In this document: piece after piece, positions 1 through 64,000 of the stretch
How the letters are laid out: each line of letters opens with the position of its first letter
Numbering within the stretch: the stretch's first letter is position 1
Source of the DNA: Tsukamurella ocularis
GTDB taxonomy: Bacteria > Actinomycetota > Actinomycetes > Mycobacteriales > Mycobacteriaceae
Direction of reading: 5' to 3'
NCBI RefSeq assembly: GCF_024807615.1
Contig: NZ_JANUCJ010000002.1
Coordinates: 992,001-1,056,000 of the forward strand
Length of the DNA stretch: 64,000 bases
Notes under the pieces: model-generated
What the model was told of the DNA's origin: nothing
Seen by the model: only the letters and a program-made list of their open reading frames with translations
Databases searched by the model: none
Made by a program: the position numbers and the translations under genes

Positions 1-548
1 GGCGCGGGCAGGGCCTCGCCCGCGAGGACGTCGGCCTCGATGCCCTCGTAAGCGGCGTGCTCGCCGTCGAAGACGACGACGCGGGGCGTGGCGGAGGACT
101 CGGCGAGGGCCTGCTCCGCGAGGCCCACCTGGTCGGCGCTGACCGCGAAGATCGTCGGCTGGGTCTCGTCGAGGATGGCGGCGATCCGGGCGGCCGGGGC
201 GCCGGCCTGCAGCGGCACGTTCGGTGCGCCGAGCAGTGTCGTCGCCAGGTCGACGGTCACGAAGTCCGCGCTCGTGAAGCCGAGGATCGCCACGAAGTCC
301 CCCGCTACCAGTTCGCCCTGCCAGGCGGCGGCCAGCGCCGTGACCCGGCGCCAGATCTCGCCGTAGGTCACGCTCGCGTAGGGGGCGCGGGGGCCGCCCG
401 CGCGGGTCGCGAAGGCCGGACGGTCCGTGTACCGGGCGAAGATCCGGGCGATCACCTGGGGAAGTCGCTCGGCCTGCGCACCGGCCGGGCCGGCCGCCGC
501 TGCGCCACCAGTACCGGGGTCGCCGCCCTGCATCGTCTCGATCGACAT
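1..548 (-). CDS. car: Carboxylic acid reductase, N-terminal part (cut by window edge)
   Basis: Only about 182 N-terminal residues are inside the window; the gene runs off the left edge. The visible part matches the start of the adenylation domain of carboxylic acid reductases (ATP- and NADPH-dependent reduction of carboxylic acids to aldehydes). Diagnostic stretches include TYGEIWRRVTALAAAW, GDFVAILGFTSADF, a VPLQ segment and ILDETQP, spaced as in the Nocardia/Mycobacterium enzymes. The ATG at 548 is preceded by a GAGG-type ribosome site. The extreme N-terminus looks shorter than in the Nocardia enzyme. Full-length family members have adenylation, carrier and reductase domains and need phosphopantetheinylation; those parts are outside the window. 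It is transcribed divergently from the sulfonate/sulfone genes. A plain acyl-CoA synthetase is the alternative, but the GFTS-D segment favours CAR. Confidence 0.82.
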   Translation of the reverse strand, partial: MSIETMQGGDPGTGGAAAAGPAGAQAERLPQVIARIFARYTDRPAFATRAGGPRAPYASVTYGEIWRRVTALAAAWQGELVAGDFVAILGFTSADFVTVDLATTLLGAPNVPLQAGAPAARIAAILDETQPTIFAVSADQVGLAEQALAESSATPRVVVFDGEHAAYEGIEADVLAGEALPA

Positions 549-600
549 CCAACACACCTCATTTCACTACGGAACTCTAACTAACTCTTTCCCAGCTTAG

Positions 601-614
601 CTACTGATCGGTAG
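601..614. promoter_or_regulatory. Imperfect palindrome, candidate TetR-type operator
   Basis: CTACTGATCGGTAG is a 14-bp near-palindrome (one mismatched pair) around GATC. It resembles the CTACCGATCGGTAG form common among actinobacterial TetR-family operators. It lies in the 166-bp divergent region between the CAR gene (start 548) and the SsuD-like gene (start 715), so one regulator could control either side. No TetR gene is present in the window. Confidence 0.4.
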
Positions 615-714
615 GTGTGCACGTTCGACGCATCGCGAGTCGAAACCTGGCCGCCGCGACCGCGTGGTGATGAACTGGCGCTTCGTATCCCCGCTCCCCC
701 AACGGAAGGCCGAC

Positions 715-1899
715 GTGAGCTCGCGCACACCTCTCCACCTGCACTGGTTCCTGCCCACGTACGGCGACTCGCGGAACCTCATGGCGGGCGGTCACGGCAG
801 CGGCATGAGCGGTGATCGCCCCGCGAACCTGCACTACCTCAAGCAACTCGCCCTCGCCGCCGAGGCGAACGAGTTCGAGGCCGTGCTCATCCCCACCGGC
901 CTGTGGTGCGAGGACTCCTGGCTCACCGCCGCGCTTCTGACCGAGTCCACGGACAAGCTCAAGTTCCTGGTGGCACTGCGCCCGGGCCTGGTCAGCCCCC
1001 TCCTCTCGGCGCAGATGGCGAGCACTCTGCAGTGGCAGTCCGGCGGCCGGGTCCTGCTCAATGTGGTGACCGGCGGCGAGTCGTCCGAGCAGCGCGCCTT
1101 CGGCGACACGCTCAGCAAGGACGAGCGCTACGCCCGGTGCGGCGAGTTCCTCGACATCACCAAGCAGCTGTGGACCTCGTCCGAGCCGGTGAACGTCGCC
1201 GGGAAGTACGTCTCCGCCGAGAACGCGCTCCTCGCCCGCCGTCCCGATCCGGCCCCGCCGATCTTCTTCGGCGGCAGCTCGCCCGCCGCGGGCGACGTCG
1301 CCGCGAAACACGCCGACACCTACCTCACCTGGGGCGAGCCGCCCGCGCAGGTGAAGAAGAAGCTGGACTGGATCCGCGGACTCGCCGCCGAACAGGGCCG
1401 CGAGCTGACCTACGGCATCCGCCTGCACGTGATCTCCCGCGACACCAGCGAAGAGGCGTGGGCCGAGGCCAACCGGCTGCTGGGCAACCTCGACCCCGCG
1501 GCGGTGCGCGCCGCACAGGCCAACCTGGCCAGGAGCGAGTCCGAGGGACAGCGCCTCATGCGCGAGCTGCACGGCGGCGGTGCGGCCTTCGACGAGGCCG
1601 CAGACGCCCGCTCGCTCCAGGTGTACCCGGGCCTGTGGACCGGCGTCGGCCTGGTGCGCGGCGGCGCGGGCACGGCGCTCGTCGGCTCCCACGACGAGGT
1701 CGCAGATCTCATCGCCGAGTACGCGGCGCTGGGCCTCGACCACTTCATCCTCTCCGGGTACCCGCACCTGGAGGAGGCCTACCACTTCGGCGAGGGCGTG
1801 CGCCCCCGCCTCGCGGCGCGCGGATTGCTCGACGCCTCCGGCGCACCGTCGGAGCCCGTGCGCGGCGCTTTCCTGCCCGACCTCTCCCCCACCTCCTAG
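715..1899 (+). CDS. SsuD-like FMNH2-dependent monooxygenase (LLM class)
   Basis: A 394-residue bacterial-luciferase-like flavin monooxygenase of the alkanesulfonate monooxygenase group. These enzymes use reduced FMN and O2 to cleave C-S bonds and release sulfite. Family features seen: HLHWFLPTYGDSR at the N-terminus, RVLLNVVTGGE near residue 120 and FFGGSSPAAGDVAAKHADTYLTW near residue 180. I chose GTG at 715 because GGAAGG sits just upstream and the family's N-terminus begins there; the frame is open back to 664. It lies 18 bp upstream of sfnG in what looks like one operon. Substrate (alkanesulfonate, methanesulfinate or another organosulfur compound) cannot be fixed from sequence. Confidence 0.8.
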   Translation: MSSRTPLHLHWFLPTYGDSRNLMAGGHGSGMSGDRPANLHYLKQLALAAEANEFEAVLIPTGLWCEDSWLTAALLTESTDKLKFLVALRPGLVSPLLSAQMASTLQWQSGGRVLLNVVTGGESSEQRAFGDTLSKDERYARCGEFLDITKQLWTSSEPVNVAGKYVSAENALLARRPDPAPPIFFGGSSPAAGDVAAKHADTYLTWGEPPAQVKKKLDWIRGLAAEQGRELTYGIRLHVISRDTSEEAWAEANRLLGNLDPAAVRAAQANLARSESEGQRLMRELHGGGAAFDEAADARSLQVYPGLWTGVGLVRGGAGTALVGSHDEVADLIAEYAALGLDHFILSGYPHLEEAYHFGEGVRPRLAARGLLDASGAPSEPVRGAFLPDLSPTS

Positions 1900-1917
1900 C
1901 CGCGAAGGACCGCACGG

Positions 1918-3027
1918 ATGACGACCGAGAAGATCGCTGACGAGATCAAGTTCGCCTATTGGGTGCCGAACGTCTCGGGAGGCCTGGTGACCAGCGACAT
2001 CGAGCAGCGCACCAGCTGGGACTTCGAGTACAACAAGAAGCTGGCGCAAACGGCCGAGCGCGTGGGCTTCGAGTACGCCCTCTCGCAGGTGCGGTACATG
2101 GCCAGCTACGGCGCCGAGTACCAGCACGAGTCCACCTCGTTCAGCCTCGCACTCCTCGGTGCGACCGAGAAGCTCAAGGTGATCGCGGCCGTACACCCCG
2201 GTCTGTGGCACCCCGCGGTGCTGGCGAAGTTCGGCGCCACCGCCGACCACCTGTCGAACGGGCGCTTCGCGATCAACGTGGTCTCGGGCTGGTTCGCGGG
2301 CGAGTTCAAGGCGCTCGGCGAGCCCTGGCTCGAGCACGACGAGCGCTACCGCCGCAGCGCGGAGTTCCTCGAGGTGATCCGGAAGATCTGGACCGAGGAC
2401 GACGTGAACTTCGGCGGCGACTTCTACCGCATCCGCGACTTCACGCTCAAGCCGAAGCCGCTCAACACCGCGGAGCGCCCCAACCCGGAACTCTTCCAGG
2501 GCGGCAACTCCTCCGCTGCGCGCATCAACGGAGGCAAGTACGCCGACTGGTACTTCTCCAACGGAAAGGACTTCGACGGCGTCACCGATCAGCTCGACGA
2601 CCTGCGCCGCATTGCCCGGGAGGCGCAGCGCGAGGTGAAGTTCGGCCTGAACGGCTTCATCATCGCCCGCGACACCGAGAAGGAGGCGCGGGACACCTTG
2701 CGCGAGATCGTCGAGAAGGCCAACAAGCCGGCGGTCGAGGGCTTCCGCGACGCCGTGCAACAGGCAGGCAAGTCCACCTCGGACGGCCGCGGCATGTGGG
2801 CGGACTCCAGCTTCGAGGACCTGGTCCAGTACAACGACGGCTTCCGGACGCAGCTCATCGGCACGCCCGAGCAGGTCGCGGAGCGGATCGTCGCCTACAA
2901 GGAGCTCGGCGTCGACCTCATCCTGGGCGGCTTCCTGCACTTCCAGGAGGAGATCGAGTACTTCGGCGAGAAGGTGCTACCGCTGGTCCGCGAGATCGAG
3001 GCGAGCCGCGCCGGGGCACTGGTGTGA
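1918..3027 (+). CDS. sfnG: SfnG-type dimethylsulfone monooxygenase
   Basis: A 369-residue LLM-class flavin monooxygenase closely resembling SfnG, which oxidises dimethylsulfone with FMNH2 to give methanesulfinate. Typical segments are FAYWVPNVSGGLVTS, the RTSWDFEYNKKLAQTAE region, INVVSGWFAGEFKALGEPW near residue 125 and LELFQGGNSSAARINGG-like sequence around residue 190. The stop codon overlaps the GTG start of the next gene by four bases, so translation is probably coupled. Together with the SsuD-like enzyme upstream and the SfnB-like enzyme downstream it forms a sulfone/sulfonate sulfur-scavenging operon. The FMN reductase that must feed these enzymes is not in the window. Confidence 0.85.
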   Translation: MTTEKIADEIKFAYWVPNVSGGLVTSDIEQRTSWDFEYNKKLAQTAERVGFEYALSQVRYMASYGAEYQHESTSFSLALLGATEKLKVIAAVHPGLWHPAVLAKFGATADHLSNGRFAINVVSGWFAGEFKALGEPWLEHDERYRRSAEFLEVIRKIWTEDDVNFGGDFYRIRDFTLKPKPLNTAERPNPELFQGGNSSAARINGGKYADWYFSNGKDFDGVTDQLDDLRRIAREAQREVKFGLNGFIIARDTEKEARDTLREIVEKANKPAVEGFRDAVQQAGKSTSDGRGMWADSSFEDLVQYNDGFRTQLIGTPEQVAERIVAYKELGVDLILGGFLHFQEEIEYFGEKVLPLVREIEASRAGALV

Positions 3028-4211
3028 CCCTCGCGGCCGCGATCGACTCCGCCGAGGCCGCCGTCACCGCGGCGCGTGAGCTCGCGGCGCGGCTCGCCGA
3101 CGGTGCCGGCGAACGCGACCGGGAGCGGCGCTTGCCACACGCCGAGGTCGAATACCTCTCCGACGCCGGCCTGTTCGCGCTGACGGTGCCCGCCCGCTTC
3201 GGCGGCCCGGACCTGCCGCCGTCCGTCGTCGCCGAGGTCTTCCGGACCCTCGCGACCGTCGACGGCTCGCTCGCGCAGATCCCGCACAGCCACTACGTGT
3301 ATCTCACCGCCCTGCGTCTGGCGGGCCCGGAGGAACTGCAGCGCAGGATCTTCGAGCAGGTGCTCGACGGGGCCCGGGTCGCGAACGCGCAGTCGGAGCG
3401 GGGCGGGAGGACCGTCGCCGACGTGGCCACCACGCTCACCCGAACCCCCGACGGCGCGCACCTCGACGGTGAGAAGTTCTACTGCACGGGTTCGCCCTAC
3501 GCACACCTCCTCGCGGTGCTCGCTCGGGACACCGAATCCGGCGAGCACGTCATCGCCTTCGTCCCGGCGGATACCCCAGGTATCGCCATCGCCGACGATT
3601 GGAACGGCCTGGGCCAGCGGACCACCGGCAGCGGCACTGTCCGCTTCAATGACGTGGCCGTGCCGCTCGACGCCGTCGTCGCCCGTTCCTCCGCAGTCGC
3701 GGAGCCCACCGGCTACGGCGCGTTCGCACAGCTGTTGCACGTCGCGATCGACGCCGGGATAGCGCGGGGATCGCTCGAGGTCGCGGCCGAGTTCGTCCGG
3801 ACGAAGTCCCGGCCCTGGTTCGAGGCCGGCGTCGATCGGGCGCAGGACGATCCGCTCGTGATCCAGCGTTTCGGCGAGCTGACTGTGACGGTCCGCGCCG
3901 CGGAGGCAGCACTCGTCGTCGCTGCACAGGCGGTGGACGCAACCTTCGACGCTCCCGGCCCGGACACCGCCGCCGAGGCCTCCCTCGCCGTCGCCACCGC
4001 GAAGGTGCTCGCAGACCGGGCGGCGACCGAGGTACCGTCCGCCCTGTTCGAGGTGTCGGGCACCCGAAGCGCCGGGGGCGACTCGGGGCTCGATCGGTAC
4101 TGGCGGGACGCGCGCACGCACACCCTGCACGACCCGGTGCGCTACAAGGTCAACCACCTAGGCCGATTTACTCTGAACGAGGAGCGGCCGCCGCTGCACG
4201 GCGTCATCTGA
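3024..4211 (+). CDS. SfnB-family acyl-CoA dehydrogenase-like flavoprotein
   Basis: A 395-residue acyl-CoA-dehydrogenase-fold protein of the SfnB/DszC-like group that accompanies sulfur-acquisition flavin monooxygenases. It shows the N-terminal helical domain (LSDAGLFALTVPARFGGPD), a middle beta domain with NAQSERGG, and the C-terminal four-helix domain. The GTG start at 3024 overlaps the sfnG stop (GTGA), and no other start fits the operon better. Members of this group are FMN/FAD-dependent monooxygenases or accessory flavoenzymes rather than fatty-acid dehydrogenases; the exact reaction here is unknown. I infer a role in organosulfur use from the two upstream genes. Confidence 0.78.
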   Translation: MTLAAAIDSAEAAVTAARELAARLADGAGERDRERRLPHAEVEYLSDAGLFALTVPARFGGPDLPPSVVAEVFRTLATVDGSLAQIPHSHYVYLTALRLAGPEELQRRIFEQVLDGARVANAQSERGGRTVADVATTLTRTPDGAHLDGEKFYCTGSPYAHLLAVLARDTESGEHVIAFVPADTPGIAIADDWNGLGQRTTGSGTVRFNDVAVPLDAVVARSSAVAEPTGYGAFAQLLHVAIDAGIARGSLEVAAEFVRTKSRPWFEAGVDRAQDDPLVIQRFGELTVTVRAAEAALVVAAQAVDATFDAPGPDTAAEASLAVATAKVLADRAATEVPSALFEVSGTRSAGGDSGLDRYWRDARTHTLHDPVRYKVNHLGRFTLNEERPPLHGVI

Positions 4212-4226
4212 GCCCCGGAATAGAAT

Positions 4227-4244
4227 CGGACCCCAGTCCGTTTT
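4227..4244 (+). terminator. Small hairpin with T-run, weak terminator candidate
   Basis: CGGAC and GTCCG (5-bp stem, CCCA loop) are followed by TTTT in the 43-bp gap between the SfnB-like gene and the next LLM gene. The stem is short, so it may only attenuate read-through. Confidence 0.3.
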
Positions 4245-4254
4245 CATCGGTACT

Positions 4255-5289
4255 ATGACTGACATGAAGATTCCCGAGTTCGGCGTGGACACGTTCGGCG
4301 GCGTCACGAAGGACGCCCACGGCGAGCCGCTGCCCCATCCCCAGGTGATCCGCGACCTCGTCGAGGAGGCCGTCGCCGCCGACGGCGCGGGCCTCGACTT
4401 CTTCGGCGTCGGCGAGCACCACCGCGCGGACTTCGCCGTCTCCAGCCCCGAGATGGTGCTCGCGGCGATCGCGGCGCGTACCCAGTCCATCCGCCTCGGA
4501 TCCACCGTCACGGTGCTGAGCTCAGACGACCCGGTGCGGGTCTTCGAGCGCTTCGCCACCCTGGACGCCGTCTCGAACGGCCGGGCGGAGATCGTCGCCG
4601 GGCGGGGCTCGTTCACCGAGTCCTTCCCCCTGTTCGGCTACGACCTGCAGGACTACGAGGTGCTGTTCGAGGAGAAGCTCGAGCTCCTCGCCGCGCTGCT
4701 CACCGAGGAACCGGTCACCTGGTCGGGCACCACGCGCGCAGCCCTGTCCGAGCAGCGCGTGTTCCCCACCACCGCGGACGGCCTCCGCGCCTGGGTGGGC
4801 GTCGGCGGCAGCCCCGAATCCGTCGTCCGCACCGCCCGATACGGTTTCGGTCTCTTCCTGGCGATCATCGGCGGTCCAGCGGAACGCTTCGCGGCCTACA
4901 CCGACCTGTTCCGACGGGCCGAGAACGAGTTCGGCAGCTCGCCGCAGCCGATCGCCGTCCACTCCCCCGGCCTGGTCGCCGAAACCGACGAGCAGGCCCG
5001 CGCTCTCGTCCACGACGGCTGGCTGCGGATGCGACAGCGCATGGTCGCCGAGCGGGGCTGGCCTCCGCCCGCACTGGGCGACTTCGAGCACGAGGTCGAG
5101 ACCGGTTCGCTGTACGTGGGCTCACCGGAGACGGTCGCGCGCCGGATCGCGGCGACGGTCCGCGCGCTCGGCGTCGACCGCTTCGACCTCAAGTACGACC
5201 AGCCCGTGACCCACGCCGACCTGATGCGGTCGATCACCCTGTACGGCGAGCAGGTCGTCCCCATGGTCAAGGACATGCTCAGCGAGTGA
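4255..5289 (+). CDS. LLM-class flavin-dependent oxidoreductase
   Basis: A 344-residue luciferase-like oxidoreductase of the subgroup with VGEHHRADFAVSSPEMVLAA near residue 45, RLGSTVTVLSSDDPVRVFE near residue 80 and RAEIVAGRGSFTESFPLFG near residue 110. Such proteins bind FMN or F420, and their substrates are mostly unknown. It follows the sulfur-scavenging genes by 43 bp in the same direction, so it may be part of the same set or have its own promoter; the small hairpin in the gap leaves this open. Two starts are possible (ATG at 4255 or 4264); neither has a clear ribosome site, so I kept the first. Function beyond the fold is not assigned. Confidence 0.72.
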   Translation: MTDMKIPEFGVDTFGGVTKDAHGEPLPHPQVIRDLVEEAVAADGAGLDFFGVGEHHRADFAVSSPEMVLAAIAARTQSIRLGSTVTVLSSDDPVRVFERFATLDAVSNGRAEIVAGRGSFTESFPLFGYDLQDYEVLFEEKLELLAALLTEEPVTWSGTTRAALSEQRVFPTTADGLRAWVGVGGSPESVVRTARYGFGLFLAIIGGPAERFAAYTDLFRRAENEFGSSPQPIAVHSPGLVAETDEQARALVHDGWLRMRQRMVAERGWPPPALGDFEHEVETGSLYVGSPETVARRIAATVRALGVDRFDLKYDQPVTHADLMRSITLYGEQVVPMVKDMLSE

Positions 5290-5451
5290 CGAGGAGAGCG
5301 GCGACCGGTCCGCGGTACCCCGCTCCAGCCACTCCCCGGTCAGTGCCGGATCCCACTCTGACAGCCGCCGATGACCTATCGCAAAGCCCTTTTCGCCGTG
5401 GGCGCAATCCAGCCAGCGGCGAGCACGGGCGAGCGCACATATCCTGGTCGG

Positions 5452-7905
5452 GTGCCCCCACCTCGCGCTCTGCGCGGCGCCGCCGCGCGCCCCCTCGTCA
5501 CCGGTGCGGCGCTGGCCGCCGTCGTGATCATCCTCGCCGCGTTCGCCGCGTGCGGCCTCGGCGGGCGGAGCGCACCGTCGTTCCAGCGCACCGACCAGGC
5601 GATCGACGGAGCCGGAGTCCAGCTCGACACCTCGTTCTTCCGGCCCGACGGTGCCGGGCCGGCCCCCGCGGTGCTCCTCGCACACGGCTTCGGCGGCTCG
5701 AAGGACGACGTTCGCGCCGAGGCCGAGCAACTGGCGGGCCGGGGTTACGCGGTGCTGACCTACACCGCGCGCGGCTTCGGGAAGTCGACGGGCCTCGTCG
5801 GCCTCGACTCCCCCGACGCCGAGGTCGCGGACGCGCGCAAGCTCCTCGACTGGCTCGCCGCGCGCTCCGACGTGCAGCAGGACCGGCCCGGTGATCCCCG
5901 GGTCGGCGTCGCCGGCGGCAGCTACGGCGGCGCCCTGGCGCTCCTGCTCGCCGGACACGACAAACGCGTCGACGCCATAGCCCCGCGGATCACCTACTGG
6001 GACTTGGAGCAGGCCCTGTTCCCCGGCGGCGTCTACAAGAAGCAGTGGGCGGGCATCCTGTTCACGATGGGCGGCGGCTGCGCGCGCTTCGAGCCGGCCG
6101 TCTGCGAGATGTACACACGGATCGCGCAGGGCGGCACGCTCACCGATACCGACAGGGCGTTGCTCGCGGCGCGGAGCCCCGCCTCGGTGGGCGCGGAGAT
6201 CCGCGTCCCCACGTACCTCGCGCAAGGCGAGCTCGACTCGTTGTTCCCGCTCGATCACGCCGATGCCGCCGCACAGCGCATCGCGGCGAACGGCGCGCCT
6301 GTCGCGGTGGACTGGATCGCCGGCGGCCACGACGCCGGCAGCGCCGAGGACGCCCGGGTGAACGCCCGCACGGCGGAGTGGTTCGACCGCTACCTCAAGA
6401 ACGAGGACGCCCCGGCGGTGCCCGCCTTCCAGGTCTCCCGTTCCGGCGGCGTCGACCGCGAGACAGGCGAGCGCACCGTCCGCGCGTCGAGCACCGACGC
6501 CTACCCCGGGCTCGCCGGGACCATCACGCGCGCAATCGCCCTGCCCGGCGAGCCGCAGCGGGCGGAGAATCCCGCGGGCGGTGCGCCACCGTCGATCTCG
6601 GGGGTGCCCGGCCTCGGCGGCCTGGCCTCGTCCGCGGCGGCGCTCGGTTCCTTCGGGCTCTCGCGCGACCTTCCGGCGCAGGCCGCGATCGTCGACTCGG
6701 AACCGCTGAGCGGACCGGTCACGGTGACCGGCGCCCCGACGGTGTCGATCAAGGTCGACTCCACCGCGTCCGACGCGGTGCTCTTCGCGAAGCTCTACGA
6801 CGTGGGCCCCGAGGGCACACAGATCCTGCCGCAGCAGCTCGCCGCGCCGATCCGCATCCCGATCACCGCGGGCACAGCGACGGCGGCGGTCCGGCTGCCC
6901 GTCATCGACCACGAGTTCGCCGCCGGGCATCGCATGCGGCTCGCCCTCGCGACCACCGACCTCGCCTACCTCTCGCCGTCCGCGCCTGCGACGCACACGA
7001 TCACGGTGACGAGCCCCCTGACGGTGCCTGAGGTGCCGGCGTTGAAGACCGCGCCGGCGCCCCTGCCAACGTGGGTGTGGGTGCTGCCGCTCGTCGCGCT
7101 CGCGATCGCGGCGGCGCTGCTCCTCGTACGCCGCCCGCGCCCGGCGCCGCCCGCCGACCCGGAGCTGGCCGACATCGCGCTGCAGGTGACCGGGCTGTCC
7201 AAGAAGTACGCGGGCGGCGACGGCTACAGCGTGCGCGACGTGACCTTCCGAGTGGAGCGCGGCCAGATCCTCGGCCTGCTCGGCCCGAACGGCGCCGGCA
7301 AGACCACCACGCTGCGCATGTTGATGGGCCTCATCACGCCGGACGAGGGCGGCATCCGGGTCTTCGGGCACGAGATCCGGCCCGGCGCACCGGTACTCTC
7401 CCGCGTCGGCGCCTTCGTCGAGGGCGCGGGCTTCCTGCCGCATCTGTCGGGTCGGGCGAACCTGGACCTGTACTGGCGGGCCACCGGCCGCCCGACCGAC
7501 GAAGCACACCTCGAGGAGGCCCTGGAGATCGCGGACCTCGGGAACGCGCTGGAGCGCCCGGTGCGCACCTACTCGCAGGGCATGCGGCAGCGGCTCGCGA
7601 TCGCCCAGGCGATGCTCGGCCTGCCGGACGTGCTGGTCCTCGATGAGCCGACGAACGGTCTCGACCCCTCGCAGATCCGCGAGATGCGGGACGCGATCGT
7701 CCGCTACGGCGCGACCGGCCGCACCGTGATCGTCTCCAGCCACCTGCTGGCGGAGGTCGAGCAGACCTGCACGCACGTCGTGGTGCTGCGCCGCGGCGAG
7801 CTCATCGCCGCCGGCACCGTCGACGAGATCGTGCAGGCCGGCGAGGGCCGCGGGTCCCGCACCCTCGAAGACGCGTTCCTCCAGCTGACGGGAGACGGAG
7901 CATGA
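5452..7905 (+). CDS. Fusion of CocE/X-Pro peptidase-type hydrolase and ABC transporter ATPase
   Basis: An 817-residue two-part membrane protein. A basic N-terminus and hydrophobic helix (about 15-37) lead into an alpha/beta-hydrolase domain of the CocE/S15 type. Its nucleophile is Ser157 in GGSYGG, with a likely acid in GELDSLFP and a likely base in GGHDAG. A beta-rich domain follows, then a second membrane helix (about 540-561), then a complete ABC ATPase. The ATPase shows Walker A GPNGAGKT (611-618), signature YSQGMRQRL, Walker B VLVLDEP and an SSHLL switch. The topology would put the hydrolase outside and the ATPase inside. GTG at 5452 is chosen because a TATCCT -10 element ends 7 bases before it (leaderless). 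The permease overlaps its end. Confidence 0.85.
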   Translation: MPPPRALRGAAARPLVTGAALAAVVIILAAFAACGLGGRSAPSFQRTDQAIDGAGVQLDTSFFRPDGAGPAPAVLLAHGFGGSKDDVRAEAEQLAGRGYAVLTYTARGFGKSTGLVGLDSPDAEVADARKLLDWLAARSDVQQDRPGDPRVGVAGGSYGGALALLLAGHDKRVDAIAPRITYWDLEQALFPGGVYKKQWAGILFTMGGGCARFEPAVCEMYTRIAQGGTLTDTDRALLAARSPASVGAEIRVPTYLAQGELDSLFPLDHADAAAQRIAANGAPVAVDWIAGGHDAGSAEDARVNARTAEWFDRYLKNEDAPAVPAFQVSRSGGVDRETGERTVRASSTDAYPGLAGTITRAIALPGEPQRAENPAGGAPPSISGVPGLGGLASSAAALGSFGLSRDLPAQAAIVDSEPLSGPVTVTGAPTVSIKVDSTASDAVLFAKLYDVGPEGTQILPQQLAAPIRIPITAGTATAAVRLPVIDHEFAAGHRMRLALATTDLAYLSPSAPATHTITVTSPLTVPEVPALKTAPAPLPTWVWVLPLVALAIAAALLLVRRPRPAPPADPELADIALQVTGLSKKYAGGDGYSVRDVTFRVERGQILGLLGPNGAGKTTTLRMLMGLITPDEGGIRVFGHEIRPGAPVLSRVGAFVEGAGFLPHLSGRANLDLYWRATGRPTDEAHLEEALEIADLGNALERPVRTYSQGMRQRLAIAQAMLGLPDVLVLDEPTNGLDPSQIREMRDAIVRYGATGRTVIVSSHLLAEVEQTCTHVVVLRRGELIAAGTVDEIVQAGEGRGSRTLEDAFLQLTGDGA

Positions 7906-8789
7906 CCACCACGAAGGACTCCGCGGCCGGCCGCGACTCGACGCACGGCGCCGCACGGGAGTACGCGCCCCGGCACACCCTGACAGTGCGCGTGGAACTC
8001 GCCCGCCAGCTGAAGCGCCGTCGCACCCTCGTGATGGCGGCCCTGCTCGCGGCGCTGCCGATCGTGCTCATCATCGCCCTCGCCGTGGGCACCGACGATT
8101 CGGGGCGCGGCAACGGACGGCCGTCGATGTTCGACGTCGCCACCGCCTCCGGGCTGAATCTCACCGCCACCGTCCTCATCGCAGGCACCGGCTTCCTGCT
8201 GGTGATCCCCGTCGCGCTGTACTTCGGCGACGCGGTCGCCTCGGAGGCGGACTGGTCGTCGCTGCGCTACCTCCTGGCCGCGCCCGTCCCGCGGACGCGG
8301 CTGCTGGTGACGAAGGCGATCGTCGCACTGATCCTGTCCGTCGCCTCGGTGGCCCTGCTCACCGCGGTCGCGCTGATCGCGGGCACCCTCGCCTACGGCT
8401 GGGGCCCGCTGCAGACGCCGGCGAACACCGCGATTCCGGCGGCTGACGGCCTGTGGCGGCTGATCCTCGCGGCCGGCTTCATCATCGTCTCCGAACTGGC
8501 TACCGCCGGCCTCGCCCTATGGCTCTCGACCCGCACCGATGCGCCGCTCGCGGCGGTCGGCGGGGCCGTGGGGCTCACGGTGATCGGTAGCGTCCTCGAC
8601 CAGGTCACCGCTCTCGGCGGCCTCCGCGCCGCGCTGCCGGCGCACTGGCAATACGCATGGACCGACCTGCTGCAGCCGAGCATCGAGTGGGCGGCGATGG
8701 CTCAGGGGGCCTCGTTGTCGGTGAGCATCGCCGTCGTCCTGTTCGCCCTCGCCGTGCGCGGCTTCCGGACGAAGGACGTGGTCAGCTGA
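7902..8789 (+). CDS. ABC transporter permease
   Basis: A 295-residue membrane protein with about six hydrophobic helices and a GDAVASEADWSSLRYLL stretch typical of ABC-2-type permeases. Its ATG overlaps the stop of the hydrolase-ATPase fusion (ATGA), so the two are surely co-translated and most likely form one transporter: the fused ATPase drives this channel. Because the partner carries an extracellular hydrolase, the system could export or import a peptide or ester, or move something that the hydrolase processes. The cargo is not deducible. The N-terminal 30 residues are hydrophilic and probably cytoplasmic. Confidence 0.78.
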   Translation: MTTTKDSAAGRDSTHGAAREYAPRHTLTVRVELARQLKRRRTLVMAALLAALPIVLIIALAVGTDDSGRGNGRPSMFDVATASGLNLTATVLIAGTGFLLVIPVALYFGDAVASEADWSSLRYLLAAPVPRTRLLVTKAIVALILSVASVALLTAVALIAGTLAYGWGPLQTPANTAIPAADGLWRLILAAGFIIVSELATAGLALWLSTRTDAPLAAVGGAVGLTVIGSVLDQVTALGGLRAALPAHWQYAWTDLLQPSIEWAAMAQGASLSVSIAVVLFALAVRGFRTKDVVS

Positions 8790-8801
8790 CCGACGAGGAA
8801 C

Positions 8802-8821
8802 TCCGCGGTGATCGCCGCGGA
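8802..8821. terminator. Hairpin between convergent genes
   Basis: TCCGCGG and CCGCGGA (7-bp perfect arms, 6-base loop) occupy the 42-bp gap between the ABC permease and the S9 peptidase, which converge here. There is no T-run. It could stop transcription from both sides, but the evidence is only the stem and its position. Confidence 0.35.
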
Positions 8822-8831
8822 CCGGGGGTGC

Positions 8832-10730
8832 TCAGGGCCATGCACTGGCCTCAGCGCGCCCGCCGAGGTGCTGGGCGAGGAAGCGCTCGGTGGCCCGGAA
8901 CATGTCGATCGTGTTCTCCGGGTTGACGAAGCCATGCCCTTCGTCGGCCTTGATCATGTACTCCACCTCGACGCCGCGGGCCCGGAGCGCCTCCACCAGG
9001 TTGTCGGACTCGGCCTGCACCACGCGGGGATCGTTCGCGCCCTGGACGACGAGGAGCGGGGTGCGGATCTCGTCGACCTTCGTGATCGGTGAACGGGCGA
9101 GCATGTCGGCCAACTGGTCCGGGTCCGACGGGTCGCCCACGTATCGGAACCAGTTGTTGGCCAGGTACGGCCGCGCGATCTCGGGCAGCGTCGCCATGAA
9201 GTTCGGCAGACTCGAGATCCCGACGTAGTCGATGGCGGCGGCGAAGACGTCGGGAGTGAAGGTGACACCGACCAGCGTCGCGAAGCCGCCGTACGAGCCG
9301 CCGAAGATCGCGAGCCGTGCCGGGTCCGCGATACCCTCCGCCACTGCCCAGTCGACGGCGTCAATGAGGTCGTCGTGCATCGCGCCGGCGAGTTCGCCGA
9401 TGCCCGCCTGCATATGCGCCTTGCCGTAGCCGGTGGAGCCGCGGAAGTTCACCTGCAGCACCGCGTAGCCGCGGTTCGCCAGAAGCTGCACCTCGCCGTG
9501 GTAGCCCCAGGTGTCGCGGAACCACGGGCCGCCGTGCACGAGCAGCACGAGGGGCAGGCCTACGGGGTCGACGCCCTGAGGCAGAGTGAGGTACGAGTGC
9601 AGCGCACGCCCGTCGCGGGCGGTGATGGTGACCGGTTCCATCGGCGCGAGCTGGGCCGGGTCGAGGTGCGGGAACGGGCGGAACAGCAGCCGCGATTCGC
9701 CGGTGCGATGGTCGTAGAGGTAGGTCGCGCCGGGGTCGCGGTCGTGCACGAACGAGACCACCCAGCGGTTCCCGTCGAGATCGGAGGTCAGGGCGCCGAT
9801 GTCGCCGTCCGACAGGCCGCGCAGGGCGTCGAGCACCTCCCCGAACCGCGCGTCCAGCGCCCGGATCTCCTGGCGCTCGCCGAGGTAGCGCACGCCCAGG
9901 AGGGCGCCGGTCGTCGGATCGACGATGAGCGGCTGCGGCATGGTGGGGGCGACGAGGCCGGTGGTGTCGAGGTTCAGCGACGGGTGTTCGTCGACCTCGG
10001 TCTCCGCCCCCGTCGCGCCGTCCAGGTGGACCACGCGCGTGCGGTCGGTGCCGCGGTTGGAGCCGAGCCACAGGCCACCGTCGGGCGAGGGCACGATCGG
10101 GAAGACGCCCAGCGGGTAGTCGATGCCGTCGAACTCCGCGATCGGGCGCAACTTCCGCGCCTCGGAGTCCCAGCGGCAGATCGCGATCGCGCCCTCGGCG
10201 TCCTGGGTGGAGGCGAACAGCGTGCCGTCGGCGCCGTACACCCACCCGGCGACGTTGCCCGGATTGCGCTCGATCTCGGTGAGCGCGCCGGTGGCGATGT
10301 CGAGCTCGAAGACGTCGAACTCGTCGACCTTGCGGGAATTCGTGGAGATGATCGCGATGCCGGGGCGGGCGATCGGCAGGTCCATGAGGAAGGTGGTCGA
10401 ACCGTCGAAGGGCGTGAGGTCGACGGCGGGCGCGTCCGGGTCGTCGAGGTCGGCGCGCATCAGGTGCCAGCGCTCGTCGCCGCCGTCGTCCTGCAGGTAG
10501 ATCAGCCAGCGCGGATCGGTGGTCCAGGAGAACATCTGGACGCTGCGGGTCGCGTCCGCGGTCACGCGCCGGGCGGGCGCTTCGCCGTCGAGGTCCTCGA
10601 CCCAGACGTTCAGCCGGCCGTTCGACGGTGCCAGGAAGGCGATCCGGGTGCCGTCGGGCGAGATCTTCGCCGCGGCGCGGACGGGGGAATCGAAGAACTC
10701 CTCGACGGTGATGAGGTTCGGCAGCGGCAT
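8832..10730 (-). CDS. S9-family prolyl oligopeptidase / acylaminoacyl peptidase
   Basis: A 632-residue serine peptidase. The first about 370 residues form repeating WD-like blades (beta-propeller), as in the S9 family. The C-terminal catalytic alpha/beta-hydrolase domain has HGGPW (oxyanion region), the nucleophile Ser479 in GGSYGG, a probable acid in VVQGANDPRVV and the base in DEGHGF. No signal peptide is seen, so it should act in the cytoplasm on short peptides or N-acylated peptides. ATG at 10730 is preceded by AAAGGAG. It lies downstream of a lipase gene in the same direction with an 84-bp gap, so co-transcription is possible but not certain. Confidence 0.88.
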   Translation of the reverse strand: MPLPNLITVEEFFDSPVRAAAKISPDGTRIAFLAPSNGRLNVWVEDLDGEAPARRVTADATRSVQMFSWTTDPRWLIYLQDDGGDERWHLMRADLDDPDAPAVDLTPFDGSTTFLMDLPIARPGIAIISTNSRKVDEFDVFELDIATGALTEIERNPGNVAGWVYGADGTLFASTQDAEGAIAICRWDSEARKLRPIAEFDGIDYPLGVFPIVPSPDGGLWLGSNRGTDRTRVVHLDGATGAETEVDEHPSLNLDTTGLVAPTMPQPLIVDPTTGALLGVRYLGERQEIRALDARFGEVLDALRGLSDGDIGALTSDLDGNRWVVSFVHDRDPGATYLYDHRTGESRLLFRPFPHLDPAQLAPMEPVTITARDGRALHSYLTLPQGVDPVGLPLVLLVHGGPWFRDTWGYHGEVQLLANRGYAVLQVNFRGSTGYGKAHMQAGIGELAGAMHDDLIDAVDWAVAEGIADPARLAIFGGSYGGFATLVGVTFTPDVFAAAIDYVGISSLPNFMATLPEIARPYLANNWFRYVGDPSDPDQLADMLARSPITKVDEIRTPLLVVQGANDPRVVQAESDNLVEALRARGVEVEYMIKADEGHGFVNPENTIDMFRATERFLAQHLGGRAEASAWP

Positions 10731-10814
10731 GGTGGTGCTCCTTTCGGCGGGTGCGTCCAGGAGAAACCATGCCGTCGCGGCACGGTCAAGCGCGGCGTCC
10801 GTGTGGCCGCAGGA

Positions 10815-11999
10815 TCAGGCGAAGACGCGGGCGAGGAAGGGCGTCGAATCCTTCATGGACTCGAGGACGGCGCCGCTGTGATCTGCGTTCGGGTACTGGT
10901 GCAGCTCGACGGTCGTGCCGCTCTTTTTCAGAGCGGCGGCGAGGGCGATCGAGGACTGGACGGGCACGTCGGTGTCTTTGAGGCCGACGCCGAGGAACAC
11001 CGGCCGGTCGTAACCCGACGTAGGGGTACCCATGTACCGGTCGAGGGCCGCGCTCGCGCCGGGCACGGTGCTGACCTTCGCGGTGAGGAAGTCCGTCGGC
11101 TTCTGCCCGGCGAGCGTCGTGCTGAGCTGCGCGTAGCACTGCACCTCGGCCTTCGCAGCGGCGTCCTTGCCGCGCGGGGTGAGCACCGAATCGAAGTCCA
11201 CGCCGGGGTTCGCCTCGCGGACGCCGGCCAGGATGTACGCGGTGTAGGACGTGGCCGCGGAGCTGAGTCCGCCGGGCAGACCACTCTCGGGCCCGACGTT
11301 CTTCACGACCTCCTCGATCTTGAAAGGTGTGCCCGTGGCGACGACGCCGCGGTAGTCCAGGCCGCTCCCGGCGCTGAACTCGGTCGCCCACCGCGCGCTG
11401 TTGACGGCGGCGCCGCCACCCTGCGACTGGCCGACGATCGCCCACCTCTTCGACAGTTGCAGCGACGGATCCTGGTGCGCCGCCACGACGGAGTCCACCA
11501 CGTTGTGCGCAGTCGACACGCTGTTGAGGTAGCTCATGAGGCCCGGCGTCCCGAGCCCGGCGTAGTCGGAGGCGACGACGGCATACCGCTGCGACAACCA
11601 GTGCCCGAGGTACTCGCGGTCGCGGGCGGACCGGGGATTCGCCGACGGGGCGCACGAGTCGCCGAGGCCGACGGTGCCGTGCGCCCACGCGATGACCGGC
11701 CAGCCGCCGGCGGGCGCGGGCCCCTTCGGCACGAAGATCGCACCGGTGCTGGTGGCGGGCCTGCCGTGCTGATCGGTCGTCGAGTACAGCACCCGCTTGG
11801 CCGTCCCCGCTCCCGGGAGCGACAGCGCGGGGTCGAGGGGCACGGACCGGATCTGTTGGCCGCCCTTCGCGGGGACGGGCCCCGCGTAGTTCGCGACGTC
11901 GAGGCCCGACCAGTCCGGCGCGGCGCCGGCCGGGGCGACGAACAGTCCCGATCCGACGAGTGCTGTGATGCCGGCGAGCGCGAGCCGAGTAATTCTCAT
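10815..11999 (-). CDS. Secreted lipase/esterase (LIP-type alpha/beta-hydrolase)
   Basis: A 394-residue secreted hydrolase of the secretory lipase family. A signal peptide is clear: basic MRITR start, hydrophobic core, and AGA-A cleavage near residue 27. The catalytic Ser192 is in GQSQGG; WAHGT upstream is the oxyanion region, and GLKDTDVPV and NADHSG near the C-terminus probably carry the acid and histidine. Such enzymes cleave acylglycerols or esters outside the cell. The frame is open further upstream, but the signal peptide and the ATG at 11999 fix the start. The upstream neighbour is the response regulator, 86 bp away and also on the minus strand. Confidence 0.85.
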   Translation of the reverse strand: MRITRLALAGITALVGSGLFVAPAGAAPDWSGLDVANYAGPVPAKGGQQIRSVPLDPALSLPGAGTAKRVLYSTTDQHGRPATSTGAIFVPKGPAPAGGWPVIAWAHGTVGLGDSCAPSANPRSARDREYLGHWLSQRYAVVASDYAGLGTPGLMSYLNSVSTAHNVVDSVVAAHQDPSLQLSKRWAIVGQSQGGGAAVNSARWATEFSAGSGLDYRGVVATGTPFKIEEVVKNVGPESGLPGGLSSAATSYTAYILAGVREANPGVDFDSVLTPRGKDAAAKAEVQCYAQLSTTLAGQKPTDFLTAKVSTVPGASAALDRYMGTPTSGYDRPVFLGVGLKDTDVPVQSSIALAAALKKSGTTVELHQYPNADHSGAVLESMKDSTPFLARVFA

Positions 12000-12085
12000 A
12001 GCTACGGACTCTAGCTCTCTCGGATGCGGCGGAAGTGGCGAGTCGCGGGATCCACAGGCGCGCACCTGCGGGCCCGGGAATCGTC

Positions 12086-12745
12086 TCAGCTCAGCGTGTA
12101 CCGTTGCCGCGGCCGCCCTGTGGCGCCGTACTGCAGGGCCATCGTCAGCGCGCCCGCCCGAACCAGTTCCGCGAGGTAGCGCCGGGCCGTCGCCGGGGAG
12201 ACGCCGACCTCGGCTGCGATGTCGTCGGCCAGCATCGGGCCGTCGGCGGCGCGCAGCGCTTCGACGATCCGGCGCTCGGTGACCGACCCGCCCTCGTCCC
12301 GTCGCGGGGCGGGCCGCTCGCTGCGCAACACCGAGGCGGCCGCATCCACCTGCTCCTGCGTGACCTCTCCCGTTCCGAGGATCCGGCGGTACGCCGTGTA
12401 AGCACCGAGGCGGCGAGCGAGCTCCGTCGTCGGAAAGGGTTTGATGAGGTACTGCAGCGCCCCCGCCGCCAGGCCCGCGCGGACGCTGGCGGCGTCGTCC
12501 GCGGCGCCGAGGATGAAGGCGTCGCACCGCATCTCGCGCACCAGGTCGATGCCGGAGCCGTCGGGGAGGTAGACGTCGACGAGCGCGAGGTCGACCCGGT
12601 CGCGGTCGAGGATCGCCCGCGCCTCCGACAGCGTCCGGGCGGAGCCCGCCGTGGTGAGGCCGACCATCGCATCCACGATCTTGGCGTGCATCGCGGCCAC
12701 CCGGAAGTCGTCGTCGACGACGAGGATCCGCAGCTCGTCAGGCAT
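12086..12745 (-). CDS. citB: CitB/DcuR-type response regulator
   Basis: A 219-residue response regulator. The receiver domain has the acidic pocket VVDDD (residues 9-13), phospho-acceptor Asp57 in LVDVYLPDG and the conserved Lys in YLIKPF near residue 105. The C-terminal part contains a helix-turn-helix (IAAEVGVSPATARRYLAEL), as in the CitB/DcuR/DpiA class that controls C4-dicarboxylate or citrate genes. I prefer ATG at 12745 to GTG at 12751 because the G-rich ribosome site is 9 bases from the ATG and only 3 from the GTG. It overlaps the sensor kinase end by 8 bases, giving a coupled kinase-regulator pair. Likely target: the citrate transporter promoter upstream. Confidence 0.87.
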   Translation of the reverse strand: MPDELRILVVDDDFRVAAMHAKIVDAMVGLTTAGSARTLSEARAILDRDRVDLALVDVYLPDGSGIDLVREMRCDAFILGAADDAASVRAGLAAGALQYLIKPFPTTELARRLGAYTAYRRILGTGEVTQEQVDAAASVLRSERPAPRRDEGGSVTERRIVEALRAADGPMLADDIAAEVGVSPATARRYLAELVRAGALTMALQYGATGRPRQRYTLS

Positions 12746-14363
12746 CGTCACGCACCCCCTCGGGCAGCGTGGCCATCACGGTGGTGGACTCGCCGTCGCC
12801 GCCCCGGGCCACCACTGTCACGTCTCCCCCGTGCCCGCGGGCGACCTGGCGGGCGATGACCAGCCCAAGGCCGCGCCCACCGGGCACCGTCGGGTCGGTG
12901 CGGGTGCTGACGCCCTCGACGAACGGGTCGTCGACGGCGAAGCCCGGGCCGCTGTCGACGACGATGACGGCGAGGTCGTCGCCGTCGCGGAGCACGTCGA
13001 GTTCCACCTCCCGCGGTTCGGGGCCGTCGCCCGCGGCGTCGATGGCGTTGTCGAGGAGATTGCCGACGAGGGTGGTGGTGTCGACGGGGTGCGTGAGCAC
13101 GCCGACGAGCGCGGTGTCGGCACCGACGCGCAGCACGACGTCCCGCTCGCGGGCCCGCGCCGCCTTGGCGGAGACGAAAGCCCGCAGGTGCGGCTCGTCG
13201 AGTCGATCGAGACCGGAGACCGGGAGGACGCCCGCGCGGCCGGCGATCTCGTCGAGGTAGGCGAGGGCCTCGTCAGTGCGCCCGTCGCGGAGCAGCCCGG
13301 CGACGACGTGCACCCGGTTGGCGGACTCGTGGCGCTGCGCGCGCAATGCGGCGCTCATCGCCTGCACCGAGTCGAGCTCGCGCGTGAGCGCCTCGACGTC
13401 GGTCCGGTCGACGGCGGTGAGGACGGTGCCCAGGTCGGTGTCGCCGCGATGCACCCGCCGCGAGGCGACGAGGACGACCCGCTCGTTGACGGCGGCCGCG
13501 ACGGGCACCTCGGTGGGGGTGGCGACGACGCCCGCGACCCGGTCGGTGAGCCCGAGTTCGGCGAGCGGGGTGCCCGCCTCGGCCGTCACGCCGAGCAGCT
13601 CGCGGGCGCGATCGTTGATGACCCGGGCAACGCCCTGCGCGTCGATGGCGATCACGCCCTCGGAACCCGAGTACAGCACGGCGTTCTGCTCGCGGATGAG
13701 CTCCGCCATCTCCTCCGGCTCGAGACCCAGTGTGAGTCGGCGCCACCGTCGGGCGAGGAGGCCGGAACCGAGGATCCCGACGGCGAGCGCGAGTGCGGCC
13801 AGGCCAGCCAGCAGGAGCAGCGTGCGGCGGGCCGCCTCGGCCACCGTCTCGGTGGAGATGCCGACGCTGACCAGCCCGACGACGGTCCCGTCGTTCCCGA
13901 GAACCGGGGCCTTCGCGCGGACCGAATCCCCGAGGGTGCCCCGCTGCTGGGTCACCTCGATCTCACCGCCCAGCGCGGTGGACGGATCCGTGCTCAGCGG
14001 CGCCCCGAGCTGGGCGGAGTCCGGGTGGGCGATGCGGTAGCCCGCGTCATCGGCGATCACGACGAAGAGGACTCCCGTCCGCTCGGTGATGGCGAGCGCC
14101 TGGCGCTGCAGCGGTCCGCCGGCGAGTTCCTGCCGGGTGGCCGGGTGGCCTGCGCGACGCGCCGCCGACTGGGCGGCGGCGCCGGCGCGGACGTCGGTGT
14201 CGGAGGCGACCGTCTCGGCGATCGCCTCCGCCCGGTGCCCGTACTCGGTGCGGGTGTCGGCGTCCACGCGGTGCAGGACGATGCCGAAGCCGGCGGCGAG
14301 GCTGACGATGATGATCACCACCTGGAGCAGGAGGATCTGCGTGCGCAGCCGGATCCTGGGCAT
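12738..14363 (-). CDS. citA: CitA/DcuS-type sensor histidine kinase
   Basis: A 541-residue membrane sensor kinase. Transmembrane helices at about 8-30 and 175-200 enclose an extracytoplasmic PAS-like (PDC) domain with GYRIAHPD and KAPVLGNDG, the citrate/dicarboxylate-binding fold of CitA and DcuS. A cytoplasmic PAS domain follows (EGVIAIDAQGVARVIND). The phospho-accepting His345 lies in QRHESANRVHVVAGLL, the form peculiar to this kinase group. The ATPase domain has the N box LLDNAIDA and G boxes DSGPGF and GGRGLGL. It sits 28 bp downstream of the CitMHS transporter gene and overlaps the regulator gene, forming a three-gene operon. Which tricarboxylate or dicarboxylate it senses is not shown by the sequence. 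Confidence 0.88.
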   Translation of the reverse strand: MPRIRLRTQILLLQVVIIIVSLAAGFGIVLHRVDADTRTEYGHRAEAIAETVASDTDVRAGAAAQSAARRAGHPATRQELAGGPLQRQALAITERTGVLFVVIADDAGYRIAHPDSAQLGAPLSTDPSTALGGEIEVTQQRGTLGDSVRAKAPVLGNDGTVVGLVSVGISTETVAEAARRTLLLLAGLAALALAVGILGSGLLARRWRRLTLGLEPEEMAELIREQNAVLYSGSEGVIAIDAQGVARVINDRARELLGVTAEAGTPLAELGLTDRVAGVVATPTEVPVAAAVNERVVLVASRRVHRGDTDLGTVLTAVDRTDVEALTRELDSVQAMSAALRAQRHESANRVHVVAGLLRDGRTDEALAYLDEIAGRAGVLPVSGLDRLDEPHLRAFVSAKAARARERDVVLRVGADTALVGVLTHPVDTTTLVGNLLDNAIDAAGDGPEPREVELDVLRDGDDLAVIVVDSGPGFAVDDPFVEGVSTRTDPTVPGGRGLGLVIARQVARGHGGDVTVVARGGDGESTTVMATLPEGVRDDA

Positions 14364-14391
14364 CGGCTCAGCCTAGCCATCCGAGACGCGC

Positions 14392-15762
14392 TCAGAAGGG
14401 GATCTGGCCGAGGAGGACACCGACCACGAGCATGACGATCGATACGACGAAGGCGCGCCACAGCACCTTCTTGTGGTGATCGGCCAGCCCGACGCCCGCG
14501 AGCGCCACGAGCAGCAGGATGGCCGGCACCAGCGGGCTCTGCATGTGGAAGGGCTGGCCGGTGATCGAGGCGCGGGCCATTTCGGCGGCGCTGATCCCGT
14601 AGTGGCTCGCCGTCTCGGAGAGCACGGGCAGGATGCCGAAGTAGAAGGCGTCGTTGGACATCAGGAAGGTGAAGGGGATCGACAGGATGCCGGTGATGAC
14701 CGCCAGGTGCGGTCCCATCGACGACGGGATGATGCCGGTGACCCAGGCGGCGACGGCGTCGACCATGCCGGTGCCCTTGAAGACGCCGGTGAGAACCGCT
14801 GCGGCGAAGACCATTCCGACGACGGAGACGATCGACTTGGAGTGCCGGGTGATGGCCTCCTGCTGGTCGGCGACGTGCGGGAAGTTGACGGCCAGCGCGA
14901 TCGCGGCGGCGATCATGAAGAGCACAGGGATCGGCAGGAGGTCGAGCGTGAGCACCGACAGCAGGGCGACGGTGAGGCCGGCGTTGAACCACATCAGCTT
15001 CGGGTTGCCGTGCGCGCCGGTGACCGCGGTCAGGGCGCTGTCGCCGGTGCCACCGGTGGGCGGGACGGGTGCGTCGGTCCCGCCGTCGCCGCCGACGGTG
15101 CCGCCGGTGGCGCCCGCGCCGGCGAGGACGCGCTCGCGGATCACGATGCTGCCGAGGCGTTTGCGCTCCATGAGCCCGAGGTGCCAGGCGAACGCGAGGA
15201 CCACGACCATGCCCGCGATGAGCGACGGGATCATCGGCACGAAGACCTCGGACGGCGAGATCTTCAGCGCCGCCGCGGCCCGGGCGGTGGGGCCGCCCCA
15301 CGGGAGGATGTTCATGGTCCCGTTCGCGAGGCCTGCGACCACGGTGAGCACGACGGGGCTGACGCCGAGCTTGAGATAGAGCGGCAGCAGCGCGGAGGTA
15401 GTGACGATGAACGTCGTGGAGCCGTCACCGTCGAGCGAGACGACCCCCGCCAGCACGGCAGTACCGAGCACGAGCTTGGCCGGGTCCTCCCCGACGACAC
15501 GGACCACGGCCCGCACGACCGGGTCGAAGAGCCCGACGTCGATCATCACGCCGAAGAAGATGATGGCGAAGAAGAGCATCGCGGCCGTGGGCGCGAGGTC
15601 CTCGATGCCGCCGGTGATCATCGTGCCGATGCCCGTACCGGCGCCGGCCAGCAGGCCGAAGATCACCGGGATGGCGATCAGCGCGACGATGGGCGTCGCG
15701 CGGCGGGTCATGATGACGACCATGAACGCCGCGACCATGGTCAGTCCCAGGACTGTCAGCAT
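14392..15762 (-). CDS. citM: CitMHS-family citrate transporter
   Basis: A 456-residue, about 12-helix membrane protein of the CitM/CitH citrate-metal or citrate-proton symporter family. Family segments seen are LDGDGSTTFIVTTSALLPLY near residue 115, NGTMNILPWGGPTARAAAAL near residue 145, and LMSNDAFYFGILPVL near residue 370. A hydrophilic glycine/proline-rich loop near residue 220 separates the two halves. It is the first gene of the transporter-kinase-regulator operon and has GGAG close to its ATG. Paired direct repeats 69-108 bp upstream are candidate sites for the regulator. Whether citrate enters alone or complexed to Mg2+, Ca2+ or Fe3+ cannot be told. Confidence 0.88.
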   Translation of the reverse strand: MLTVLGLTMVAAFMVVIMTRRATPIVALIAIPVIFGLLAGAGTGIGTMITGGIEDLAPTAAMLFFAIIFFGVMIDVGLFDPVVRAVVRVVGEDPAKLVLGTAVLAGVVSLDGDGSTTFIVTTSALLPLYLKLGVSPVVLTVVAGLANGTMNILPWGGPTARAAAALKISPSEVFVPMIPSLIAGMVVVLAFAWHLGLMERKRLGSIVIRERVLAGAGATGGTVGGDGGTDAPVPPTGGTGDSALTAVTGAHGNPKLMWFNAGLTVALLSVLTLDLLPIPVLFMIAAAIALAVNFPHVADQQEAITRHSKSIVSVVGMVFAAAVLTGVFKGTGMVDAVAAWVTGIIPSSMGPHLAVITGILSIPFTFLMSNDAFYFGILPVLSETASHYGISAAEMARASITGQPFHMQSPLVPAILLLVALAGVGLADHHKKVLWRAFVVSIVMLVVGVLLGQIPF

Positions 15763-15830
15763 GGAGTTTCTCCTCGTGGGTGAGTGATCGGGGTAACACG
15801 AGGATCATGGACGTGATGGTCTTCACATCG

Positions 15831-15871
15831 CGCCCTTGTGCGTGTTAGTCGCCCTTTTGCGCGTTTCGCGC
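15831..15871 (-). promoter_or_regulatory. Paired 12-bp direct repeats and dyad upstream of citM
   Basis: Read on the minus strand, CGCAAAAGGGCG and CGCACAAGGGCG (11 of 12 identical) lie 19 bp apart, start to start. The upstream copy overlaps a perfect dyad GCGCG-TTT-CGCGC (15859-15871). They are 69-108 bp upstream of the citM start. Tandem repeats of this kind are typical response-regulator sites, so I propose them as targets of the adjacent CitB-type regulator. Confidence 0.45.
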
Positions 15872-15889
15872 ACCCATCGGGTGTCGAGC

Positions 15890-17583
15890 TCAGCCGAATG
15901 TGAGCGAGTAGGCGACGAGGTCGGGACTGAGGGCGACGGTGACGGTGCCCGCGCCGGAAGTCTGGCGGTCGACGACCGTGCGAATGTCGGGCGGACCGTC
16001 GACGGGGATGGTCCTGACAGCACCGCCCTCGGTGACGGTGAGCGTGCCGGACCCTCCGACGTCGAGGTAGACCCGCTGCGCGGTGTACGAGAGAGTGAGG
16101 GCGGCCCGCTCCCTTGCTCGAATCCCCTCGGGATCGATGGTCCAGGTTCCGTCGAGAGCGAAGGTGTTGGGCTGCACGGCATCCGGGAGGGTGAACGCGC
16201 GCGTGCCCGAGTCGTAGCCACCGGCACCGCCGTAGCCCTGCTGTTTCTCCGCCCCCAGATAGAGCTCGGGCGTGCGGTCCTTGTTGCGGGGCGTGGCGTC
16301 GGGGACGTCGGTGGCCGGCGGGAGGGTCGCGCCGGGGTTCGCGGCGAGCAACAGGGAGCGGATGGCGGTCTCGGTCTTGTCGTAGCGTCCCTCGCCGAGG
16401 CTGACGAGGCGGATGGTCCCGGTGACGTCGACGAGGTAGCCCGCAGGCCAGGCCACGTTGCGGTAGGCGCTCCACGTGGCGGTGCGGTTGTCGACGGCAA
16501 TCGGGAAGGTCAGGCCCAGCTTGCGCGAGCCTGCGGTGACGTTGCCGACGTCGTGCTCGAAGGCGTACTCGGGCGTGTGCACGCCGATCACCTCGAAGCC
16601 GAGGTCGCGGTAGTTCTTCCACCAGGCCTCGGCGTGCGGGAGTTCTCGCTGGCAGTTGATGCACGAGTAGGCCCAGAAGTCGATGAGCACGACCTTGCCG
16701 CGCAGGCCAGCCATCGTTCGCGGGGCGCCACCGATCCACGGGTCGATGCCGGCGAACTCCGGCGCCGGCCCGCAGTCGGCGAGCTGCGCCGTCCCGGTGA
16801 ACGCGGCCTGCTGGCACTGCTGCAAGGAGCCCGTGCCCGCGACCTGCGGGGCGATCGCCGCGGCGCCCAGCCGGTCGCCGACGGCCTGCGTGTAGTCGGG
16901 CACCCGACGCTGGATGAGGTCGGTGACACCGAGAGCGAGAGCGACCGCGAGGGCGATGACGAGCACGCCGCCGACCGCGCGGATCGCCCGTTGGCGCCGC
17001 TGCAGCGCGCGGACCCGATCGGCCAGGCGGTGACCGGTGAGCGCGACCGCGAGCAGCGGGATCGCGGTACCCACCGCGAAGGCGGCCGTGAGGATCAGCG
17101 TGCGCGGGCCGATCGTGTCGGTGGCGCCGGCCAGCGCGATCGCCGCGAGCACCGGTCCGGCGCAGGGTACGTACACCGCGCCCAGGGCGACACCGAGCGC
17201 GAATCCGCCGGCGGCACCGTCGCCCTTGATACGCGGGACACGCAGGGACAGGCGGGCGAAGGGCCGTTCGAGCAACCGTTCCAGCGGAGGGACCAACATC
17301 GCCGCGCCGAGCAGGAGCAGCGCCCCGATTCCGACCCACCGGATCAGTCCCGCCGGGAGGTGCAGGAGCGATAGGACGACGGTGCCGAACAGCGTGAACA
17401 GCGAGAAGCTCAGCACCAGGCCGGCGACGATCGCGACCGGCCGGGCGCGCGAGGTACGGACACCGCCGGGCCCGGTCCGGCGCTGCCGAGCAGGACGACG
17501 GGCAGCACCGGAAGCACGCACGGGGAGACTCCCGCGAGGATCCCGCCGACGAGGCCGACGAGCGGAAGCGCGAGCTCGCTCAC
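15890..17583 (-). pseudogene. dipZ: DipZ-type disulfide/cytochrome-c biogenesis protein, apparent frameshift
   Basis: DipZ-like layout: CcdA-type membrane domain, extracytoplasmic thioredoxin domain and a C-terminal beta-rich domain. The first helix, with [17 protein letters not shown] (Cys22), starts at GTG 17583. The remainder ([13 protein letters not shown] onward, VPCAGP in the membrane domain, thioredoxin-like YSCINC motif) is in another frame. The original frame stops soon after the G3C3 tract near 17468-17475. Inserting one base in that tract restores a continuous product of about 564 residues. So the gene is broken, frameshifted by programme, or carries a one-base sequence error. The second frame alone would lack the first SPC cysteine. 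It starts one base after the stop of the small secreted cysteine protein. Confidence 0.72.
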
Positions 17584-17584
17584 G

Positions 17585-17857
17585 TCACCAGGTGGTCCCG
17601 TTCATGCCGGGAAACACGCAGTGGCCCCACTTGTCGACGCGGCCGATGATCATCATGTCGTAGCCCGTGCACGAGGAGTTGATCTTCGCACAGGTGTGGA
17701 TCGTGGTGATCACCTTGTTCTCGCCGGGTTTGCCGCACGTCGACCCGACCGGGGGCGGAGCGGGAGTGGGGTCGGCCGAGGCCGCTCCCGCCCCACCTCC
17801 GCCGAACAGCGCTACCGCGCAGGCCGCCGCCGCGAATGTTCGTACTGTCCGCTTCAT
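17585..17857 (-). CDS. Small secreted cysteine-containing protein
   Basis: A 90-residue protein I do not recognise. It has a clear signal peptide (MKRTVRTF start, alanine-rich core, ASA-D cleavage near residue 28), a short proline-rich stretch and a mature part of about 60 residues with four cysteines, enough for two disulfides. ATG at 17857 has a strong AGGAGG ribosome site. The gene ends one base before the dipZ start, so they are coupled. That position next to an extracytoplasmic thiol-disulfide protein suggests the product is a substrate or partner of DipZ, but this is inference. A 14-bp palindrome lies 71 bp upstream. Confidence 0.7.
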
Positions 17858-17927
17858 CGAGCACCTCCTATGAGGCCCCCACGTCCACCGCTGATCGTAA
17901 CGCCGCGGACCCGCCCTGGGACACCCC

Positions 17928-17941
17928 ATATCGCCCGATAT
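17928..17941. promoter_or_regulatory. AT-rich palindrome upstream of the secreted cysteine protein
   Basis: ATATCG-CC-CGATAT is a perfect dyad (6-bp arms), unusually A+T rich for this DNA. It lies 71 bp upstream of the small secreted protein gene and between it and tRNA-Arg. It looks like an operator of the ArsR/MarR size class, but no cognate regulator is adjacent. Confidence 0.35.
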
Positions 17942-17991
17942 TTGCAGGTCAGATCATAAACGCGTACGCAAGGTCCGACGCGGCTCTTGTG

Positions 17992-18065
17992 CGCCCCCGG
18001 CAGGAATCGAACCTGCGACATTCGGATTAGAAGGCCGATGCTCTATCCAACTGAGCTACGGAGGC
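17992..18065 (-). tRNA. tRNA-Arg (anticodon TCT)
   Basis: A 74-nt cloverleaf on the minus strand. The acceptor pairs GCCTCCG with CGGGGGC (one G-T pair), there is a GCTC...GAGC D-arm, loop CTTCTAA gives anticodon TCT, and the T-arm contains GGTTCGATTCC. CCA is not encoded. In the anticodon stem, position 31 is C opposite T at 39, so the closing pair is mismatched; most related tRNAs have a pair there. Confidence 0.93.
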
Positions 18066-18127
18066 AGTAGTGCGGTGGCCATCTTATCGGCACCGTCGCG
18101 CGCCTCCGAGTTGTGCATACAAGCGCA

Positions 18128-18143
18128 ATGCAACTAGTTGCAT
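18128..18143. promoter_or_regulatory. Perfect 16-bp palindrome, PadR operator candidate
   Basis: ATGCAACTAGTTGCAT is a perfect palindrome 31 bp before the padR start. Its right half contains TTGCAT, which with 17-bp spacing reaches TAGCGT (18161-18166), a good -35/-10 pair ending 7 bases before the GTG. A protein bound here would cover the -35 element, as expected for autorepression by the PadR protein. PadR sites are often ATGCNNNNGCAT-like dyads. Confidence 0.6.
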
Positions 18144-18163
18144 AGATGCGACAGCCCCGGTAG

Positions 18164-21182
<3,019 letters not shown>

Positions 21183-21186
<4 letters not shown>

Positions 21187-21650
21187 ACCGCCGACTCTGC
21201 CGCATCCTTCTCGTCGGCGCGATCCGACGGAGCCTTTCGCTCAGCCTGATCCCCTGCCCGAAGCCGGCCGATCACGGCGTCGACGCTGATCGGCCCGGAG
21301 CCGGTGAAGGCGAAGAGCAGGAGTACCCAGCAGTAGAGGACAGAGAGTTCGCCGTCGTTCGCCAGCGGGGACAGTCCGTCGCCGGCGTGGAAGGCGAAGT
21401 AGGCGTACGCCATGGAGCCGGAGGCGATGATCGCCGCGGGGCGGGTCAACACGCCGGCGGCGATGAGCAGGCCGCCGACGAGTTGGATCGCAGCGCCCCA
21501 CCAGCTCGGCCAGGCGAAGACGTCCGGGCTCGTCCGGCGGCCGTCGAGCAAGCCCCAGAAGGTGGCGGCGCCGTGGAGCGCGAAAAGCACGCCCGTCACG
21601 ATCCGGAGTGCGGACAGGTAGTACGGGGCCCAGCGGTTCATGTCTTCCAC
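21183..21650 (-). CDS. DoxX-family membrane protein
   Basis: A 155-residue four-helix membrane protein of the DoxX family (LSALRIVTGVLFALHGAATFWGLL, then helices near 50-70, 75-95 and 105-125; hydrophilic charged tail). DoxX proteins are linked to redox and thiol stress in mycobacteria, where one joins a superoxide dismutase and a sulfurtransferase. Here the partner is a PPOX-fold flavoprotein, coupled by ATGA. An IdeR-like box lies 15-33 bp upstream of the start, overlapping the likely promoter, so the pair is probably derepressed when iron is low. The role in iron physiology is inference. Confidence 0.82.
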
Positions 21651-21664
21651 CTTCAGCTCGCGAC

Positions 21665-21683
21665 AATGGCGAGGCTAACCTAA
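21665..21683 (-). promoter_or_regulatory. IdeR/DtxR-like iron box upstream of doxX
   Basis: The 19-mer contains GAGGCTAACCTAA and matches 15 of 19 positions of the degenerate DtxR/IdeR consensus; the right half-site is complete. It lies 15 bp before the doxX start codon. Fe2+-loaded IdeR bound here would block transcription of doxX and the coupled PPOX gene. Confidence 0.6.
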
Positions 21684-21829
21684 TGGCAGCGGGTCGCGGG
21701 CGCCACTCGAACCGCATCACCGCAGGTCCAGCGTGCGCGAAATCGCCCGGCGGCACTCCGCGACCAGGGCTGTCACAGTGCGATCTTCGCGATGTCGACC
21801 CGAGCGTGCCCTCCCGTACGATCTGACCC

Positions 21830-22636
21830 ATGCCAGTACCCGCACCCCATCAGTCCGCCCGCGCCGTCGTCACCGGCGGCTCCTCCGGCATCGGTGTCGC
21901 CCTCGCCACGGAGCTCGCCCGTCGCGGCCACTCGGTCATCCTCGTCGCCCGGAGCACCGGTCCGATGGAGGAGCTGGCCGCGAAGCTGCGCGCCGAGTTC
22001 GGCGTCGAGGCCGAGGTCCGCGGCGTCGACCTCTCTGATCACTCCGCCCGCGCCGCGCTCTGCGAGGAGCTCGCTTCGCGCGAGATCTCCATCCTCTGCA
22101 ACAACGCGGGCACCGCGACCTTCGGCCGCGTCATCGACCTGGACTTCGACTACGAGCGAGCGCAGCTCGAGCTCAACGCCAACGCCGTCCACGACCTGAC
22201 CCTGGCAGTCCTGCCGCAGATGGTGAAGCGCGGCAACGGCGGCATCATGATCACCGGTTCGGCGGCCGGCAACATGCCGATCCCGAACAACGCCACATAC
22301 GCGGCCTCGAAGGCCTTCGCCAACACCTTCTCCGAGTCGCTGCGCGGCGAGCTGAAGAAGACCGGCGTGCACGTCACCCTTCTCGCGCCCGGCCCCGTGC
22401 GCACCGAGCTCCCCGACCCCGAGGACCGCTCCACGGTCGAGAAGGTCGTGCCCGAGTTCCTCTGGGTCAACACCGAGTACACCGCCCGCGTGACCCTGGA
22501 CGCGCTGGAGAAGAACAAGATGCGTGTCGTGCCGGGCCTGCTCTCGAAGGGCATGTCGATGGCGGGCCACTACACCCCGCGCGCGATCATGGCGCCCATC
22601 GTCGGCGAGATGTACAAGAAGCTCGCGGGCAACTGA
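21830..22636 (+). CDS. cmrA: Mycolate reductase, short-chain dehydrogenase
   Basis: A 268-residue SDR protein, the same length and genomic setting as Rv2509/CmrA. That enzyme reduces the beta-keto group of the newly condensed mycolate precursor, giving the mature mycolic motif. The NADP-binding GGSSGIG is at residues 16-22, NNAG near 92, and the catalytic pair is Tyr157-Lys161 in YAASK, with Ser in MITGSAAG. It neighbours the HerA-like ATPase and orn as in M. tuberculosis, which supports the ortholog call. It shows that the organism makes mycolic acids. It converges with the ATPase gene across a very long hairpin. Confidence 0.88.
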   Translation: MPVPAPHQSARAVVTGGSSGIGVALATELARRGHSVILVARSTGPMEELAAKLRAEFGVEAEVRGVDLSDHSARAALCEELASREISILCNNAGTATFGRVIDLDFDYERAQLELNANAVHDLTLAVLPQMVKRGNGGIMITGSAAGNMPIPNNATYAASKAFANTFSESLRGELKKTGVHVTLLAPGPVRTELPDPEDRSTVEKVVPEFLWVNTEYTARVTLDALEKNKMRVVPGLLSKGMSMAGHYTPRAIMAPIVGEMYKKLAGN

Positions 22637-22663
22637 CCTCCCGGGCCGCACCCGGCCCGAACC

Positions 22664-22721
22664 GACGAAAGTCCGGTCATCGGATCCCACGATCGTGGGG
22701 ACCGATGACCGGACTTTCGTC
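22664..22721. terminator. 58-bp near-perfect palindrome, bidirectional terminator candidate
   Basis: Arms 22664-22683 and 22702-22721 (GACGAAAGTCC... and ...GGACTTTCGTC) are 20 bp and perfectly complementary. Inside lies a second perfect palindrome, CCCACGATCGTGGG. Overall 27 of 29 positions pair. It fills the space between the convergent cmrA and HerA-like genes, so it would fold in either transcript. There is no long T-run; the 3' arm ends in TTTCGTC. Confidence 0.72.
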
Positions 22722-22733
22722 CGTCATGGTCGC

Positions 22734-24281
22734 TCAGCGGCGACGCTTGGTGCCGAAGATGCTGCGGGACAGCTCACGACCGGCGCTGGACGCCGCGGAC
22801 CGGAGGAAGGACTTCACGGCGGGGTTGCTCATCACATCGGAGACCCAGCCGGACTCTTCCTCCTCCTTCTTGGGCGCGGGCGGAGGCGGCGGCGCCTGCT
22901 CGGCGGGCGCGTTCTCCTGCTGCGCCTGCTGCGCGTTCTGCGACAGCTTCTCGAAGGCCGAGAGGTTGTCGACGGTCTGCGCGTACTTGCCCCACAGCGG
23001 AGAGGCCTGCGCGGCGGAGCGGATCGCATCGTCGCCGATCGCGGACATCAGCGAGCGTGGGGCCCGCAAGCGGGTCCACGCCACCGGCGTCGGGGCGCCC
23101 TTGTCCGAGAGCACGGTGACGATCGCCTCGCCGATGCCGAGGCTGGTCAGGGCCTCGTCGAGCTTGTACGCGGGCGAGGTCGGGTAGGTCTTGACCGTCT
23201 TGCTCAGCGCGGCCTGGTCCTCCGGCGTGAACGCGCGCAGCGCGTGCTGGATGCGCGCGCCGAGCTGGCTGAGCACCGGGTTCGGGATGTCAGTGGGCAG
23301 CTGCGAGCAGAAGAACACGCCCACGCCCTTCGAGCGAATCAGCTTGACGGTCTGCTCGACCTGGTCCTTGAACGCCTTCGACGCGTCCGCGAAAAGCAGG
23401 TGCGCCTCGTCGAAGATGAAGACGAGCTTCGGCTTGTCCAGGTCGCCCGCCTCGGGCAGGTACTGGAACAGGTCGGCGAGGACCCACATCAGGAAGGTGG
23501 AGAACAGCGTGGGCCGCGCGGCCTGGTCGCCCAGCTCGAACAGGGTGACCACGCCCTGGCCGCCCGCGGTGCGCAGCAGGTCGCCCATGTCGATCTCGGG
23601 CTCGCCGAAGAAGGTGTCGCCGCCCTCGGCCTCGAGGTTGACCAGGGCCCGCAGGATCACGCCGGCGGTCTGCTTGCTGACGCCGCCGATGCCCTCCAGA
23701 TCGGCCTTGCCCTCGGCGGAGGTGAGGTACTGGATCACCGAGCGCAGGTCCTTGAGGTCCAGCAGCTCGAGCTGGTTCTGGTCGGCCCAGTGGAAGATCA
23801 GGCCGAGCGTCGACTCCTGCGTCGCGTTGAGGCCGAGCACCTTGGAAAGCAGGATCGGGCCGAACGAGGAGATCGTGGCGCGGATCGGGACGCCGACGCC
23901 GTTGGTGCCGAGGGAGACGAACTCCGTGGGCACATTGGCGGGCTTCCAGTCGTCGCCGGTGTCGGTCGCGCGCGATGCGGTCCTGTCGCTGGCCTCGCCG
24001 GGCTTGGACAGGCCCGCGAGATCGCCCTTGATGTCGGCGAGCACGACGGGCACGCCGTTGGCGGACAGCTGCTCGACGATGAGCTGCAGCGTCTTCGTCT
24101 TACCGGTGCCGGTGGCGCCGGCGACGAGGCCGTGGCGGTTCATCATGGCCAGCGGGATCCGCACCTTGGCCGACGGGTCGACGGTGCCGTCCACGAGGAC
24201 GGTGCCGAGCTCCAGGGCGGGCCCCGAGAATTCGTAGCCGGCGGCGATGGTCTGCGCCGGAGAGTTCGCGTTGTCAGTCAC
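22734..24281 (-). CDS. HerA-like ATPase (DUF853 family)
   Basis: A 515-residue P-loop ATPase of the HerA/DUF853 group, the apparent counterpart of Rv2510c. Walker A is GATGTGKT (residues 55-62), the Walker B region is KLVFIFDEAHLLF near 275, and FFCSQLPTDIP follows as sensor segment. The last about 80 residues are low-complexity (Gln/Ala, then poly-Pro, then Lys/Glu) and end in a basic tail. HerA-type enzymes translocate DNA or remodel protein-DNA complexes; the cellular job of this family in actinobacteria is unknown. Start GTG at 24281 has no ribosome site and may be leaderless. It lies 27 bp downstream of a PPOX-fold gene. Confidence 0.85.
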   Translation of the reverse strand: MTDNANSPAQTIAAGYEFSGPALELGTVLVDGTVDPSAKVRIPLAMMNRHGLVAGATGTGKTKTLQLIVEQLSANGVPVVLADIKGDLAGLSKPGEASDRTASRATDTGDDWKPANVPTEFVSLGTNGVGVPIRATISSFGPILLSKVLGLNATQESTLGLIFHWADQNQLELLDLKDLRSVIQYLTSAEGKADLEGIGGVSKQTAGVILRALVNLEAEGGDTFFGEPEIDMGDLLRTAGGQGVVTLFELGDQAARPTLFSTFLMWVLADLFQYLPEAGDLDKPKLVFIFDEAHLLFADASKAFKDQVEQTVKLIRSKGVGVFFCSQLPTDIPNPVLSQLGARIQHALRAFTPEDQAALSKTVKTYPTSPAYKLDEALTSLGIGEAIVTVLSDKGAPTPVAWTRLRAPRSLMSAIGDDAIRSAAQASPLWGKYAQTVDNLSAFEKLSQNAQQAQQENAPAEQAPPPPPAPKKEEEESGWVSDVMSNPAVKSFLRSAASSAGRELSRSIFGTKRRR

Positions 24282-24308
24282 GGTGCAAACCCTAGCGTGA
24301 GACCTGGG

Positions 24309-25316
24309 TCAATAGAGGTTCTGACGGTAGTCGAGGTCGACTCCGGCCCGCATGACCCTTTCGTTCGCCACTGCCCGCAACACTCGCGCGCCGACGCCGC
24401 CGGTCGTGTTGCGCTTGACGTGGTCGGTCCAGACGGCGGACGGGCGCGGCAGCTCCGCGGTGTCCGCATGCCGACCGAGGTCCCACAGCGCCGCGGCGGC
24501 GATCCCCTCGCTCCGAGCCAGCCGCGCCCGCGAGACCTCGAGGACGACGACGGCCTTCGGCGCCTTCCCGCGTTCGGCGAGCTGCTCGAGTAGCGCCGGA
24601 TCGGTGCTGATGGTGGCGGTCCCGTTCAACTCCAACGTCCGGCCGTCGCCGGGGACCAGGGCGAGCAGAGCGACCTCGGGGTTGGTGACGATGTTGTGCA
24701 AGGTGTCGGTGCGTTTGTTGCCGGGGCGGTCGGCGATCGCGACAGTGGTGGGCCCGAGCAAGCGCAGGTCGCCGGCGGGGTCGCCGCGGGGGCTGCTGTC
24801 GGCTCGTCCGTCCTCGTCGCGGGAGCTGATCACCGCGAACGGGGCGGCAGCGAGGAACGCGGCCGCATCCGGTCCGATGGTGGCGGCGTCGGCCCCCGCG
24901 GCGACCGCGCTGGGCGGCGCCGGCTGCCAGAGCCCGGAGCGGATCACCGCCTTCCCGCAGTGCAGGTAGGCCTCGAGGACCGCCAAGCCGCCGTCGCCGA
25001 CGGTGCCGTTCACACGGAGCGTCTCGCGCCACCCGGGAACGAGGACGAGGAGCGAGGCCCCGCCTGGCGCGACGTCCTCCGGGATGTCCACGTCGAGCCC
25101 CGTCGGCGAGGTCACCGACGCGAAGCCCGGCGCGCCGCCGAGAAGGATGGTGCGCTGCGCCCCTTCGCGGTCGACGTAACCGAGGACGGCCGCAGTGGAG
25201 ACCGCGAGGATCGTCCGGCAGTGCTCGTCGAGGTGATCGATCGTCTTGAGCATCATCGCCGAGACGGGCTTCCCGACGGCGTTCTCGAGCTCCGACACCG
25301 ATCCGACTGGATTCAT
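24309..25316 (-). CDS. Pyridoxamine-phosphate-oxidase-fold FMN protein
   Basis: A 335-residue protein whose C-terminal two thirds form a PPOX-type split barrel: [21 protein letters not shown] near residue 155, [20 protein letters not shown] near 195 and [19 protein letters not shown] near 230. This matches a conserved class of probable FMN-dependent enzymes. The N-terminal 140 residues look like a partial duplicate of the barrel ([31 protein letters not shown]). No pathway can be assigned. ATG at 25316 is 66 bp from the divergent orn start, so both promoters must share this short gap. The HerA-like gene follows 27 bp downstream. Confidence 0.75.
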
Positions 25317-25382
25317 GAGGCCAGGCTACCCTCGCTGTTCGCTCCGACCCGGCACCTGACCGCGTTGGCTACGCTGATCGGC

Positions 25383-25979
25383 GTGGACGACAAACTCGTA
25401 TGGGTCGATTGTGAGATGACCGGCCTCGACCTGACCTCCGACCGACTCATCGAGATCGCCGCCCTGGTGACCGACGGCGACCTGAACGTCCTCGGCGAGG
25501 GCGTGGACCTGGTGATCCACGCGGACGACGCCGCGCTCGCGGCCATGCCGCCCGTCGTGCAGGAGATGCACGCCCGCTCGGGCCTGACCGAGGAGGTCCG
25601 GGCGTCGACGGTGACCGTGCGCGAGGCCGAGGAGGCCGTGCTCGCCTACCTCCGCGAGCACATCGAGGCGGGCGCCGTGCCGCTCGCGGGCAATTCGATC
25701 GCCACCGACCGTCGGTTCATCGCCAAGGAGATGCCGGAACTGGACGGCTTCCTGCACTACCGGATGGTGGACGTCAGCTCGATCAAGGAGCTGTCCCGGC
25801 GCTGGTACCCGCGCATCTACTTCGGCCAGCCCGACAAGGGACTGGCGCACCGCGCCCTCGCGGACATCCGCGAGTCGATCCGGGAGCTGAAGTACTACCG
25901 CAGCACCGCCTTCGTGCCGCCCCCCGGGCCGTCGACCGAGCAGATCGCAGCGGCCGTCGAGGAGCTCGGCCCGGCCTGA
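25383..25979 (+). CDS. orn: Oligoribonuclease
   Basis: A 198-residue DEDDh 3'-5' exonuclease that degrades 2-5-nt RNA and linear cyclic-dinucleotide products to mononucleotides. Metal-binding acids are seen: Asp9 and Glu11 in [11 protein letters not shown], Asp in NSIATDRRF, and the His...Asp of AHRALADI near the C-terminus. GTG at 25383 is preceded at 7 bases by TACGCT, a -10-like hexamer, so the message is probably leaderless. The product ends with a short acidic tail (VEELGPA). tRNA-His follows about 100 bp downstream, as in M. tuberculosis. Confidence 0.95.
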
Positions 25980-26021
25980 ACGTGCAGGTCACGACGCTCG
26001 ACGGGGTGGAGGCTATACCGA

Positions 26022-26051
26022 TTGGATTCCGCCGGAACCGTCGGGTAAAGT
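26022..26051 (+). promoter_or_regulatory. Promoter of tRNA-His
   Basis: TTGGAT (26022-26027) and TAAAGT (26046-26051) are 18 bp apart and lie about 30 bp before the tRNA 5' end, a plausible sigma-A promoter for a stable RNA. Confidence 0.45.
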
Positions 26052-26080
26052 TCTTCGAGCCTGGCGACCCCAGGCACCTG

Positions 26081-26156
26081 GTGGGTGTAGTTCAGTTGGT
26101 AGAGCACCAGATTGTGATTCTGGCTGTCGCGGGTTCGAGTCCCGTCATCCACCCCA
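26081..26156 (+). tRNA. hisT: tRNA-His (anticodon GTG)
   Basis: Complete cloverleaf: acceptor GTGGGTG/CATCCAC, D-arm GTTC...GAGC, anticodon loop TTGTGAT with GTG at 26114-26116, T-arm GCGGGTTCGAGTCCCGT. The discriminator is C73 and CCA is encoded. The base before position 1 (26080) is G, providing the G-1 required by histidyl-tRNA synthetase. It sits between orn and the iron-associated operon. Confidence 0.96.
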
Positions 26157-26162
26157 ATCGGT

Positions 26163-26204
26163 GAAGGCCGGTTGACCGGCATGAATGCTGGTCAACCGGC
26201 CTTC
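26163..26204 (+). terminator. 20-bp stem hairpin after tRNA-His
   Basis: GAAGGCCGGTTGACCGGCAT pairs with the next 20 bases after a 2-base loop, with only one G-T wobble. It starts 7 bp after the tRNA and ends in CTTCGTCGTT. A strong terminator candidate without a T-run. Confidence 0.72.
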
Positions 26205-26421
26205 GTCGTTCGCCAGGCCGACCGAGAGAGCGACCCGGCGAACCATTTTCCTTGCGGGTGCGGTGCACCGTTCCGGCGAGAGCACCGCCCGCATGTACGG
26301 CGATGGCGTATGACTCGTCCGAATCCCATTCCCGGGCCGCCGTCGCCACGAATTTGCGCGCCTCGCCCTCCGCCCGCGGCAATCGAGATTCCGGAGTGAC
26401 CGACCCCACATAGCGCAACCA
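26205..26421. other. Non-coding stretch between tRNA-His terminator and iron box
   Basis: About 217 bp without a convincing gene. Open frames exist on the minus strand, but they run into the tRNA and match nothing I recognise. No dyad of note was found until the IdeR-like box. Confidence 0.4.
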
Positions 26422-26440
26422 TAAGGTTAGCCTTACCATT
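26422..26440 (+). promoter_or_regulatory. IdeR/DtxR-like iron box upstream of the GltB-like operon
   Basis: TAAGGTTAGCCTTACCATT matches 17 of 19 positions of the degenerate DtxR/IdeR consensus and contains the dyad TAAGG-TTAG-CCTTA. It is 38 bp upstream of the TTG start of the glutamate-synthase-like gene. It predicts iron-dependent repression of the three-gene operon. Confidence 0.68.
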
Positions 26441-26478
26441 CTTCTTTCAGGTACCGCGCCCCGAGTGAGAGTGATCCG

Positions 26479-29400
26479 TTGAACGAACCACGCACCGGTC
26501 TGTACGACCCCACCCGGGAGTCGAGCGCCTGCGGCGTCGGCTTCATCACCCGCAAGGACGGCACCCAGCACCACGACGTGATCGCCTACGGCGAGCACGC
26601 GCTGTGCGCCATCCCCCACCGCGGCGGCATGTCCGCGGAGGGCGTGGGCGACGGGGCCGGCGTCAACGTGGACCTGTCCGTGGAGTTCTTCGGCGCGATC
26701 ACGGGTCGCGAGCTGCAGCGTGGTCGGTTCGGCGTCGCCAACCTCTTCCTGCCCTCCGCCCCGCAGCAGGGACCGACCGCGCGGGCACTCGTCCGCGCGA
26801 CCCTCGCCGACCACGGCTTCGAGGTGATCACCGAGCGCGATGTCCCCGTCGACACCACCGCGATCCGTCCCGCCGCGCTCCGGTATCAGCTCCCCATCAC
26901 GCAGTGGGTGTTCACGGCACCGTCGGGCATCCCGAGGATCGACGTGGACCGCGCCGCGAACGCGGCCCTCCTCGCGATCGAGCAGATCGCTTACGGCACG
27001 CCGGATCTCGCCGGCCTGTACCCGCTGTCACTGAGCACGCGCACCCAGACCCTCAAGGGGCGACTCAACGCCGATGAGGTGATCCGCTACTTCACCGACC
27101 TCGCGGACCCGCGGCACTCGGTGTGCACCTTGTACTTCCACACGCGGTTCTCCACCAACACCGAGCCGCATCCGTCGATGGCCCAGCCGTTCCGACTGAT
27201 GGCGCACAACGGCGAGCTCAACACCGACCGCAAGAACCGCCTCGCCGACGACGCCGTCGCCCGCGCCAAGGCGCGCACCATCGTCCGTCCGCCCGGCCAG
27301 TCGGACTCGAGCCGGCTCGACCAGTCGCTGCAGAGCAGGGTCTTCGACGACGGCCTGGGCCTGGTCGAGGCGGTCGTCTCGCTCATGCCGCCAGCGTGGG
27401 AGAACGACGGCACTGTGCCGCAACCGGTCCGGGACATGCTCGAATACTTCTCCCTCGGCGAGGAGAAGAACGACGGCCCGGCCGCGCTCATCTTCTCCGA
27501 CGGTGACGTGGTCGGCGCGCGCCTGGACCGGCTCGGCCTGCGCCCGCTGCGCACCGTCGAAACGGCGGAGTACGTCGTCGTCGCCTCGGAGGCCGGTCAG
27601 GTCCCGTTCCCCGCGGACTCGGTCATCCACCGCGGGCGCATCGAGGCCGGGGGCATGCTGTACGTGGACCACCGGGCCGGCGACGGTCGGGTCCGCCGCA
27701 CGCGCGAAGCACTCGACCTGCTGGCCGCGCGCCGCGACTACGCCGCGCTCCTCGGGGAGGCCCGGGTGAACCTCGCCGACATAGCGCCGCCACCGATCCA
27801 GCGCGATGCCGGGACCCTCGGGTACCCGGGCGATCTCAGCCTGCACGGCCGGTACGTCGCCTACTCGCTCAACCAGGAGAGCTTCCGGTTCCTGCTCGAC
27901 CCGATGCTGGCCGACGGCGCGGAGCGGATCTCGGCGATGGGCTACGGCAACGCGATCAACGCCCTCTCGGATCACGAGGGCGGCATGGCGAAGTACTTCT
28001 CCCAGCGCTTCGCGCAGGTGACGAACCCGCCGCTGGACTCGATCCGCGAGGCCGACGCGATGAGTATGCGGGTGGCTCTGGGTAACGCGGAACACGGCCA
28101 CCGCGCCCCGCAGATCGTGATCGACTCGCCGATCCTCAGTCACCTGGAGATGGTGAAACTCCGCGACCAGCAGGTGACACCGGTCCAGCACTTCGACCTG
28201 CTGTACCACCCCGACACCGACTCGGCGGCCAACGCCGACGCCGTGCTCGCGGCCGTCGAGCGGCTGTGCGACGACGTCGAGGCCTTCGCCCGCGACGGCG
28301 GCGGCATCGCCGTGCTGACCGACCGCGGCGTCTCCACGTCGCGCGCGCCTCTCCCCCTCTTACTCGCGCTCGCCGCCGTGGACGTCCGGCTCACCGAGAC
28401 GGGGCTGCGCCTGCGACTCTCGCTCCTCGCCGAGAGCGGCCAGCTACCGTCCTCGCACCACATCGCCTCGGCGCTGGGATTCGGTGCATCCGCGGTGTAC
28501 TCCCTCTCGGCGCGGCTACGGGCAGAGGAGCGGTTCCCGGCGGATGCGGCGCCCGCCGGTGAGCTCACCGACACCGACCGCGCCTTCGACCGGTTCCGCA
28601 AGGCGGCGGAGAAGTCGCTCGCCAAGACGATGGGCCGCGTGGGCCTGTGCACGGCGGAGTCGTACATCGGCGGCCAGTTCTTTGAGCCCAACTACCTGGA
28701 TACGCGGGATCCGGTGCTGTCCCGCTACTTCCCGCACCTGGACGCTCCCGTCGGGGGCGTCGGCTTCGCGCGGATCGCGGAGGCGAACTCCCACTGGCAC
28801 GAGCGGGCGGCCTCCGTGGCGGAGGAGCGCGACGTGCCGCTGCTGGGCCTGTTCAAGGAGCGCTCCGACGGTGCCGGGCACTCCTACGGCATCAACGCCG
28901 TCCGCGGCTTCACCCGGATGGCCGAGGAGCCCCTGGCTCTGACCGGACCCGACGGCATCGGCTCCACGTCGCTGCGCCTGCTCACGCTCTCGAAGCTCGA
29001 CGACGCCTTCGGGCTCGACGACGCCGCCTACCGCAACAGCGGCTTCAAGGCGCTACTACCGCGCCAGATCGACGGCTTCGAGATCACCGACGGCTACCGC
29101 GAATTCCTCGCCGCCACCCTGGTCGAGCGCGAGCGCCGCCCGTCCGCGCTGCGCGACGTGCTCGCGCTGCCCGCCGACGTCACGATGCTCACGACGGCAC
29201 AGGAGTTCCATCGCGAGCTGGCGCGATTCTCGTTGGAGGGCAACGCCAGCCTGCCCACCCGCGGCCTGACCGTCGACACCGCGCCGGACGGCCGGTTCGT
29301 CGTGCGCCTCACCGACGCTCCGGAACACGAGACGCACACGGCCTACGCAGGGTTCGCCGAGTACCTCCGAGAGCTGTTCGCGGACGAGGTGACGGTCGAG

Positions 29401-32010
29401 GCGAGCCCCGATGCCGGCGTCGTGATCGCGGCCACCGGGCGGGCCCGCGCCTACCTGACGCTGCTGTGCACCGCGCCCCGCTCGCTGCGACTCGACGATG
29501 TGCAGCCCGCACACGAGATCACGCGCACGCTGGCCTCCGGCGCGATGAGCCACGGTGCCCTCGTCGCCACCGCGCACGAGGCCGTGGCGCACGGCACCAA
29601 CATGGTCGGGGGCATGTCGAACTGCGGCGAGGGCGGCGAGCACCGCACGCGGTACGGCACGATCCGCGGCTCGCGGATCAAGCAGTTCGCGTCGGGCCGG
29701 TTCGGCATCTGGTCCGGGTACCTCGCGGATCCGATGCTCGAGGAGCTCGAGATCAAGATCGGCCAGGGCGCCAAGCCCGGCGAGGGCGGGCAGCTGCCGG
29801 GGCCGAAGGTCACCGTCGACATCGCGGCGGCCCGCGGCGGCACCCCCGGCATCGAGCTGATCTCTCCCCCACCGCATCACGACACCTACTCGATCGAGGA
29901 CCTCGCGCAGCTCATCCACGACTGCGAGGCGGCCCGCGTGCGCGTGATCGTCAAACTCGTCTCCTCCGAGGGCATCGGGACGATCGCGGTCGGCGTCGCG
30001 AAGGCCGGCGCCGACGTCATCAACGTGGCCGGCAACACCGGCGGGACCGGTGCGGCGGCGGTGACCAGCCTCAAGTACGCGGGACGCTCCGCAGAGATCG
30101 GCGTGGCGGAGGTGCATCAGGCGCTGGTCGCGAACGGCCTGCGCGACAAGGTGACCCTGCGGTGTTCGGGCGCGCACCAGACCGGCGGCGACGTCGTGGT
30201 CTCCGCGCTGCTCGGCGGCGACTCGTTCGAGTTCGGGACGACCGCGCTGATGATGCTCAAGTGCGTCATGGCCAAGAACTGCAACCTCAAGTGCCCGGCC
30301 GGCCTCACGACGAATCCCGAGGTCTTCGACGGGGATCCGCGCGCGCTCGCGCAGTACCTGCTGAACATCGCGCACGACGTCCGCACGCTGCTCGCGCGAC
30401 TCGGCCTGCGGTCGCTGCGCGAGGCGCGCGGGCGCACCGATCTCCTTCAGCTGCTAGAACATCCCGCGGCCGTCGGCCACCTCGACGTGCGCGCGATGCT
30501 GCACGCGCCCGCGCCGCGGACCGTCGACGATCCCGTGTACCTCGAGAAGGACTACGCGGTGGACGACCGCCTCCTCGCGGAGGTCCGGGACCGGCTGCTT
30601 GACGGCGGCGCGGAGTCGATCACCGTCGACGACGTGGCGCTCGCGAACCCGAACAAGTCGGTGGGCGGCCAGCTCGCCGTCGACCTGGAACGCCTGCTCA
30701 ACCACCCCGCCGCGGACCAGCGCGGGGCGTTCACGGGCGTGACAGTGCCCGACGGACACCCCGCGGTGCTCACCGACGAGCGCGGACGCCGCTTCCTCGC
30801 CGACGGTGCCGTCGTCGTCCGTTCGCACGGCAGCGCCGGACAATCCTTCGGCGTCTTCTGCACCGACGGGATGGACTTGCGGCACACCGGAACCGCCAAC
30901 GACGGTGTCGCGAAGAGCCAGTGCGGCGGCCGCGTCGTGGTCCGCTCCCCCGGTGGTGGCGGCGCCGACGCCGGTGCCAACGTCCTGATCGGCAACTTCG
31001 CGCTCTTCGGTGCGACGGGCGGCCGCACCTTCGTGCAGGGCGAGGCGGGCGACCGCTTCGCCGTGCGGAACTCGGGCGCCACCGCCGTCGTCGAGGGGGT
31101 CGGCGAGTACTGCTGCGAGTACATGACCGGCGGCGCCGTGCTCAACCTCGGCGGCTTCGGCAAGGGCCTGGGCAACGGCATGAGCGGCGGGTTCGTCTAC
31201 CAGTACGACCCCGAGGGCCGGATCGCCGGCGCGGCGAGCTCGTCGCTGCATGTCGAGACCCTCGTCGGCCCCCACACCCCGCCCTTCCACGAGGTCGCGG
31301 TGCGGACAATGCTCGCCTGGCACGCGGAGGCGACCGGATCGCCGCTCGCCGCACGCCTCCTCGCGGACTGGGCTGGCACCCGCGAGAACATCGTCGTCGG
31401 CACACCCCTCGCGCTGATGCGCTATCAGGACGCCGACCACATCTGGGCTGCGCACGGCCGCAAGGAGCTGCTCGACGAGCTGGCGAGCTCGGTCGCCGCG
31501 GACCGCCTGCGGGAGTTCAAGCGCTCGCTGCGCGCGGGTACACCCGTCGGCGGGGGCTCGGCACCGCGGTTCGGCGACACCCGTTCCCCGCACGCCTTCT
31601 CCCTGCTCTCGTCGTTCACGGTCTTGTCGCTCGCACAGGAAGTGGCCGCCGAACGCGTGCCGGGCGCGACGGGGCACGACGACCCGCGGGTGTCCGCGCG
31701 TGCACGGAACCTGGTGCTCACCGAGGACTTCGCAGTCCGGCAACGGATCACGAGGTACCTGCGTGCCAGGCTCGACAACTTCGAGGACGCGGAGCTCGCG
31801 GCACTCATCGCGACGAAGCGCCTGGGCGACTACACCACCTCACTCGAGGAGCGGAACGTTCTGAGCATGGACGCCCCTGGCACGTACGGCTGGATCCTGC
31901 ACCACCGCGCTCGCAATGCCGCGGCCCTCGACGGCGCCGCCGTCAACGCCATGCTGGTCGAGGGCGCGATGCCGGACCTGGTGCGATTCGCGAAGGAGAC
32001 GCTGGCATGA
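26479..32010 (+). CDS. Glutamate-synthase-like large protein with C-terminal extension
   Basis: An 1843-residue protein with the full GltB layout. A class II glutamine amidotransferase comes first (nucleophile Cys18 after a 17-residue propeptide, in SSACGVGF), then the central domain, the FMN barrel (from about 1010; SGAMSHGALVATAHEA, IELISPPPHHD) and the glycine-rich beta-helix (from about 1400). GltB proteins are usually near 1500 residues. This one has an enlarged middle and a C-terminal extension of about 190 residues I do not recognise. The iron-sulfur cysteines are Cys1262, Cys1268 and Cys1272 (C-x5-C-x3-C), one residue shorter than the usual C-x5-C-x4-C. TTG at 26479 is the only start that keeps the amidotransferase. 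No GltD follows; a diflavin reductase does. Confidence 0.85.
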   Translation: MNEPRTGLYDPTRESSACGVGFITRKDGTQHHDVIAYGEHALCAIPHRGGMSAEGVGDGAGVNVDLSVEFFGAITGRELQRGRFGVANLFLPSAPQQGPTARALVRATLADHGFEVITERDVPVDTTAIRPAALRYQLPITQWVFTAPSGIPRIDVDRAANAALLAIEQIAYGTPDLAGLYPLSLSTRTQTLKGRLNADEVIRYFTDLADPRHSVCTLYFHTRFSTNTEPHPSMAQPFRLMAHNGELNTDRKNRLADDAVARAKARTIVRPPGQSDSSRLDQSLQSRVFDDGLGLVEAVVSLMPPAWENDGTVPQPVRDMLEYFSLGEEKNDGPAALIFSDGDVVGARLDRLGLRPLRTVETAEYVVVASEAGQVPFPADSVIHRGRIEAGGMLYVDHRAGDGRVRRTREALDLLAARRDYAALLGEARVNLADIAPPPIQRDAGTLGYPGDLSLHGRYVAYSLNQESFRFLLDPMLADGAERISAMGYGNAINALSDHEGGMAKYFSQRFAQVTNPPLDSIREADAMSMRVALGNAEHGHRAPQIVIDSPILSHLEMVKLRDQQVTPVQHFDLLYHPDTDSAANADAVLAAVERLCDDVEAFARDGGGIAVLTDRGVSTSRAPLPLLLALAAVDVRLTETGLRLRLSLLAESGQLPSSHHIASALGFGASAVYSLSARLRAEERFPADAAPAGELTDTDRAFDRFRKAAEKSLAKTMGRVGLCTAESYIGGQFFEPNYLDTRDPVLSRYFPHLDAPVGGVGFARIAEANSHWHERAASVAEERDVPLLGLFKERSDGAGHSYGINAVRGFTRMAEEPLALTGPDGIGSTSLRLLTLSKLDDAFGLDDAAYRNSGFKALLPRQIDGFEITDGYREFLAATLVERERRPSALRDVLALPADVTMLTTAQEFHRELARFSLEGNASLPTRGLTVDTAPDGRFVVRLTDAPEHETHTAYAGFAEYLRELFADEVTVEASPDAGVVIAATGRARAYLTLLCTAPRSLRLDDVQPAHEITRTLASGAMSHGALVATAHEAVAHGTNMVGGMSNCGEGGEHRTRYGTIRGSRIKQFASGRFGIWSGYLADPMLEELEIKIGQGAKPGEGGQLPGPKVTVDIAAARGGTPGIELISPPPHHDTYSIEDLAQLIHDCEAARVRVIVKLVSSEGIGTIAVGVAKAGADVINVAGNTGGTGAAAVTSLKYAGRSAEIGVAEVHQALVANGLRDKVTLRCSGAHQTGGDVVVSALLGGDSFEFGTTALMMLKCVMAKNCNLKCPAGLTTNPEVFDGDPRALAQYLLNIAHDVRTLLARLGLRSLREARGRTDLLQLLEHPAAVGHLDVRAMLHAPAPRTVDDPVYLEKDYAVDDRLLAEVRDRLLDGGAESITVDDVALANPNKSVGGQLAVDLERLLNHPAADQRGAFTGVTVPDGHPAVLTDERGRRFLADGAVVVRSHGSAGQSFGVFCTDGMDLRHTGTANDGVAKSQCGGRVVVRSPGGGGADAGANVLIGNFALFGATGGRTFVQGEAGDRFAVRNSGATAVVEGVGEYCCEYMTGGAVLNLGGFGKGLGNGMSGGFVYQYDPEGRIAGAASSSLHVETLVGPHTPPFHEVAVRTMLAWHAEATGSPLAARLLADWAGTRENIVVGTPLALMRYQDADHIWAAHGRKELLDELASSVAADRLREFKRSLRAGTPVGGGSAPRFGDTRSPHAFSLLSSFTVLSLAQEVAAERVPGATGHDDPRVSARARNLVLTEDFAVRQRITRYLRARLDNFEDAELAALIATKRLGDYTTSLEERNVLSMDAPGTYGWILHHRARNAAALDGAAVNAMLVEGAMPDLVRFAKETLA

Positions 32011-33788
32011 GCGCCCCCACCTATGTCCTCCCCGAGGCGGATTCGTCCGCTCTCATCGACGTCTTCACCGGTGACCAGCGGGCATGGCTGTCCGGATTCC
32101 TGGCGGGCCTGGCAGCGGTGCAGGCCGAGCAGGCGGTCACCGCGACCGCCGCCACGCTGCACGCGACCGTGCTCTACGGAACGCAGACCGGGAACAGCGA
32201 GGAGCTCGCGGAACGGCTGGTCGGGTTGCTGCGGGAGAACGGCCTCGGGGCAGACCTCGCCGCACTCGACGACGCCGACCCCGACCGGCTGGCGGCCGCC
32301 TCACATCTACTGGTGGTCACGTCCACCTACGGCGAGGGAGAGATGCCCGACAACGCGGAGCTCTTCTGGGAGGCGCTGTCCGCCGACGCCGCCCCGCGCC
32401 TGGAGCACCTCCAGTTCTCGGTACTCGCGCTGGGCGACAGCGGCTACGAGGGCTTCTGCCGGGCCGGGCAGATCATCGACACCCGGCTCGAACAGCTCGG
32501 CGCCGCGCGCCTCGCCCCGCGGGTGGACTGCGACGTCGACTTCGAGGAGCCCGCGTCGGCGTGGCTCGCCGAGGTCGTCTCCCGGCTGCGGGCGGTCGCC
32601 GATCACCTGGATCCCGCCGACGCCGCCGCAGTACCCGTCGCTGCCGCGCCCGCGACACCGTCGAAGCCGAAGTCACGATGGAACAAGAAGAACCCGTTCC
32701 CCTCCCGGCTCGTGGAGAACCGCCTGCTCTCCGGGGCAGGGAGTGCGAAGGAGATCCGGCACCTCGAGTTCGACCTCGCCGACAGCAGTATCGAGTACGC
32801 GGCTGGCGACGCCCTGAACGTGATGCCGCGCAACGCTCCGGCACTCGTGGACGCCGTGCTCGCTGCGCTCGATACCGTGCCGGACACCGACATCGACGGC
32901 GCGCCGCTTGTGGCGCGACTGACCACCGACTGGGAGATCTCGACACCGTCGAAGGACCTGCTCAAGACACTCGCCGAGCGCGCTCCCTTATCCGAACTCG
33001 CCGCGGTCCTCGCGCGCGAAGAGCGGGAGACGCTGGACGCGTGGCTGTGGGGGCGCGACGTCCTCGACCTCCTGCACGCGTGCGAGGGCGCGCACATCGA
33101 AGCCGCGGAGCTCCCGGACCTGCTGCGGCCCCTGCAGCCGCGGGCGTACTCGATCTCGTCGAGCCCGCTGGCCAGCCCCGACCGCATCCACCTGACGGTG
33201 GCGGCGGTGCGGCACGGCGCCGAGGCGGGACGCGAACACCAGGGCGTGTGCTCGACCTTCCTCGCCGACCGCTGCACCGAGGCGGACACCGCCGGGATCT
33301 CGCTGCAGCCCAACGCAGCCTTCCGCGTCCCGTCTGACCCCGACCGGCCGATGATCATGGTCGGCCCCGGCACGGGTATCGCCCCGTTCCGTGCGTTCCT
33401 GCACGAACGTGCCGCCTCGTCGGCGACCGGGCGGAACTGGTTGCTGTTCGGCGACCAGCACCGGGCGAGCGATTTCATCTACGCAGACGAGCTCGCGGGA
33501 TTCACCGAGTCGGGCGTCCTGCACCGTCTCGATCTGGCCTTCTCGCGCGACCAGGCGGAGAAGATCTACGTGCAGACGCGGATGATCGAGGCAGCGAGCG
33601 AGCTCTACGCCTGGCTCGAGGACGGCGGCCACTTCTATGTGTGCGGCGACGCCTCGCGCATGGCCAAGGACGTGGACCGGGCGCTGCGCGAGGTGATCGC
33701 CGGGCAGCGCGGCCGCGGCGCGGACGACGCCGACGAATACGTCGCGACCCTCAAGCGGGAGAAGCGCTACGTGCGGGACGTGTACTGA
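32007..33788 (+). CDS. CysJ-like diflavin NADPH reductase
   Basis: A 593-residue FMN/FAD/NADPH reductase. The flavodoxin domain (about 52-195) has LYGTQTGNSEELAERL, TSTYGEGEMPDN and LALGDSGYEGFC. The FAD domain has RAYSISSSPL and GVCSTFL, the NADPH domain has MVGPGTGIAPFRAFL, and the C-terminus ends KRYVRDVY, very like sulfite reductase flavoprotein CysJ. Such proteins pass electrons from NADPH through FAD and FMN to a partner. No sulfite reductase hemoprotein is nearby; instead the ATG overlaps the stop of the GltB-like gene and the stop overlaps the HemS-like start. I infer that it reduces the GltB-like protein, the heme protein, or both. Confidence 0.88.
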   Translation: MSAPTYVLPEADSSALIDVFTGDQRAWLSGFLAGLAAVQAEQAVTATAATLHATVLYGTQTGNSEELAERLVGLLRENGLGADLAALDDADPDRLAAASHLLVVTSTYGEGEMPDNAELFWEALSADAAPRLEHLQFSVLALGDSGYEGFCRAGQIIDTRLEQLGAARLAPRVDCDVDFEEPASAWLAEVVSRLRAVADHLDPADAAAVPVAAAPATPSKPKSRWNKKNPFPSRLVENRLLSGAGSAKEIRHLEFDLADSSIEYAAGDALNVMPRNAPALVDAVLAALDTVPDTDIDGAPLVARLTTDWEISTPSKDLLKTLAERAPLSELAAVLAREERETLDAWLWGRDVLDLLHACEGAHIEAAELPDLLRPLQPRAYSISSSPLASPDRIHLTVAAVRHGAEAGREHQGVCSTFLADRCTEADTAGISLQPNAAFRVPSDPDRPMIMVGPGTGIAPFRAFLHERAASSATGRNWLLFGDQHRASDFIYADELAGFTESGVLHRLDLAFSRDQAEKIYVQTRMIEAASELYAWLEDGGHFYVCGDASRMAKDVDRALREVIAGQRGRGADDADEYVATLKREKRYVRDVY

Positions 33789-34717
33789 TGCGGCCCGCGT
33801 CCTGCCCCGGCTGCGGCTGCGGGCGCTGCCCGCTGCAGCGGGCCCGAGGTTGCGCAACTGTCGAGGGCGCGACGGCCATGGACGTCGCTCGTGCCCTTCC
33901 TCTTCTCGATCAGGCCGTGGCGGTCACGGACTCGATGGTCGCAACTCTGGCCCACGAGGGACGGTACTCGCCGCCGACGCAGCCTGGTGATCCGTTCACC
34001 GTGGTCCCCGGGCGGATCGCGCTCCGGATCGCGCCCGACCGTGTGGCCGGCGCGGTCACCGACGACGATGCTCCCGGCGGCCCGGCCGACGCGAGCATGG
34101 TCGGGCTGGTCGACCGGCGCGGCGGAGCGCTGCATCGCACCTTCGTCACCGCGGAGCCGGATCGGATGGTGGTGCGCGCCCTCGGACATCTCTCGCCCAC
34201 GGATCAGCACCGCGAAGTCCTGTTCCAGGTGAGCGCGGGCGGGCGCCCCGAGCGGGCGACGAGGGATCCGAGTGCGCACCCCGTCGATGCGATCCTCGCC
34301 GACGAAGACGCACGACGGGTGCGCGGGCTGTGTGCGCTCGACGAACGACGGTACTGCCAGATCCCATCGTCGCGCATCGCCCAGGTGCTCGAATTCCTCT
34401 GCGATACCGGCACTCCGGTGGGAATCGCCGTCTTCGGCGGCGGCATCGCACAAGCCTGCAGCGGACGGATCGAGGCGGTCCTCCCCGAGGGCCCGCGTCT
34501 GCTCACCGGCTTTCACAACGCGGCCGTCGACATCGACCTCGCCCGCGTCGACAACTGCGCCGTCGTCCGCCCCGCCGAAGACGAGCACGCCGCGGCGATC
34601 GAGCTCTACGACGCGAGCGGGGCCTGCTGCGCGCTCCTCACCCAGTTCGACGGTGCCGACAGGGCGGTCCGTCTCGACTGGGAAGCAGCCGCGGCATCCC
34701 TGTGCGAAGTCATGTAG
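33788..34717 (+). CDS. HemS/HmuS-like heme-handling protein with Cys-rich N-terminus
   Basis: A 309-residue protein with two HemS/ChuS-like halves. The first contains SMVGLVDRRGGALHRTFVTA near residue 100. The second contains GIAVFGGGIAQACSGRIEAV, then VDNCAVVRPAEDEH and IELYDASGACCALL near the C-terminus, the pattern of hemin-degrading or heme-trafficking proteins. Ahead of this is a short cysteine cluster (Cys6, 9, 11, 14 and 21) that I have not seen in HemS and that might bind metal. ATG at 33788 overlaps the reductase stop (ATGA), the reason for choosing it; an internal ATG at residue 31 would drop the cysteines. Likely role: taking iron from heme, with electrons from the upstream reductase (inference). 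Confidence 0.68.
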   Translation: MRPASCPGCGCGRCPLQRARGCATVEGATAMDVARALPLLDQAVAVTDSMVATLAHEGRYSPPTQPGDPFTVVPGRIALRIAPDRVAGAVTDDDAPGGPADASMVGLVDRRGGALHRTFVTAEPDRMVVRALGHLSPTDQHREVLFQVSAGGRPERATRDPSAHPVDAILADEDARRVRGLCALDERRYCQIPSSRIAQVLEFLCDTGTPVGIAVFGGGIAQACSGRIEAVLPEGPRLLTGFHNAAVDIDLARVDNCAVVRPAEDEHAAAIELYDASGACCALLTQFDGADRAVRLDWEAAAASLCEVM

Positions 34718-34718
34718 C

Positions 34719-34737
34719 TTAGGCTCGCCTTCTTCAT
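34719..34737 (+). promoter_or_regulatory. Second, weaker IdeR-like site
   Basis: TTAGGCTCGCCT begins directly after the HemS-like stop, 23 bp before the siderophore-binding lipoprotein start. The left half fits the iron-box consensus well, the right half poorly (about 12 of 19 in all). The downstream gene's function makes iron control plausible. Confidence 0.42.
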
Positions 34738-34759
34738 CGGTTCGAGACAGGGACATCGC

Positions 34760-35791
34760 ATGGACGCATCCATCAATCGGCGCACCGCACTCCGGCTGGG
34801 ATTCACCTCGCTCGCCACCGTGGCCGGTGCGACGCTCGTCGCCGCGTGCGGCACCGGGGGCGACGAAGGCTCCGCCCCCAGTAGTGCCGCCGCGGGCGCC
34901 GAACCGAGCACCTTCCCGGTTACGATCCCGCACCAGCACGGCACGACCACCCTGACCACGCCGCCGCAGCGGGTTGCGGTCGTGGGCATCGGTGACCAGG
35001 ATTCGCTCCTGGCGCTGGGGATCACGCCCGTCCTCGTACCCATGTGGACCGGCTCGACGGATACCGGCGTCGGGCGGTGGTCCCAGGATCTGGTGCACGG
35101 CGCGCCGATACCGCTCCCGAACGCGACGGGCGCGTTCTCGCTCGAGCAGGTCGCGGCGGCGCGCCCGGATCTGATCCTGGCGGTGAACAACGCCATCACC
35201 GCGGAGCGCTACCAGCAGCTGAGCGCTATCGCCCCGACGGTGCTGCATGCGGCCGGCCAGACGGACTGGGCCCTCCCCTGGCAGGACGTGACACGCCGGG
35301 TGGGTCAAGCGGTGGGCAGGCCTCAGCGGGCGGAGGACCTGATCGCCGGCGCGGAGGCCACCGTCGCGCGGGCCAAGGTGGCGAACCCGGCCTTGGCGGG
35401 GAAGACCGCGGTTCTCGTGATCCGGTGGAAGGACGGCAAACTGCGCGCCTTCGGTCCCGACGCCGCGCGGTTCCAGATCCTCCGCGGCTTGGGCTTCACC
35501 CCACCCGCCGCCCTCGCAGGCCGGTTCGCGGGCGGCGCGCTCAACACCGAACTCTCCGCCGAGAACTTCCACCTCCTCGACGCCGACGTCCTCGTCTTCG
35601 ACAACTGGGAGCGCGACCGGGCGCAGGTGGAGGGCGAACCTGCGTTCGCCTCCCTTCCCGTCGTCGCGCAGAAGCGGCTCGTCGGGCTGGATCCCGTCGT
35701 CAGCGACGCCCTCTCGATGCCGAACCCGGTGACCATCCCCTACGTGACGAACGACATCGTCGGCCGGCTCGCCGCCGTCCTCACGCGCTGA
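34760..35791 (+). CDS. Siderophore-binding lipoprotein of an iron ABC transporter
   Basis: A 343-residue periplasmic-binding-type lipoprotein of the FecB/FepB class. The N-terminus has an arginine pair (NRRTALRL, Tat-like) and a lipobox ending at Cys30 (VAAC). The binding fold shows RVAVVGIGDQDSLLALGI near residue 72, LEQVAAARPDLILAVN near residue 130 and a TVLHAAGQTDWALPWQDV segment. These proteins capture ferric siderophores or heme and hand them to a FecCD-type permease, which is not encoded here, so it must work with a transporter elsewhere. An IdeR-like site precedes it. The 3' end overlaps the converging MFS gene by 11 bp. Confidence 0.86.
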   Translation: MDASINRRTALRLGFTSLATVAGATLVAACGTGGDEGSAPSSAAAGAEPSTFPVTIPHQHGTTTLTTPPQRVAVVGIGDQDSLLALGITPVLVPMWTGSTDTGVGRWSQDLVHGAPIPLPNATGAFSLEQVAAARPDLILAVNNAITAERYQQLSAIAPTVLHAAGQTDWALPWQDVTRRVGQAVGRPQRAEDLIAGAEATVARAKVANPALAGKTAVLVIRWKDGKLRAFGPDAARFQILRGLGFTPPAALAGRFAGGALNTELSAENFHLLDADVLVFDNWERDRAQVEGEPAFASLPVVAQKRLVGLDPVVSDALSMPNPVTIPYVTNDIVGRLAAVLTR

Positions 35792-37007
35792 CCGGGCCGG
35801 CCTGCGGGGTCACCGCCCGCAGGCCGACCGCGGCGACCATCGCGATCGCGGCGACCGCCGCCCATCCCAGCCAGGCGGGAGCACCGTCGGCGACCCGGTC
35901 GTAGCCCCACCCGACCGCGAGTGATGCGACCAACGAGGCAGCGCCGCCGAGCGTGGCCAGCATCCCATAGTGCGCACCGAGATTCCGCTCCCGGGCGAGG
36001 ATTCCGACAGCGTCCCGCAACGGCGGCACGAGCAGCATCTGCCCGAGGTGCAGCACCGCGATCCACGCGATCACCGCCGCCAGATGGCGGCCGTCCGGGT
36101 GGGCGGCCGTCGTGGCGGGGATGACGAACGACGCGCCCATGACGCCGAGCCCCCACCCGACCGCGCGCCGGCGGCCGAGTCGCCGTCCGACGGCCACGGC
36201 TGCGGGCTGACCGACGATGACGATCACGGCCGCTCCGGCGAAGACCCACCCCAGCCACGCCTGCTTCCCCGCCCGCAGCAGCTCCACCGGCAGAACAATA
36301 TAGATCAGGCCATAGGCGCCAAGCTGTACCGAGCCGAACGCGGCGAGCAGCATGAAGCGGCCGTTGCCGGTGACCGTCCGCCAGGCGACGGCGAGCTTCG
36401 CGCCCGCATCGCCCGGGGCGGCATCGTGGGGCAGGAGTCGCCAGAACCCGACCCACATGCCCACGAAGAGCAGGGCCGATGCGAGGGTGACCGCACCGAA
36501 CGGCGCCCAGATCAACGCCGCTCCGAGCGCGGGACCGACGACGTTCCCGGCGCGGCTGCACATCTGCTCCAGGCCGAATAGCTCCGCCCGCGGGAGCACC
36601 CCGTCGTCCTCGAGCCGGCGGCCCCAGGCCGCGTCGGTGGACTCGACCGCGGGCGCGAACAGCGCGGCGGCGAAACCGGTGAGCACGGTCCCCACGACCA
36701 CCGAGACGACCCCGCCGGCGAACGCGAGGACGACGAAGCCCACCACCCGCATGGCGATGCCGGACAGGATCATCCGGCGCGCGCCGAATCTGTCCGACAG
36801 CGCACCGCCCACGAAGAACATGCCTTGCTGGGAGAAGGTGCGCAGCCCGAGAACCAGGCCGATCATCGCGCCCGTCATTCCGAGTGCGCCGAGATGCCCG
36901 GCCAGGAACGGGACGACGAGGTAGAAGCCGACGTTGAAGAGGAAGAAGGAGGCGAGCAGCAGTTGCACCGTGGCCGGCAGACGTCGGATCCGCGCGACAG
37001 TGGGCAT
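35781..37007 (-). CDS. MFS transporter (possible siderophore exporter)
   Basis: A 408-residue major facilitator protein with 11-12 predicted helices. The motif A-like loop is GGALSDRFGARRMILSG near residue 75, and a second copy-like loop is GRRLGRRRAVGWG near residue 270. Neighbourhood suggests an iron-related substrate, such as siderophore export or release, since it faces a siderophore-binding protein; the sequence alone allows any small molecule or drug. The start at 37007 lacks a strong ribosome site. putP lies 30 bp upstream on the same strand, so they may be co-transcribed. Confidence 0.75.
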   Translation of the reverse strand: MPTVARIRRLPATVQLLLASFFLFNVGFYLVVPFLAGHLGALGMTGAMIGLVLGLRTFSQQGMFFVGGALSDRFGARRMILSGIAMRVVGFVVLAFAGGVVSVVVGTVLTGFAAALFAPAVESTDAAWGRRLEDDGVLPRAELFGLEQMCSRAGNVVGPALGAALIWAPFGAVTLASALLFVGMWVGFWRLLPHDAAPGDAGAKLAVAWRTVTGNGRFMLLAAFGSVQLGAYGLIYIVLPVELLRAGKQAWLGWVFAGAAVIVIVGQPAAVAVGRRLGRRRAVGWGLGVMGASFVIPATTAAHPDGRHLAAVIAWIAVLHLGQMLLVPPLRDAVGILARERNLGAHYGMLATLGGAASLVASLAVGWGYDRVADGAPAWLGWAAVAAIAMVAAVGLRAVTPQAGPVSA

Positions 37008-37037
37008 TCGCCGAGCCTAGCGGGGCGCGGGTTCCGC

Positions 37038-38537
37038 TCAGGCCGGCTGCTTCTCCGCGAGCCGCGCGGCCTCGTCGAACTCGGCGTCGACGGCCTCGTC
37101 TTGCTTGTACGTCGCGAGGCTGACACCGACCGCGACAACGAGGTTCGCGAGGAAGCCGGGGACGATCTCGTACAGCTCGAAGGGCGGCCACTGGCCCCAG
37201 ACGAAGGCGACGGCCGCGCCGACGATGAGGCCCGCCAACGCACCCGGGGCGGTGAGCTTGCGCCAGAACAGCGCGAGCAGCACGACCGGACCGAAGGAGG
37301 AGCCGAAGCCGGCCCAGGCGAAGCCGACGAGCTCGAGGATGCTGTCGGACGGATCGATCGCGAGCAGCACCGCGATCACCGCGACGATGAGCACCCCCAG
37401 TCGGCCGAGGCGCACGTACGTCTTGTCGCTGATCTCCATGTCGCGTCCCGACTTCTCGGCGAAGATCTTGAACAGGTCCTCGACCAGCGCCGACGAGCAC
37501 ACGACGAGCTGCGAGGACACCGTCGACATGATCGCCGCGAGCACGGCGGCCAGGACCAGGCCCGCGACGAACGGGTGGAAGAGGATCTGCGCGAGCACGA
37601 GGAAGACGGTCTCGGGGTCCTTCGGCGCCTTTTCGGGGTGCAGCGAGAAGTAGGCGATGCCGATGAACGCGGTCGAGATGGCGCCGAGCGCCGTCGCCAC
37701 CATCCAGCTGATGCCGAACCGGCGGGCGGTCGACGCCTCCTGCGGCGAGCGCAGCGCCATGAATCGCACGATGATGTGGGGCTGCCCGAAGTAGCCGAGA
37801 CCCCATGCGGCCGCCGAGATGATGCCGAGGGCGGTGCCGCCCTCGAAGAGGCTGAAGAAGGTCGGGTTGACGGAGTTCACGGTGTCGACGGTGACCGCCG
37901 GGCCGCCCACCTCGATGAGGGCGACGATCGGCACGGCGACCAACGCGGCGAGCATCAGCAGGCCTTGCGCGACGTCGGTGAGGGTGGCCCCGAGGAAGCC
38001 GCCGAACAGCGTGTAGATCATCGTCACCACGGCGACGATGAGCATGCCGTGGATGTACTGCACGCCGAAGGTGCTGTCGAAGAACTTGCCTGCGGCGACC
38101 ATGCCGCTGGAGACGTAGAACGTGAAGAAGACCAGGATGATGAGACCGCAGACGATGCGCAGCGACCGCGAACCGTCACGCAACCGGTGTTCAAGGAAGC
38201 TCGGGATCGTGATCGAATTTCCCGCGACCTCGGTGTAGGAGCGAAGCCGCGGCGCGACGAACTTCCAGTTCAGCCACGCGCCGATCGTCAGGCCGATCGC
38301 GATCCACGATTCGACGAGCCCCTTGGCGTAGATCGCGCCGGGAAGGCCCATCAGCAGCCAGCCGGACATGTCCGACGCACCCGCGCTGAGCGCGGCGACC
38401 CACGGCTTGAGGCCCCGGCCCGCCAGCATGTAGTCGTCGAGGTTGTCGCGCGTCTTCCGGTACGCACTCCAACCGATGTACAACATAGCTGCGAAGTACA
38501 GGGTTACTGCGATCGTCTGATAGGTCTGGTCAGACAC
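37038..38537 (-). CDS. putP: Sodium/proline symporter
   Basis: A 499-residue, 13-helix sodium:solute symporter of the PutP type: LAGRGLKPWVAALSAGASDMSGW near residues 37-60, WLNWKFVAPRLR, LGYFGQPHIIVRFMA near 265 and a C-terminal WRKLTAPGALAG segment. It imports proline with Na+. GTG at 38537 is preferred to an upstream in-frame start at 38609 because GAGGAG stands 7 bases before it and PutP N-termini begin here. The charged C-terminal tail is cytoplasmic. A proline dehydrogenase is not in the window, so a role in osmoprotection or nitrogen supply is equally possible. Confidence 0.9.
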   Translation of the reverse strand: MSDQTYQTIAVTLYFAAMLYIGWSAYRKTRDNLDDYMLAGRGLKPWVAALSAGASDMSGWLLMGLPGAIYAKGLVESWIAIGLTIGAWLNWKFVAPRLRSYTEVAGNSITIPSFLEHRLRDGSRSLRIVCGLIILVFFTFYVSSGMVAAGKFFDSTFGVQYIHGMLIVAVVTMIYTLFGGFLGATLTDVAQGLLMLAALVAVPIVALIEVGGPAVTVDTVNSVNPTFFSLFEGGTALGIISAAAWGLGYFGQPHIIVRFMALRSPQEASTARRFGISWMVATALGAISTAFIGIAYFSLHPEKAPKDPETVFLVLAQILFHPFVAGLVLAAVLAAIMSTVSSQLVVCSSALVEDLFKIFAEKSGRDMEISDKTYVRLGRLGVLIVAVIAVLLAIDPSDSILELVGFAWAGFGSSFGPVVLLALFWRKLTAPGALAGLIVGAAVAFVWGQWPPFELYEIVPGFLANLVVAVGVSLATYKQDEAVDAEFDEAARLAEKQPA

Positions 38538-38732
38538 TAGGGGTCTCCTCAGGTCCAGGAACCGAAACTCGCGGTTCGTACATGGTCTATACAACCAGCG
38601 AAATCCCAATACGGTGAATTGATCTCACACGAAGTCAGTCAAGCGGAATGGTAAGCTCGGCCACGATTTTCTGCGGCGCTTTCTTCAGGCGCCCCTCGAT
38701 CACCACGACCCACATCTTAGGAGGGTTCGACC

Positions 38733-39629
38733 TTGACCGACGGGACGCGCATCGGTGCGGTACTGCGACGCGGATCGATCGGGGTGGTCACCTTGCTGGT
38801 GTCGGGAGCACTTCTCACGCCCGCGCTCGCCTCGGGCGCGCCCACGACCCCGGCCCCATCGCCGAAGCCCGGAGCGCCGAGCACGCCCGTGAAGCCGAGC
38901 GCAACGCCGAAGCCGGGGCCGGGCGCACCGTCGACGCCCGCGAAGCCGAGCGCGCCGACGCCCGCGCCCACGCAGACCCCCGCCCCGAAGTCGGTGGCAC
39001 CGGGCGATCGCATCGACATCCTGCAGCGCTCCCTGGGCGGCGGCCGGTTCGAGTCGCTGCAGTGCACCATGGGGTTCGCGGTGACCGCGCCGGACGGCGA
39101 ACGCCTCGGTGTGACCGCGGGGCACTGCGGCGCGCCACAGCAGCCCGTCGGCGTGAAGAAGTGGATCGTCGGCGAGGTCGTGCAGTCGAAGTCCCCCGAG
39201 GTCAAGGAGGACCCGAACCGTCCCGGGCACTACTCCCCCGTCGACCCGTTCGGGCCTGACTGGGCCACGTTCCGGCTGACCGATCCGCAGGTGAAGCTCC
39301 TCGCGTCAGCACCCGGAATGACGCCGCGCACCGTGGGCACCGCGCGCGCCGGGGACCCGGTGTGCCAGCTGGGCTCGGTGAACGGTCGCCGCTGCGGCAC
39401 GGTGACGAAGGTCGTGGGCGACTGGGTCGTCGCCGACATCGTGACCACGCAGGGCGACAGTGGCGGGCCGCTCATCCGCACGTCGGACAACGCCGCGATC
39501 GGCATCATCACCGACGCCGTCACCCTGACCGATCGCGACTCAGGCAAGGTCACGCAACAGCTCACGCAGTACTACTCGCTGAACGCAGCGCTCCGCGCGG
39601 CGGGCGGCGCGCGACTCGCGACCAACTGA
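38733..39629 (+). CDS. Secreted trypsin-like serine protease
   Basis: A 298-residue secreted S1-type protease. The signal peptide ends near ALA-SGA (residue 34). A Pro/Ala/Ser linker of about 55 residues follows, with a repeated unit PKPGAPSTPVKPSA / PKPGPGAPSTPAKPSA. The catalytic domain has His131 in VTAGHC, Asp176 in GPDWA and Ser243 in TTQGDSGGPL. Two further cysteine pairs are placed for disulfides. The TTG start at 38733 is supported by AGGAGG eight bases upstream; no ATG fits. The linker suggests cell-wall association or a stalk. The substrate is unknown. It is divergent from putP with a 195-bp gap that shows no strong dyad. Confidence 0.85.
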   Translation: MTDGTRIGAVLRRGSIGVVTLLVSGALLTPALASGAPTTPAPSPKPGAPSTPVKPSATPKPGPGAPSTPAKPSAPTPAPTQTPAPKSVAPGDRIDILQRSLGGGRFESLQCTMGFAVTAPDGERLGVTAGHCGAPQQPVGVKKWIVGEVVQSKSPEVKEDPNRPGHYSPVDPFGPDWATFRLTDPQVKLLASAPGMTPRTVGTARAGDPVCQLGSVNGRRCGTVTKVVGDWVVADIVTTQGDSGGPLIRTSDNAAIGIITDAVTLTDRDSGKVTQQLTQYYSLNAALRAAGGARLATN

Positions 39630-39669
39630 TCGGGGCCCGGCGGCGGGCTGCGTTCATTACACTGCCGCC

Positions 39670-40149
39670 ATGACCGTCGTGGACGACCTCAAGTCGCGTT
39701 TCCTGCAGCTCGGGCGACACCGCGCGGTGTCCCGCATGGTCCGGGCCACCGTGCCGCTCGATAAGGCGGTGACCCGGATCAGTCGCGGCTCGGTGCACCT
39801 CATCCCCGAGGCGCTACTCCCCCAGCTCACGCTGACCACGGTGGGGCGGCGCAGCGGCGTCGCCCGCGCGGTCCCGCTGCTGTACGTGCGCGACGGAGCG
39901 GACTTCGTGGTGATCGCCTCCAACTTCGGGCAGAAGCACCACCCCGCGTGGTCGTACAACCTGGAGGCGACGCCGGACGCCGAGGTGCTGCTGGGCACCC
40001 GGCGCATCCCGGTGCGGGCGCGCCGGGTCTCCGAGTCGGACCGGAAGCGCCTGTGGCCCAGCGTCGTCGCCGTCTGGCCCGCCTACGACGACTACATCGA
40101 TTGGGCCGGCGGCCGCACGATCAAGCTGTTCCGGCTCACGCCTCGCTGA
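39670..40149 (+). CDS. Ddn-family deazaflavin-dependent nitroreductase-like protein
   Basis: A 159-residue F420-binding split-barrel protein of the deazaflavin-dependent nitroreductase (Ddn) family: LTTVGRRSGVARAVPLLYV near residue 55, FVVIASNFGQKHHPAWSYNL near 80 and VRARRVSESDRKRLWP near 118. Ddn-type enzymes use F420H2 to reduce quinones and nitro compounds at the membrane. The natural substrate here is unknown. The stop overlaps the converging PH-domain gene by 14 bp. No operon partner is seen on its strand. Confidence 0.87.
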   Translation: MTVVDDLKSRFLQLGRHRAVSRMVRATVPLDKAVTRISRGSVHLIPEALLPQLTLTTVGRRSGVARAVPLLYVRDGADFVVIASNFGQKHHPAWSYNLEATPDAEVLLGTRRIPVRARRVSESDRKRLWPSVVAVWPAYDDYIDWAGGRTIKLFRLTPR

Positions 40150-41653
40150 CGAGGAAGCCCGCCACGATCGCGGGGTGGACGGTGCGCGCGACCTGCGCCG
40201 CGCGGTCGGGCGTCACGTCGACGGCGCCGAACGCCCCGGCCGCGGTGGCGACGGTGAGGGTCGCGACGCCCGCGCGCCGCTGGAAGAAGGTCTCCCGGGT
40301 GACGAACCCGGTCACCCCGTCGAACTCGAGTGCGGTGCGCGTGCGTGCGACGGTGCCCGCACCGAGGACAACGGCATCGCCGGTGATGACGGTGCCGAGG
40401 TTGGCGTAGCGCAGGCGCGCCAGCGCCACCGACAGGATCGCCACGAGGACCGCACCGACGAGGGGCAGCGCCTTCCACGCGCCGGGCGCGACGATGCCGA
40501 ACGCCACCAGCACGACGATCGGCACGACAGCCCCCAGCACCGCGCGGGTGTAGCGGCGGCGCAGGGCCACCGGCCCGTGCGGGTCCAGGGCTGTCTCGAC
40601 CACGCCGGGCCGGCCGAGGATCTCGTCGGCCACCTGGACGGCCTCGGCGCGCGGCGCGGGCGGCAGCAGGGTGGGATTGCGATCCGTGCCCGTAGCGATG
40701 GCGCGCAGCTTCGCGCCGCCGGGCAGGCGCATGAGGACTGGCTCGTGCAGTTGCACGCCGCGCACCCGCTTGCGCTCGATCGTCGCCGCCACCGTCGAGA
40801 TCAGGCCGCGGCTGGTGTGCAGCGCCCCGTCGGCCCGGCGGACCAGGCGGAAGCCCCAGAAGGCGAGCACGTAGGCGAGCACCGAGACCAGGATCGACAC
40901 CACGATCACGAGCACAACGGCGGCCGGGATCACCACAGCCGCACCGAGGTCGAGGATCTTCGCCAGCCAGGACTCGGCGAGCTCGGAGCCGCGCTCGCGC
41001 AGGCCCGCCTCGTCGACGATGCGGAAGCCGATGCCGGCGCCCGCCGCGACAACGGCGAACCCCGTCAGCGAGAACGGGGCGAACCGGATCCACTCCGGCC
41101 GCAGGCGCGCGAGCTCCTCCTCGGGAGCGTTCGGCTGGGGCGCCACCTCTGTGCTGTGCTCACCGGGAGTCTCCGTGGCTGACGGTGCCGCGGTGCGGCG
41201 CAGGAGGTCTCGCCCGAGTTGCTCCGCCACGTCGGCGGGGATCGGGTCGAGGACGAGCGCGGACTCCTTGCCGCCGACGCCGGTTCCGACCACCACCTTG
41301 CGCAGCTTGAGTGCGCGCTCGATGGGCCCGGCCGTCACGTCGACGCTGCGGATGCGGTCTCGGCGGGCGGTGGCGGAGACCTTGCGCACCAGGCCGTGCC
41401 GCAGCTCCAGCTGGTCCTCGGTGACCCGCCAGCGGGTGGTGAGCCAGGGCAGCAGGCCGACGAGCACGCTGATCGCGACGCCGGCGATCACGAAGAACAC
41501 CGGGCCGGCGGCACGGCCGAGGAAAAAGACGCCGATGAGGGCGGGAATGAGCGACGGGACCGCCTTGATGACGCGGGTGCCGATGCCCCACGGCGAGAGC
41601 CGGTTCCAACCGTCGTCGGCGACCGAAGCTGCCTCCTGGTCAGGTCGCGTCAT
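40136..41653 (-). CDS. Large bacterial-PH-domain membrane protein (YdbT-like)
   Basis: A 505-residue membrane protein with repeated bPH2 domains. Each has a pair of hydrophobic helices followed by a beta-rich segment: TTRWRVTEDQLELRHGLV and RIRSVDVTAGPIERAL near 75-110, LVRRADGALHTSRGLIS near 275, and DAVVLGAGTVARTRTALEF near 435. The two-gene arrangement with a smaller bPH2 protein resembles YdbS/YdbT of Bacillus. The function is poorly known (envelope protection has been suggested for related pairs). The ATG at 41653 overlaps the upstream partner's end by 14 bp, giving coupled translation. Confidence 0.8.
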   Translation of the reverse strand: MTRPDQEAASVADDGWNRLSPWGIGTRVIKAVPSLIPALIGVFFLGRAAGPVFFVIAGVAISVLVGLLPWLTTRWRVTEDQLELRHGLVRKVSATARRDRIRSVDVTAGPIERALKLRKVVVGTGVGGKESALVLDPIPADVAEQLGRDLLRRTAAPSATETPGEHSTEVAPQPNAPEEELARLRPEWIRFAPFSLTGFAVVAAGAGIGFRIVDEAGLRERGSELAESWLAKILDLGAAVVIPAAVVLVIVVSILVSVLAYVLAFWGFRLVRRADGALHTSRGLISTVAATIERKRVRGVQLHEPVLMRLPGGAKLRAIATGTDRNPTLLPPAPRAEAVQVADEILGRPGVVETALDPHGPVALRRRYTRAVLGAVVPIVVLVAFGIVAPGAWKALPLVGAVLVAILSVALARLRYANLGTVITGDAVVLGAGTVARTRTALEFDGVTGFVTRETFFQRRAGVATLTVATAAGAFGAVDVTPDRAAQVARTVHPAIVAGFLVSEA

Positions 41654-42164
41654 CGGTGTCCTCCGCGGCGCTGACGGTGAGCCCGGCGGCGATCGCCTGC
41701 GCGGTCTCCGTGGGCAGGCCCGCGATCCGCACCGTGCCCGCCGACGAGGCGGTGGTGACCGTGACCGTCGACAGCCCGAAGGACCGCTCCAGCGGCCCGG
41801 CGACGGTGTCGATCACCTGCACGCGAGAGATCGGGATCAGGACGCGGGTCCGCGTGAGCCAGCCCGCCTGCGAGTACACCGCCACGGCGTTGATCTCCCA
41901 GCGGTGGAAGGCGTAGCGGAAGCGCGGCATCACCATCAGGTGCGCCGCGGCGGCCCCTGCCAACACGAGGAAGGCCGCGACGGCCACGTACCAGGGCACG
42001 TCCGGGATCACCGCGAGCACCACCGTGACCAGCGGGATCACGATCACCCAGCGAATCGCGGCGCGGACCGTCCACCACGTCTTCGCGCGCGGCGAGACCT
42101 GGTGGGCCGGCTGCCTGAGCACCTCTGCGGCGCCCGCGGGGGCAGGGGTTCCGGGAAGGATCAT
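41640..42164 (-). CDS. Small bacterial-PH-domain membrane protein (YdbS-like)
   Basis: A 174-residue protein with two adjacent hydrophobic helices (about 36-75) and one bPH2 domain (HRWEINAVAVYSQAGWLTRTR, ISRVQVIDTVAGPLERSFGL). It is the first gene of the PH-domain pair and overlaps the larger one. ATG at 42164 is the first sensible start; the frame stays open upstream but enters the promoter of the divergent dehydrogenase gene. Its ribosome site is weak, so a leaderless or distant start cannot be excluded. Confidence 0.78.
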   Translation of the reverse strand: MILPGTPAPAGAAEVLRQPAHQVSPRAKTWWTVRAAIRWVIVIPLVTVVLAVIPDVPWYVAVAAFLVLAGAAAAHLMVMPRFRYAFHRWEINAVAVYSQAGWLTRTRVLIPISRVQVIDTVAGPLERSFGLSTVTVTTASSAGTVRIAGLPTETAQAIAAGLTVSAAEDTDDAT

Positions 42165-42234
42165 GCGCCCAGCTAAGCACGACATTCCGTCCGGCGGCCA
42201 CCACGCCCGGCTAGGGTGGCGCCGAGGAGGCACC

Positions 42235-43404
42235 ATGACCACACATCCCGATGAGCTGGCGGGCCTGACCGGCCTGTTCACCGACCAGGAGCGCGCGATC
42301 GCCGAATCCGTCCGCGCGCTGACCGCCCGCGAGGTGGAGCCGTACGTCGCCGACTGGTTCGAGCGCGGCGAACTCGACGACCCGCGCGGACTCATGCGGA
42401 AGCTCGGCGCGCTCGGCCTGCTCGGCATGCACCTCGACGGATACGGCTGCGCCGGAACGACCGCCACCGAGTACGGCGTGGCCTGCCTCGAGCTGGAGGC
42501 CTGCGACTCGGGCCTGCGATCCATGGTCTCCGTGCAGGGATCACTGGCGATGTATGCGATCTGGAAGTGGGCGAGCGAGGAGGAGAAGCAGCGCTGGCTG
42601 CCCGGCATGGCCGCCGGCGAGCTCATCGGCTGCTTCGGGCTGACCGAGCCGGACCACGGCTCCGACCCCGCGAACATGCGCACCCGGGCGCGACGCGACG
42701 GCGGCGACTGGATCCTGGACGGCCGGAAGATGTGGATCACCAACGGCTCCCTCGCTGACGTCGCCGTGATCTGGGCGAAGACCGACGAGGGCGTCCGCGG
42801 CTTCGCTGTCCCCACCGACACCGCGGGCTTCGCCGCGAACACCATCGAGCACAAGATGTCGCTGCGAGCGTCGGTGACCGCCGAGCTGGTGCTCGACGGT
42901 GTGCGCGTCCCCGATTCCTCCGCCTTCCCCGAGGTTCGCGGCCTGCGCGGCCCACTGTCGTGCCTGAGCGAGGCGCGATACGGCATCGTCTGGGGCGCAA
43001 TGGGTGCCGCCCGGACCGCACTGGAGTGCGCGCAGCGCTACGCGGTGGAGCGCGAGCAGTTCGGCAGGCCGATCGGCGGCTTCCAACTGACCCAGCAGAA
43101 GCTCGCAGACATGACGCTGGAGTACACGAAGGGCGTGCTACTGGCGGTGCACCTGGGCCGCCTCAAGGACGCCGGGACACTGCGGCCCGAGCAGGTGTCC
43201 CTGGGCAAGCTGAACAACGTGCGCGAGGCGATCGACATCTGCCGCACCGCCCGCACGATCCTGGGCGCGAACGGCATCTCGCTGGAGTTCCCGGTGATCC
43301 GGCACGCGAACAACCTGGAGAGCGTGCTGACGTACGAGGGCACCGTCGAGATGCACACCCTGATCCTGGGCCAGAAGCTCACCGGGCAGAGCGCCTTCCA
43401 GTGA
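42235..43404 (+). CDS. Glutaryl-CoA dehydrogenase-like acyl-CoA dehydrogenase
   Basis: A 389-residue acyl-CoA dehydrogenase. It resembles glutaryl-CoA dehydrogenase: RSMVSVQGSLAMYAI near residue 92 (substrate carboxylate Arg region), GCFGLTEPDHGSDPANM near 135, MWITNGSLADVAVIWAK near 165, and the catalytic base Glu368 in TYEGTVEMH. That enzyme oxidises and decarboxylates glutaryl-CoA to crotonyl-CoA in lysine and tryptophan breakdown. ATG at 42235 has a strong GAGGAGG site. It stands alone, divergent from the PH-domain pair. Another short-chain acyl-CoA dehydrogenase activity is possible. Confidence 0.85.
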   Translation: MTTHPDELAGLTGLFTDQERAIAESVRALTAREVEPYVADWFERGELDDPRGLMRKLGALGLLGMHLDGYGCAGTTATEYGVACLELEACDSGLRSMVSVQGSLAMYAIWKWASEEEKQRWLPGMAAGELIGCFGLTEPDHGSDPANMRTRARRDGGDWILDGRKMWITNGSLADVAVIWAKTDEGVRGFAVPTDTAGFAANTIEHKMSLRASVTAELVLDGVRVPDSSAFPEVRGLRGPLSCLSEARYGIVWGAMGAARTALECAQRYAVEREQFGRPIGGFQLTQQKLADMTLEYTKGVLLAVHLGRLKDAGTLRPEQVSLGKLNNVREAIDICRTARTILGANGISLEFPVIRHANNLESVLTYEGTVEMHTLILGQKLTGQSAFQ

Positions 43405-43497
43405 CCCGCCGTTAGCCCAGAGATTGACCCTGACCAGCCGATTTCACGTTTCGTGGCACTCCTTGCTAATGTATTCCAGCACGCAGCGAGCGAGCAT

Positions 43498-43570
<73 letters not shown>

Positions 43571-43579
43571 CAATCGAGA

Positions 43580-43608
43580 AGCCCCCTCCATTTCGGAGGG
43601 GGCTTTTT
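43580..43608 (+). terminator. Intrinsic terminator of tRNA-Lys
   Basis: GCCCCCTCC and GGAGGGGGC form a 9-bp stem with loop ATTTC, extended by an A-T pair and followed by TTTTT. A textbook rho-independent terminator, the only one in the window with a proper T-run. Confidence 0.9.
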
Positions 43609-43689
43609 CGTGTCCGCCCGGAGGTCCATGCAGCCGGCCGACAGTCCCCGTCATCCGAGCGGAGACCGGCGCGGACTTCCCCCTCGGCA

Positions 43690-43727
43690 TGTCGTAGCGC
43701 GACACAAAGACAATGTGTCGAGCGACA
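43690..43727. promoter_or_regulatory. Four alternating TGTCG half-sites
   Basis: TGTCG (43690-43694), CGACA (43700-43704), TGTCG (43716-43720) and CGACA (43723-43727) alternate in orientation. The central pair extends to CGACACA...TGTGTCG with 7-bp spacing. This ordered cluster in gene-poor DNA looks like an operator array, but no adjacent gene obviously depends on it. A further dyad ACCTCGAC-N6-GTCGAGGT follows at 43762-43783. Confidence 0.35.
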
Positions 43728-43827
43728 CCGGACGACGCCGCCGAGTCGCGCCACACCAGTGACCTCGACCCGGTAGTCGAGGTGTTCCCCCTTGCAGGGG
43801 ATGTCGAGGACGGATCCCGCCGCGTTC

Positions 43828-44013
43828 TCAGAAGAAGCCGACGAAGAAGAGCACCGACTTCCACCACCGCCAAGCACTAAACCACCGCTCCCTCCACACC
43901 ATGATCTGGACGACGAGGAGGAGCATGGCGGCGACGAAGACCACCCACTTCCAGGCACTGATGTCGGGACTGCTAACTCCGGAGAGCTTCGTCCACGGAG
44001 TGTCGATCAGCAC
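43828..44013 (-). CDS. Hypothetical small membrane protein
   Basis: A 61-residue frame from a GTG start, unrecognised. It has one convincing hydrophobic helix (WVVFVAAMLLLVVQIMVW, about 23-40) and a tryptophan-rich, basic end (RWFSAWRWWKSVLFF). Codon use is less G+C-rich at third positions than in neighbours, and there is no obvious ribosome site. It could be a real small membrane protein or a fragment; the 634-bp stretch around it has no better coding candidate. Confidence 0.35.
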   Translation of the reverse strand: MLIDTPWTKLSGVSSPDISAWKWVVFVAAMLLLVVQIMVWRERWFSAWRWWKSVLFFVGFF

Positions 44014-44159
44014 CGGCCGTGCCGGTTCGTCAGTAGCCTGAGAGTATTCACCTCAGCAAATACTACGCGTTCATCCGATCGCGAGAGCAATGCCAACCGT
44101 GACCATGCTCGCAGAATTGAATCTTCTAAATTTAGCTACGCTAAGTTAGGCTCTGATCG

Positions 44160-44210
44160 AGCCTGGGGAGCAACCACCTCACCTGCCGCCCGCAGCGTTC
44201 TCCCCAGGCT
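44160..44210. terminator. 11-bp stem hairpin near the glycine-zipper gene end
   Basis: AGCCTGGGGAG (44160-44170) and CTCCCCAGGCT (44200-44210) are perfectly complementary with a 29-base loop. It lies 33 bp beyond the stop of the minus-strand glycine-zipper gene and may end its transcript. Just upstream is an A+T-rich dyad TTAGC-TAC-GCTAA (44132-44144). Confidence 0.4.
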
Positions 44211-44242
44211 CTCACCCAAGTCGGGACGACGGGGCCGGCGAG

Positions 44243-44488
44243 TCAGTCGGCCTCGTCATCCTCACCGGCCCCGTAGCCGAAGGCCATGGCGAAGGCGATG
44301 CCCAGGGCGAGGCCGATCCCGATACCCAGCGCGGGATTCCCCAGCGCCGTCCCGATGCTCGCGCCGAAGACCACGCCGATCGCGAGCCCCAATGCCAGCT
44401 TGTTGTAGCCCTTGTCGCCCCACGGCCCCGAGGGGCGGTCACCGTCGTCCTGCGCTCCGGAATCGGACCGGTCACCGTCGTCGCTCAC
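44243..44488 (-). CDS. Small glycine-zipper membrane protein
   Basis: An 81-residue protein: an acidic/serine-rich N-terminus, then two hydrophobic segments with regular small residues (LGLAIGVVFGASIGTALG and LGIGIGLALGIAFAMAFGYG), and an acidic tail. This glycine-zipper pattern packs helices tightly in membranes; no family function is known to me. GTG at 44488 is chosen because extending to the ATG further upstream would overlap the start of the divergent L,D-transpeptidase gene. It is divergent from ldtB with a 100-bp gap. Confidence 0.55.
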   Translation of the reverse strand: MSDDGDRSDSGAQDDGDRPSGPWGDKGYNKLALGLAIGVVFGASIGTALGNPALGIGIGLALGIAFAMAFGYGAGEDDEAD

Positions 44489-44588
44489 ACCCCGCACCGT
44501 ACCGGCAGAGCCCTCAGCAGGCCCGGTAGAATCGGGATCAATCGGTCCCGTGGACCGAATCCGACTGAGCCTTTCCTGGAGCTGAGCC

Positions 44589-45809
44589 ATGCGCAACCGT
44601 CCCGCCGTGTATCGACGTATCCCGACGGCGGTGACGGCACTGGTCGTCTCCGTCGCCCTTGTCGCCGGATGCACGTCGTCGACGGGCGACGCGGCACTGC
44701 CGGACGAGAACCAGAAGATCACCGACTCGACGCCCTTCTTCGACCTGCTGCGCCCGCAGATCACCTCGAGCGTGCGCAACGGCGCGCTCGACGTGCAGCC
44801 CGGCGTCCCCATCACAGTGAGCGCGAGCGGCGGCACGCTGACCAGGGTCGTGATGACCAACGCGGACGGCAAGGAGGTGGCCGGCAAGCTCGCCGAGGAC
44901 GGCCGCTCCTGGAACAACGCCGAGCCGCTGGGCTACAACAAGACCTACAAGCTGCGGGCCGAGGCCAACGGCATCGGCGGCGTCAACGTCGCGAACGAGA
45001 CCTTCAGCACCCAATCGCCGAACAACCTGGCGCAGGCGTACTTCACCACCGCCGACAACTCGACGGTGGGCATCGGCCAGACCGTGGGCGTGAAGTTCGA
45101 CGAGCGCATCGCCGACCGGATGGCCGCACAGCGCGCGATCAAGATCGTCACCGATCCGCCGGTCGAGGGCGCCTTCTACTGGATCAGTCCGTCCGAGGTG
45201 CGCTGGCGCCCGGAGAGCTACTTCAAGCCGGGCACCAAGGTCAGCGTGGACGTGAAGATCTACGGAGTGGACCTCGGCGGCGGCACCTTCGGCCAGAAGG
45301 ACGCCTCCACCCGGTTCACCGTGGGCGACGAGGTGATCACCACCGTCTCCGACAAGGACAAGATCGTCCGCGTGACGAAGAACGGCAAGCTCATCAAGAC
45401 GATGCCCACCTCGATGGGCGGCCCGGGCAACGAGACCCCGAACGGCGTCTACCTCATCGGTGATCACCGCGAGAACATGATCATGGACTCGTCCACCTAC
45501 GGCGTTCCGGTGAACTCCCCCAACGGCTACCGCACGCTGGTCGACTACGCCGTGCAGATGTCCTACAGCGGCATCTACCTGCACAGCGCCCCGTGGTCGG
45601 TGAACCAACAGGGCTCCACCAACGTGAGCCACGGCTGCCTCAACGTGAGCACCGAGAACGCCCTGTGGTTCCTGCAGAACACCAAGCGCGGCGACATCGT
45701 CAAGGTCACCGACACCTCGGGCCCCGTGCTGGACGGCACGGACGGGCTAGGCGACTGGAATCTCCCGTGGTCCGTCTGGCGCGCCGGCAACGCGAAGGCC
45801 GCCGGGTAG
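44589..45809 (+). CDS. ldtB: L,D-transpeptidase lipoprotein
   Basis: A 406-residue peptidoglycan cross-linking enzyme like LdtMt2 (Rv2518c), which makes 3-3 cross-links and is inhibited by carbapenems. The lipobox ends at Cys28 (VAGC), anchoring it outside the membrane. Two immunoglobulin-like domains follow (about 50-250), then the YkuD catalytic domain with its His in YLHSAPWSV and the nucleophile Cys350 in SHGCLNVS. The C-terminal tail (WNLPWSVW) is the family's usual cap. ATG at 44589 follows GGAGCTGAG. The 3' end overlaps the converging NDH-2 gene by 63 bp, so the last 21 codons of each are antisense. Confidence 0.94.
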   Translation: MRNRPAVYRRIPTAVTALVVSVALVAGCTSSTGDAALPDENQKITDSTPFFDLLRPQITSSVRNGALDVQPGVPITVSASGGTLTRVVMTNADGKEVAGKLAEDGRSWNNAEPLGYNKTYKLRAEANGIGGVNVANETFSTQSPNNLAQAYFTTADNSTVGIGQTVGVKFDERIADRMAAQRAIKIVTDPPVEGAFYWISPSEVRWRPESYFKPGTKVSVDVKIYGVDLGGGTFGQKDASTRFTVGDEVITTVSDKDKIVRVTKNGKLIKTMPTSMGGPGNETPNGVYLIGDHRENMIMDSSTYGVPVNSPNGYRTLVDYAVQMSYSGIYLHSAPWSVNQQGSTNVSHGCLNVSTENALWFLQNTKRGDIVKVTDTSGPVLDGTDGLGDWNLPWSVWRAGNAKAAG

Positions 45810-47081
45810 CTCCTCCCCCGACTCCGGGGCTCCGACGGTGACCGTCGGCGCACCGTCGGGCAGCGCGGTGGTGACGGCGAACCCGGGCCGGGCGGTGCCG
45901 ACGAAGGCGCGCGGCCAGTCCCGGAGCACAGCGACGCGGTTGCCCATCCCAGCCAAGTAGTACAGGTGCACGGCCAGCCAGCCGACCCACGCGACGATGC
46001 CGGTGAGCCCGGGCAGACCGAGCGGCGGCTGGATGACGGCGTGCGGGGTGTCGATCATCGCCATGCTGCCCTTGTCCAGGTAGCGGAAGTGCGTGCCCGG
46101 GCCCGTCTTCCCGCGAATGATGTCAGCGGCGTGGCGGCCCTGCTGCATGGCGACGGGGCTCTGTCCGGGTAGGCCGTTCAGGCTCGTCATGTCGCCGAGG
46201 GCGAAGACATCGGCCCGGCTGCCGACCGTGAGGTCGCGGTTGATGAGGAGGCGGCCGTTGCGGTCCGTCTCGCAGCCCGTGGCCTCGGCGATCACCCCGG
46301 CGAGCGGGGTGGCCTTGACGCCCGCCGACCAGACGACGGTGCCCGCGGCGATCTCGCGCTCGACGCCCGCCTTGTCCTTGACGGTGACGACGTCATCCTC
46401 GATCGCGGTGACGAACGTGCCGGTGTGCACCGTGACGCCCGCCTTCTCCAGCGCGGCGAGGGTGTAGCCCGAGAGGGTGCCGCCGTAGAAGGGCAGGACG
46501 TCGTCGGCACCCTCGACCAGGTGGATGCGGATCTCGGCGTCGTCGTGGAAGCGGCGCGCGAGCTCGGCGACCTGGCCCGCGACCTCGACGCCCGTGGCGC
46601 CGGCGCCGACCACCACAACGGTGCGCGCGGGGCTCTCGGCGGGGGCGTCGAACGCGGCCCGCAGCCGCGTCCGGAGATTCTCGGCGTCCTCGAGGGTCTT
46701 GAGGGCGAAGGTACGGCCGGCCCACTCGTCGTGCCCGAAGTACGCCTGCGCGGCGCCCGCAGCGACGATGAGGTAGGTGTAGCCGATCTGCTCGATGCCG
46801 TCGGCGGTCGCGTAGGTGACCACCTTGCGCTCGGCGTCGACCTCGGTGACATAGCCGGTCACGACGTCGACGGTGCGGCGGCGGCGCAGCACCTCAGCGA
46901 TGGGCGGCGCGATGCGCTCGCCGACGGTGACGCCGGTGGCCACCTGGTAGAGCAGGGGCTGGAACAGGTGGGTGCCGTTCGCCGAGATGAGGGTGGTCTC
47001 GATGTTCGACTTGGCCAGCTGCTTCGCGGCGGCGAGGCCGCCGAATCCCGAGCCGATCACCACGACGTGGGTGCTGCGCAT
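45747..47081 (-). CDS. ndh: Type II NADH dehydrogenase
   Basis: A 444-residue NDH-2-type flavoprotein that passes electrons from NADH to menaquinone without pumping protons. The FAD site GSGFGGLAAAKQLA is at residues 10-23, QPLLYQVATG near 42, the NAD site VVVVGAGATGVEVAGQ near 160, and ALGDMTSLNG and VAMQQGRHAA near 300. A C-terminal hydrophobic segment (GIVAWVGWLAVHLYYLAGM) fits the membrane-contact region. ATG at 47081 follows a strong GGAGGAG. It is divergent from a LysR regulator, its likely controller, and overlaps ldtB by 63 bp at the 3' end. Confidence 0.9.
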   Translation of the reverse strand: MRSTHVVVIGSGFGGLAAAKQLAKSNIETTLISANGTHLFQPLLYQVATGVTVGERIAPPIAEVLRRRRTVDVVTGYVTEVDAERKVVTYATADGIEQIGYTYLIVAAGAAQAYFGHDEWAGRTFALKTLEDAENLRTRLRAAFDAPAESPARTVVVVGAGATGVEVAGQVAELARRFHDDAEIRIHLVEGADDVLPFYGGTLSGYTLAALEKAGVTVHTGTFVTAIEDDVVTVKDKAGVEREIAAGTVVWSAGVKATPLAGVIAEATGCETDRNGRLLINRDLTVGSRADVFALGDMTSLNGLPGQSPVAMQQGRHAADIIRGKTGPGTHFRYLDKGSMAMIDTPHAVIQPPLGLPGLTGIVAWVGWLAVHLYYLAGMGNRVAVLRDWPRAFVGTARPGFAVTTALPDGAPTVTVGAPESGEELPGGLRVAGAPDGPREIPVA

Positions 47082-47169
47082 GATCTTCTCCTCCTTCACG
47101 ACGTCTTTGTCTACTACCAGATTGGTGCATGGATGATCACGCTTCAACCTGGTAGATCGCCGTCCTGAT

Positions 47170-47187
47170 GATGCGACCCATCGCATC
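47170..47187. promoter_or_regulatory. LysR-type operator between ndh and the regulator gene
   Basis: GATGCGA-CCCA-TCGCATC is a perfect 7-bp-arm dyad containing a T-N11-A core, ending 6 bp before a TAGAAT -10 element (47194-47199) of the lysR gene. A wider pair CTACCAG (47114-47120) / CTGGTAG (47149-47155) lies nearer the ndh start. Both fit a LysR protein controlling itself and the divergent ndh. Confidence 0.58.
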
Positions 47188-47205
47188 TGTTCATAGAATG
47201 GCGGT

Positions 47206-48072
47206 ATGGAATTCCGGCAGCTCGAGTACCTCGTCGCGGTGGCCGACCACGGCGGCTTCTCCCGAGCGGCGAAGCAGTGCTTCGTCTCCCAGTCGGCGGT
47301 GAGCCACCAGATCGCGACCCTCGAGAAGGAACTGGGCGCCGAGCTCTTCGAGCGGGCGGGGCGGCGGGTGCGCCTCACCGACGCCGGCGAGTCCCTGCTC
47401 CCCCGCGCCCGCGAGCTGCTCCGGCAGCGGGACGAGGCCATCGACGCGGTGCGACCGCGGCCCGACCGGATCCGGCTCGCGGCGAACATGTCGTTCGCCC
47501 GGTCCGCGCTGGCCGCCGCCTCCGACGTGCGCGAGCGGCACCCGGGCGCGGAGATCGACTTCCTCATCAAGCCCTTCGCGCAGCGCATTGCCGCGGTGAA
47601 GTCGGGTGAGGCCGACCTCGCGCTCATCCGCGGCCGCCTGGACGAGCCCGGCCTCTACCTGGAGCCGCTCTGGGTCGACAATCCGCTCATCGCGTTCTCC
47701 ACGAGGCACCCCCTCGCGGTGCTCGGTCGGGCACCGTCGACCACGGAGCTGGCGCAGTACCCACTGCTCCTGCCGCCCCCGCACCAGCAGGTGCTGCTCC
47801 ACCGGCTCGTCGACAAGGTGTTCACTGCCGACGGGCTGGAGGTACGGCTCGGTCCCGAGATCCGCGAGGACCACCCCGTCGCTTTCGAGCTGATCAACAA
47901 CCCCGAGGGGTGGACGCTGCTGTACGAGGACCCGCGCCAGCCCGGCATCGCGAGCCGGCCGGCGCCGGGCTTCACACTGCCCGTGTCCGCGGTGCTGCGC
48001 ACCGACGCCACCCCGAACCCGCTGGTCGCGGAACTGCTGGTAGGACTGTCGAACGGGTACCGCCGGGGCTGA
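47206..48072 (+). CDS. LysR-family transcriptional regulator
   Basis: A 288-residue LysR regulator. The N-terminal helix-turn-helix is clear (MEFRQLEYLVAVADHGGFSR, AAKQCFVSQSAVSHQIATLE), followed by an inducer-binding domain (about 90-288) with only modest similarity to described subgroups. ATG at 47206 is 6 bases after a TAGAAT -10 element, so the message is probably leaderless. The divergent neighbour encodes type II NADH dehydrogenase, suggesting control by redox or respiratory state, though no ligand can be named. Confidence 0.88.
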   Translation: MEFRQLEYLVAVADHGGFSRAAKQCFVSQSAVSHQIATLEKELGAELFERAGRRVRLTDAGESLLPRARELLRQRDEAIDAVRPRPDRIRLAANMSFARSALAAASDVRERHPGAEIDFLIKPFAQRIAAVKSGEADLALIRGRLDEPGLYLEPLWVDNPLIAFSTRHPLAVLGRAPSTTELAQYPLLLPPPHQQVLLHRLVDKVFTADGLEVRLGPEIREDHPVAFELINNPEGWTLLYEDPRQPGIASRPAPGFTLPVSAVLRTDATPNPLVAELLVGLSNGYRRG

Positions 48073-48126
48073 TCTGACGGTCCGCCGCCCGGATCCGATC
48101 GGGTGCGGAGCCGGGGGCGCGCGCAC

Positions 48127-48510
48127 TCAGGGCTTGCCGCGGAACCGCTTGCTCACTTCGGCCGGCACCGCGAGCACCCGTTCGGCGACGGTGACCGCCG
48201 CGCCGGGCATGGAGAGCAGACTGTTGACCTTCTCCAACGCCGCGTCGGTCTTCTCCAGGGTTGCGGAGAACCGCGCCGTGAGCTTCTCGAACTCGTCGAG
48301 ATTGCGGTTCACGCGGGCCACCGTCTCGTCGAACGTCGACATGGTGGTACTCATGTTTTCCATGGTCACTGCCATGCCCTCGAGCATGGTCGTGGCCTGG
48401 TCGATCGTCATGTCCGCGTTGAGCGCCGCGCTCGCCAGGCTGCGGATGCGTGCGCGGCCGCGGCCACCCGCGCCGCCGGAGTACCCCGAGCCCTCGTCCT
48501 GTGCTGCCAT
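48127..48510 (-). CDS. Hypothetical helical protein
   Basis: A 127-residue protein of unknown function. After a Gly/Arg-rich start, residues 30-105 are strongly helical with heptad-like spacing (TTMLEGMAVTMENMSTTMSTF, then LDEFEKLTARFSATLEKT), predicting a coiled coil. The end is basic (VSKRFRGKP). Similar short helical proteins sit beside bcp in other actinobacteria, as far as I recall, but I cannot name a family. It is divergent from bcp with only 18 bp between the start codons, so the two promoters overlap. Confidence 0.68.
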   Translation of the reverse strand: MAAQDEGSGYSGGAGGRGRARIRSLASAALNADMTIDQATTMLEGMAVTMENMSTTMSTFDETVARVNRNLDEFEKLTARFSATLEKTDAALEKVNSLLSMPGAAVTVAERVLAVPAEVSKRFRGKP

Positions 48511-48528
48511 GCCCGATACGGTAACGGC

Positions 48529-49002
48529 ATGACTACATCGACGCGGCTGGAGCCGGGAGTAAATGCACCTTCTTTCACTTTGCCGGACCAGGACGGCAAT
48601 CCTGTGTCGCTCTCCGACTACCGTGGCCAGCGGGTTGTTCTCTACTTCTACCCGGCAGCGATGACGCCGGGTTGCACCAAACAGGCCTGCGATTTCCGCG
48701 ACAACCTGGCCGACTTCGCCGACGCCGGGCTCACCGTGCTGGGCATCTCTCCCGACAAGCCGGCGAAGCTCGCGAAGTTCCAGGAGCGCGACTCGATCAC
48801 ATTCCCGCTCCTGTCGGACCCGGATAAGCAGGTGCTTACCGAATACGGGGCCTTCGGTGAGAAGATGATGTACGGCAAGACCGTGACGGGCGTCATCAGG
48901 TCGACGTTCGTCATCGGCGCGGACGGCACCATCGAGGTGGCGCAGTACAACGTGCGCGCGACCGGCCATGTCGCCAAGTTGCGCCGCGATCTGAAGATCT
49001 AG
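48529..49002 (+). CDS. bcp: Bcp-type thiol peroxidase (peroxiredoxin)
   Basis: A 157-residue peroxiredoxin of the bacterioferritin-comigratory protein type, the same length as Rv2521. The peroxidatic Cys49 and resolving Cys54 lie in MTPGCTKQAC; FTLPDQDGNPVSL and the Arg of VIRSTFVI complete the active site. It reduces hydrogen and organic peroxides with thioredoxin as donor. ATG at 48529 has no ribosome site, so leaderless translation is likely. The acyl-CoA dehydrogenase gene starts 17 bp after its stop, forming a probable operon. Confidence 0.93.
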   Translation: MTTSTRLEPGVNAPSFTLPDQDGNPVSLSDYRGQRVVLYFYPAAMTPGCTKQACDFRDNLADFADAGLTVLGISPDKPAKLAKFQERDSITFPLLSDPDKQVLTEYGAFGEKMMYGKTVTGVIRSTFVIGADGTIEVAQYNVRATGHVAKLRRDLKI

Positions 49003-49019
49003 AGAGGAACCCCACCGAC

Positions 49020-50165
49020 GTGGAACGCACCATCTACTCCGAGGACCACCTGCAGTTCGGCTCGGCGGTGCGGGACTACCTGCAGAAGCAGGTACTTCCG
49101 CACGCCGAGCAGTACATCGACGACAAGCTGATCGCCCGCGACGTGTGGCGCGGCCTCGGCGAGCAGGGCGTCCTCGGACTCGAGATCCCGGAGTCGTACG
49201 GCGGCGGCGAAGCGGAGGACTACCGGTTCAACGCGATCGCGCAGGAGGAGCTGGCCAAGGTCTCGATGGCCTTCGCCAGCTCGGTGGGCATCGACTTCGA
49301 CATCACCACGCCCTACATCGCGCGCTTGGGTACCGACGAGGCGAAGCAGCAGTGGCTGCCCGCCATCGCCGCCGGCGAGGCCGTGGCCGCGATCGGCATG
49401 ACCGAGCCCTCGGCGGGCTCCGACCTGGCCGGAATCAAGTCCACGGCGGTGCGCAGCGGCGACGACTGGATCCTCAACGGCTCCAAGACCTTCATCACCA
49501 ACGGCTACACCTGCGACGTCGCCGTGATCGCGGCGAAGACCAACCCCGACGCCAAGGCCCGCGGCATCTCGCTGTTCGCCGTGGACTGTTCGCTGCCCGG
49601 TTTCGAGCGGGGCCGCAAGCTCGACAAGGTGGGCCAGCCCGAGGCCGACACCGCGGAGCTCTTCTACTCCGACCTGCGCGTGCCCGGCAGCGCCCTCATC
49701 GGCGAGGTGGACCGCGGTTTCTACCACATGATGGAGAAGCTGCCCCAGGAGCGCATCGGCTCCGCGGTGGGCAACATCGCGCACGCCAAGCAGATCCTGG
49801 CAGAGACGATCGAGTACGCCCGCGAGCGCAAGGCCTTCGGTGCGTCGATCGGCTCGTTCCAGCACAACAAGTTCCTGCTGGCCGACCTGGTCACCAAGAT
49901 CGAGATGGCGCAGGCCTACGTGGACCAGGCCGTGGTCGCGCACGCCGAGGGCACGCTGACCGCCGTCGACGCCGCGAAGGTCAAGTACATCTCCGCCGAG
50001 ATCCAGAACCAGGTGCTGGACTCCTGCGTGCAGCTGCACGGCGGCTACGGCTACATGCGCGAGTACCGCGCCGCCCGCGCGTGGATGGACGCCCGCGTCA
50101 CCCGCATCTGGGCCGGTTCGTCCGAGATCATGAAGGAGATCATCGGGCGCGACCTGACGCTGTAG
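49020..50165 (+). CDS. Acyl-CoA dehydrogenase
   Basis: A 381-residue FAD-dependent acyl-CoA dehydrogenase: LGEQGVLGLEIPESYGGG near residue 45, IGMTEPSAGSDLAGIKS near 127, TFITNGYTCDVAVIAAKT near 155 and the C-terminal LHGGYGYMREY...IWAGSSEIMKEII. It should introduce a 2,3-double bond into an acyl-CoA; chain length cannot be told. It is 17 bp downstream of bcp. Start GTG at 49020 follows AGAGAGGA. Two hairpins follow its stop, before the converging carboxylase gene. Confidence 0.87.
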   Translation: MERTIYSEDHLQFGSAVRDYLQKQVLPHAEQYIDDKLIARDVWRGLGEQGVLGLEIPESYGGGEAEDYRFNAIAQEELAKVSMAFASSVGIDFDITTPYIARLGTDEAKQQWLPAIAAGEAVAAIGMTEPSAGSDLAGIKSTAVRSGDDWILNGSKTFITNGYTCDVAVIAAKTNPDAKARGISLFAVDCSLPGFERGRKLDKVGQPEADTAELFYSDLRVPGSALIGEVDRGFYHMMEKLPQERIGSAVGNIAHAKQILAETIEYARERKAFGASIGSFQHNKFLLADLVTKIEMAQAYVDQAVVAHAEGTLTAVDAAKVKYISAEIQNQVLDSCVQLHGGYGYMREYRAARAWMDARVTRIWAGSSEIMKEIIGRDLTL

Positions 50166-50180
50166 GTCGCTTCGACGGTG

Positions 50181-50213
50181 ACGGCCGGGGTGCGCAGGGC
50201 GCGCCCCGGCCGT
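50181..50213 (+). terminator. 10-bp GC hairpin after the acyl-CoA dehydrogenase gene
   Basis: ACGGCCGGGG pairs perfectly with CCCCGGCCGT over a 13-base loop, 15 bp after the stop, and is followed by TCGTCGT. The first of two tandem hairpins in this convergent gap. Confidence 0.6.
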
Positions 50214-50235
50214 TCGTCGTACAGGTCACGGAACG

Positions 50236-50275
50236 ACGAAGGGCGCCGTCGGGATGTCCCGACGGCGCCCTTCGT
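50236..50275. terminator. 19-bp perfect hairpin between convergent genes
   Basis: Arms 50236-50254 and 50257-50275 (ACGAAGGGCGCC... and ...GGCGCCCTTCGT) are perfectly complementary with a 2-base loop. It ends 9 bp before the carboxylase stop, so it would fold in transcripts from both sides. Like the cmrA hairpin, it starts ACGAA and ends TTCGT. Confidence 0.75.
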
Positions 50276-50284
50276 ACGCGAGTC

Positions 50285-53200
50285 CTACTGCGCGGCCTCG
50301 ATCACCGAGATGATCTTCGGGCGCAGGTCGGCGGCGGCGATGATCTCGTCGACCGAGCCGACCTCGACGGCGCGACGGATGCTGTGCACCCCGTCGAACT
50401 CGGAGGCGACCTCGCCCAGCTTCTCGGCGCGGACGGAGCCCCGCACCTCGTCGAGCTCGGCGAGCAGCGCCGCGCGCTCGGTGCCGGTGGCCTCGGCCAC
50501 CTGCGCCTCGAGGTCCTTGACCCGCGCGTCGTTGCCGGTGCGGGAGTTGACCTCACCCGAGAAGACCACCGCGGCCGCGGGCGCGCCACCGAGCACCGAG
50601 GCGAAGGAGCCCTCGATGGCCAGCACCGTCATGTTCGGGTTCAGCTGCTTGCTGAACACCACGAACGCGCCGCCGTGGTACCGCGAGATCACGCAGAAGA
50701 CGATCGGACCCGAGAAGTTGACGATCGCGCGACCGATCTCGGCGCCGTACTCCAACTGGAGCTTGCGCAGTGACTCCGGCGACCCATCGAAGCCTGACAG
50801 GTTGGCGAGCACGACCAGCGGCCGGTTGTCGCTCGCCGCGTTGATCGCGCGCGCCGCCTTCTTCGACGACTGCGGGAACAGCGTGCCGGCGGTGTAGGTG
50901 TCCGGGCCGTCGGTCGCCGGGAAGCCCAGGCGCGGCACCGACTTCGACTCGATGCCCAGCAGGCAGACCGGGATGCCGCCGATGTGCACGTCCTGCACGA
51001 CCGCGGTCTCGGCGTCGGCCATACCGGCCCAGCGCTCGAGCACGTCGTGGTCCTGGTCGGACAACGCGCGCATCACGGTGCGGATATCGAAGGGCTTCTT
51101 GCGATCCGGGTTCTTCTCCGCGGAGAAGATGTCGCCGACGGTCGTGAAGTCGCTGTCGGCGAGCACGTGCGGGAACGTCGTGATGTCGCGATCGGACGGG
51201 TCCGTGGTCGCGGCGCGACGCGGCGCCTGCTCGCCGGGGGCGATGTAGGTGTGCGCGTAGTGCTCCATCAGGATCTGGTGCGCGCCCATGAGATCCGCGG
51301 ACCAATACTGCGCCTGGCCGTTCGGACCCATGATGCGGTCGTAACCGCCGATGCCGAAGTTGTCCTCCGCCGAGACGCCGCCCGAGAAGTCCAGCGACTG
51401 CTTGCCGGTGAGCACCATCGCCGACTCCGGCGTCATGATCAGCACGCCCTTGGTGTGCATGAGCATGGTGGCCTCGGCGTTCCAGTACGGCTGCGCGCCC
51501 ACGTTGATGCCGGCGGAGACGATGTTGATCTCACCGCCCTGCTGCGTGAACTCGACGATCTTCTTCAGCGACGCGGCGACCCAGTCCATGTTCTCGGTGC
51601 CCGAGTCCATGGAAATGCGGGCACCCGCGGAGAGCGCGTACCACTCGACGGGCAGCTCCATCCGGTGCGCGAGGTCGATCGCCGCGCTGATCCGGCGGCA
51701 CTCCGCCTCGGCGAGCGCACCCAGCGACTTGGTCGGATCGCCCAGCAGCAGAACGCGCTTGACACCCTCCGGATACAGGTCAGTCGCCGTAGAGATGACG
51801 CCGACCACGATGCCTGCGGTGTTGCGCCCCTTCGGCCGGTCTGTGGGCACCAGCACGTCGGCGATGTCGCCCTCGGCCAACTCGTACTCGACGAAATCGC
51901 CCAGCGCGGAAGTCAGCTCGTACGGGTAGACGGTGTTGCGGCTCGCGGCGCGCAGCACCTTCTGGCGGTAGCCGTCGATCGGCTCGACGGTGTCCTCGAC
52001 CGGCTCGCCGATGTGCAGGTCGGCACGACCGGTGGGGCTGAAGGACACCCGCACCTCGGTCTTGACGAGCTCGCCGGTCGCCGCGTCACGGCGACGGCCG
52101 ATGAGCAGCACCTCCTCGAGACCCGCGCCGACCGTGGTCGACCCGATGTGCCCGGCGAGCGCCTCGAGCTCCGTATCGCTGAGGTCCACCGGCGGCCAGA
52201 TGTACATGACGATCCGGTTGGTGGGCAGGCGCTTCGCGCTGGGGCGGGCGGCCTGCGCCCGGCGGATCGAGTCCACGCACGTGGCGAGCGCGATCTCCGC
52301 GGTCGGCAGGGCCAGGAGGCGGCCCTCGCCGTCGCGGACGGCGGCCAGGTCGCGGACCTGGGCGAACGCGACCAGGCGATCGTCGGCCGGGTTCTCCTTG
52401 GCGACCGCGCGGTAGAGGTACACCTCCTCGTCGTCCGACGAGGTGAGGCGCGTCAGATCGAAGCGGCGCAGCCGCTCCAGCTGCATGCGCTGCGCGATGT
52501 ACGGGTGCAGGCCGCGGATCAGGCGGTCCTCGACGACCCCGTTGGTCGCCGCGCGGAACGTGAAGTGGTGGTGCATGACCGCACCGCCGCTGCCCGCGAC
52601 GGTGATCGTCACGCGACGGACCTGCGCCGGGAGCGGGTGCGCCGACAGCACGCTGTCGAAGGCGGCCACCATCTCGTCCTGATCCTCGGGCTGCTGCTCC
52701 CAGCTGAGGTAGATGTCGGCGTCCACCGACGCCGCGCCCTCGGCGACCTGCGCCAGCCCGGCGACCGCGGCGCTGAGCCCGTCGTAGGCAACGGCGGCGG
52801 AGGCGAGCAGGGCACCGTCGCGCTCGGCGACGACCCACTCGGTGCCGGCGACGTCCTGCGTGCGGACCTCCGTGAGGCCCTTGTTGCCGTAGTAGCGGCG
52901 GGTGAGGACCTCGAGCATGACCGCGTTGTCGGTGGGGTGATCCCCCGCCAAGCGCTCGCCCAGGAGCAGGACCAGCGGCTCGGTGCTGCGCACCATCTCC
53001 GCGATGCGGTCGGAACGGTCTACGGCCGTGGGGTTCTGGTCGAGGTGCGTCAGGTGCGCGCGGACCGCCGAGTACACGCCCTCGCGGTTGCCGCGCAGCA
53101 GCGGCTGACCGAACCAGGCGAAGACCACGCCGCGGGCGAGGTCGGCGATCACCGGGTAGCGCGACTGCGTCGCGTCCATGAGCCGCTCGAGCACGGCGCG

Positions 53201-55738
53201 CGCGTCGCCGCCCTCCTCGACCGACGGTGCCGGCTCGCGCAGCCACTTGCGCAGCAGCGCCGTGATGGCGCGGACGCCCACCTTCGGCCGCTGCTGCGCC
53301 AGGAAGACGCGGAAGACGGCCGACTCGAGGTCGGTCGTGCGGTCGAGCTCGGCGACGCCGTAGTGGCCGAGGGCCGCGGCGAGCTTGGCCCGGTAGGAGT
53401 CCGGCAGTCCGGCGCGGTCGGCGTCGAGGCTGCGGAGGTAGGTGTGGAAGTGCTCGCGGGGGCTGTGCACCTCGTCGTCCCCGCCCACCGAACGGCGCAG
53501 GCCCAGCTCGGCGAGGTCGGCGAAGACACCGGCCAGCGCGAGCTCGGCGCCTGCGGGAGCGGCGCCCTCGAGCTCCGCGGCGACGCGGTCCACCAGGTAC
53601 TCGTCAAGCAGACGGCTCTCGTCGGCAGGGTCGACGTCGTAGCCCAGCAGCTGGCTGCGCAGGGCGTCGCGGCCCGCGGCGGCGCGCTCGACGGCGCCCA
53701 CCTGTGCGGGCTCCGCCGGAAGGTCGATGGGGCCGGCGGCGCTGCCAGCGGTCTCCTCGTCGCCGTCGCCGAGGGGCTCGAGGCGCAGCAACGGCGCGCC
53801 CGCCTCGACCTGGCTGCCGACGGTGACCGCGCACTCCTTGAGGCGTGCCGAGAAGGGCGAGCGGAGGACCGTCTCCATCTTCATCGACTCGAGGACGAGG
53901 ATCGGCGCACCGGCCTCGACCTCGTCGCCGACGGCGACCGGGACGGCGACCACGAGCGCCGGCGCGGGCGAGCGGACCACGCCGCCCTCGTCGCGGCTGA
54001 CGCGGTGGGTGACGCCGTCCACGTCGACCACGTGGACGGGGCCGTGCGTGCCCGTGGTGAGCCGGTACCGGACGCCGTTGACCACGGCCTGGCCGGTGTG
54101 GTTGTCGAAGCGCTCCAGGTCGACGTCGGCGGTACGGGTCTCCGCGCCGGTGTCGATGACGAGCCGGAAGTTGTGGGCGCCGGTGCGGGCGACGCGGACG
54201 CGGTAGCTCGCGCCGCGCAGCTTGAAGTCCAGCGGGGTGCCGCTCTCGTGCTGCACCTGCGGGCGGCCGCCCGACGCGGTCGTGAGCAAGCGGGTGAGCT
54301 CGGCGCGCTCCTCGTCCTCGTAGGCGTCGATCGCCGCGGAGGCCAGGGCCACCGACGTGTGGCGGTCGGCGACCAGGCGGCCCTCGCCGCGGACCCGGTC
54401 GATCCAGCCGGTGTCGGCGCTGCCGTCAATCACCTCGGGCTGGTTCAGCAGGTCGAGCACGAAGCTCTTGTTGGTGGCGCCGCCCTCGATGATGACGCGG
54501 GTCTCGTTCATGGCGCGGCGCAGGCGGCCCAGCGCCTGATCGCGGTCGCTGCCGTACGCGATGACCTTGGCGATCATCGAGTCGAAGTCGGCGGGGATCG
54601 TGTCGCCCTGCGAGACGCCCGTGTCGATGCGGATGCCGGGGCCCGCGGGCAGGTCCAGCAGCGCAATGCGGCCGGGAGCGGGCGCGAAGTCGCGGTCCGG
54701 GTCCTCGGCGTTGAGGCGGGCCTCGATGGCGTGGCCGCGCTCGACGGGACGCTCGCCGTCGAGCTTGCCGCCCGAAGCGACGTGCAGCTGCGCGCGGACC
54801 AGGTCGAAGTCGTTGGTGACCTCGGTGATCGGGTGCTCCACCTGCAGGCGGGTGTTCACCTCGAGGAAGGCGAGCAGGTCGTCGCCCGGGTGGTAGAGGA
54901 ACTCGACGGTGGCGGCGCCGCGGTAGCCAACCTTGATGGCGAGGCGCTCCGCGGACTCCTTGAGCCGCTGCACCTGCTCGGGGCCGAGCACCGGGGAGGC
55001 GGACTCCTCGATGACCTTCTGGTTGCGGCGCTGCACGGAGCAGTCGCGCACGCCGAGGGCCCAGGCGGTATCGCCGTCGGAGATGACCTGCACCTCGACG
55101 TGGCGGGCGCCCGTGACCAGGCGCTCGAGGAAGACGACGCCGCTGCCGAAGGCGCGCTCGGCCTCGTCGCGGGTGCGCAGGTAGGCATCCTCGAGGTCGG
55201 CGTCCGAGGCGACCATGCGGATGCCGCGCCCGCCGCCGCCGGCGGTGGCCTTGAGCATGAGGGGGTAGCCGATGTCCTTGGCCTTGGCCTTGGCGTCCTC
55301 GAGCGTCTCGACCGGGCCGCGGCTCCACGGCGCGACGGGGACGCCGACCTCCTCGGCGATCAGCTTGGCGCCGATCTTGTCGCCGAGCTGGCGCATCGCG
55401 TCCGGGCTCGGGCCGACGAAGGTCACTCCGACCTCGGCGCACTTCTCCGCAAAGACGGGATCCTCGGCGACGAAGCCCCAACCGACCCACGCCGCGTCGG
55501 CGCCGGTCTCCTGCAGGGCGGTGCCGAGCAGCTCGTAGTTCAGGTACGGGCGCGCCGCAGCGGGGCCCAGGTCGTACGCGATGTCGGCCTCGCGGACGAA
55601 GGTCGCAGTGCGGTCGACGTCGGTGTAGAGGGCGACGGTCTCGATCTGCTGCCCGGTCTCGGCGGCCAGGTCGCGGACCGCATGGATGAGACGCATCGCG
55701 GCCTCACCTCGGTTCACGATGGCGATTCGGCTGAACAC
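50285..55738 (-). CDS. Single-chain acetyl-CoA carboxylase (BC-BCCP-CT fusion)
   Basis: An 1817-residue biotin-dependent carboxylase with all parts on one chain, in the order known from eukaryotic acetyl-CoA carboxylase. Residues 1-480 are biotin carboxylase (TAGGGGRGIR and EVNTRLQVEHPITE). The biotin domain has Lys620 in LESMKME. A central region (about 690-1200) follows, then the carboxyltransferase (about 1250-1817; GARISMDSG, GGVSAEDNFGIGGYDRIMGP, YHGGAFVVFSK). It makes malonyl-CoA from acetyl-CoA, ATP and bicarbonate. It is the third gene after fas and acpS, 20 bp from acpS, so substrate supply and use share one transcript. GTG at 55738 follows AAGGGA. Propionyl-CoA could be an extra substrate. 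Confidence 0.9.
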   Translation of the reverse strand: MFSRIAIVNRGEAAMRLIHAVRDLAAETGQQIETVALYTDVDRTATFVREADIAYDLGPAAARPYLNYELLGTALQETGADAAWVGWGFVAEDPVFAEKCAEVGVTFVGPSPDAMRQLGDKIGAKLIAEEVGVPVAPWSRGPVETLEDAKAKAKDIGYPLMLKATAGGGGRGIRMVASDADLEDAYLRTRDEAERAFGSGVVFLERLVTGARHVEVQVISDGDTAWALGVRDCSVQRRNQKVIEESASPVLGPEQVQRLKESAERLAIKVGYRGAATVEFLYHPGDDLLAFLEVNTRLQVEHPITEVTNDFDLVRAQLHVASGGKLDGERPVERGHAIEARLNAEDPDRDFAPAPGRIALLDLPAGPGIRIDTGVSQGDTIPADFDSMIAKVIAYGSDRDQALGRLRRAMNETRVIIEGGATNKSFVLDLLNQPEVIDGSADTGWIDRVRGEGRLVADRHTSVALASAAIDAYEDEERAELTRLLTTASGGRPQVQHESGTPLDFKLRGASYRVRVARTGAHNFRLVIDTGAETRTADVDLERFDNHTGQAVVNGVRYRLTTGTHGPVHVVDVDGVTHRVSRDEGGVVRSPAPALVVAVPVAVGDEVEAGAPILVLESMKMETVLRSPFSARLKECAVTVGSQVEAGAPLLRLEPLGDGDEETAGSAAGPIDLPAEPAQVGAVERAAAGRDALRSQLLGYDVDPADESRLLDEYLVDRVAAELEGAAPAGAELALAGVFADLAELGLRRSVGGDDEVHSPREHFHTYLRSLDADRAGLPDSYRAKLAAALGHYGVAELDRTTDLESAVFRVFLAQQRPKVGVRAITALLRKWLREPAPSVEEGGDARAVLERLMDATQSRYPVIADLARGVVFAWFGQPLLRGNREGVYSAVRAHLTHLDQNPTAVDRSDRIAEMVRSTEPLVLLLGERLAGDHPTDNAVMLEVLTRRYYGNKGLTEVRTQDVAGTEWVVAERDGALLASAAVAYDGLSAAVAGLAQVAEGAASVDADIYLSWEQQPEDQDEMVAAFDSVLSAHPLPAQVRRVTITVAGSGGAVMHHHFTFRAATNGVVEDRLIRGLHPYIAQRMQLERLRRFDLTRLTSSDDEEVYLYRAVAKENPADDRLVAFAQVRDLAAVRDGEGRLLALPTAEIALATCVDSIRRAQAARPSAKRLPTNRIVMYIWPPVDLSDTELEALAGHIGSTTVGAGLEEVLLIGRRRDAATGELVKTEVRVSFSPTGRADLHIGEPVEDTVEPIDGYRQKVLRAASRNTVYPYELTSALGDFVEYELAEGDIADVLVPTDRPKGRNTAGIVVGVISTATDLYPEGVKRVLLLGDPTKSLGALAEAECRRISAAIDLAHRMELPVEWYALSAGARISMDSGTENMDWVAASLKKIVEFTQQGGEINIVSAGINVGAQPYWNAEATMLMHTKGVLIMTPESAMVLTGKQSLDFSGGVSAEDNFGIGGYDRIMGPNGQAQYWSADLMGAHQILMEHYAHTYIAPGEQAPRRAATTDPSDRDITTFPHVLADSDFTTVGDIFSAEKNPDRKKPFDIRTVMRALSDQDHDVLERWAGMADAETAVVQDVHIGGIPVCLLGIESKSVPRLGFPATDGPDTYTAGTLFPQSSKKAARAINAASDNRPLVVLANLSGFDGSPESLRKLQLEYGAEIGRAIVNFSGPIVFCVISRYHGGAFVVFSKQLNPNMTVLAIEGSFASVLGGAPAAAVVFSGEVNSRTGNDARVKDLEAQVAEATGTERAALLAELDEVRGSVRAEKLGEVASEFDGVHSIRRAVEVGSVDEIIAAADLRPKIISVIEAAQ

Positions 55739-55758
55739 TCGCTTGTTCCCTTTCGGCT

Positions 55759-56184
55759 CTATCCGGTGCGCGACTCGGTCCCTATCGGACCGTCGCGCTC
55801 TTCAGTTCTCTCGATCACCGCGAACGCCGCCGCGGTGTCACCGTCGTGGGTGAGTGACACATGGATCGTCGCACCCGGCCCGAGATCGGCCGCAATGCGG
55901 CCGTACACCCGTACCGCCGGGCGGCCCCAAGCATCGGAAACCACCTCCACCTCCCGCGCGCCGACCTCCTTCTCGGCCGGCCGCTGGGCGTAGAAGCCCG
56001 ACGAGAACGCCTTGAAGACGGCCTCTTTGGCCGCCCATCGGGCGGCCAGGGAGCGCACGTCGCCCGCGGCGTCCCGTCGTTCGGCGGGACTGAACGACGA
56101 GAGCATCGTGGTCCCGGGTTGCGCGAGTTGCTCCGCGAACCCGGGAACGTGCACCACGTCGATCCCGACTCCCACCACGGCCAT
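55759..56184 (-). CDS. acpS: Holo-[acyl-carrier-protein] synthase
   Basis: A 141-residue AcpS that moves 4'-phosphopantetheine from CoA to the carrier serine of the fatty acid synthase. The Mg-binding GIDVVHV is at residues 7-13 and the second motif RWAAKEAVFKAF near 50-60; HVSLTHDGDTAAAFAV lies near 108. Bacterial type I synthases lack the built-in transferase of the yeast enzyme, which explains the adjacent gene, as in M. tuberculosis (Rv2523c). It lies 17 bp after fas and 20 bp before the carboxylase. The C-terminal 15 residues (after VIERTEE) are hydrophilic and probably disordered. Confidence 0.94.
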   Translation of the reverse strand: MAVVGVGIDVVHVPGFAEQLAQPGTTMLSSFSPAERRDAAGDVRSLAARWAAKEAVFKAFSSGFYAQRPAEKEVGAREVEVVSDAWGRPAVRVYGRIAADLGPGATIHVSLTHDGDTAAAFAVIERTEERDGPIGTESRTG

Positions 56185-56201
56185 GGCGGAAGCCTAGCGG
56201 G

Positions 56202-59200
56202 CTACCGGCATCCGTCGGCGCAGTACGTGCCGTCGGATCCCAGCCGCACGGCCTCGTCGAGCAGCAGAGCCGCCTCGGTCCGGTCCGTCGCCTCGGAGGT
56301 CGCGTCGGCGCCGAAGCGCCGGCCCGCCGGGGGCTTGCGGTACAGGCCCGACCGGCCGCACATCGCCGACAGCACCGCACGCCGACCCGCGACCTCGCGC
56401 TCCCGCGCCGCCGCCAGGTACACGGCGCGCGCCGCCGGGTCGAGGGAGGCCAGGAAGGCGTCGCGGTGCACGACCGCGATGAGGCCCGAGACGTGGCCGA
56501 AGCCGAGCGAGGTCAGCAGACCCGCCTTGGGACGGAACCCCTCATCGAACCGGTGCGTCTCCCGCAACCAGACGAGGTGCGGGAACTTCCGCATCTCGTC
56601 ATCGACGCAGTCGAGGCTGCGGTTCGGCGGGAGCACCTGGTCGTTGAGCATCTGGCACATACCGATCAGCTGGAAGGCAGCGGCGCCGCCCTTGGCGTGA
56701 CCCGTCAGCGACTTCTGCGAGACCACGAACATCGGGGCGCCCTCGGAGCGGCCGATCGACGCCGCGATCCGCTCGTGCAGGTTCGCCTCGTTCGGGTCGT
56801 TCGCGTTGGTCGACGTGTCGTGCTTGCTGATGATCGAGACGTCGTCCGCCGCGACACCCAGCTGCCGCAGGCTGCGGGCCATCGGGGCCTCCGGGCCGCC
56901 GGCGGCCACCGACAGCGCGCCCATGCCGGGAGCCGGGATGGAGGTGTGCACGCCGTCGCCGAAGCTCTGCGCCCAGGCGACCACGCCGAGCACCGGCAGG
57001 CCCATCTTCGCCGCGATATCGCCGCGGGCCAGCAGCACGGTGCCGCCGCCGTTGGACTCGACGAAGCCGCCGCGACGGCGGTCGTTGGCGCGGGAGAAGC
57101 GGCGCGGGCTGATGCCCTTGGCCAGCATCTTCTCGCTGTCCGCGGTGGCCTGCATCATGCCGAAGCCGGTGATGCCCTCAATCGACAGGTCGTCGAATCC
57201 GCCGGTCACCGCGAACACGGCCTTGCCGACCTTGATCTTGTCGACGCCCTCCTCGACCGAGACCGCCGCGGTGGCGCAGGCCGCCACGGGGTGGATCATG
57301 GCGCCGTAGCTGCCGATGTAGCTCTGCACGACGTGCGCGGCGACGACGTTCGGCAGGGCCTCCTGCAGGATGTCGTTCTGGTTCGGCTCGCCCAGCAGGG
57401 TGTTGATGAACAGGTCGCGCATCGAGCTCATTCCGCCCATGCCGGTGCCCTGCGTGTTGGCGACGTGCGAGGGGTGCACGTACTCCATCAGCTCGGCCGG
57501 CTCGAAGCCCGCGGAGATGAAGGCGTCGACGGTGGCCACCAGGTTCCACAGGGCCAGGCGGTCGACCGATTCGATCATCTCGGGCGTGATGCCCCAGTGC
57601 GTGGGGTCGAAGCCGTCCGGGATCTGTCCGCCGACGCTGCGCAGCAGCTTGGTGCGGCGCGGCACGCGGATCTCGGTGCCGGCCTTGCGGGTGATCCGCC
57701 ACTCGCCCGTCTCCATCGGCACCGCAACGGTGTTCTCCGGATCGGCGTCGACGAAGGCGCGGGCCTCGGCCTCGTTCGCCACCACGAAGGACATGTCCTC
57801 GGGCAGGAACACCGACACCAGCAGCGGAGCCGTCTGGTCGATGATGTCGCCGTCGTCGCTGAACTCGCGGATACCGCAGCGCTCCACGACCGCGTCGTGG
57901 TACTTGTCGGCCAGCTCGGCCTCGGGCACCAGGTCGCCCGATTCGGCGTCGTACCAGCCCGGCTCCGGGTCGTTCTCCCAGGTGACCATGCCGGTCACCC
58001 AGGCGAGCTCGGCGACGCCCGCGGCGGAGAGCCGCTCGTCGACCTCCATCTCGAAGCGGGTGCGCGAGCTGCCGTATGGGCCGACCTCGCCGGCGCCGAC
58101 GATCACGACCATGTCCTCGGGCCGGGCCTCGATCGCGCTCCAGTCCGGCTCGCCCAGGGTCGCGACCGGGGCGCCCGGCAGAGCCGCGATGGTGCCCTCG
58201 TCCTCGGCCTCCGCGGCCTCGGCGAGGCGGGCCTCCATGGCCTGCTCGGCGAGCGCCTTCATGTCCAGGTTGACGCCGCCCAGGCCGCCGGTGAGATCGT
58301 CGAACAGCGGGGCCGTCGCGGCTCGCTCCCGCGCTTCGGCGCTGGCGTTCGCGAGCAGCTTGTCGGCCATCTCGAAGGTCGACCAGGTGCGCACACCGGC
58401 CGCCTCGACGGCCTCGACCAGCGGGTCGTTGCCGCCCATGAGGCCCGTGCCGCGGACCCAGCCGATGATGGCGTGGGCCAGGGTGACGCGCTCCGACCAG
58501 GACTTCTCCGCGTTCCAGCGGGTGACGAGGGCGTCCAGGGAGGCCTTCGATTCGCCGTAGGCACCATCGCCACCGAACATGCCGCGGTTCGGCGAACCCG
58601 GCAGAACGACGTGCAGCCGCGAGGCCAGGTCGGTGTCCTTGCCGATGGCGGCGAGGCCGGCGATGAGCCGCTCGACCGACCACAGGAGGATCTTCATCTC
58701 GAGCTCGGCGCGCGGCCCGGCGTCCGACATGTCGCCCGAGACGCGGGGCGCCGCGAACGGGAACAGCATCGTCGGGACCAGGGCCTCCTTGTGGACCGTG
58801 GTGTACGGGCCCACGGTCTCGGCCTGGCGCTCGCCGATCCACTCGACGAGCCCGTCGACATCGGCGTAGCTCGCCATGTTCGCCGGGACGATCCACAGGG
58901 CGGCGTCGGTCCGGGCGCTGGTGCGGTACAGCTCCTTGAAGAAGTCGAGGCGCTTGTCGTCGAGGCGGCTGGTCGTCGCGATCACGGTCGCGCCGCCCGC
59001 GAGGAGGCGCGCGGCCACGGCCGCGGCGATCGACCCGGCGGAGGCGCCCGTGACGACGGCGACCTCACCCGCGTAGACGCCCGGCTCCGGGCTGCTCTTG
59101 GCCAGGCCCGAGAGGAAGGCGTACGCCCGGGCGTGCTCGGTGCGGCCCGCCTCGGTGGCCTTCTTCTCCCACCACTGCGCCTGGTCCTGCAGCGCCTTGC

Positions 59201-62200
59201 CGGCGCCCTTGGCGGTCTCCAGGATGTGCTTGCTGTAGGTCGGGAAGGTCGCCGGGTCCATGTTCCACACGCGGAGCAGGTCCTCGCGGGCGCTGGCCCA
59301 GCGGTCGTCGATGAGGACGGCCTTGTTGGCGTCGAAGGCCGGCGCGACCGCGTTCGCCCAGTCGTCGCCCAGCTCGGTGGCGATCAGTGCGGCGAGCCGC
59401 TCCGACTCTCCGTCGAGCGAGGGCAGGCCGCCCTCGACGGTGCCCAGGCCCAGCTTCTGCAGCAGCACGCGGGCCGACGAAGCCAACGCGCCGTCCTCCC
59501 CCGTGATAGCGGAGGTGAACTCGGCGAGCGCCGCGGCGTCGACGGTCGCGCCGCCGCCCCCGCCACCGGCGGAGGGCTTGCCGACGGGCACGCCCTGCGC
59601 GGCGCCCACCTCGGCGACCGCCCGGTCGATCAGCGCGTCGAGCGCGGCCGCGTTGGAGACGGCGCCGTCGAGCAGCGTCGCGAGGTCGCCGCCGCGGACC
59701 GAGGCGCCCTCGCGAGTGCCGGTGGCCAGCGCGAGCACGGTGTGCTGTGCCCAGCCCGGGCCGAGCTCCCAGGTGCCGGTGACGTACTCGGTGATGTAGT
59801 TCGGGCGCTTGCCGGTGGAGCCCAGCAGCTTGCGCAGCTGGTTGCCGACGGTCTCGGAGAGCACCGGGCCGAGCGGCTTGTAGGTGCGCGCCAGCTTGGT
59901 GACGGTGCCGGCCAGCGTGGGCAGGTCCGCCTCCGCGGCACCGTCGATGGCGCCGAGGTTGAGCTCGCTGCCCAGGTCGAGGAGCAGCTGGTTGCGGCGC
60001 GAGCTCACGCCGTCGCACAGCGTCTCGATGGTGTCGGTCTTCTCCAGCTGGTCCGGACGCATCTTGGTCCAGATCGCGATCATCGCGCGCGTGGCATCCG
60101 CGGCGTCGAAGCCGAGGTCGGCCGGGCGGGGGCCGCCCGACGGTGCGCTCGCCACCGGCGCGGCAGCGGGTGCTGCGGCCGGTGCGTCCGCGGCGGGCGC
60201 CGCGGCCTCGGCGGGCGCGTCGGTGCCCTCGCCCTCCTCGACGTCCTCGTCGGTCGCGAAGACCTTCGCGGCGTCGCGCTCGGCGTTGAGCACCGTCGCG
60301 GCGGCGCGCTGGTAGGAGGCCAGGGCCAGGGTGCGGCTCGCGAGGTTCGCGAGCGTCGGAGCGGACGCGAGGCCCACCTCGATGAACCGCTCGACGCCGA
60401 GGCCGCCGTGGTCGGTGTCGATGAGCAGCTGGTCCTGGGTCTCGATCCACCGGACCGGGCTGGCGAACTGCCACGCCAGCAGCTCGATGAGCAGCGTGCG
60501 GGCCGTGTCCATCGGGTTCGCGGCGGCCGCGTCCCAGTCGGCGACGAGCGCGCGGACCGGCTCGCTGGGCACCACGTCGAGGATCGAGACCGCGAAGTCG
60601 GCGGTCAGCTCGAACGGGCGCGCCACCAGGTTCGGCAGGTACTTGCCGACGAGCTTGGTGTAATCGAACTCGGCCGGCACCAGCTCCTGCAGTCGCGCGG
60701 TGAATTCCGGCACCCCGTCGCGCAGGACCGAGGAGTGGAACGGGATGTCGATGCCCGGCACCAGCTGGAATGCCTTCGGGCTGCCGCTGCGCTCGGCGAT
60801 CGCCTTCTCCAGCGCGTCGAGCCCGGCCTGGTTGCCGACCACGACGTACTGCGCGCCGCGCAGGTTGAGGTTGACGATTTCTCCGAAAGCGGCACCACTG
60901 CCGTGGTCCGGACGTTCCCCGGACAGACCGGCACCCTCGACGACGCCCTCGACCCAGTCGGAGATGTCGGCATCGTCGACATCGAACAGCTCCGGCCGCA
61001 GCGCGGCCATCGCGTAGGGGCTGCGGCCCTGCTCGTCGCGGGGCACCAGCTGCTGCATGATGCGGCCGCGGTGGAAGACGGTCTCGAGGATCGTGCCCAG
61101 CGGCAGTACGCCGGCGGAGGCCAGCGCGTTGTACTCGCCGACGGAGTGGCCGGCGATGATCGGATCGTCCACGCGGGCACCGATCTCGGTGAGCTCGGCG
61201 AGCTGCGCGCAGGCGACGGTCGCCATCGCGACCTGGGTGAACTCCGTCAGGTACAGCACCCCGTCGGGGTGGGTGTAGACCGTGCCGTTGGCGCGGATCG
61301 ACAGCGGGTTGTCGCGAACCACCGCGAGGATGGAGAAGCCGAGGTTCTCGCGGGTGTGCGCATCGGCCGCATCCCAGACCTCGCGCGCGGCCTTGCTCCG
61401 CGAGCGCTGGTTCAGGCCCATGCCCTTGCCTTGGATGCCCTGGCCCGGGAAGACGTACGCGGTGACGGCCGGGAAGGCCACGGCCGACGCGGCCATCACG
61501 AGGTCGTCGCCGACCCGCGCGGTGATCTCGAGCAGCTCGCCGCCGCGGTCGATGCCGACGCGCTCGACGGTGAACTGCACTTCGTCGCCCGGGAGGACCA
61601 TGCCGAGGAAGCGCGTGGTCCAGCCGCGGATCTTGCGGTGCATGACGTCACCGTTGGAGGCGGACGCCACCTGCTGCGCGGCGGCCGAGAGCCACATGCC
61701 GTGGACGATCGGGCCGGGCAGGCCGGCCAGGCTCGCGGCGACCTGGGAGGTATGGATCGGGTTGTGGTCGCCGGAGACGGCGGCGAAGCCGCTCATGTCC
61801 TGCGGGGCGTGGACGACGGCCTGGCGGAGACGCTTGCGCGGGGTCTCGGTGGCGGTCTCGCCGCGCGCGCCGCCCGCGGGCTGCGGGTCGGCCAGCTCGG
61901 CGGCGCCGGTGCGGCCGCGGATCGCGAAGCGCTCGGTCATGACGACGGCCGGGGCGTCGGCGCCCGGAGCGCGGACGTCGATGCCGACGGTGACGACGGT
62001 GCCGATGTCGGTGGCGGTCACGTCCTCGAGGCGCGCGGTCGCGCGGTACGCGCCCGGCGTCGGGTTCGCGGCCAGCTCGATCGCGTGATCGAGGTGCACC
62101 AGGTCGAGCATGCCCTCCACGACGGGGCGGCCCTCGGCGGTGGTGGCGGCGCCGACCACCGCGAAGGACGCGGGCCAGCACAGGCCGACGAAGGCGTCCG

Positions 62201-64000
62201 GCACTGCCAGCTGCTCGTCGCCGTACAGCGCCGACAGGCCCACGGGAAGGCTGTCCGCCGTGATCGCCGCGTGGTCGGCGGCGTCCTCGGCGCGGAACTC
62301 GAAGTCGATGGTCGCGGCGCCGTCGGCGACGGCGGGCAGGTCGCCCGCGGCGGCGAGGGCCACCAGCTTCGACATGGACTCGCTGGCCGCGCCGAGTTCG
62401 ATGACGGGCACGCCGCCGTCGGCGCAGCTGTCCGGGACCTGGATCGGGATCACGAGGTCGGTGCCCGAGACCGGGATCTCCAGGACGACCGCGTTCGGGC
62501 CGGTCACCCGCAACCGGGCGCCGGTGGCGGAGTGCAGGGCGGAGTCACCGTCGGCCTCGACGGTCCAGGTGCTGCCGGCGCCCAGGCGGGCGATGGGGCT
62601 GTGCACGAGGCGGCCGGCCCACAGGATGTTCGTGGCGGCCAGGGCCCGCGCGAGCGGGACGGACTGAACGCCGGGCACGACGCGACGGCCGGCGACGGCC
62701 TCCGCGACGACGCCCTCGCCGAGACGGCGGCGGACCAGCTCGGCCTCGAAGCGGTTGAGCAGGTCGCCGACGGGCTCGTCGACGCGGGTGATGCCCGCGA
62801 CGGCCTCCGGGCCGGGGATGATGCACACCTCGTCGGCCGAGTAGCGCGGCGAGTGCGCCTGCCACAGCGAGTCGGAGCGCCACCAGCGGCGGACGTCCTT
62901 GTCGACCACGGGCACGAAGTTCACCGGCTTGCCGGGAGTGCGGCACAGCGAGACGAAGAAGGGCACGTCGGCCGGGTGCAGGCGCGTGTCGGCCGCCTCC
63001 GGGTAGCGCTGCAGCAGTCGCTCGAGCGCGGCGTAGGCGTCGTCGGTGGCGGTGACGTCCGCGAAGCCGGTCTCGATGGGGCCGCGGTCCTCGGGCGCGA
63101 GGCGGGCCTCGGCGCGGTGCAGCATCGACAGGAAGCGGTCCTGGTGCGTGATGTCGAGCCAGCCGTAGTCGCCGAAGCGGCTCGCGTCGGCGGCGGCGAG
63201 CTGCTCGCGGGTGCCGACCGAGAGCTCGAGGTAGCGCTCGAGCCATTGCGCGTAGGTCATCGCGTCGGCGTCGCCGAAGTAGGGCTTGGCCGTACCGGCC
63301 ATTGCGGCGACGATCTCGTCGCGGCGCTCGGCCACGGCGTCGCCGTCACCGGCGACCTCGTCGAGCAGGCGGCCGCACGCGGAGGCCGTGTTGTCGATCT
63401 CGTGGATGTCGGCGCCCAGCTGGCTGCGTCCCGACGCCATGCCGCCGCCGGCATGTCCGGCGCCGATCCAGGCGGGGGTACCGGGGATCTCGGCGAGCAG
63501 CCGCTTGACGTCGTCCGACGTCGTGGCCTCGAGCGTGGCCATCGCGGCGGTGCCGACGAGGATGCCGTCGACGGGCATCGCGGGGGCTCCGTACTTGCGC
63601 GACCACTCGCCGGAGAGGTACTGGGCCGCGAGCTCGGGCGTGCCGATGCCGCCGCCGACCGCGAGGACGACGTTGTTGCGGTCGCGGAGCTCGGCGTAGG
63701 TCACGAGCAGCAGCTCGTCGAGGTCCTCCCAGGAGTGGTGGCCGCCGGCCTTGCCGCCCTCGACGTGCACGATCACGGGGAACTGCGGGACCTCGGCGGC
63801 GATGCGCGCCACCTGGCGGATCTGCTCGACGGTGCCCGGCTTGAAGGCGACGTGCCGCATGCCGGCGTCGGTGAGCTCCTCGACGAGCGCCGTGGCCTCC
63901 TCCAGCTCGGGGATGCCAGCGGTGATGATGACGCCGTCGAGCGGGGCGCCCGCGGCGCGGGCCTTCTGCACGATGCGCTTGCCGCCGAGCTGCAGCTTCC
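56202..64000 (-). CDS. fas: Type I fatty acid synthase (N-terminus beyond window)
   Basis: About 2599 C-terminal residues of a multifunctional type I synthase; the acyltransferase and start lie beyond the right edge. Domains in order: FMN-type enoyl reductase (VGGGIGTPELAAQYL, near 63.65 kb); hot-dog dehydratase region with HNPIHTSQ and HGMW (near 61.75 kb); malonyl/palmitoyl transferase GHSVGEYNAL (near 61.14 kb); carrier domain with the modified serine in DGVSSRRNQLLLDLGSEL (near 60.0 kb); ketoreductase VTGASAGSIAAAVAARLL (near 59.0 kb); ketosynthase with Cys in VAACATAAVS (near 57.27 kb) and His in SKHDTSTNAN and SLTGHAKGG. It makes C16-C26 acyl-CoA used for membrane lipids and mycolates. 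First gene of the fas-acpS-carboxylase operon. Confidence 0.96.
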   Translation of the reverse strand, partial: KLQLGGKRIVQKARAAGAPLDGVIITAGIPELEEATALVEELTDAGMRHVAFKPGTVEQIRQVARIAAEVPQFPVIVHVEGGKAGGHHSWEDLDELLLVTYAELRDRNNVVLAVGGGIGTPELAAQYLSGEWSRKYGAPAMPVDGILVGTAAMATLEATTSDDVKRLLAEIPGTPAWIGAGHAGGGMASGRSQLGADIHEIDNTASACGRLLDEVAGDGDAVAERRDEIVAAMAGTAKPYFGDADAMTYAQWLERYLELSVGTREQLAAADASRFGDYGWLDITHQDRFLSMLHRAEARLAPEDRGPIETGFADVTATDDAYAALERLLQRYPEAADTRLHPADVPFFVSLCRTPGKPVNFVPVVDKDVRRWWRSDSLWQAHSPRYSADEVCIIPGPEAVAGITRVDEPVGDLLNRFEAELVRRRLGEGVVAEAVAGRRVVPGVQSVPLARALAATNILWAGRLVHSPIARLGAGSTWTVEADGDSALHSATGARLRVTGPNAVVLEIPVSGTDLVIPIQVPDSCADGGVPVIELGAASESMSKLVALAAAGDLPAVADGAATIDFEFRAEDAADHAAITADSLPVGLSALYGDEQLAVPDAFVGLCWPASFAVVGAATTAEGRPVVEGMLDLVHLDHAIELAANPTPGAYRATARLEDVTATDIGTVVTVGIDVRAPGADAPAVVMTERFAIRGRTGAAELADPQPAGGARGETATETPRKRLRQAVVHAPQDMSGFAAVSGDHNPIHTSQVAASLAGLPGPIVHGMWLSAAAQQVASASNGDVMHRKIRGWTTRFLGMVLPGDEVQFTVERVGIDRGGELLEITARVGDDLVMAASAVAFPAVTAYVFPGQGIQGKGMGLNQRSRSKAAREVWDAADAHTRENLGFSILAVVRDNPLSIRANGTVYTHPDGVLYLTEFTQVAMATVACAQLAELTEIGARVDDPIIAGHSVGEYNALASAGVLPLGTILETVFHRGRIMQQLVPRDEQGRSPYAMAALRPELFDVDDADISDWVEGVVEGAGLSGERPDHGSGAAFGEIVNLNLRGAQYVVVGNQAGLDALEKAIAERSGSPKAFQLVPGIDIPFHSSVLRDGVPEFTARLQELVPAEFDYTKLVGKYLPNLVARPFELTADFAVSILDVVPSEPVRALVADWDAAAANPMDTARTLLIELLAWQFASPVRWIETQDQLLIDTDHGGLGVERFIEVGLASAPTLANLASRTLALASYQRAAATVLNAERDAAKVFATDEDVEEGEGTDAPAEAAAPAADAPAAAPAAAPVASAPSGGPRPADLGFDAADATRAMIAIWTKMRPDQLEKTDTIETLCDGVSSRRNQLLLDLGSELNLGAIDGAAEADLPTLAGTVTKLARTYKPLGPVLSETVGNQLRKLLGSTGKRPNYITEYVTGTWELGPGWAQHTVLALATGTREGASVRGGDLATLLDGAVSNAAALDALIDRAVAEVGAAQGVPVGKPSAGGGGGGATVDAAALAEFTSAITGEDGALASSARVLLQKLGLGTVEGGLPSLDGESERLAALIATELGDDWANAVAPAFDANKAVLIDDRWASAREDLLRVWNMDPATFPTYSKHILETAKGAGKALQDQAQWWEKKATEAGRTEHARAYAFLSGLAKSSPEPGVYAGEVAVVTGASAGSIAAAVAARLLAGGATVIATTSRLDDKRLDFFKELYRTSARTDAALWIVPANMASYADVDGLVEWIGERQAETVGPYTTVHKEALVPTMLFPFAAPRVSGDMSDAGPRAELEMKILLWSVERLIAGLAAIGKDTDLASRLHVVLPGSPNRGMFGGDGAYGESKASLDALVTRWNAEKSWSERVTLAHAIIGWVRGTGLMGGNDPLVEAVEAAGVRTWSTFEMADKLLANASAEARERAATAPLFDDLTGGLGGVNLDMKALAEQAMEARLAEAAEAEDEGTIAALPGAPVATLGEPDWSAIEARPEDMVVIVGAGEVGPYGSSRTRFEMEVDERLSAAGVAELAWVTGMVTWENDPEPGWYDAESGDLVPEAELADKYHDAVVERCGIREFSDDGDIIDQTAPLLVSVFLPEDMSFVVANEAEARAFVDADPENTVAVPMETGEWRITRKAGTEIRVPRRTKLLRSVGGQIPDGFDPTHWGITPEMIESVDRLALWNLVATVDAFISAGFEPAELMEYVHPSHVANTQGTGMGGMSSMRDLFINTLLGEPNQNDILQEALPNVVAAHVVQSYIGSYGAMIHPVAACATAAVSVEEGVDKIKVGKAVFAVTGGFDDLSIEGITGFGMMQATADSEKMLAKGISPRRFSRANDRRRGGFVESNGGGTVLLARGDIAAKMGLPVLGVVAWAQSFGDGVHTSIPAPGMGALSVAAGGPEAPMARSLRQLGVAADDVSIISKHDTSTNANDPNEANLHERIAASIGRSEGAPMFVVSQKSLTGHAKGGAAAFQLIGMCQMLNDQVLPPNRSLDCVDDEMRKFPHLVWLRETHRFDEGFRPKAGLLTSLGFGHVSGLIAVVHRDAFLASLDPAARAVYLAAAREREVAGRRAVLSAMCGRSGLYRKPPAGRRFGADATSEATDRTEAALLLDEAVRLGSDGTYCADGCR

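Follow-up and report, generated by a model that had tools for sequence, protein, structure and literature searches.

The window, i.e. the whole stretch of 64,000 nucleotides of Tsukamurella ocularis DNA that was analysed, contains an operon of three genes behind a putative iron box, encoding a GltB-like large subunit, a CysJ-like NADPH diflavin reductase and a HemS-like protein (Table 1). The stop-to-start overlap of the three genes reported by the initial annotation was borne out: the GltB-like stop codon (32008–32010) overlaps the diflavin ATG at 32007 (ATGA), and the diflavin stop overlaps the HemS-like ATG at 33788 (TGATG). The nearest copy among the relatives, in Tsukamurella sp. M9C, is 97% identical. 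The separate gltBD for which the initial annotation had proposed a search is present in the same genome, as a second GltB was found at C1:1199955-1204496 with a 488-aa ORF overlapping its end; the same arrangement in T. tyrosinosolvens is annotated as gltB and glutamate synthase subunit beta.

Table 1. Features of the operon and its surroundings (positions in the window)
Feature	Position	Strand	Remarks
tRNA-His gene			upstream of the DtxR/IdeR-type box
DtxR/IdeR-type box TAAGGTTAGCCTTACCATT	26422–26440	+	upstream of the operon; 17/19 degenerate, 14/19 strict consensus
GltB-like large-subunit gene, 1843 aa, TTG start	26479–32010	+	GATase_2 (Cys18), central domain, FMN/3Fe-4S synthase domain, GXGXG; Pfam PF00310, PF04898, PF01645, PF01493
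Family-specific inserted domain, residues ~860–1000	29056–29478	+	about 140 residues here vs 29–35 in 16 canonical GltB
3Fe-4S motif C1262-C1268-C1272	30262–30294	+	spacing CX5CX3C in 81/81 family rows
Family-specific helical C-terminal extension, residues ~1601–1843	31279–32007	+	mostly absent from 16 canonical GltB
CysJ-like NADPH diflavin reductase gene, 593 aa	32007–33788	+	FMN-flavodoxin, FAD and NADPH domains; PF00258, PF00667, PF00175
HemS/ChuX-like protein gene, 309 aa	33788–34717	+	N-terminal Cys residues; ends beyond the span 26422–33788
Fe-siderophore ABC substrate-binding protein gene, FepB-like	34760–35791	+	PF01497 86.6 bits; FepB model 74 bits, below cut-off 205

The box was scored against a degenerate (TWAGGTWAGSCTWACCTWA) and a strict form (TTAGGTTAGGCTAACCTAA) of the DtxR/IdeR consensus. 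The 17/19 match claimed earlier for an IdeR-type box holds with the degenerate form, while the strict form gives 14/19. In first-order Markov simulations of the intergenic stretch, 17 was reached with the degenerate form in 0 of 5000 runs (best score 16, once), and 14 with the strict form in 3 of 5000. The box is the sole site in the window with no more than three mismatches, and 0 of 100 shuffles contained one; allowing up to two mismatches, the 4.3 Mb genome holds two such places, the box included, and the reversed-pattern control gave 0. A chance origin of the match at 26422–26440 is unlikely.

As relatives we used the best 80 of 393 confirmed loci, 50 actinobacterial and 30 proteobacterial (alpha, beta and gamma). 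With a site defined as a match of 15/19 or better no more than 300 bases upstream of the GltB-like gene, and with the Shimia locus L111 taken out of the actinobacterial set, the box was observed in 24 of 34 actinobacterial loci other than Curtobacterium, compared to 4 of 2316 stretches of equal length elsewhere in the same loci. The named genera bearing it are Tsukamurella, Streptomyces, Micropruina, Corynebacterium, Microbacterium, Pseudoclavibacter, Mycolicibacterium, Mycobacterium, Mycobacteroides and Nocardia. At the same threshold and distance no DtxR box was detected in the 10 other loci of the 34, in any of 16 Curtobacterium loci (0/16) or in any of 30 proteobacterial loci (0/30), and in the proteobacterial loci tested Fur and ICE patterns gave no consistent upstream signal. 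A 19-bp palindromic box upstream of the first gene and conserved in relatives is what an IdeR/DtxR regulon would display at the level of sequence.

To compare the large subunit with canonical GltB, 81 family proteins were aligned together, and 32 of these with 16 usable canonical sequences (L132 was left out, and L136 is only a 1084-aa piece). The GltB-like protein scores 985.7 bits against NCBIfam NF008730, under the cut-off of 1047, and is therefore a divergent relative rather than a canonical equivalog. The catalytic residue Cys18 is present in 79/81 rows, the remaining two being gaps that result from start choice; RF and HNG occur in 81/81 (RFSTN and HNGE in the family rows shown), and the three 3Fe-4S cysteines are kept in all 81. 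E1051, K1099 and Q1105, mapped via an alignment with 1llw onto the 2-oxoglutarate ligands of the Synechocystis enzyme (E903, K972, Q978 and R992), are invariant in the 81 rows, and R1119 is invariant in the 47 rows of alignment A1 (47/47). These residues would give the protein the class II glutaminase, the 3Fe-4S cysteines and the 2-oxoglutarate residues expected of a GltB. Met487, which we mapped onto A. brasilense Met479, a residue named in the available part of a glutamate synthase review, is kept as well.

The family also differs consistently from canonical GltB. The cluster spacing of the canonical rows shown is CX5CX4C, one residue longer than in the GltB-like family, and the loop after the cluster is shortened in the family. 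The PW of the canonical PWELG is replaced by SA, AA or VA, and DG by SG near the FMN site; given these family-specific changes close to the FMN, the enzyme might have other kinetics or another substrate. The inserted domain has a locally confident structure model, and PDB comparison gave no confident match for it. In the C-terminal extension the model helices mostly have a pLDDT of 85–93, and no Pfam match was detected there; overall, the 1144-residue structure model was poor (pTM 0.51). The altered cluster loop and the two added domains may together form a docking site for the reductase.

The diflavin protein is CysJ-like in architecture, with the order flavodoxin–FAD–NADPH and no Fe-S domain (PF00258, PF00667 and PF00175 only). 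For the Pfam, NCBIfam, genome and adjacency searches its query began at 32010, one codon past the ATG at 32007. Among solved chains, the sulfite reductase flavoprotein 6efv comes closest (E = 7e-119). The protein scores above the NF004859 cut-off ('sulfite reductase subunit alpha') and below that of TIGR01931 (cysJ; 596 vs 668 bits), and the NCBI names for the pair are 'glutamate synthase-related protein' and 'sulfite reductase subunit alpha'. A second CysJ-like protein of the genome is 46% identical and lies in a 1448-aa frame ~3.5 kb from a nitrite/sulfite reductase match; because of this distance and this neighbor, it probably belongs to nitrate assimilation.

The initial annotation had suggested looking for the adjacency of GltB-like and diflavin genes in other genomes, and it proved to be conserved. 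In each of the 80 loci (best 80 of 393, tblastn) a diflavin gene lies directly downstream on the same strand, two of them being cut by contig ends. Instead of a link to the CysI hemoprotein, as in CysJ proper, the partner of the reductase is GltB-like in 80/80; likewise, instead of a GltD partner with two 4Fe-4S clusters, as in the GltBD complex, the neighbor of the GltB-like gene is the diflavin gene in 80/80. The two genes overlap by 4 bases (ATGA) in 48 of 79 measured loci, and in 74 of 79 the gap is at most 20 bases; in this count L051 had no ORF (contig end) and L038 and L060 were mis-picked, although all three have the diflavin gene by tblastn. Tree distances of the GltB-like and diflavin proteins correlated with r = 0.94 in 40 pairs chosen for diversity from 81, and 0 of 1000 permutations were as high; this value comes from raw distances, which include the signal of the species tree, and leaves out L038, whose diflavin ORF was mis-picked (r = 0.33 with it). 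Within actinobacteria the correlation was 0.95, within proteobacteria 0.88. Judged from their trees, the two proteins have evidently travelled together. In the unrooted GltB-like tree one branch separates the two phyla, and the pair family is thinly scattered, occurring in 2 of 296 genomes of the phylum and 3 of 150 genomes of the order, the present one included in both counts.

GltD was searched in 31 of the 80 pair-bearing genomes (E ≤ 1e-60), and a match was found in 25. At this threshold no GltD was found in the six others, namely Mycetocola reblochoni, a SAR92 bin, a Tepidamorphaceae bin, a Porticoccaceae bin, Pantoea ananatis LMG 2665 and Pantoea sp. A4, three of the six being metagenome bins that are possibly incomplete. 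With E. coli GltB as query the single full-length GltB in these genomes was the pair locus, and two of them gave short FMN-domain matches. The upstream region of Mycetocola reached a best score of only 11/19, i.e. no box, as expected if its pair has a housekeeping role. A box only where gltBD coexists is not a general rule, since the one Curtobacterium genome examined has a GltD match and no box. All six genomes encode a glutamate dehydrogenase of some kind, which argues against an exclusive role of the pair: only the large NAD type was found in SAR92 and Porticoccaceae, the large NAD type and one lower-scoring ELFV match in the Tepidamorphaceae bin, and ELFV-type enzymes in Mycetocola reblochoni, P. 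ananatis LMG 2665 and Pantoea sp. A4.

These searches bear on whether the two proteins work together at all. The diflavin protein could serve another acceptor, such as a sulfite reductase or heme degradation, its adjacency being incidental, and the GltB-like protein could use ferredoxin or a distant GltD. The reductase is CysJ-like, GltD is present in 25 of the 31 genomes, and ferredoxin is a known type of donor (Fd-GltS), all of which would suit such an arrangement. Nevertheless, the genes are adjacent in 80/80 (best 80 of 393) with correlated trees, GltD was not found in six of the 31 genomes, and in this genome the nearest PF03460 sulfite/nitrite reductase match is ~37 kb from the operon and ~3.5 kb from the second CysJ-like gene. 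We consider a separate acceptor very unlikely and favor a reductase that feeds the GltB-like protein.

Gene order revealed that the pair occupies the normal gltBD locus in SAR92 and in Pantoea. In SAR92 the order is pilQ-aroK-aroB-[pair]-hemE, and in the Porticoccaceae bin hemE (URO-D) also follows the pair, while gltB-gltD-hemE is found in 10 of the 12 best relatives from the SAR92 order. In that order, 55 of 56 genomes searched had a GltD match, in 9 of the 55 only 37–40% identical, and the sole miss was the SAR92 genome. P. ananatis LMG 2665 has mtgA-arcB-[pair]-sspB-sspA-rpsI-rplM-zapE, compared to mtgA-elbB-arcB-yhcC-gltB-gltD, other genes and then sspB-sspA-rpsI-rplM-zapE in E. coli. In Pantoea sp. 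A4, mtgA and arcB lie upstream of the pair; sspB was not found within the locus. The Pantoea family was represented by 40 genomes, of which 22 had a canonical-type GltB, one had the pair and 17 gave no match, 14 of the 17 being at most 1.4 Mb in size.

A phenotype has been described in another strain of P. ananatis. According to the available text of Kharchenko et al. (2025; PMC12364357), AJ13355 lacks a close homologue of the E. coli GOGAT, its gltB (PAJ_RS19710) is 64% identical to an Agrobacterium (A. tumefaciens) GOGAT, knockout of gltB leads to glutamate auxotrophy (citing Hara 2012), and GDH in P. ananatis is argued to run in the oxidative direction. The same text names no electron donor for this GltB. 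Four Agrobacterium pair-type proteins share 68% identity with the LMG 2665 protein, compared to 30–42% for the GltB of E. coli and Bradyrhizobium; on this basis the AJ13355 gltB is very probably a member of the pair-type family as well. The identity to Agrobacterium differs between the two strains, being 64% for AJ13355 as described and 68% for LMG 2665. Unlike in the Tsukamurella operon, neither DtxR nor Fur nor ICE patterns gave a signal upstream of the pair of LMG 2665. In agreement with the initial annotation, no described GltB/diflavin pair was found in the literature searched; Hara 2012 lay outside that search and could mention one.

The third gene product scores 30.1 bits with the HemS model (cut-off 24), and its family profile matches HemS 2j0p over near the whole length (E = 3e-37); PF05171 was detected in 24 of 27 members at E ≤ 0.01, in line with the HemS family. 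Homologues follow the pair in 26 of the 80 loci, including 8 of the 30 proteobacterial ones, and also in Ketogulonicigenium. The proximal heme ligand of HemS is His196, and the column aligned with it is His in only 2 of 27 members, the protein of the window being one of the two; in 12 of 27 a His stands one residue later, and the first 30 residues contain two or more cysteines in 25 of 27. Of the description as a HemS-like heme protein, the family match stood, whereas the His at the HemS ligand column is not conserved. The protein perhaps handles a cluster or heme. The operon might even be a heme- or iron-mobilising system in which the HemS-like protein binds heme, the flavin reductase frees iron and the GltB-like protein was recruited for a task other than glutamate synthesis, as the iron box and the recurring third gene could suggest. 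We regard this as extremely improbable: in 54 of the 80 loci no HemS-like gene was found after the pair, while a diflavin gene follows the GltB-like one in all 80, the His196 column is rarely His, and the GOGAT residues are kept.

The pair also has iron-uptake genes nearby in some genomes. On a Ketogulonicigenium plasmid, the pair and its HemS-like gene stand in a row with an AraC regulator and a cluster for siderophore uptake, and in Methylobacillus a TonB receptor gene lies just upstream of the pair. The FepB-like gene follows the third gene in 2 of the 80 loci, both Tsukamurella, and is probably accessory and local. Five iron-transport queries, each a single sequence, gave matches in at least 7 of the 80 loci and found nothing in 73. 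These neighbors, together with the upstream iron box and the family-specific changes near the FMN, could point to a complex that makes another amino acid from another 2-oxo acid, e.g. a building block for siderophores, as the initial annotation had offered as an option. Such a product is disfavored. The 2-oxoglutarate ligands are invariant, the pair sits in the place of gltBD in two lineages and is the only GOGAT found in six genomes, the gltB knockout of P. ananatis needs glutamate (available text of PMC12364357), and the five queries had no match in 73 of the 80 loci. We assign it little probability and retain glutamate as the expected product.

How, then, could a diflavin reductase drive glutamate synthesis? 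Classical NADPH-glutamate synthase receives its electrons from GltD, which carries 4Fe-4S clusters. As stated in the available part of the review, in GltS NADPH readily reduces the 3Fe-4S cluster and the 4Fe-4S clusters only marginally, and the ferredoxin-dependent enzyme is a monomer that has no GltD; direct transfer from the FMN of the diflavin protein to the 3Fe-4S cluster is therefore plausible. In the proposed enzyme a CysJ-type diflavin reductase would stand in for the Fe-S subunit GltD. Electrons would pass from NADPH to FAD and FMN on the reductase and then, one at a time, via the [3Fe-4S] cluster of the large subunit to its FMN. Glutamine would be hydrolysed at Cys18 and the ammonia channelled to 2-oxoglutarate, and the reduced FMN of the large subunit would yield L-glutamate. 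Counted from cluster types, the iron demand would be ~3 Fe per active pair, compared to ~11. In Tsukamurella and other actinobacteria, IdeR/DtxR may repress the operon in high iron, which would make the pair an iron-starvation isozyme of gltBD; in Pantoea, SAR92 and the other genomes in which gltBD was not found, it may be the housekeeping GOGAT.

We consider it highly probable that the pair is an NADPH-GOGAT in which a diflavin protein replaces GltD, serving as an IdeR/DtxR-controlled iron-starvation isozyme in actinobacteria and as a housekeeping enzyme in Pantoea and SAR92. The iron-sparing glutamate synthase with a flavin-only donor put forward by the initial annotation thus gains support from the adjacency in 80/80, the tree correlation (r = 0.94), the box in ten genera, the occupied gltBD locus in two lineages and, as far as the available text goes, the glutamate auxotrophy of the P. 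ananatis gltB knockout, with the refinement that the enzyme would be iron-poor, not iron-free, as the large subunit keeps the 3Fe-4S cysteines. The more far-reaching statement is likely too: the pair would represent a third donor class of glutamate synthase (NADPH to CysJ-type diflavin to 3Fe-4S to FMN), with two domains docking the reductase, an IdeR isozyme in at least ten actinobacterial genera and replacement of gltBD in place in SAR92 and Pantoea.

The pair shares features with several known systems. With GltBD (A. brasilense 6s6s/1ea0, B. subtilis 7mfm) the large subunit has in common the domain order, the catalytic Cys, the 2-oxoglutarate ligands, the FMN site and the three cluster cysteines. 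However, GltBD combines a large subunit of ~1500 aa with GltD, whereas the operon encodes 1843 aa with a diflavin partner and no adjoining GltD, and unlike GltBD it has the CX5CX3C cluster spacing, two extra domains and an iron box. The protein would work like NADPH-glutamate synthase, yet without its defining feature, GltD. The ferredoxin-dependent enzyme of Synechocystis (1ofd/1llw) has the same catalytic fold in a large subunit that works without GltD, but the partner gene here encodes a diflavin NADPH reductase, not ferredoxin, and the family-specific domains are added. The reductase resembles CysJ (6efv) in its FMN-FAD-NADPH domain order; unlike CysJ, it sits behind a GltB-like gene and not by a sulfite reductase, and it stays below the TIGR01931 cut-off. 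HemS, ChuS and PhuS (2j0p, 1u9t, 4imh) match the third gene over near the whole length at the profile level, but the family of the third gene differs from them by the non-conserved ligand His column and the N-terminal Cys residues.

Glutamate synthase is a main entry of nitrogen into metabolism and among the iron-rich enzymes of the cell. If the proposed function is correct, the pair would provide central nitrogen assimilation with an isozyme that spares iron, much as flavodoxin stands in for ferredoxin, so that assimilation can continue at low iron, and the low-potential 4Fe-4S clusters of GltD would not be essential for GOGAT catalysis. It would also explain glutamate synthesis of P. ananatis without an E. 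coli-type GOGAT, by proteins that bear the database labels 'glutamate synthase-related' and 'sulfite reductase subunit alpha'. In SAR92 and Pantoea an iron-poor enzyme would then sustain the housekeeping supply of glutamate, which for SAR92 and similar ocean bacteria would have a bearing on the interplay of nitrogen and iron limitation.

Beyond the box in front of the GltB-like gene, the second-best DtxR-like site of the window was scored against degenerate and strict forms of the 19-bp consensus; a short-chain dehydrogenase gene starts about 150 bases past it. Genome-wide, only one DtxR-like site besides the operon's own box was detected with at most two mismatches, and an ORF begins about 30 bases after it, which we take to encode a putative DUF2470/HugZ-type heme-utilisation protein.

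Coordinates of the operon-associated genes and of further DtxR-like sites
Feature	Window	Elsewhere in genome	Score
DtxR-like site, second-best of window	21665-21683		15/19 degenerate, 14/19 strict
Short-chain dehydrogenase gene (start)	21830
HemS-like third gene	33788-34717
FepB-like siderophore-binding protein gene	34760-35791
DtxR-like site, at most two mismatches		L122 1501-1519 (C3:1009951)

Other sequences were observed upstream of the GltB-like gene in relatives carrying the GltB-like/diflavin reductase pair. The Curtobacterium loci (L040 and others), which are without a DtxR box, share a conserved GTAGCATCGCCTCACCGCA-like sequence at about -126. In the Shinella loci L081 and L084 an inverted repeat, GTCAG-N5-CTGAC, lies about 55 bases upstream; an imperfect form occurs in loci L072 and L107, and Agrobacterium has a sequence resembling it at around -290.

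No match to yhcC, located between arcB and gltB in E. coli, was found in either Pantoea locus (L112, L115), and the replacement of gltBD there may therefore have deleted yhcC as well.

In two further Tsukamurella loci, too, the FepB-like gene comes next after the third gene; in T. tyrosinosolvens, putP takes this place on the opposite strand. Among the aligned HemS-like third proteins the HemS ligand histidine is not conserved; nonetheless, N-terminal cysteines are kept, with at least two in the first 30 residues of 25 of the 27 members (in mycobacteria, for instance, as CxxxxxCxxC). A metal or an Fe-S cluster might be bound by this protein.
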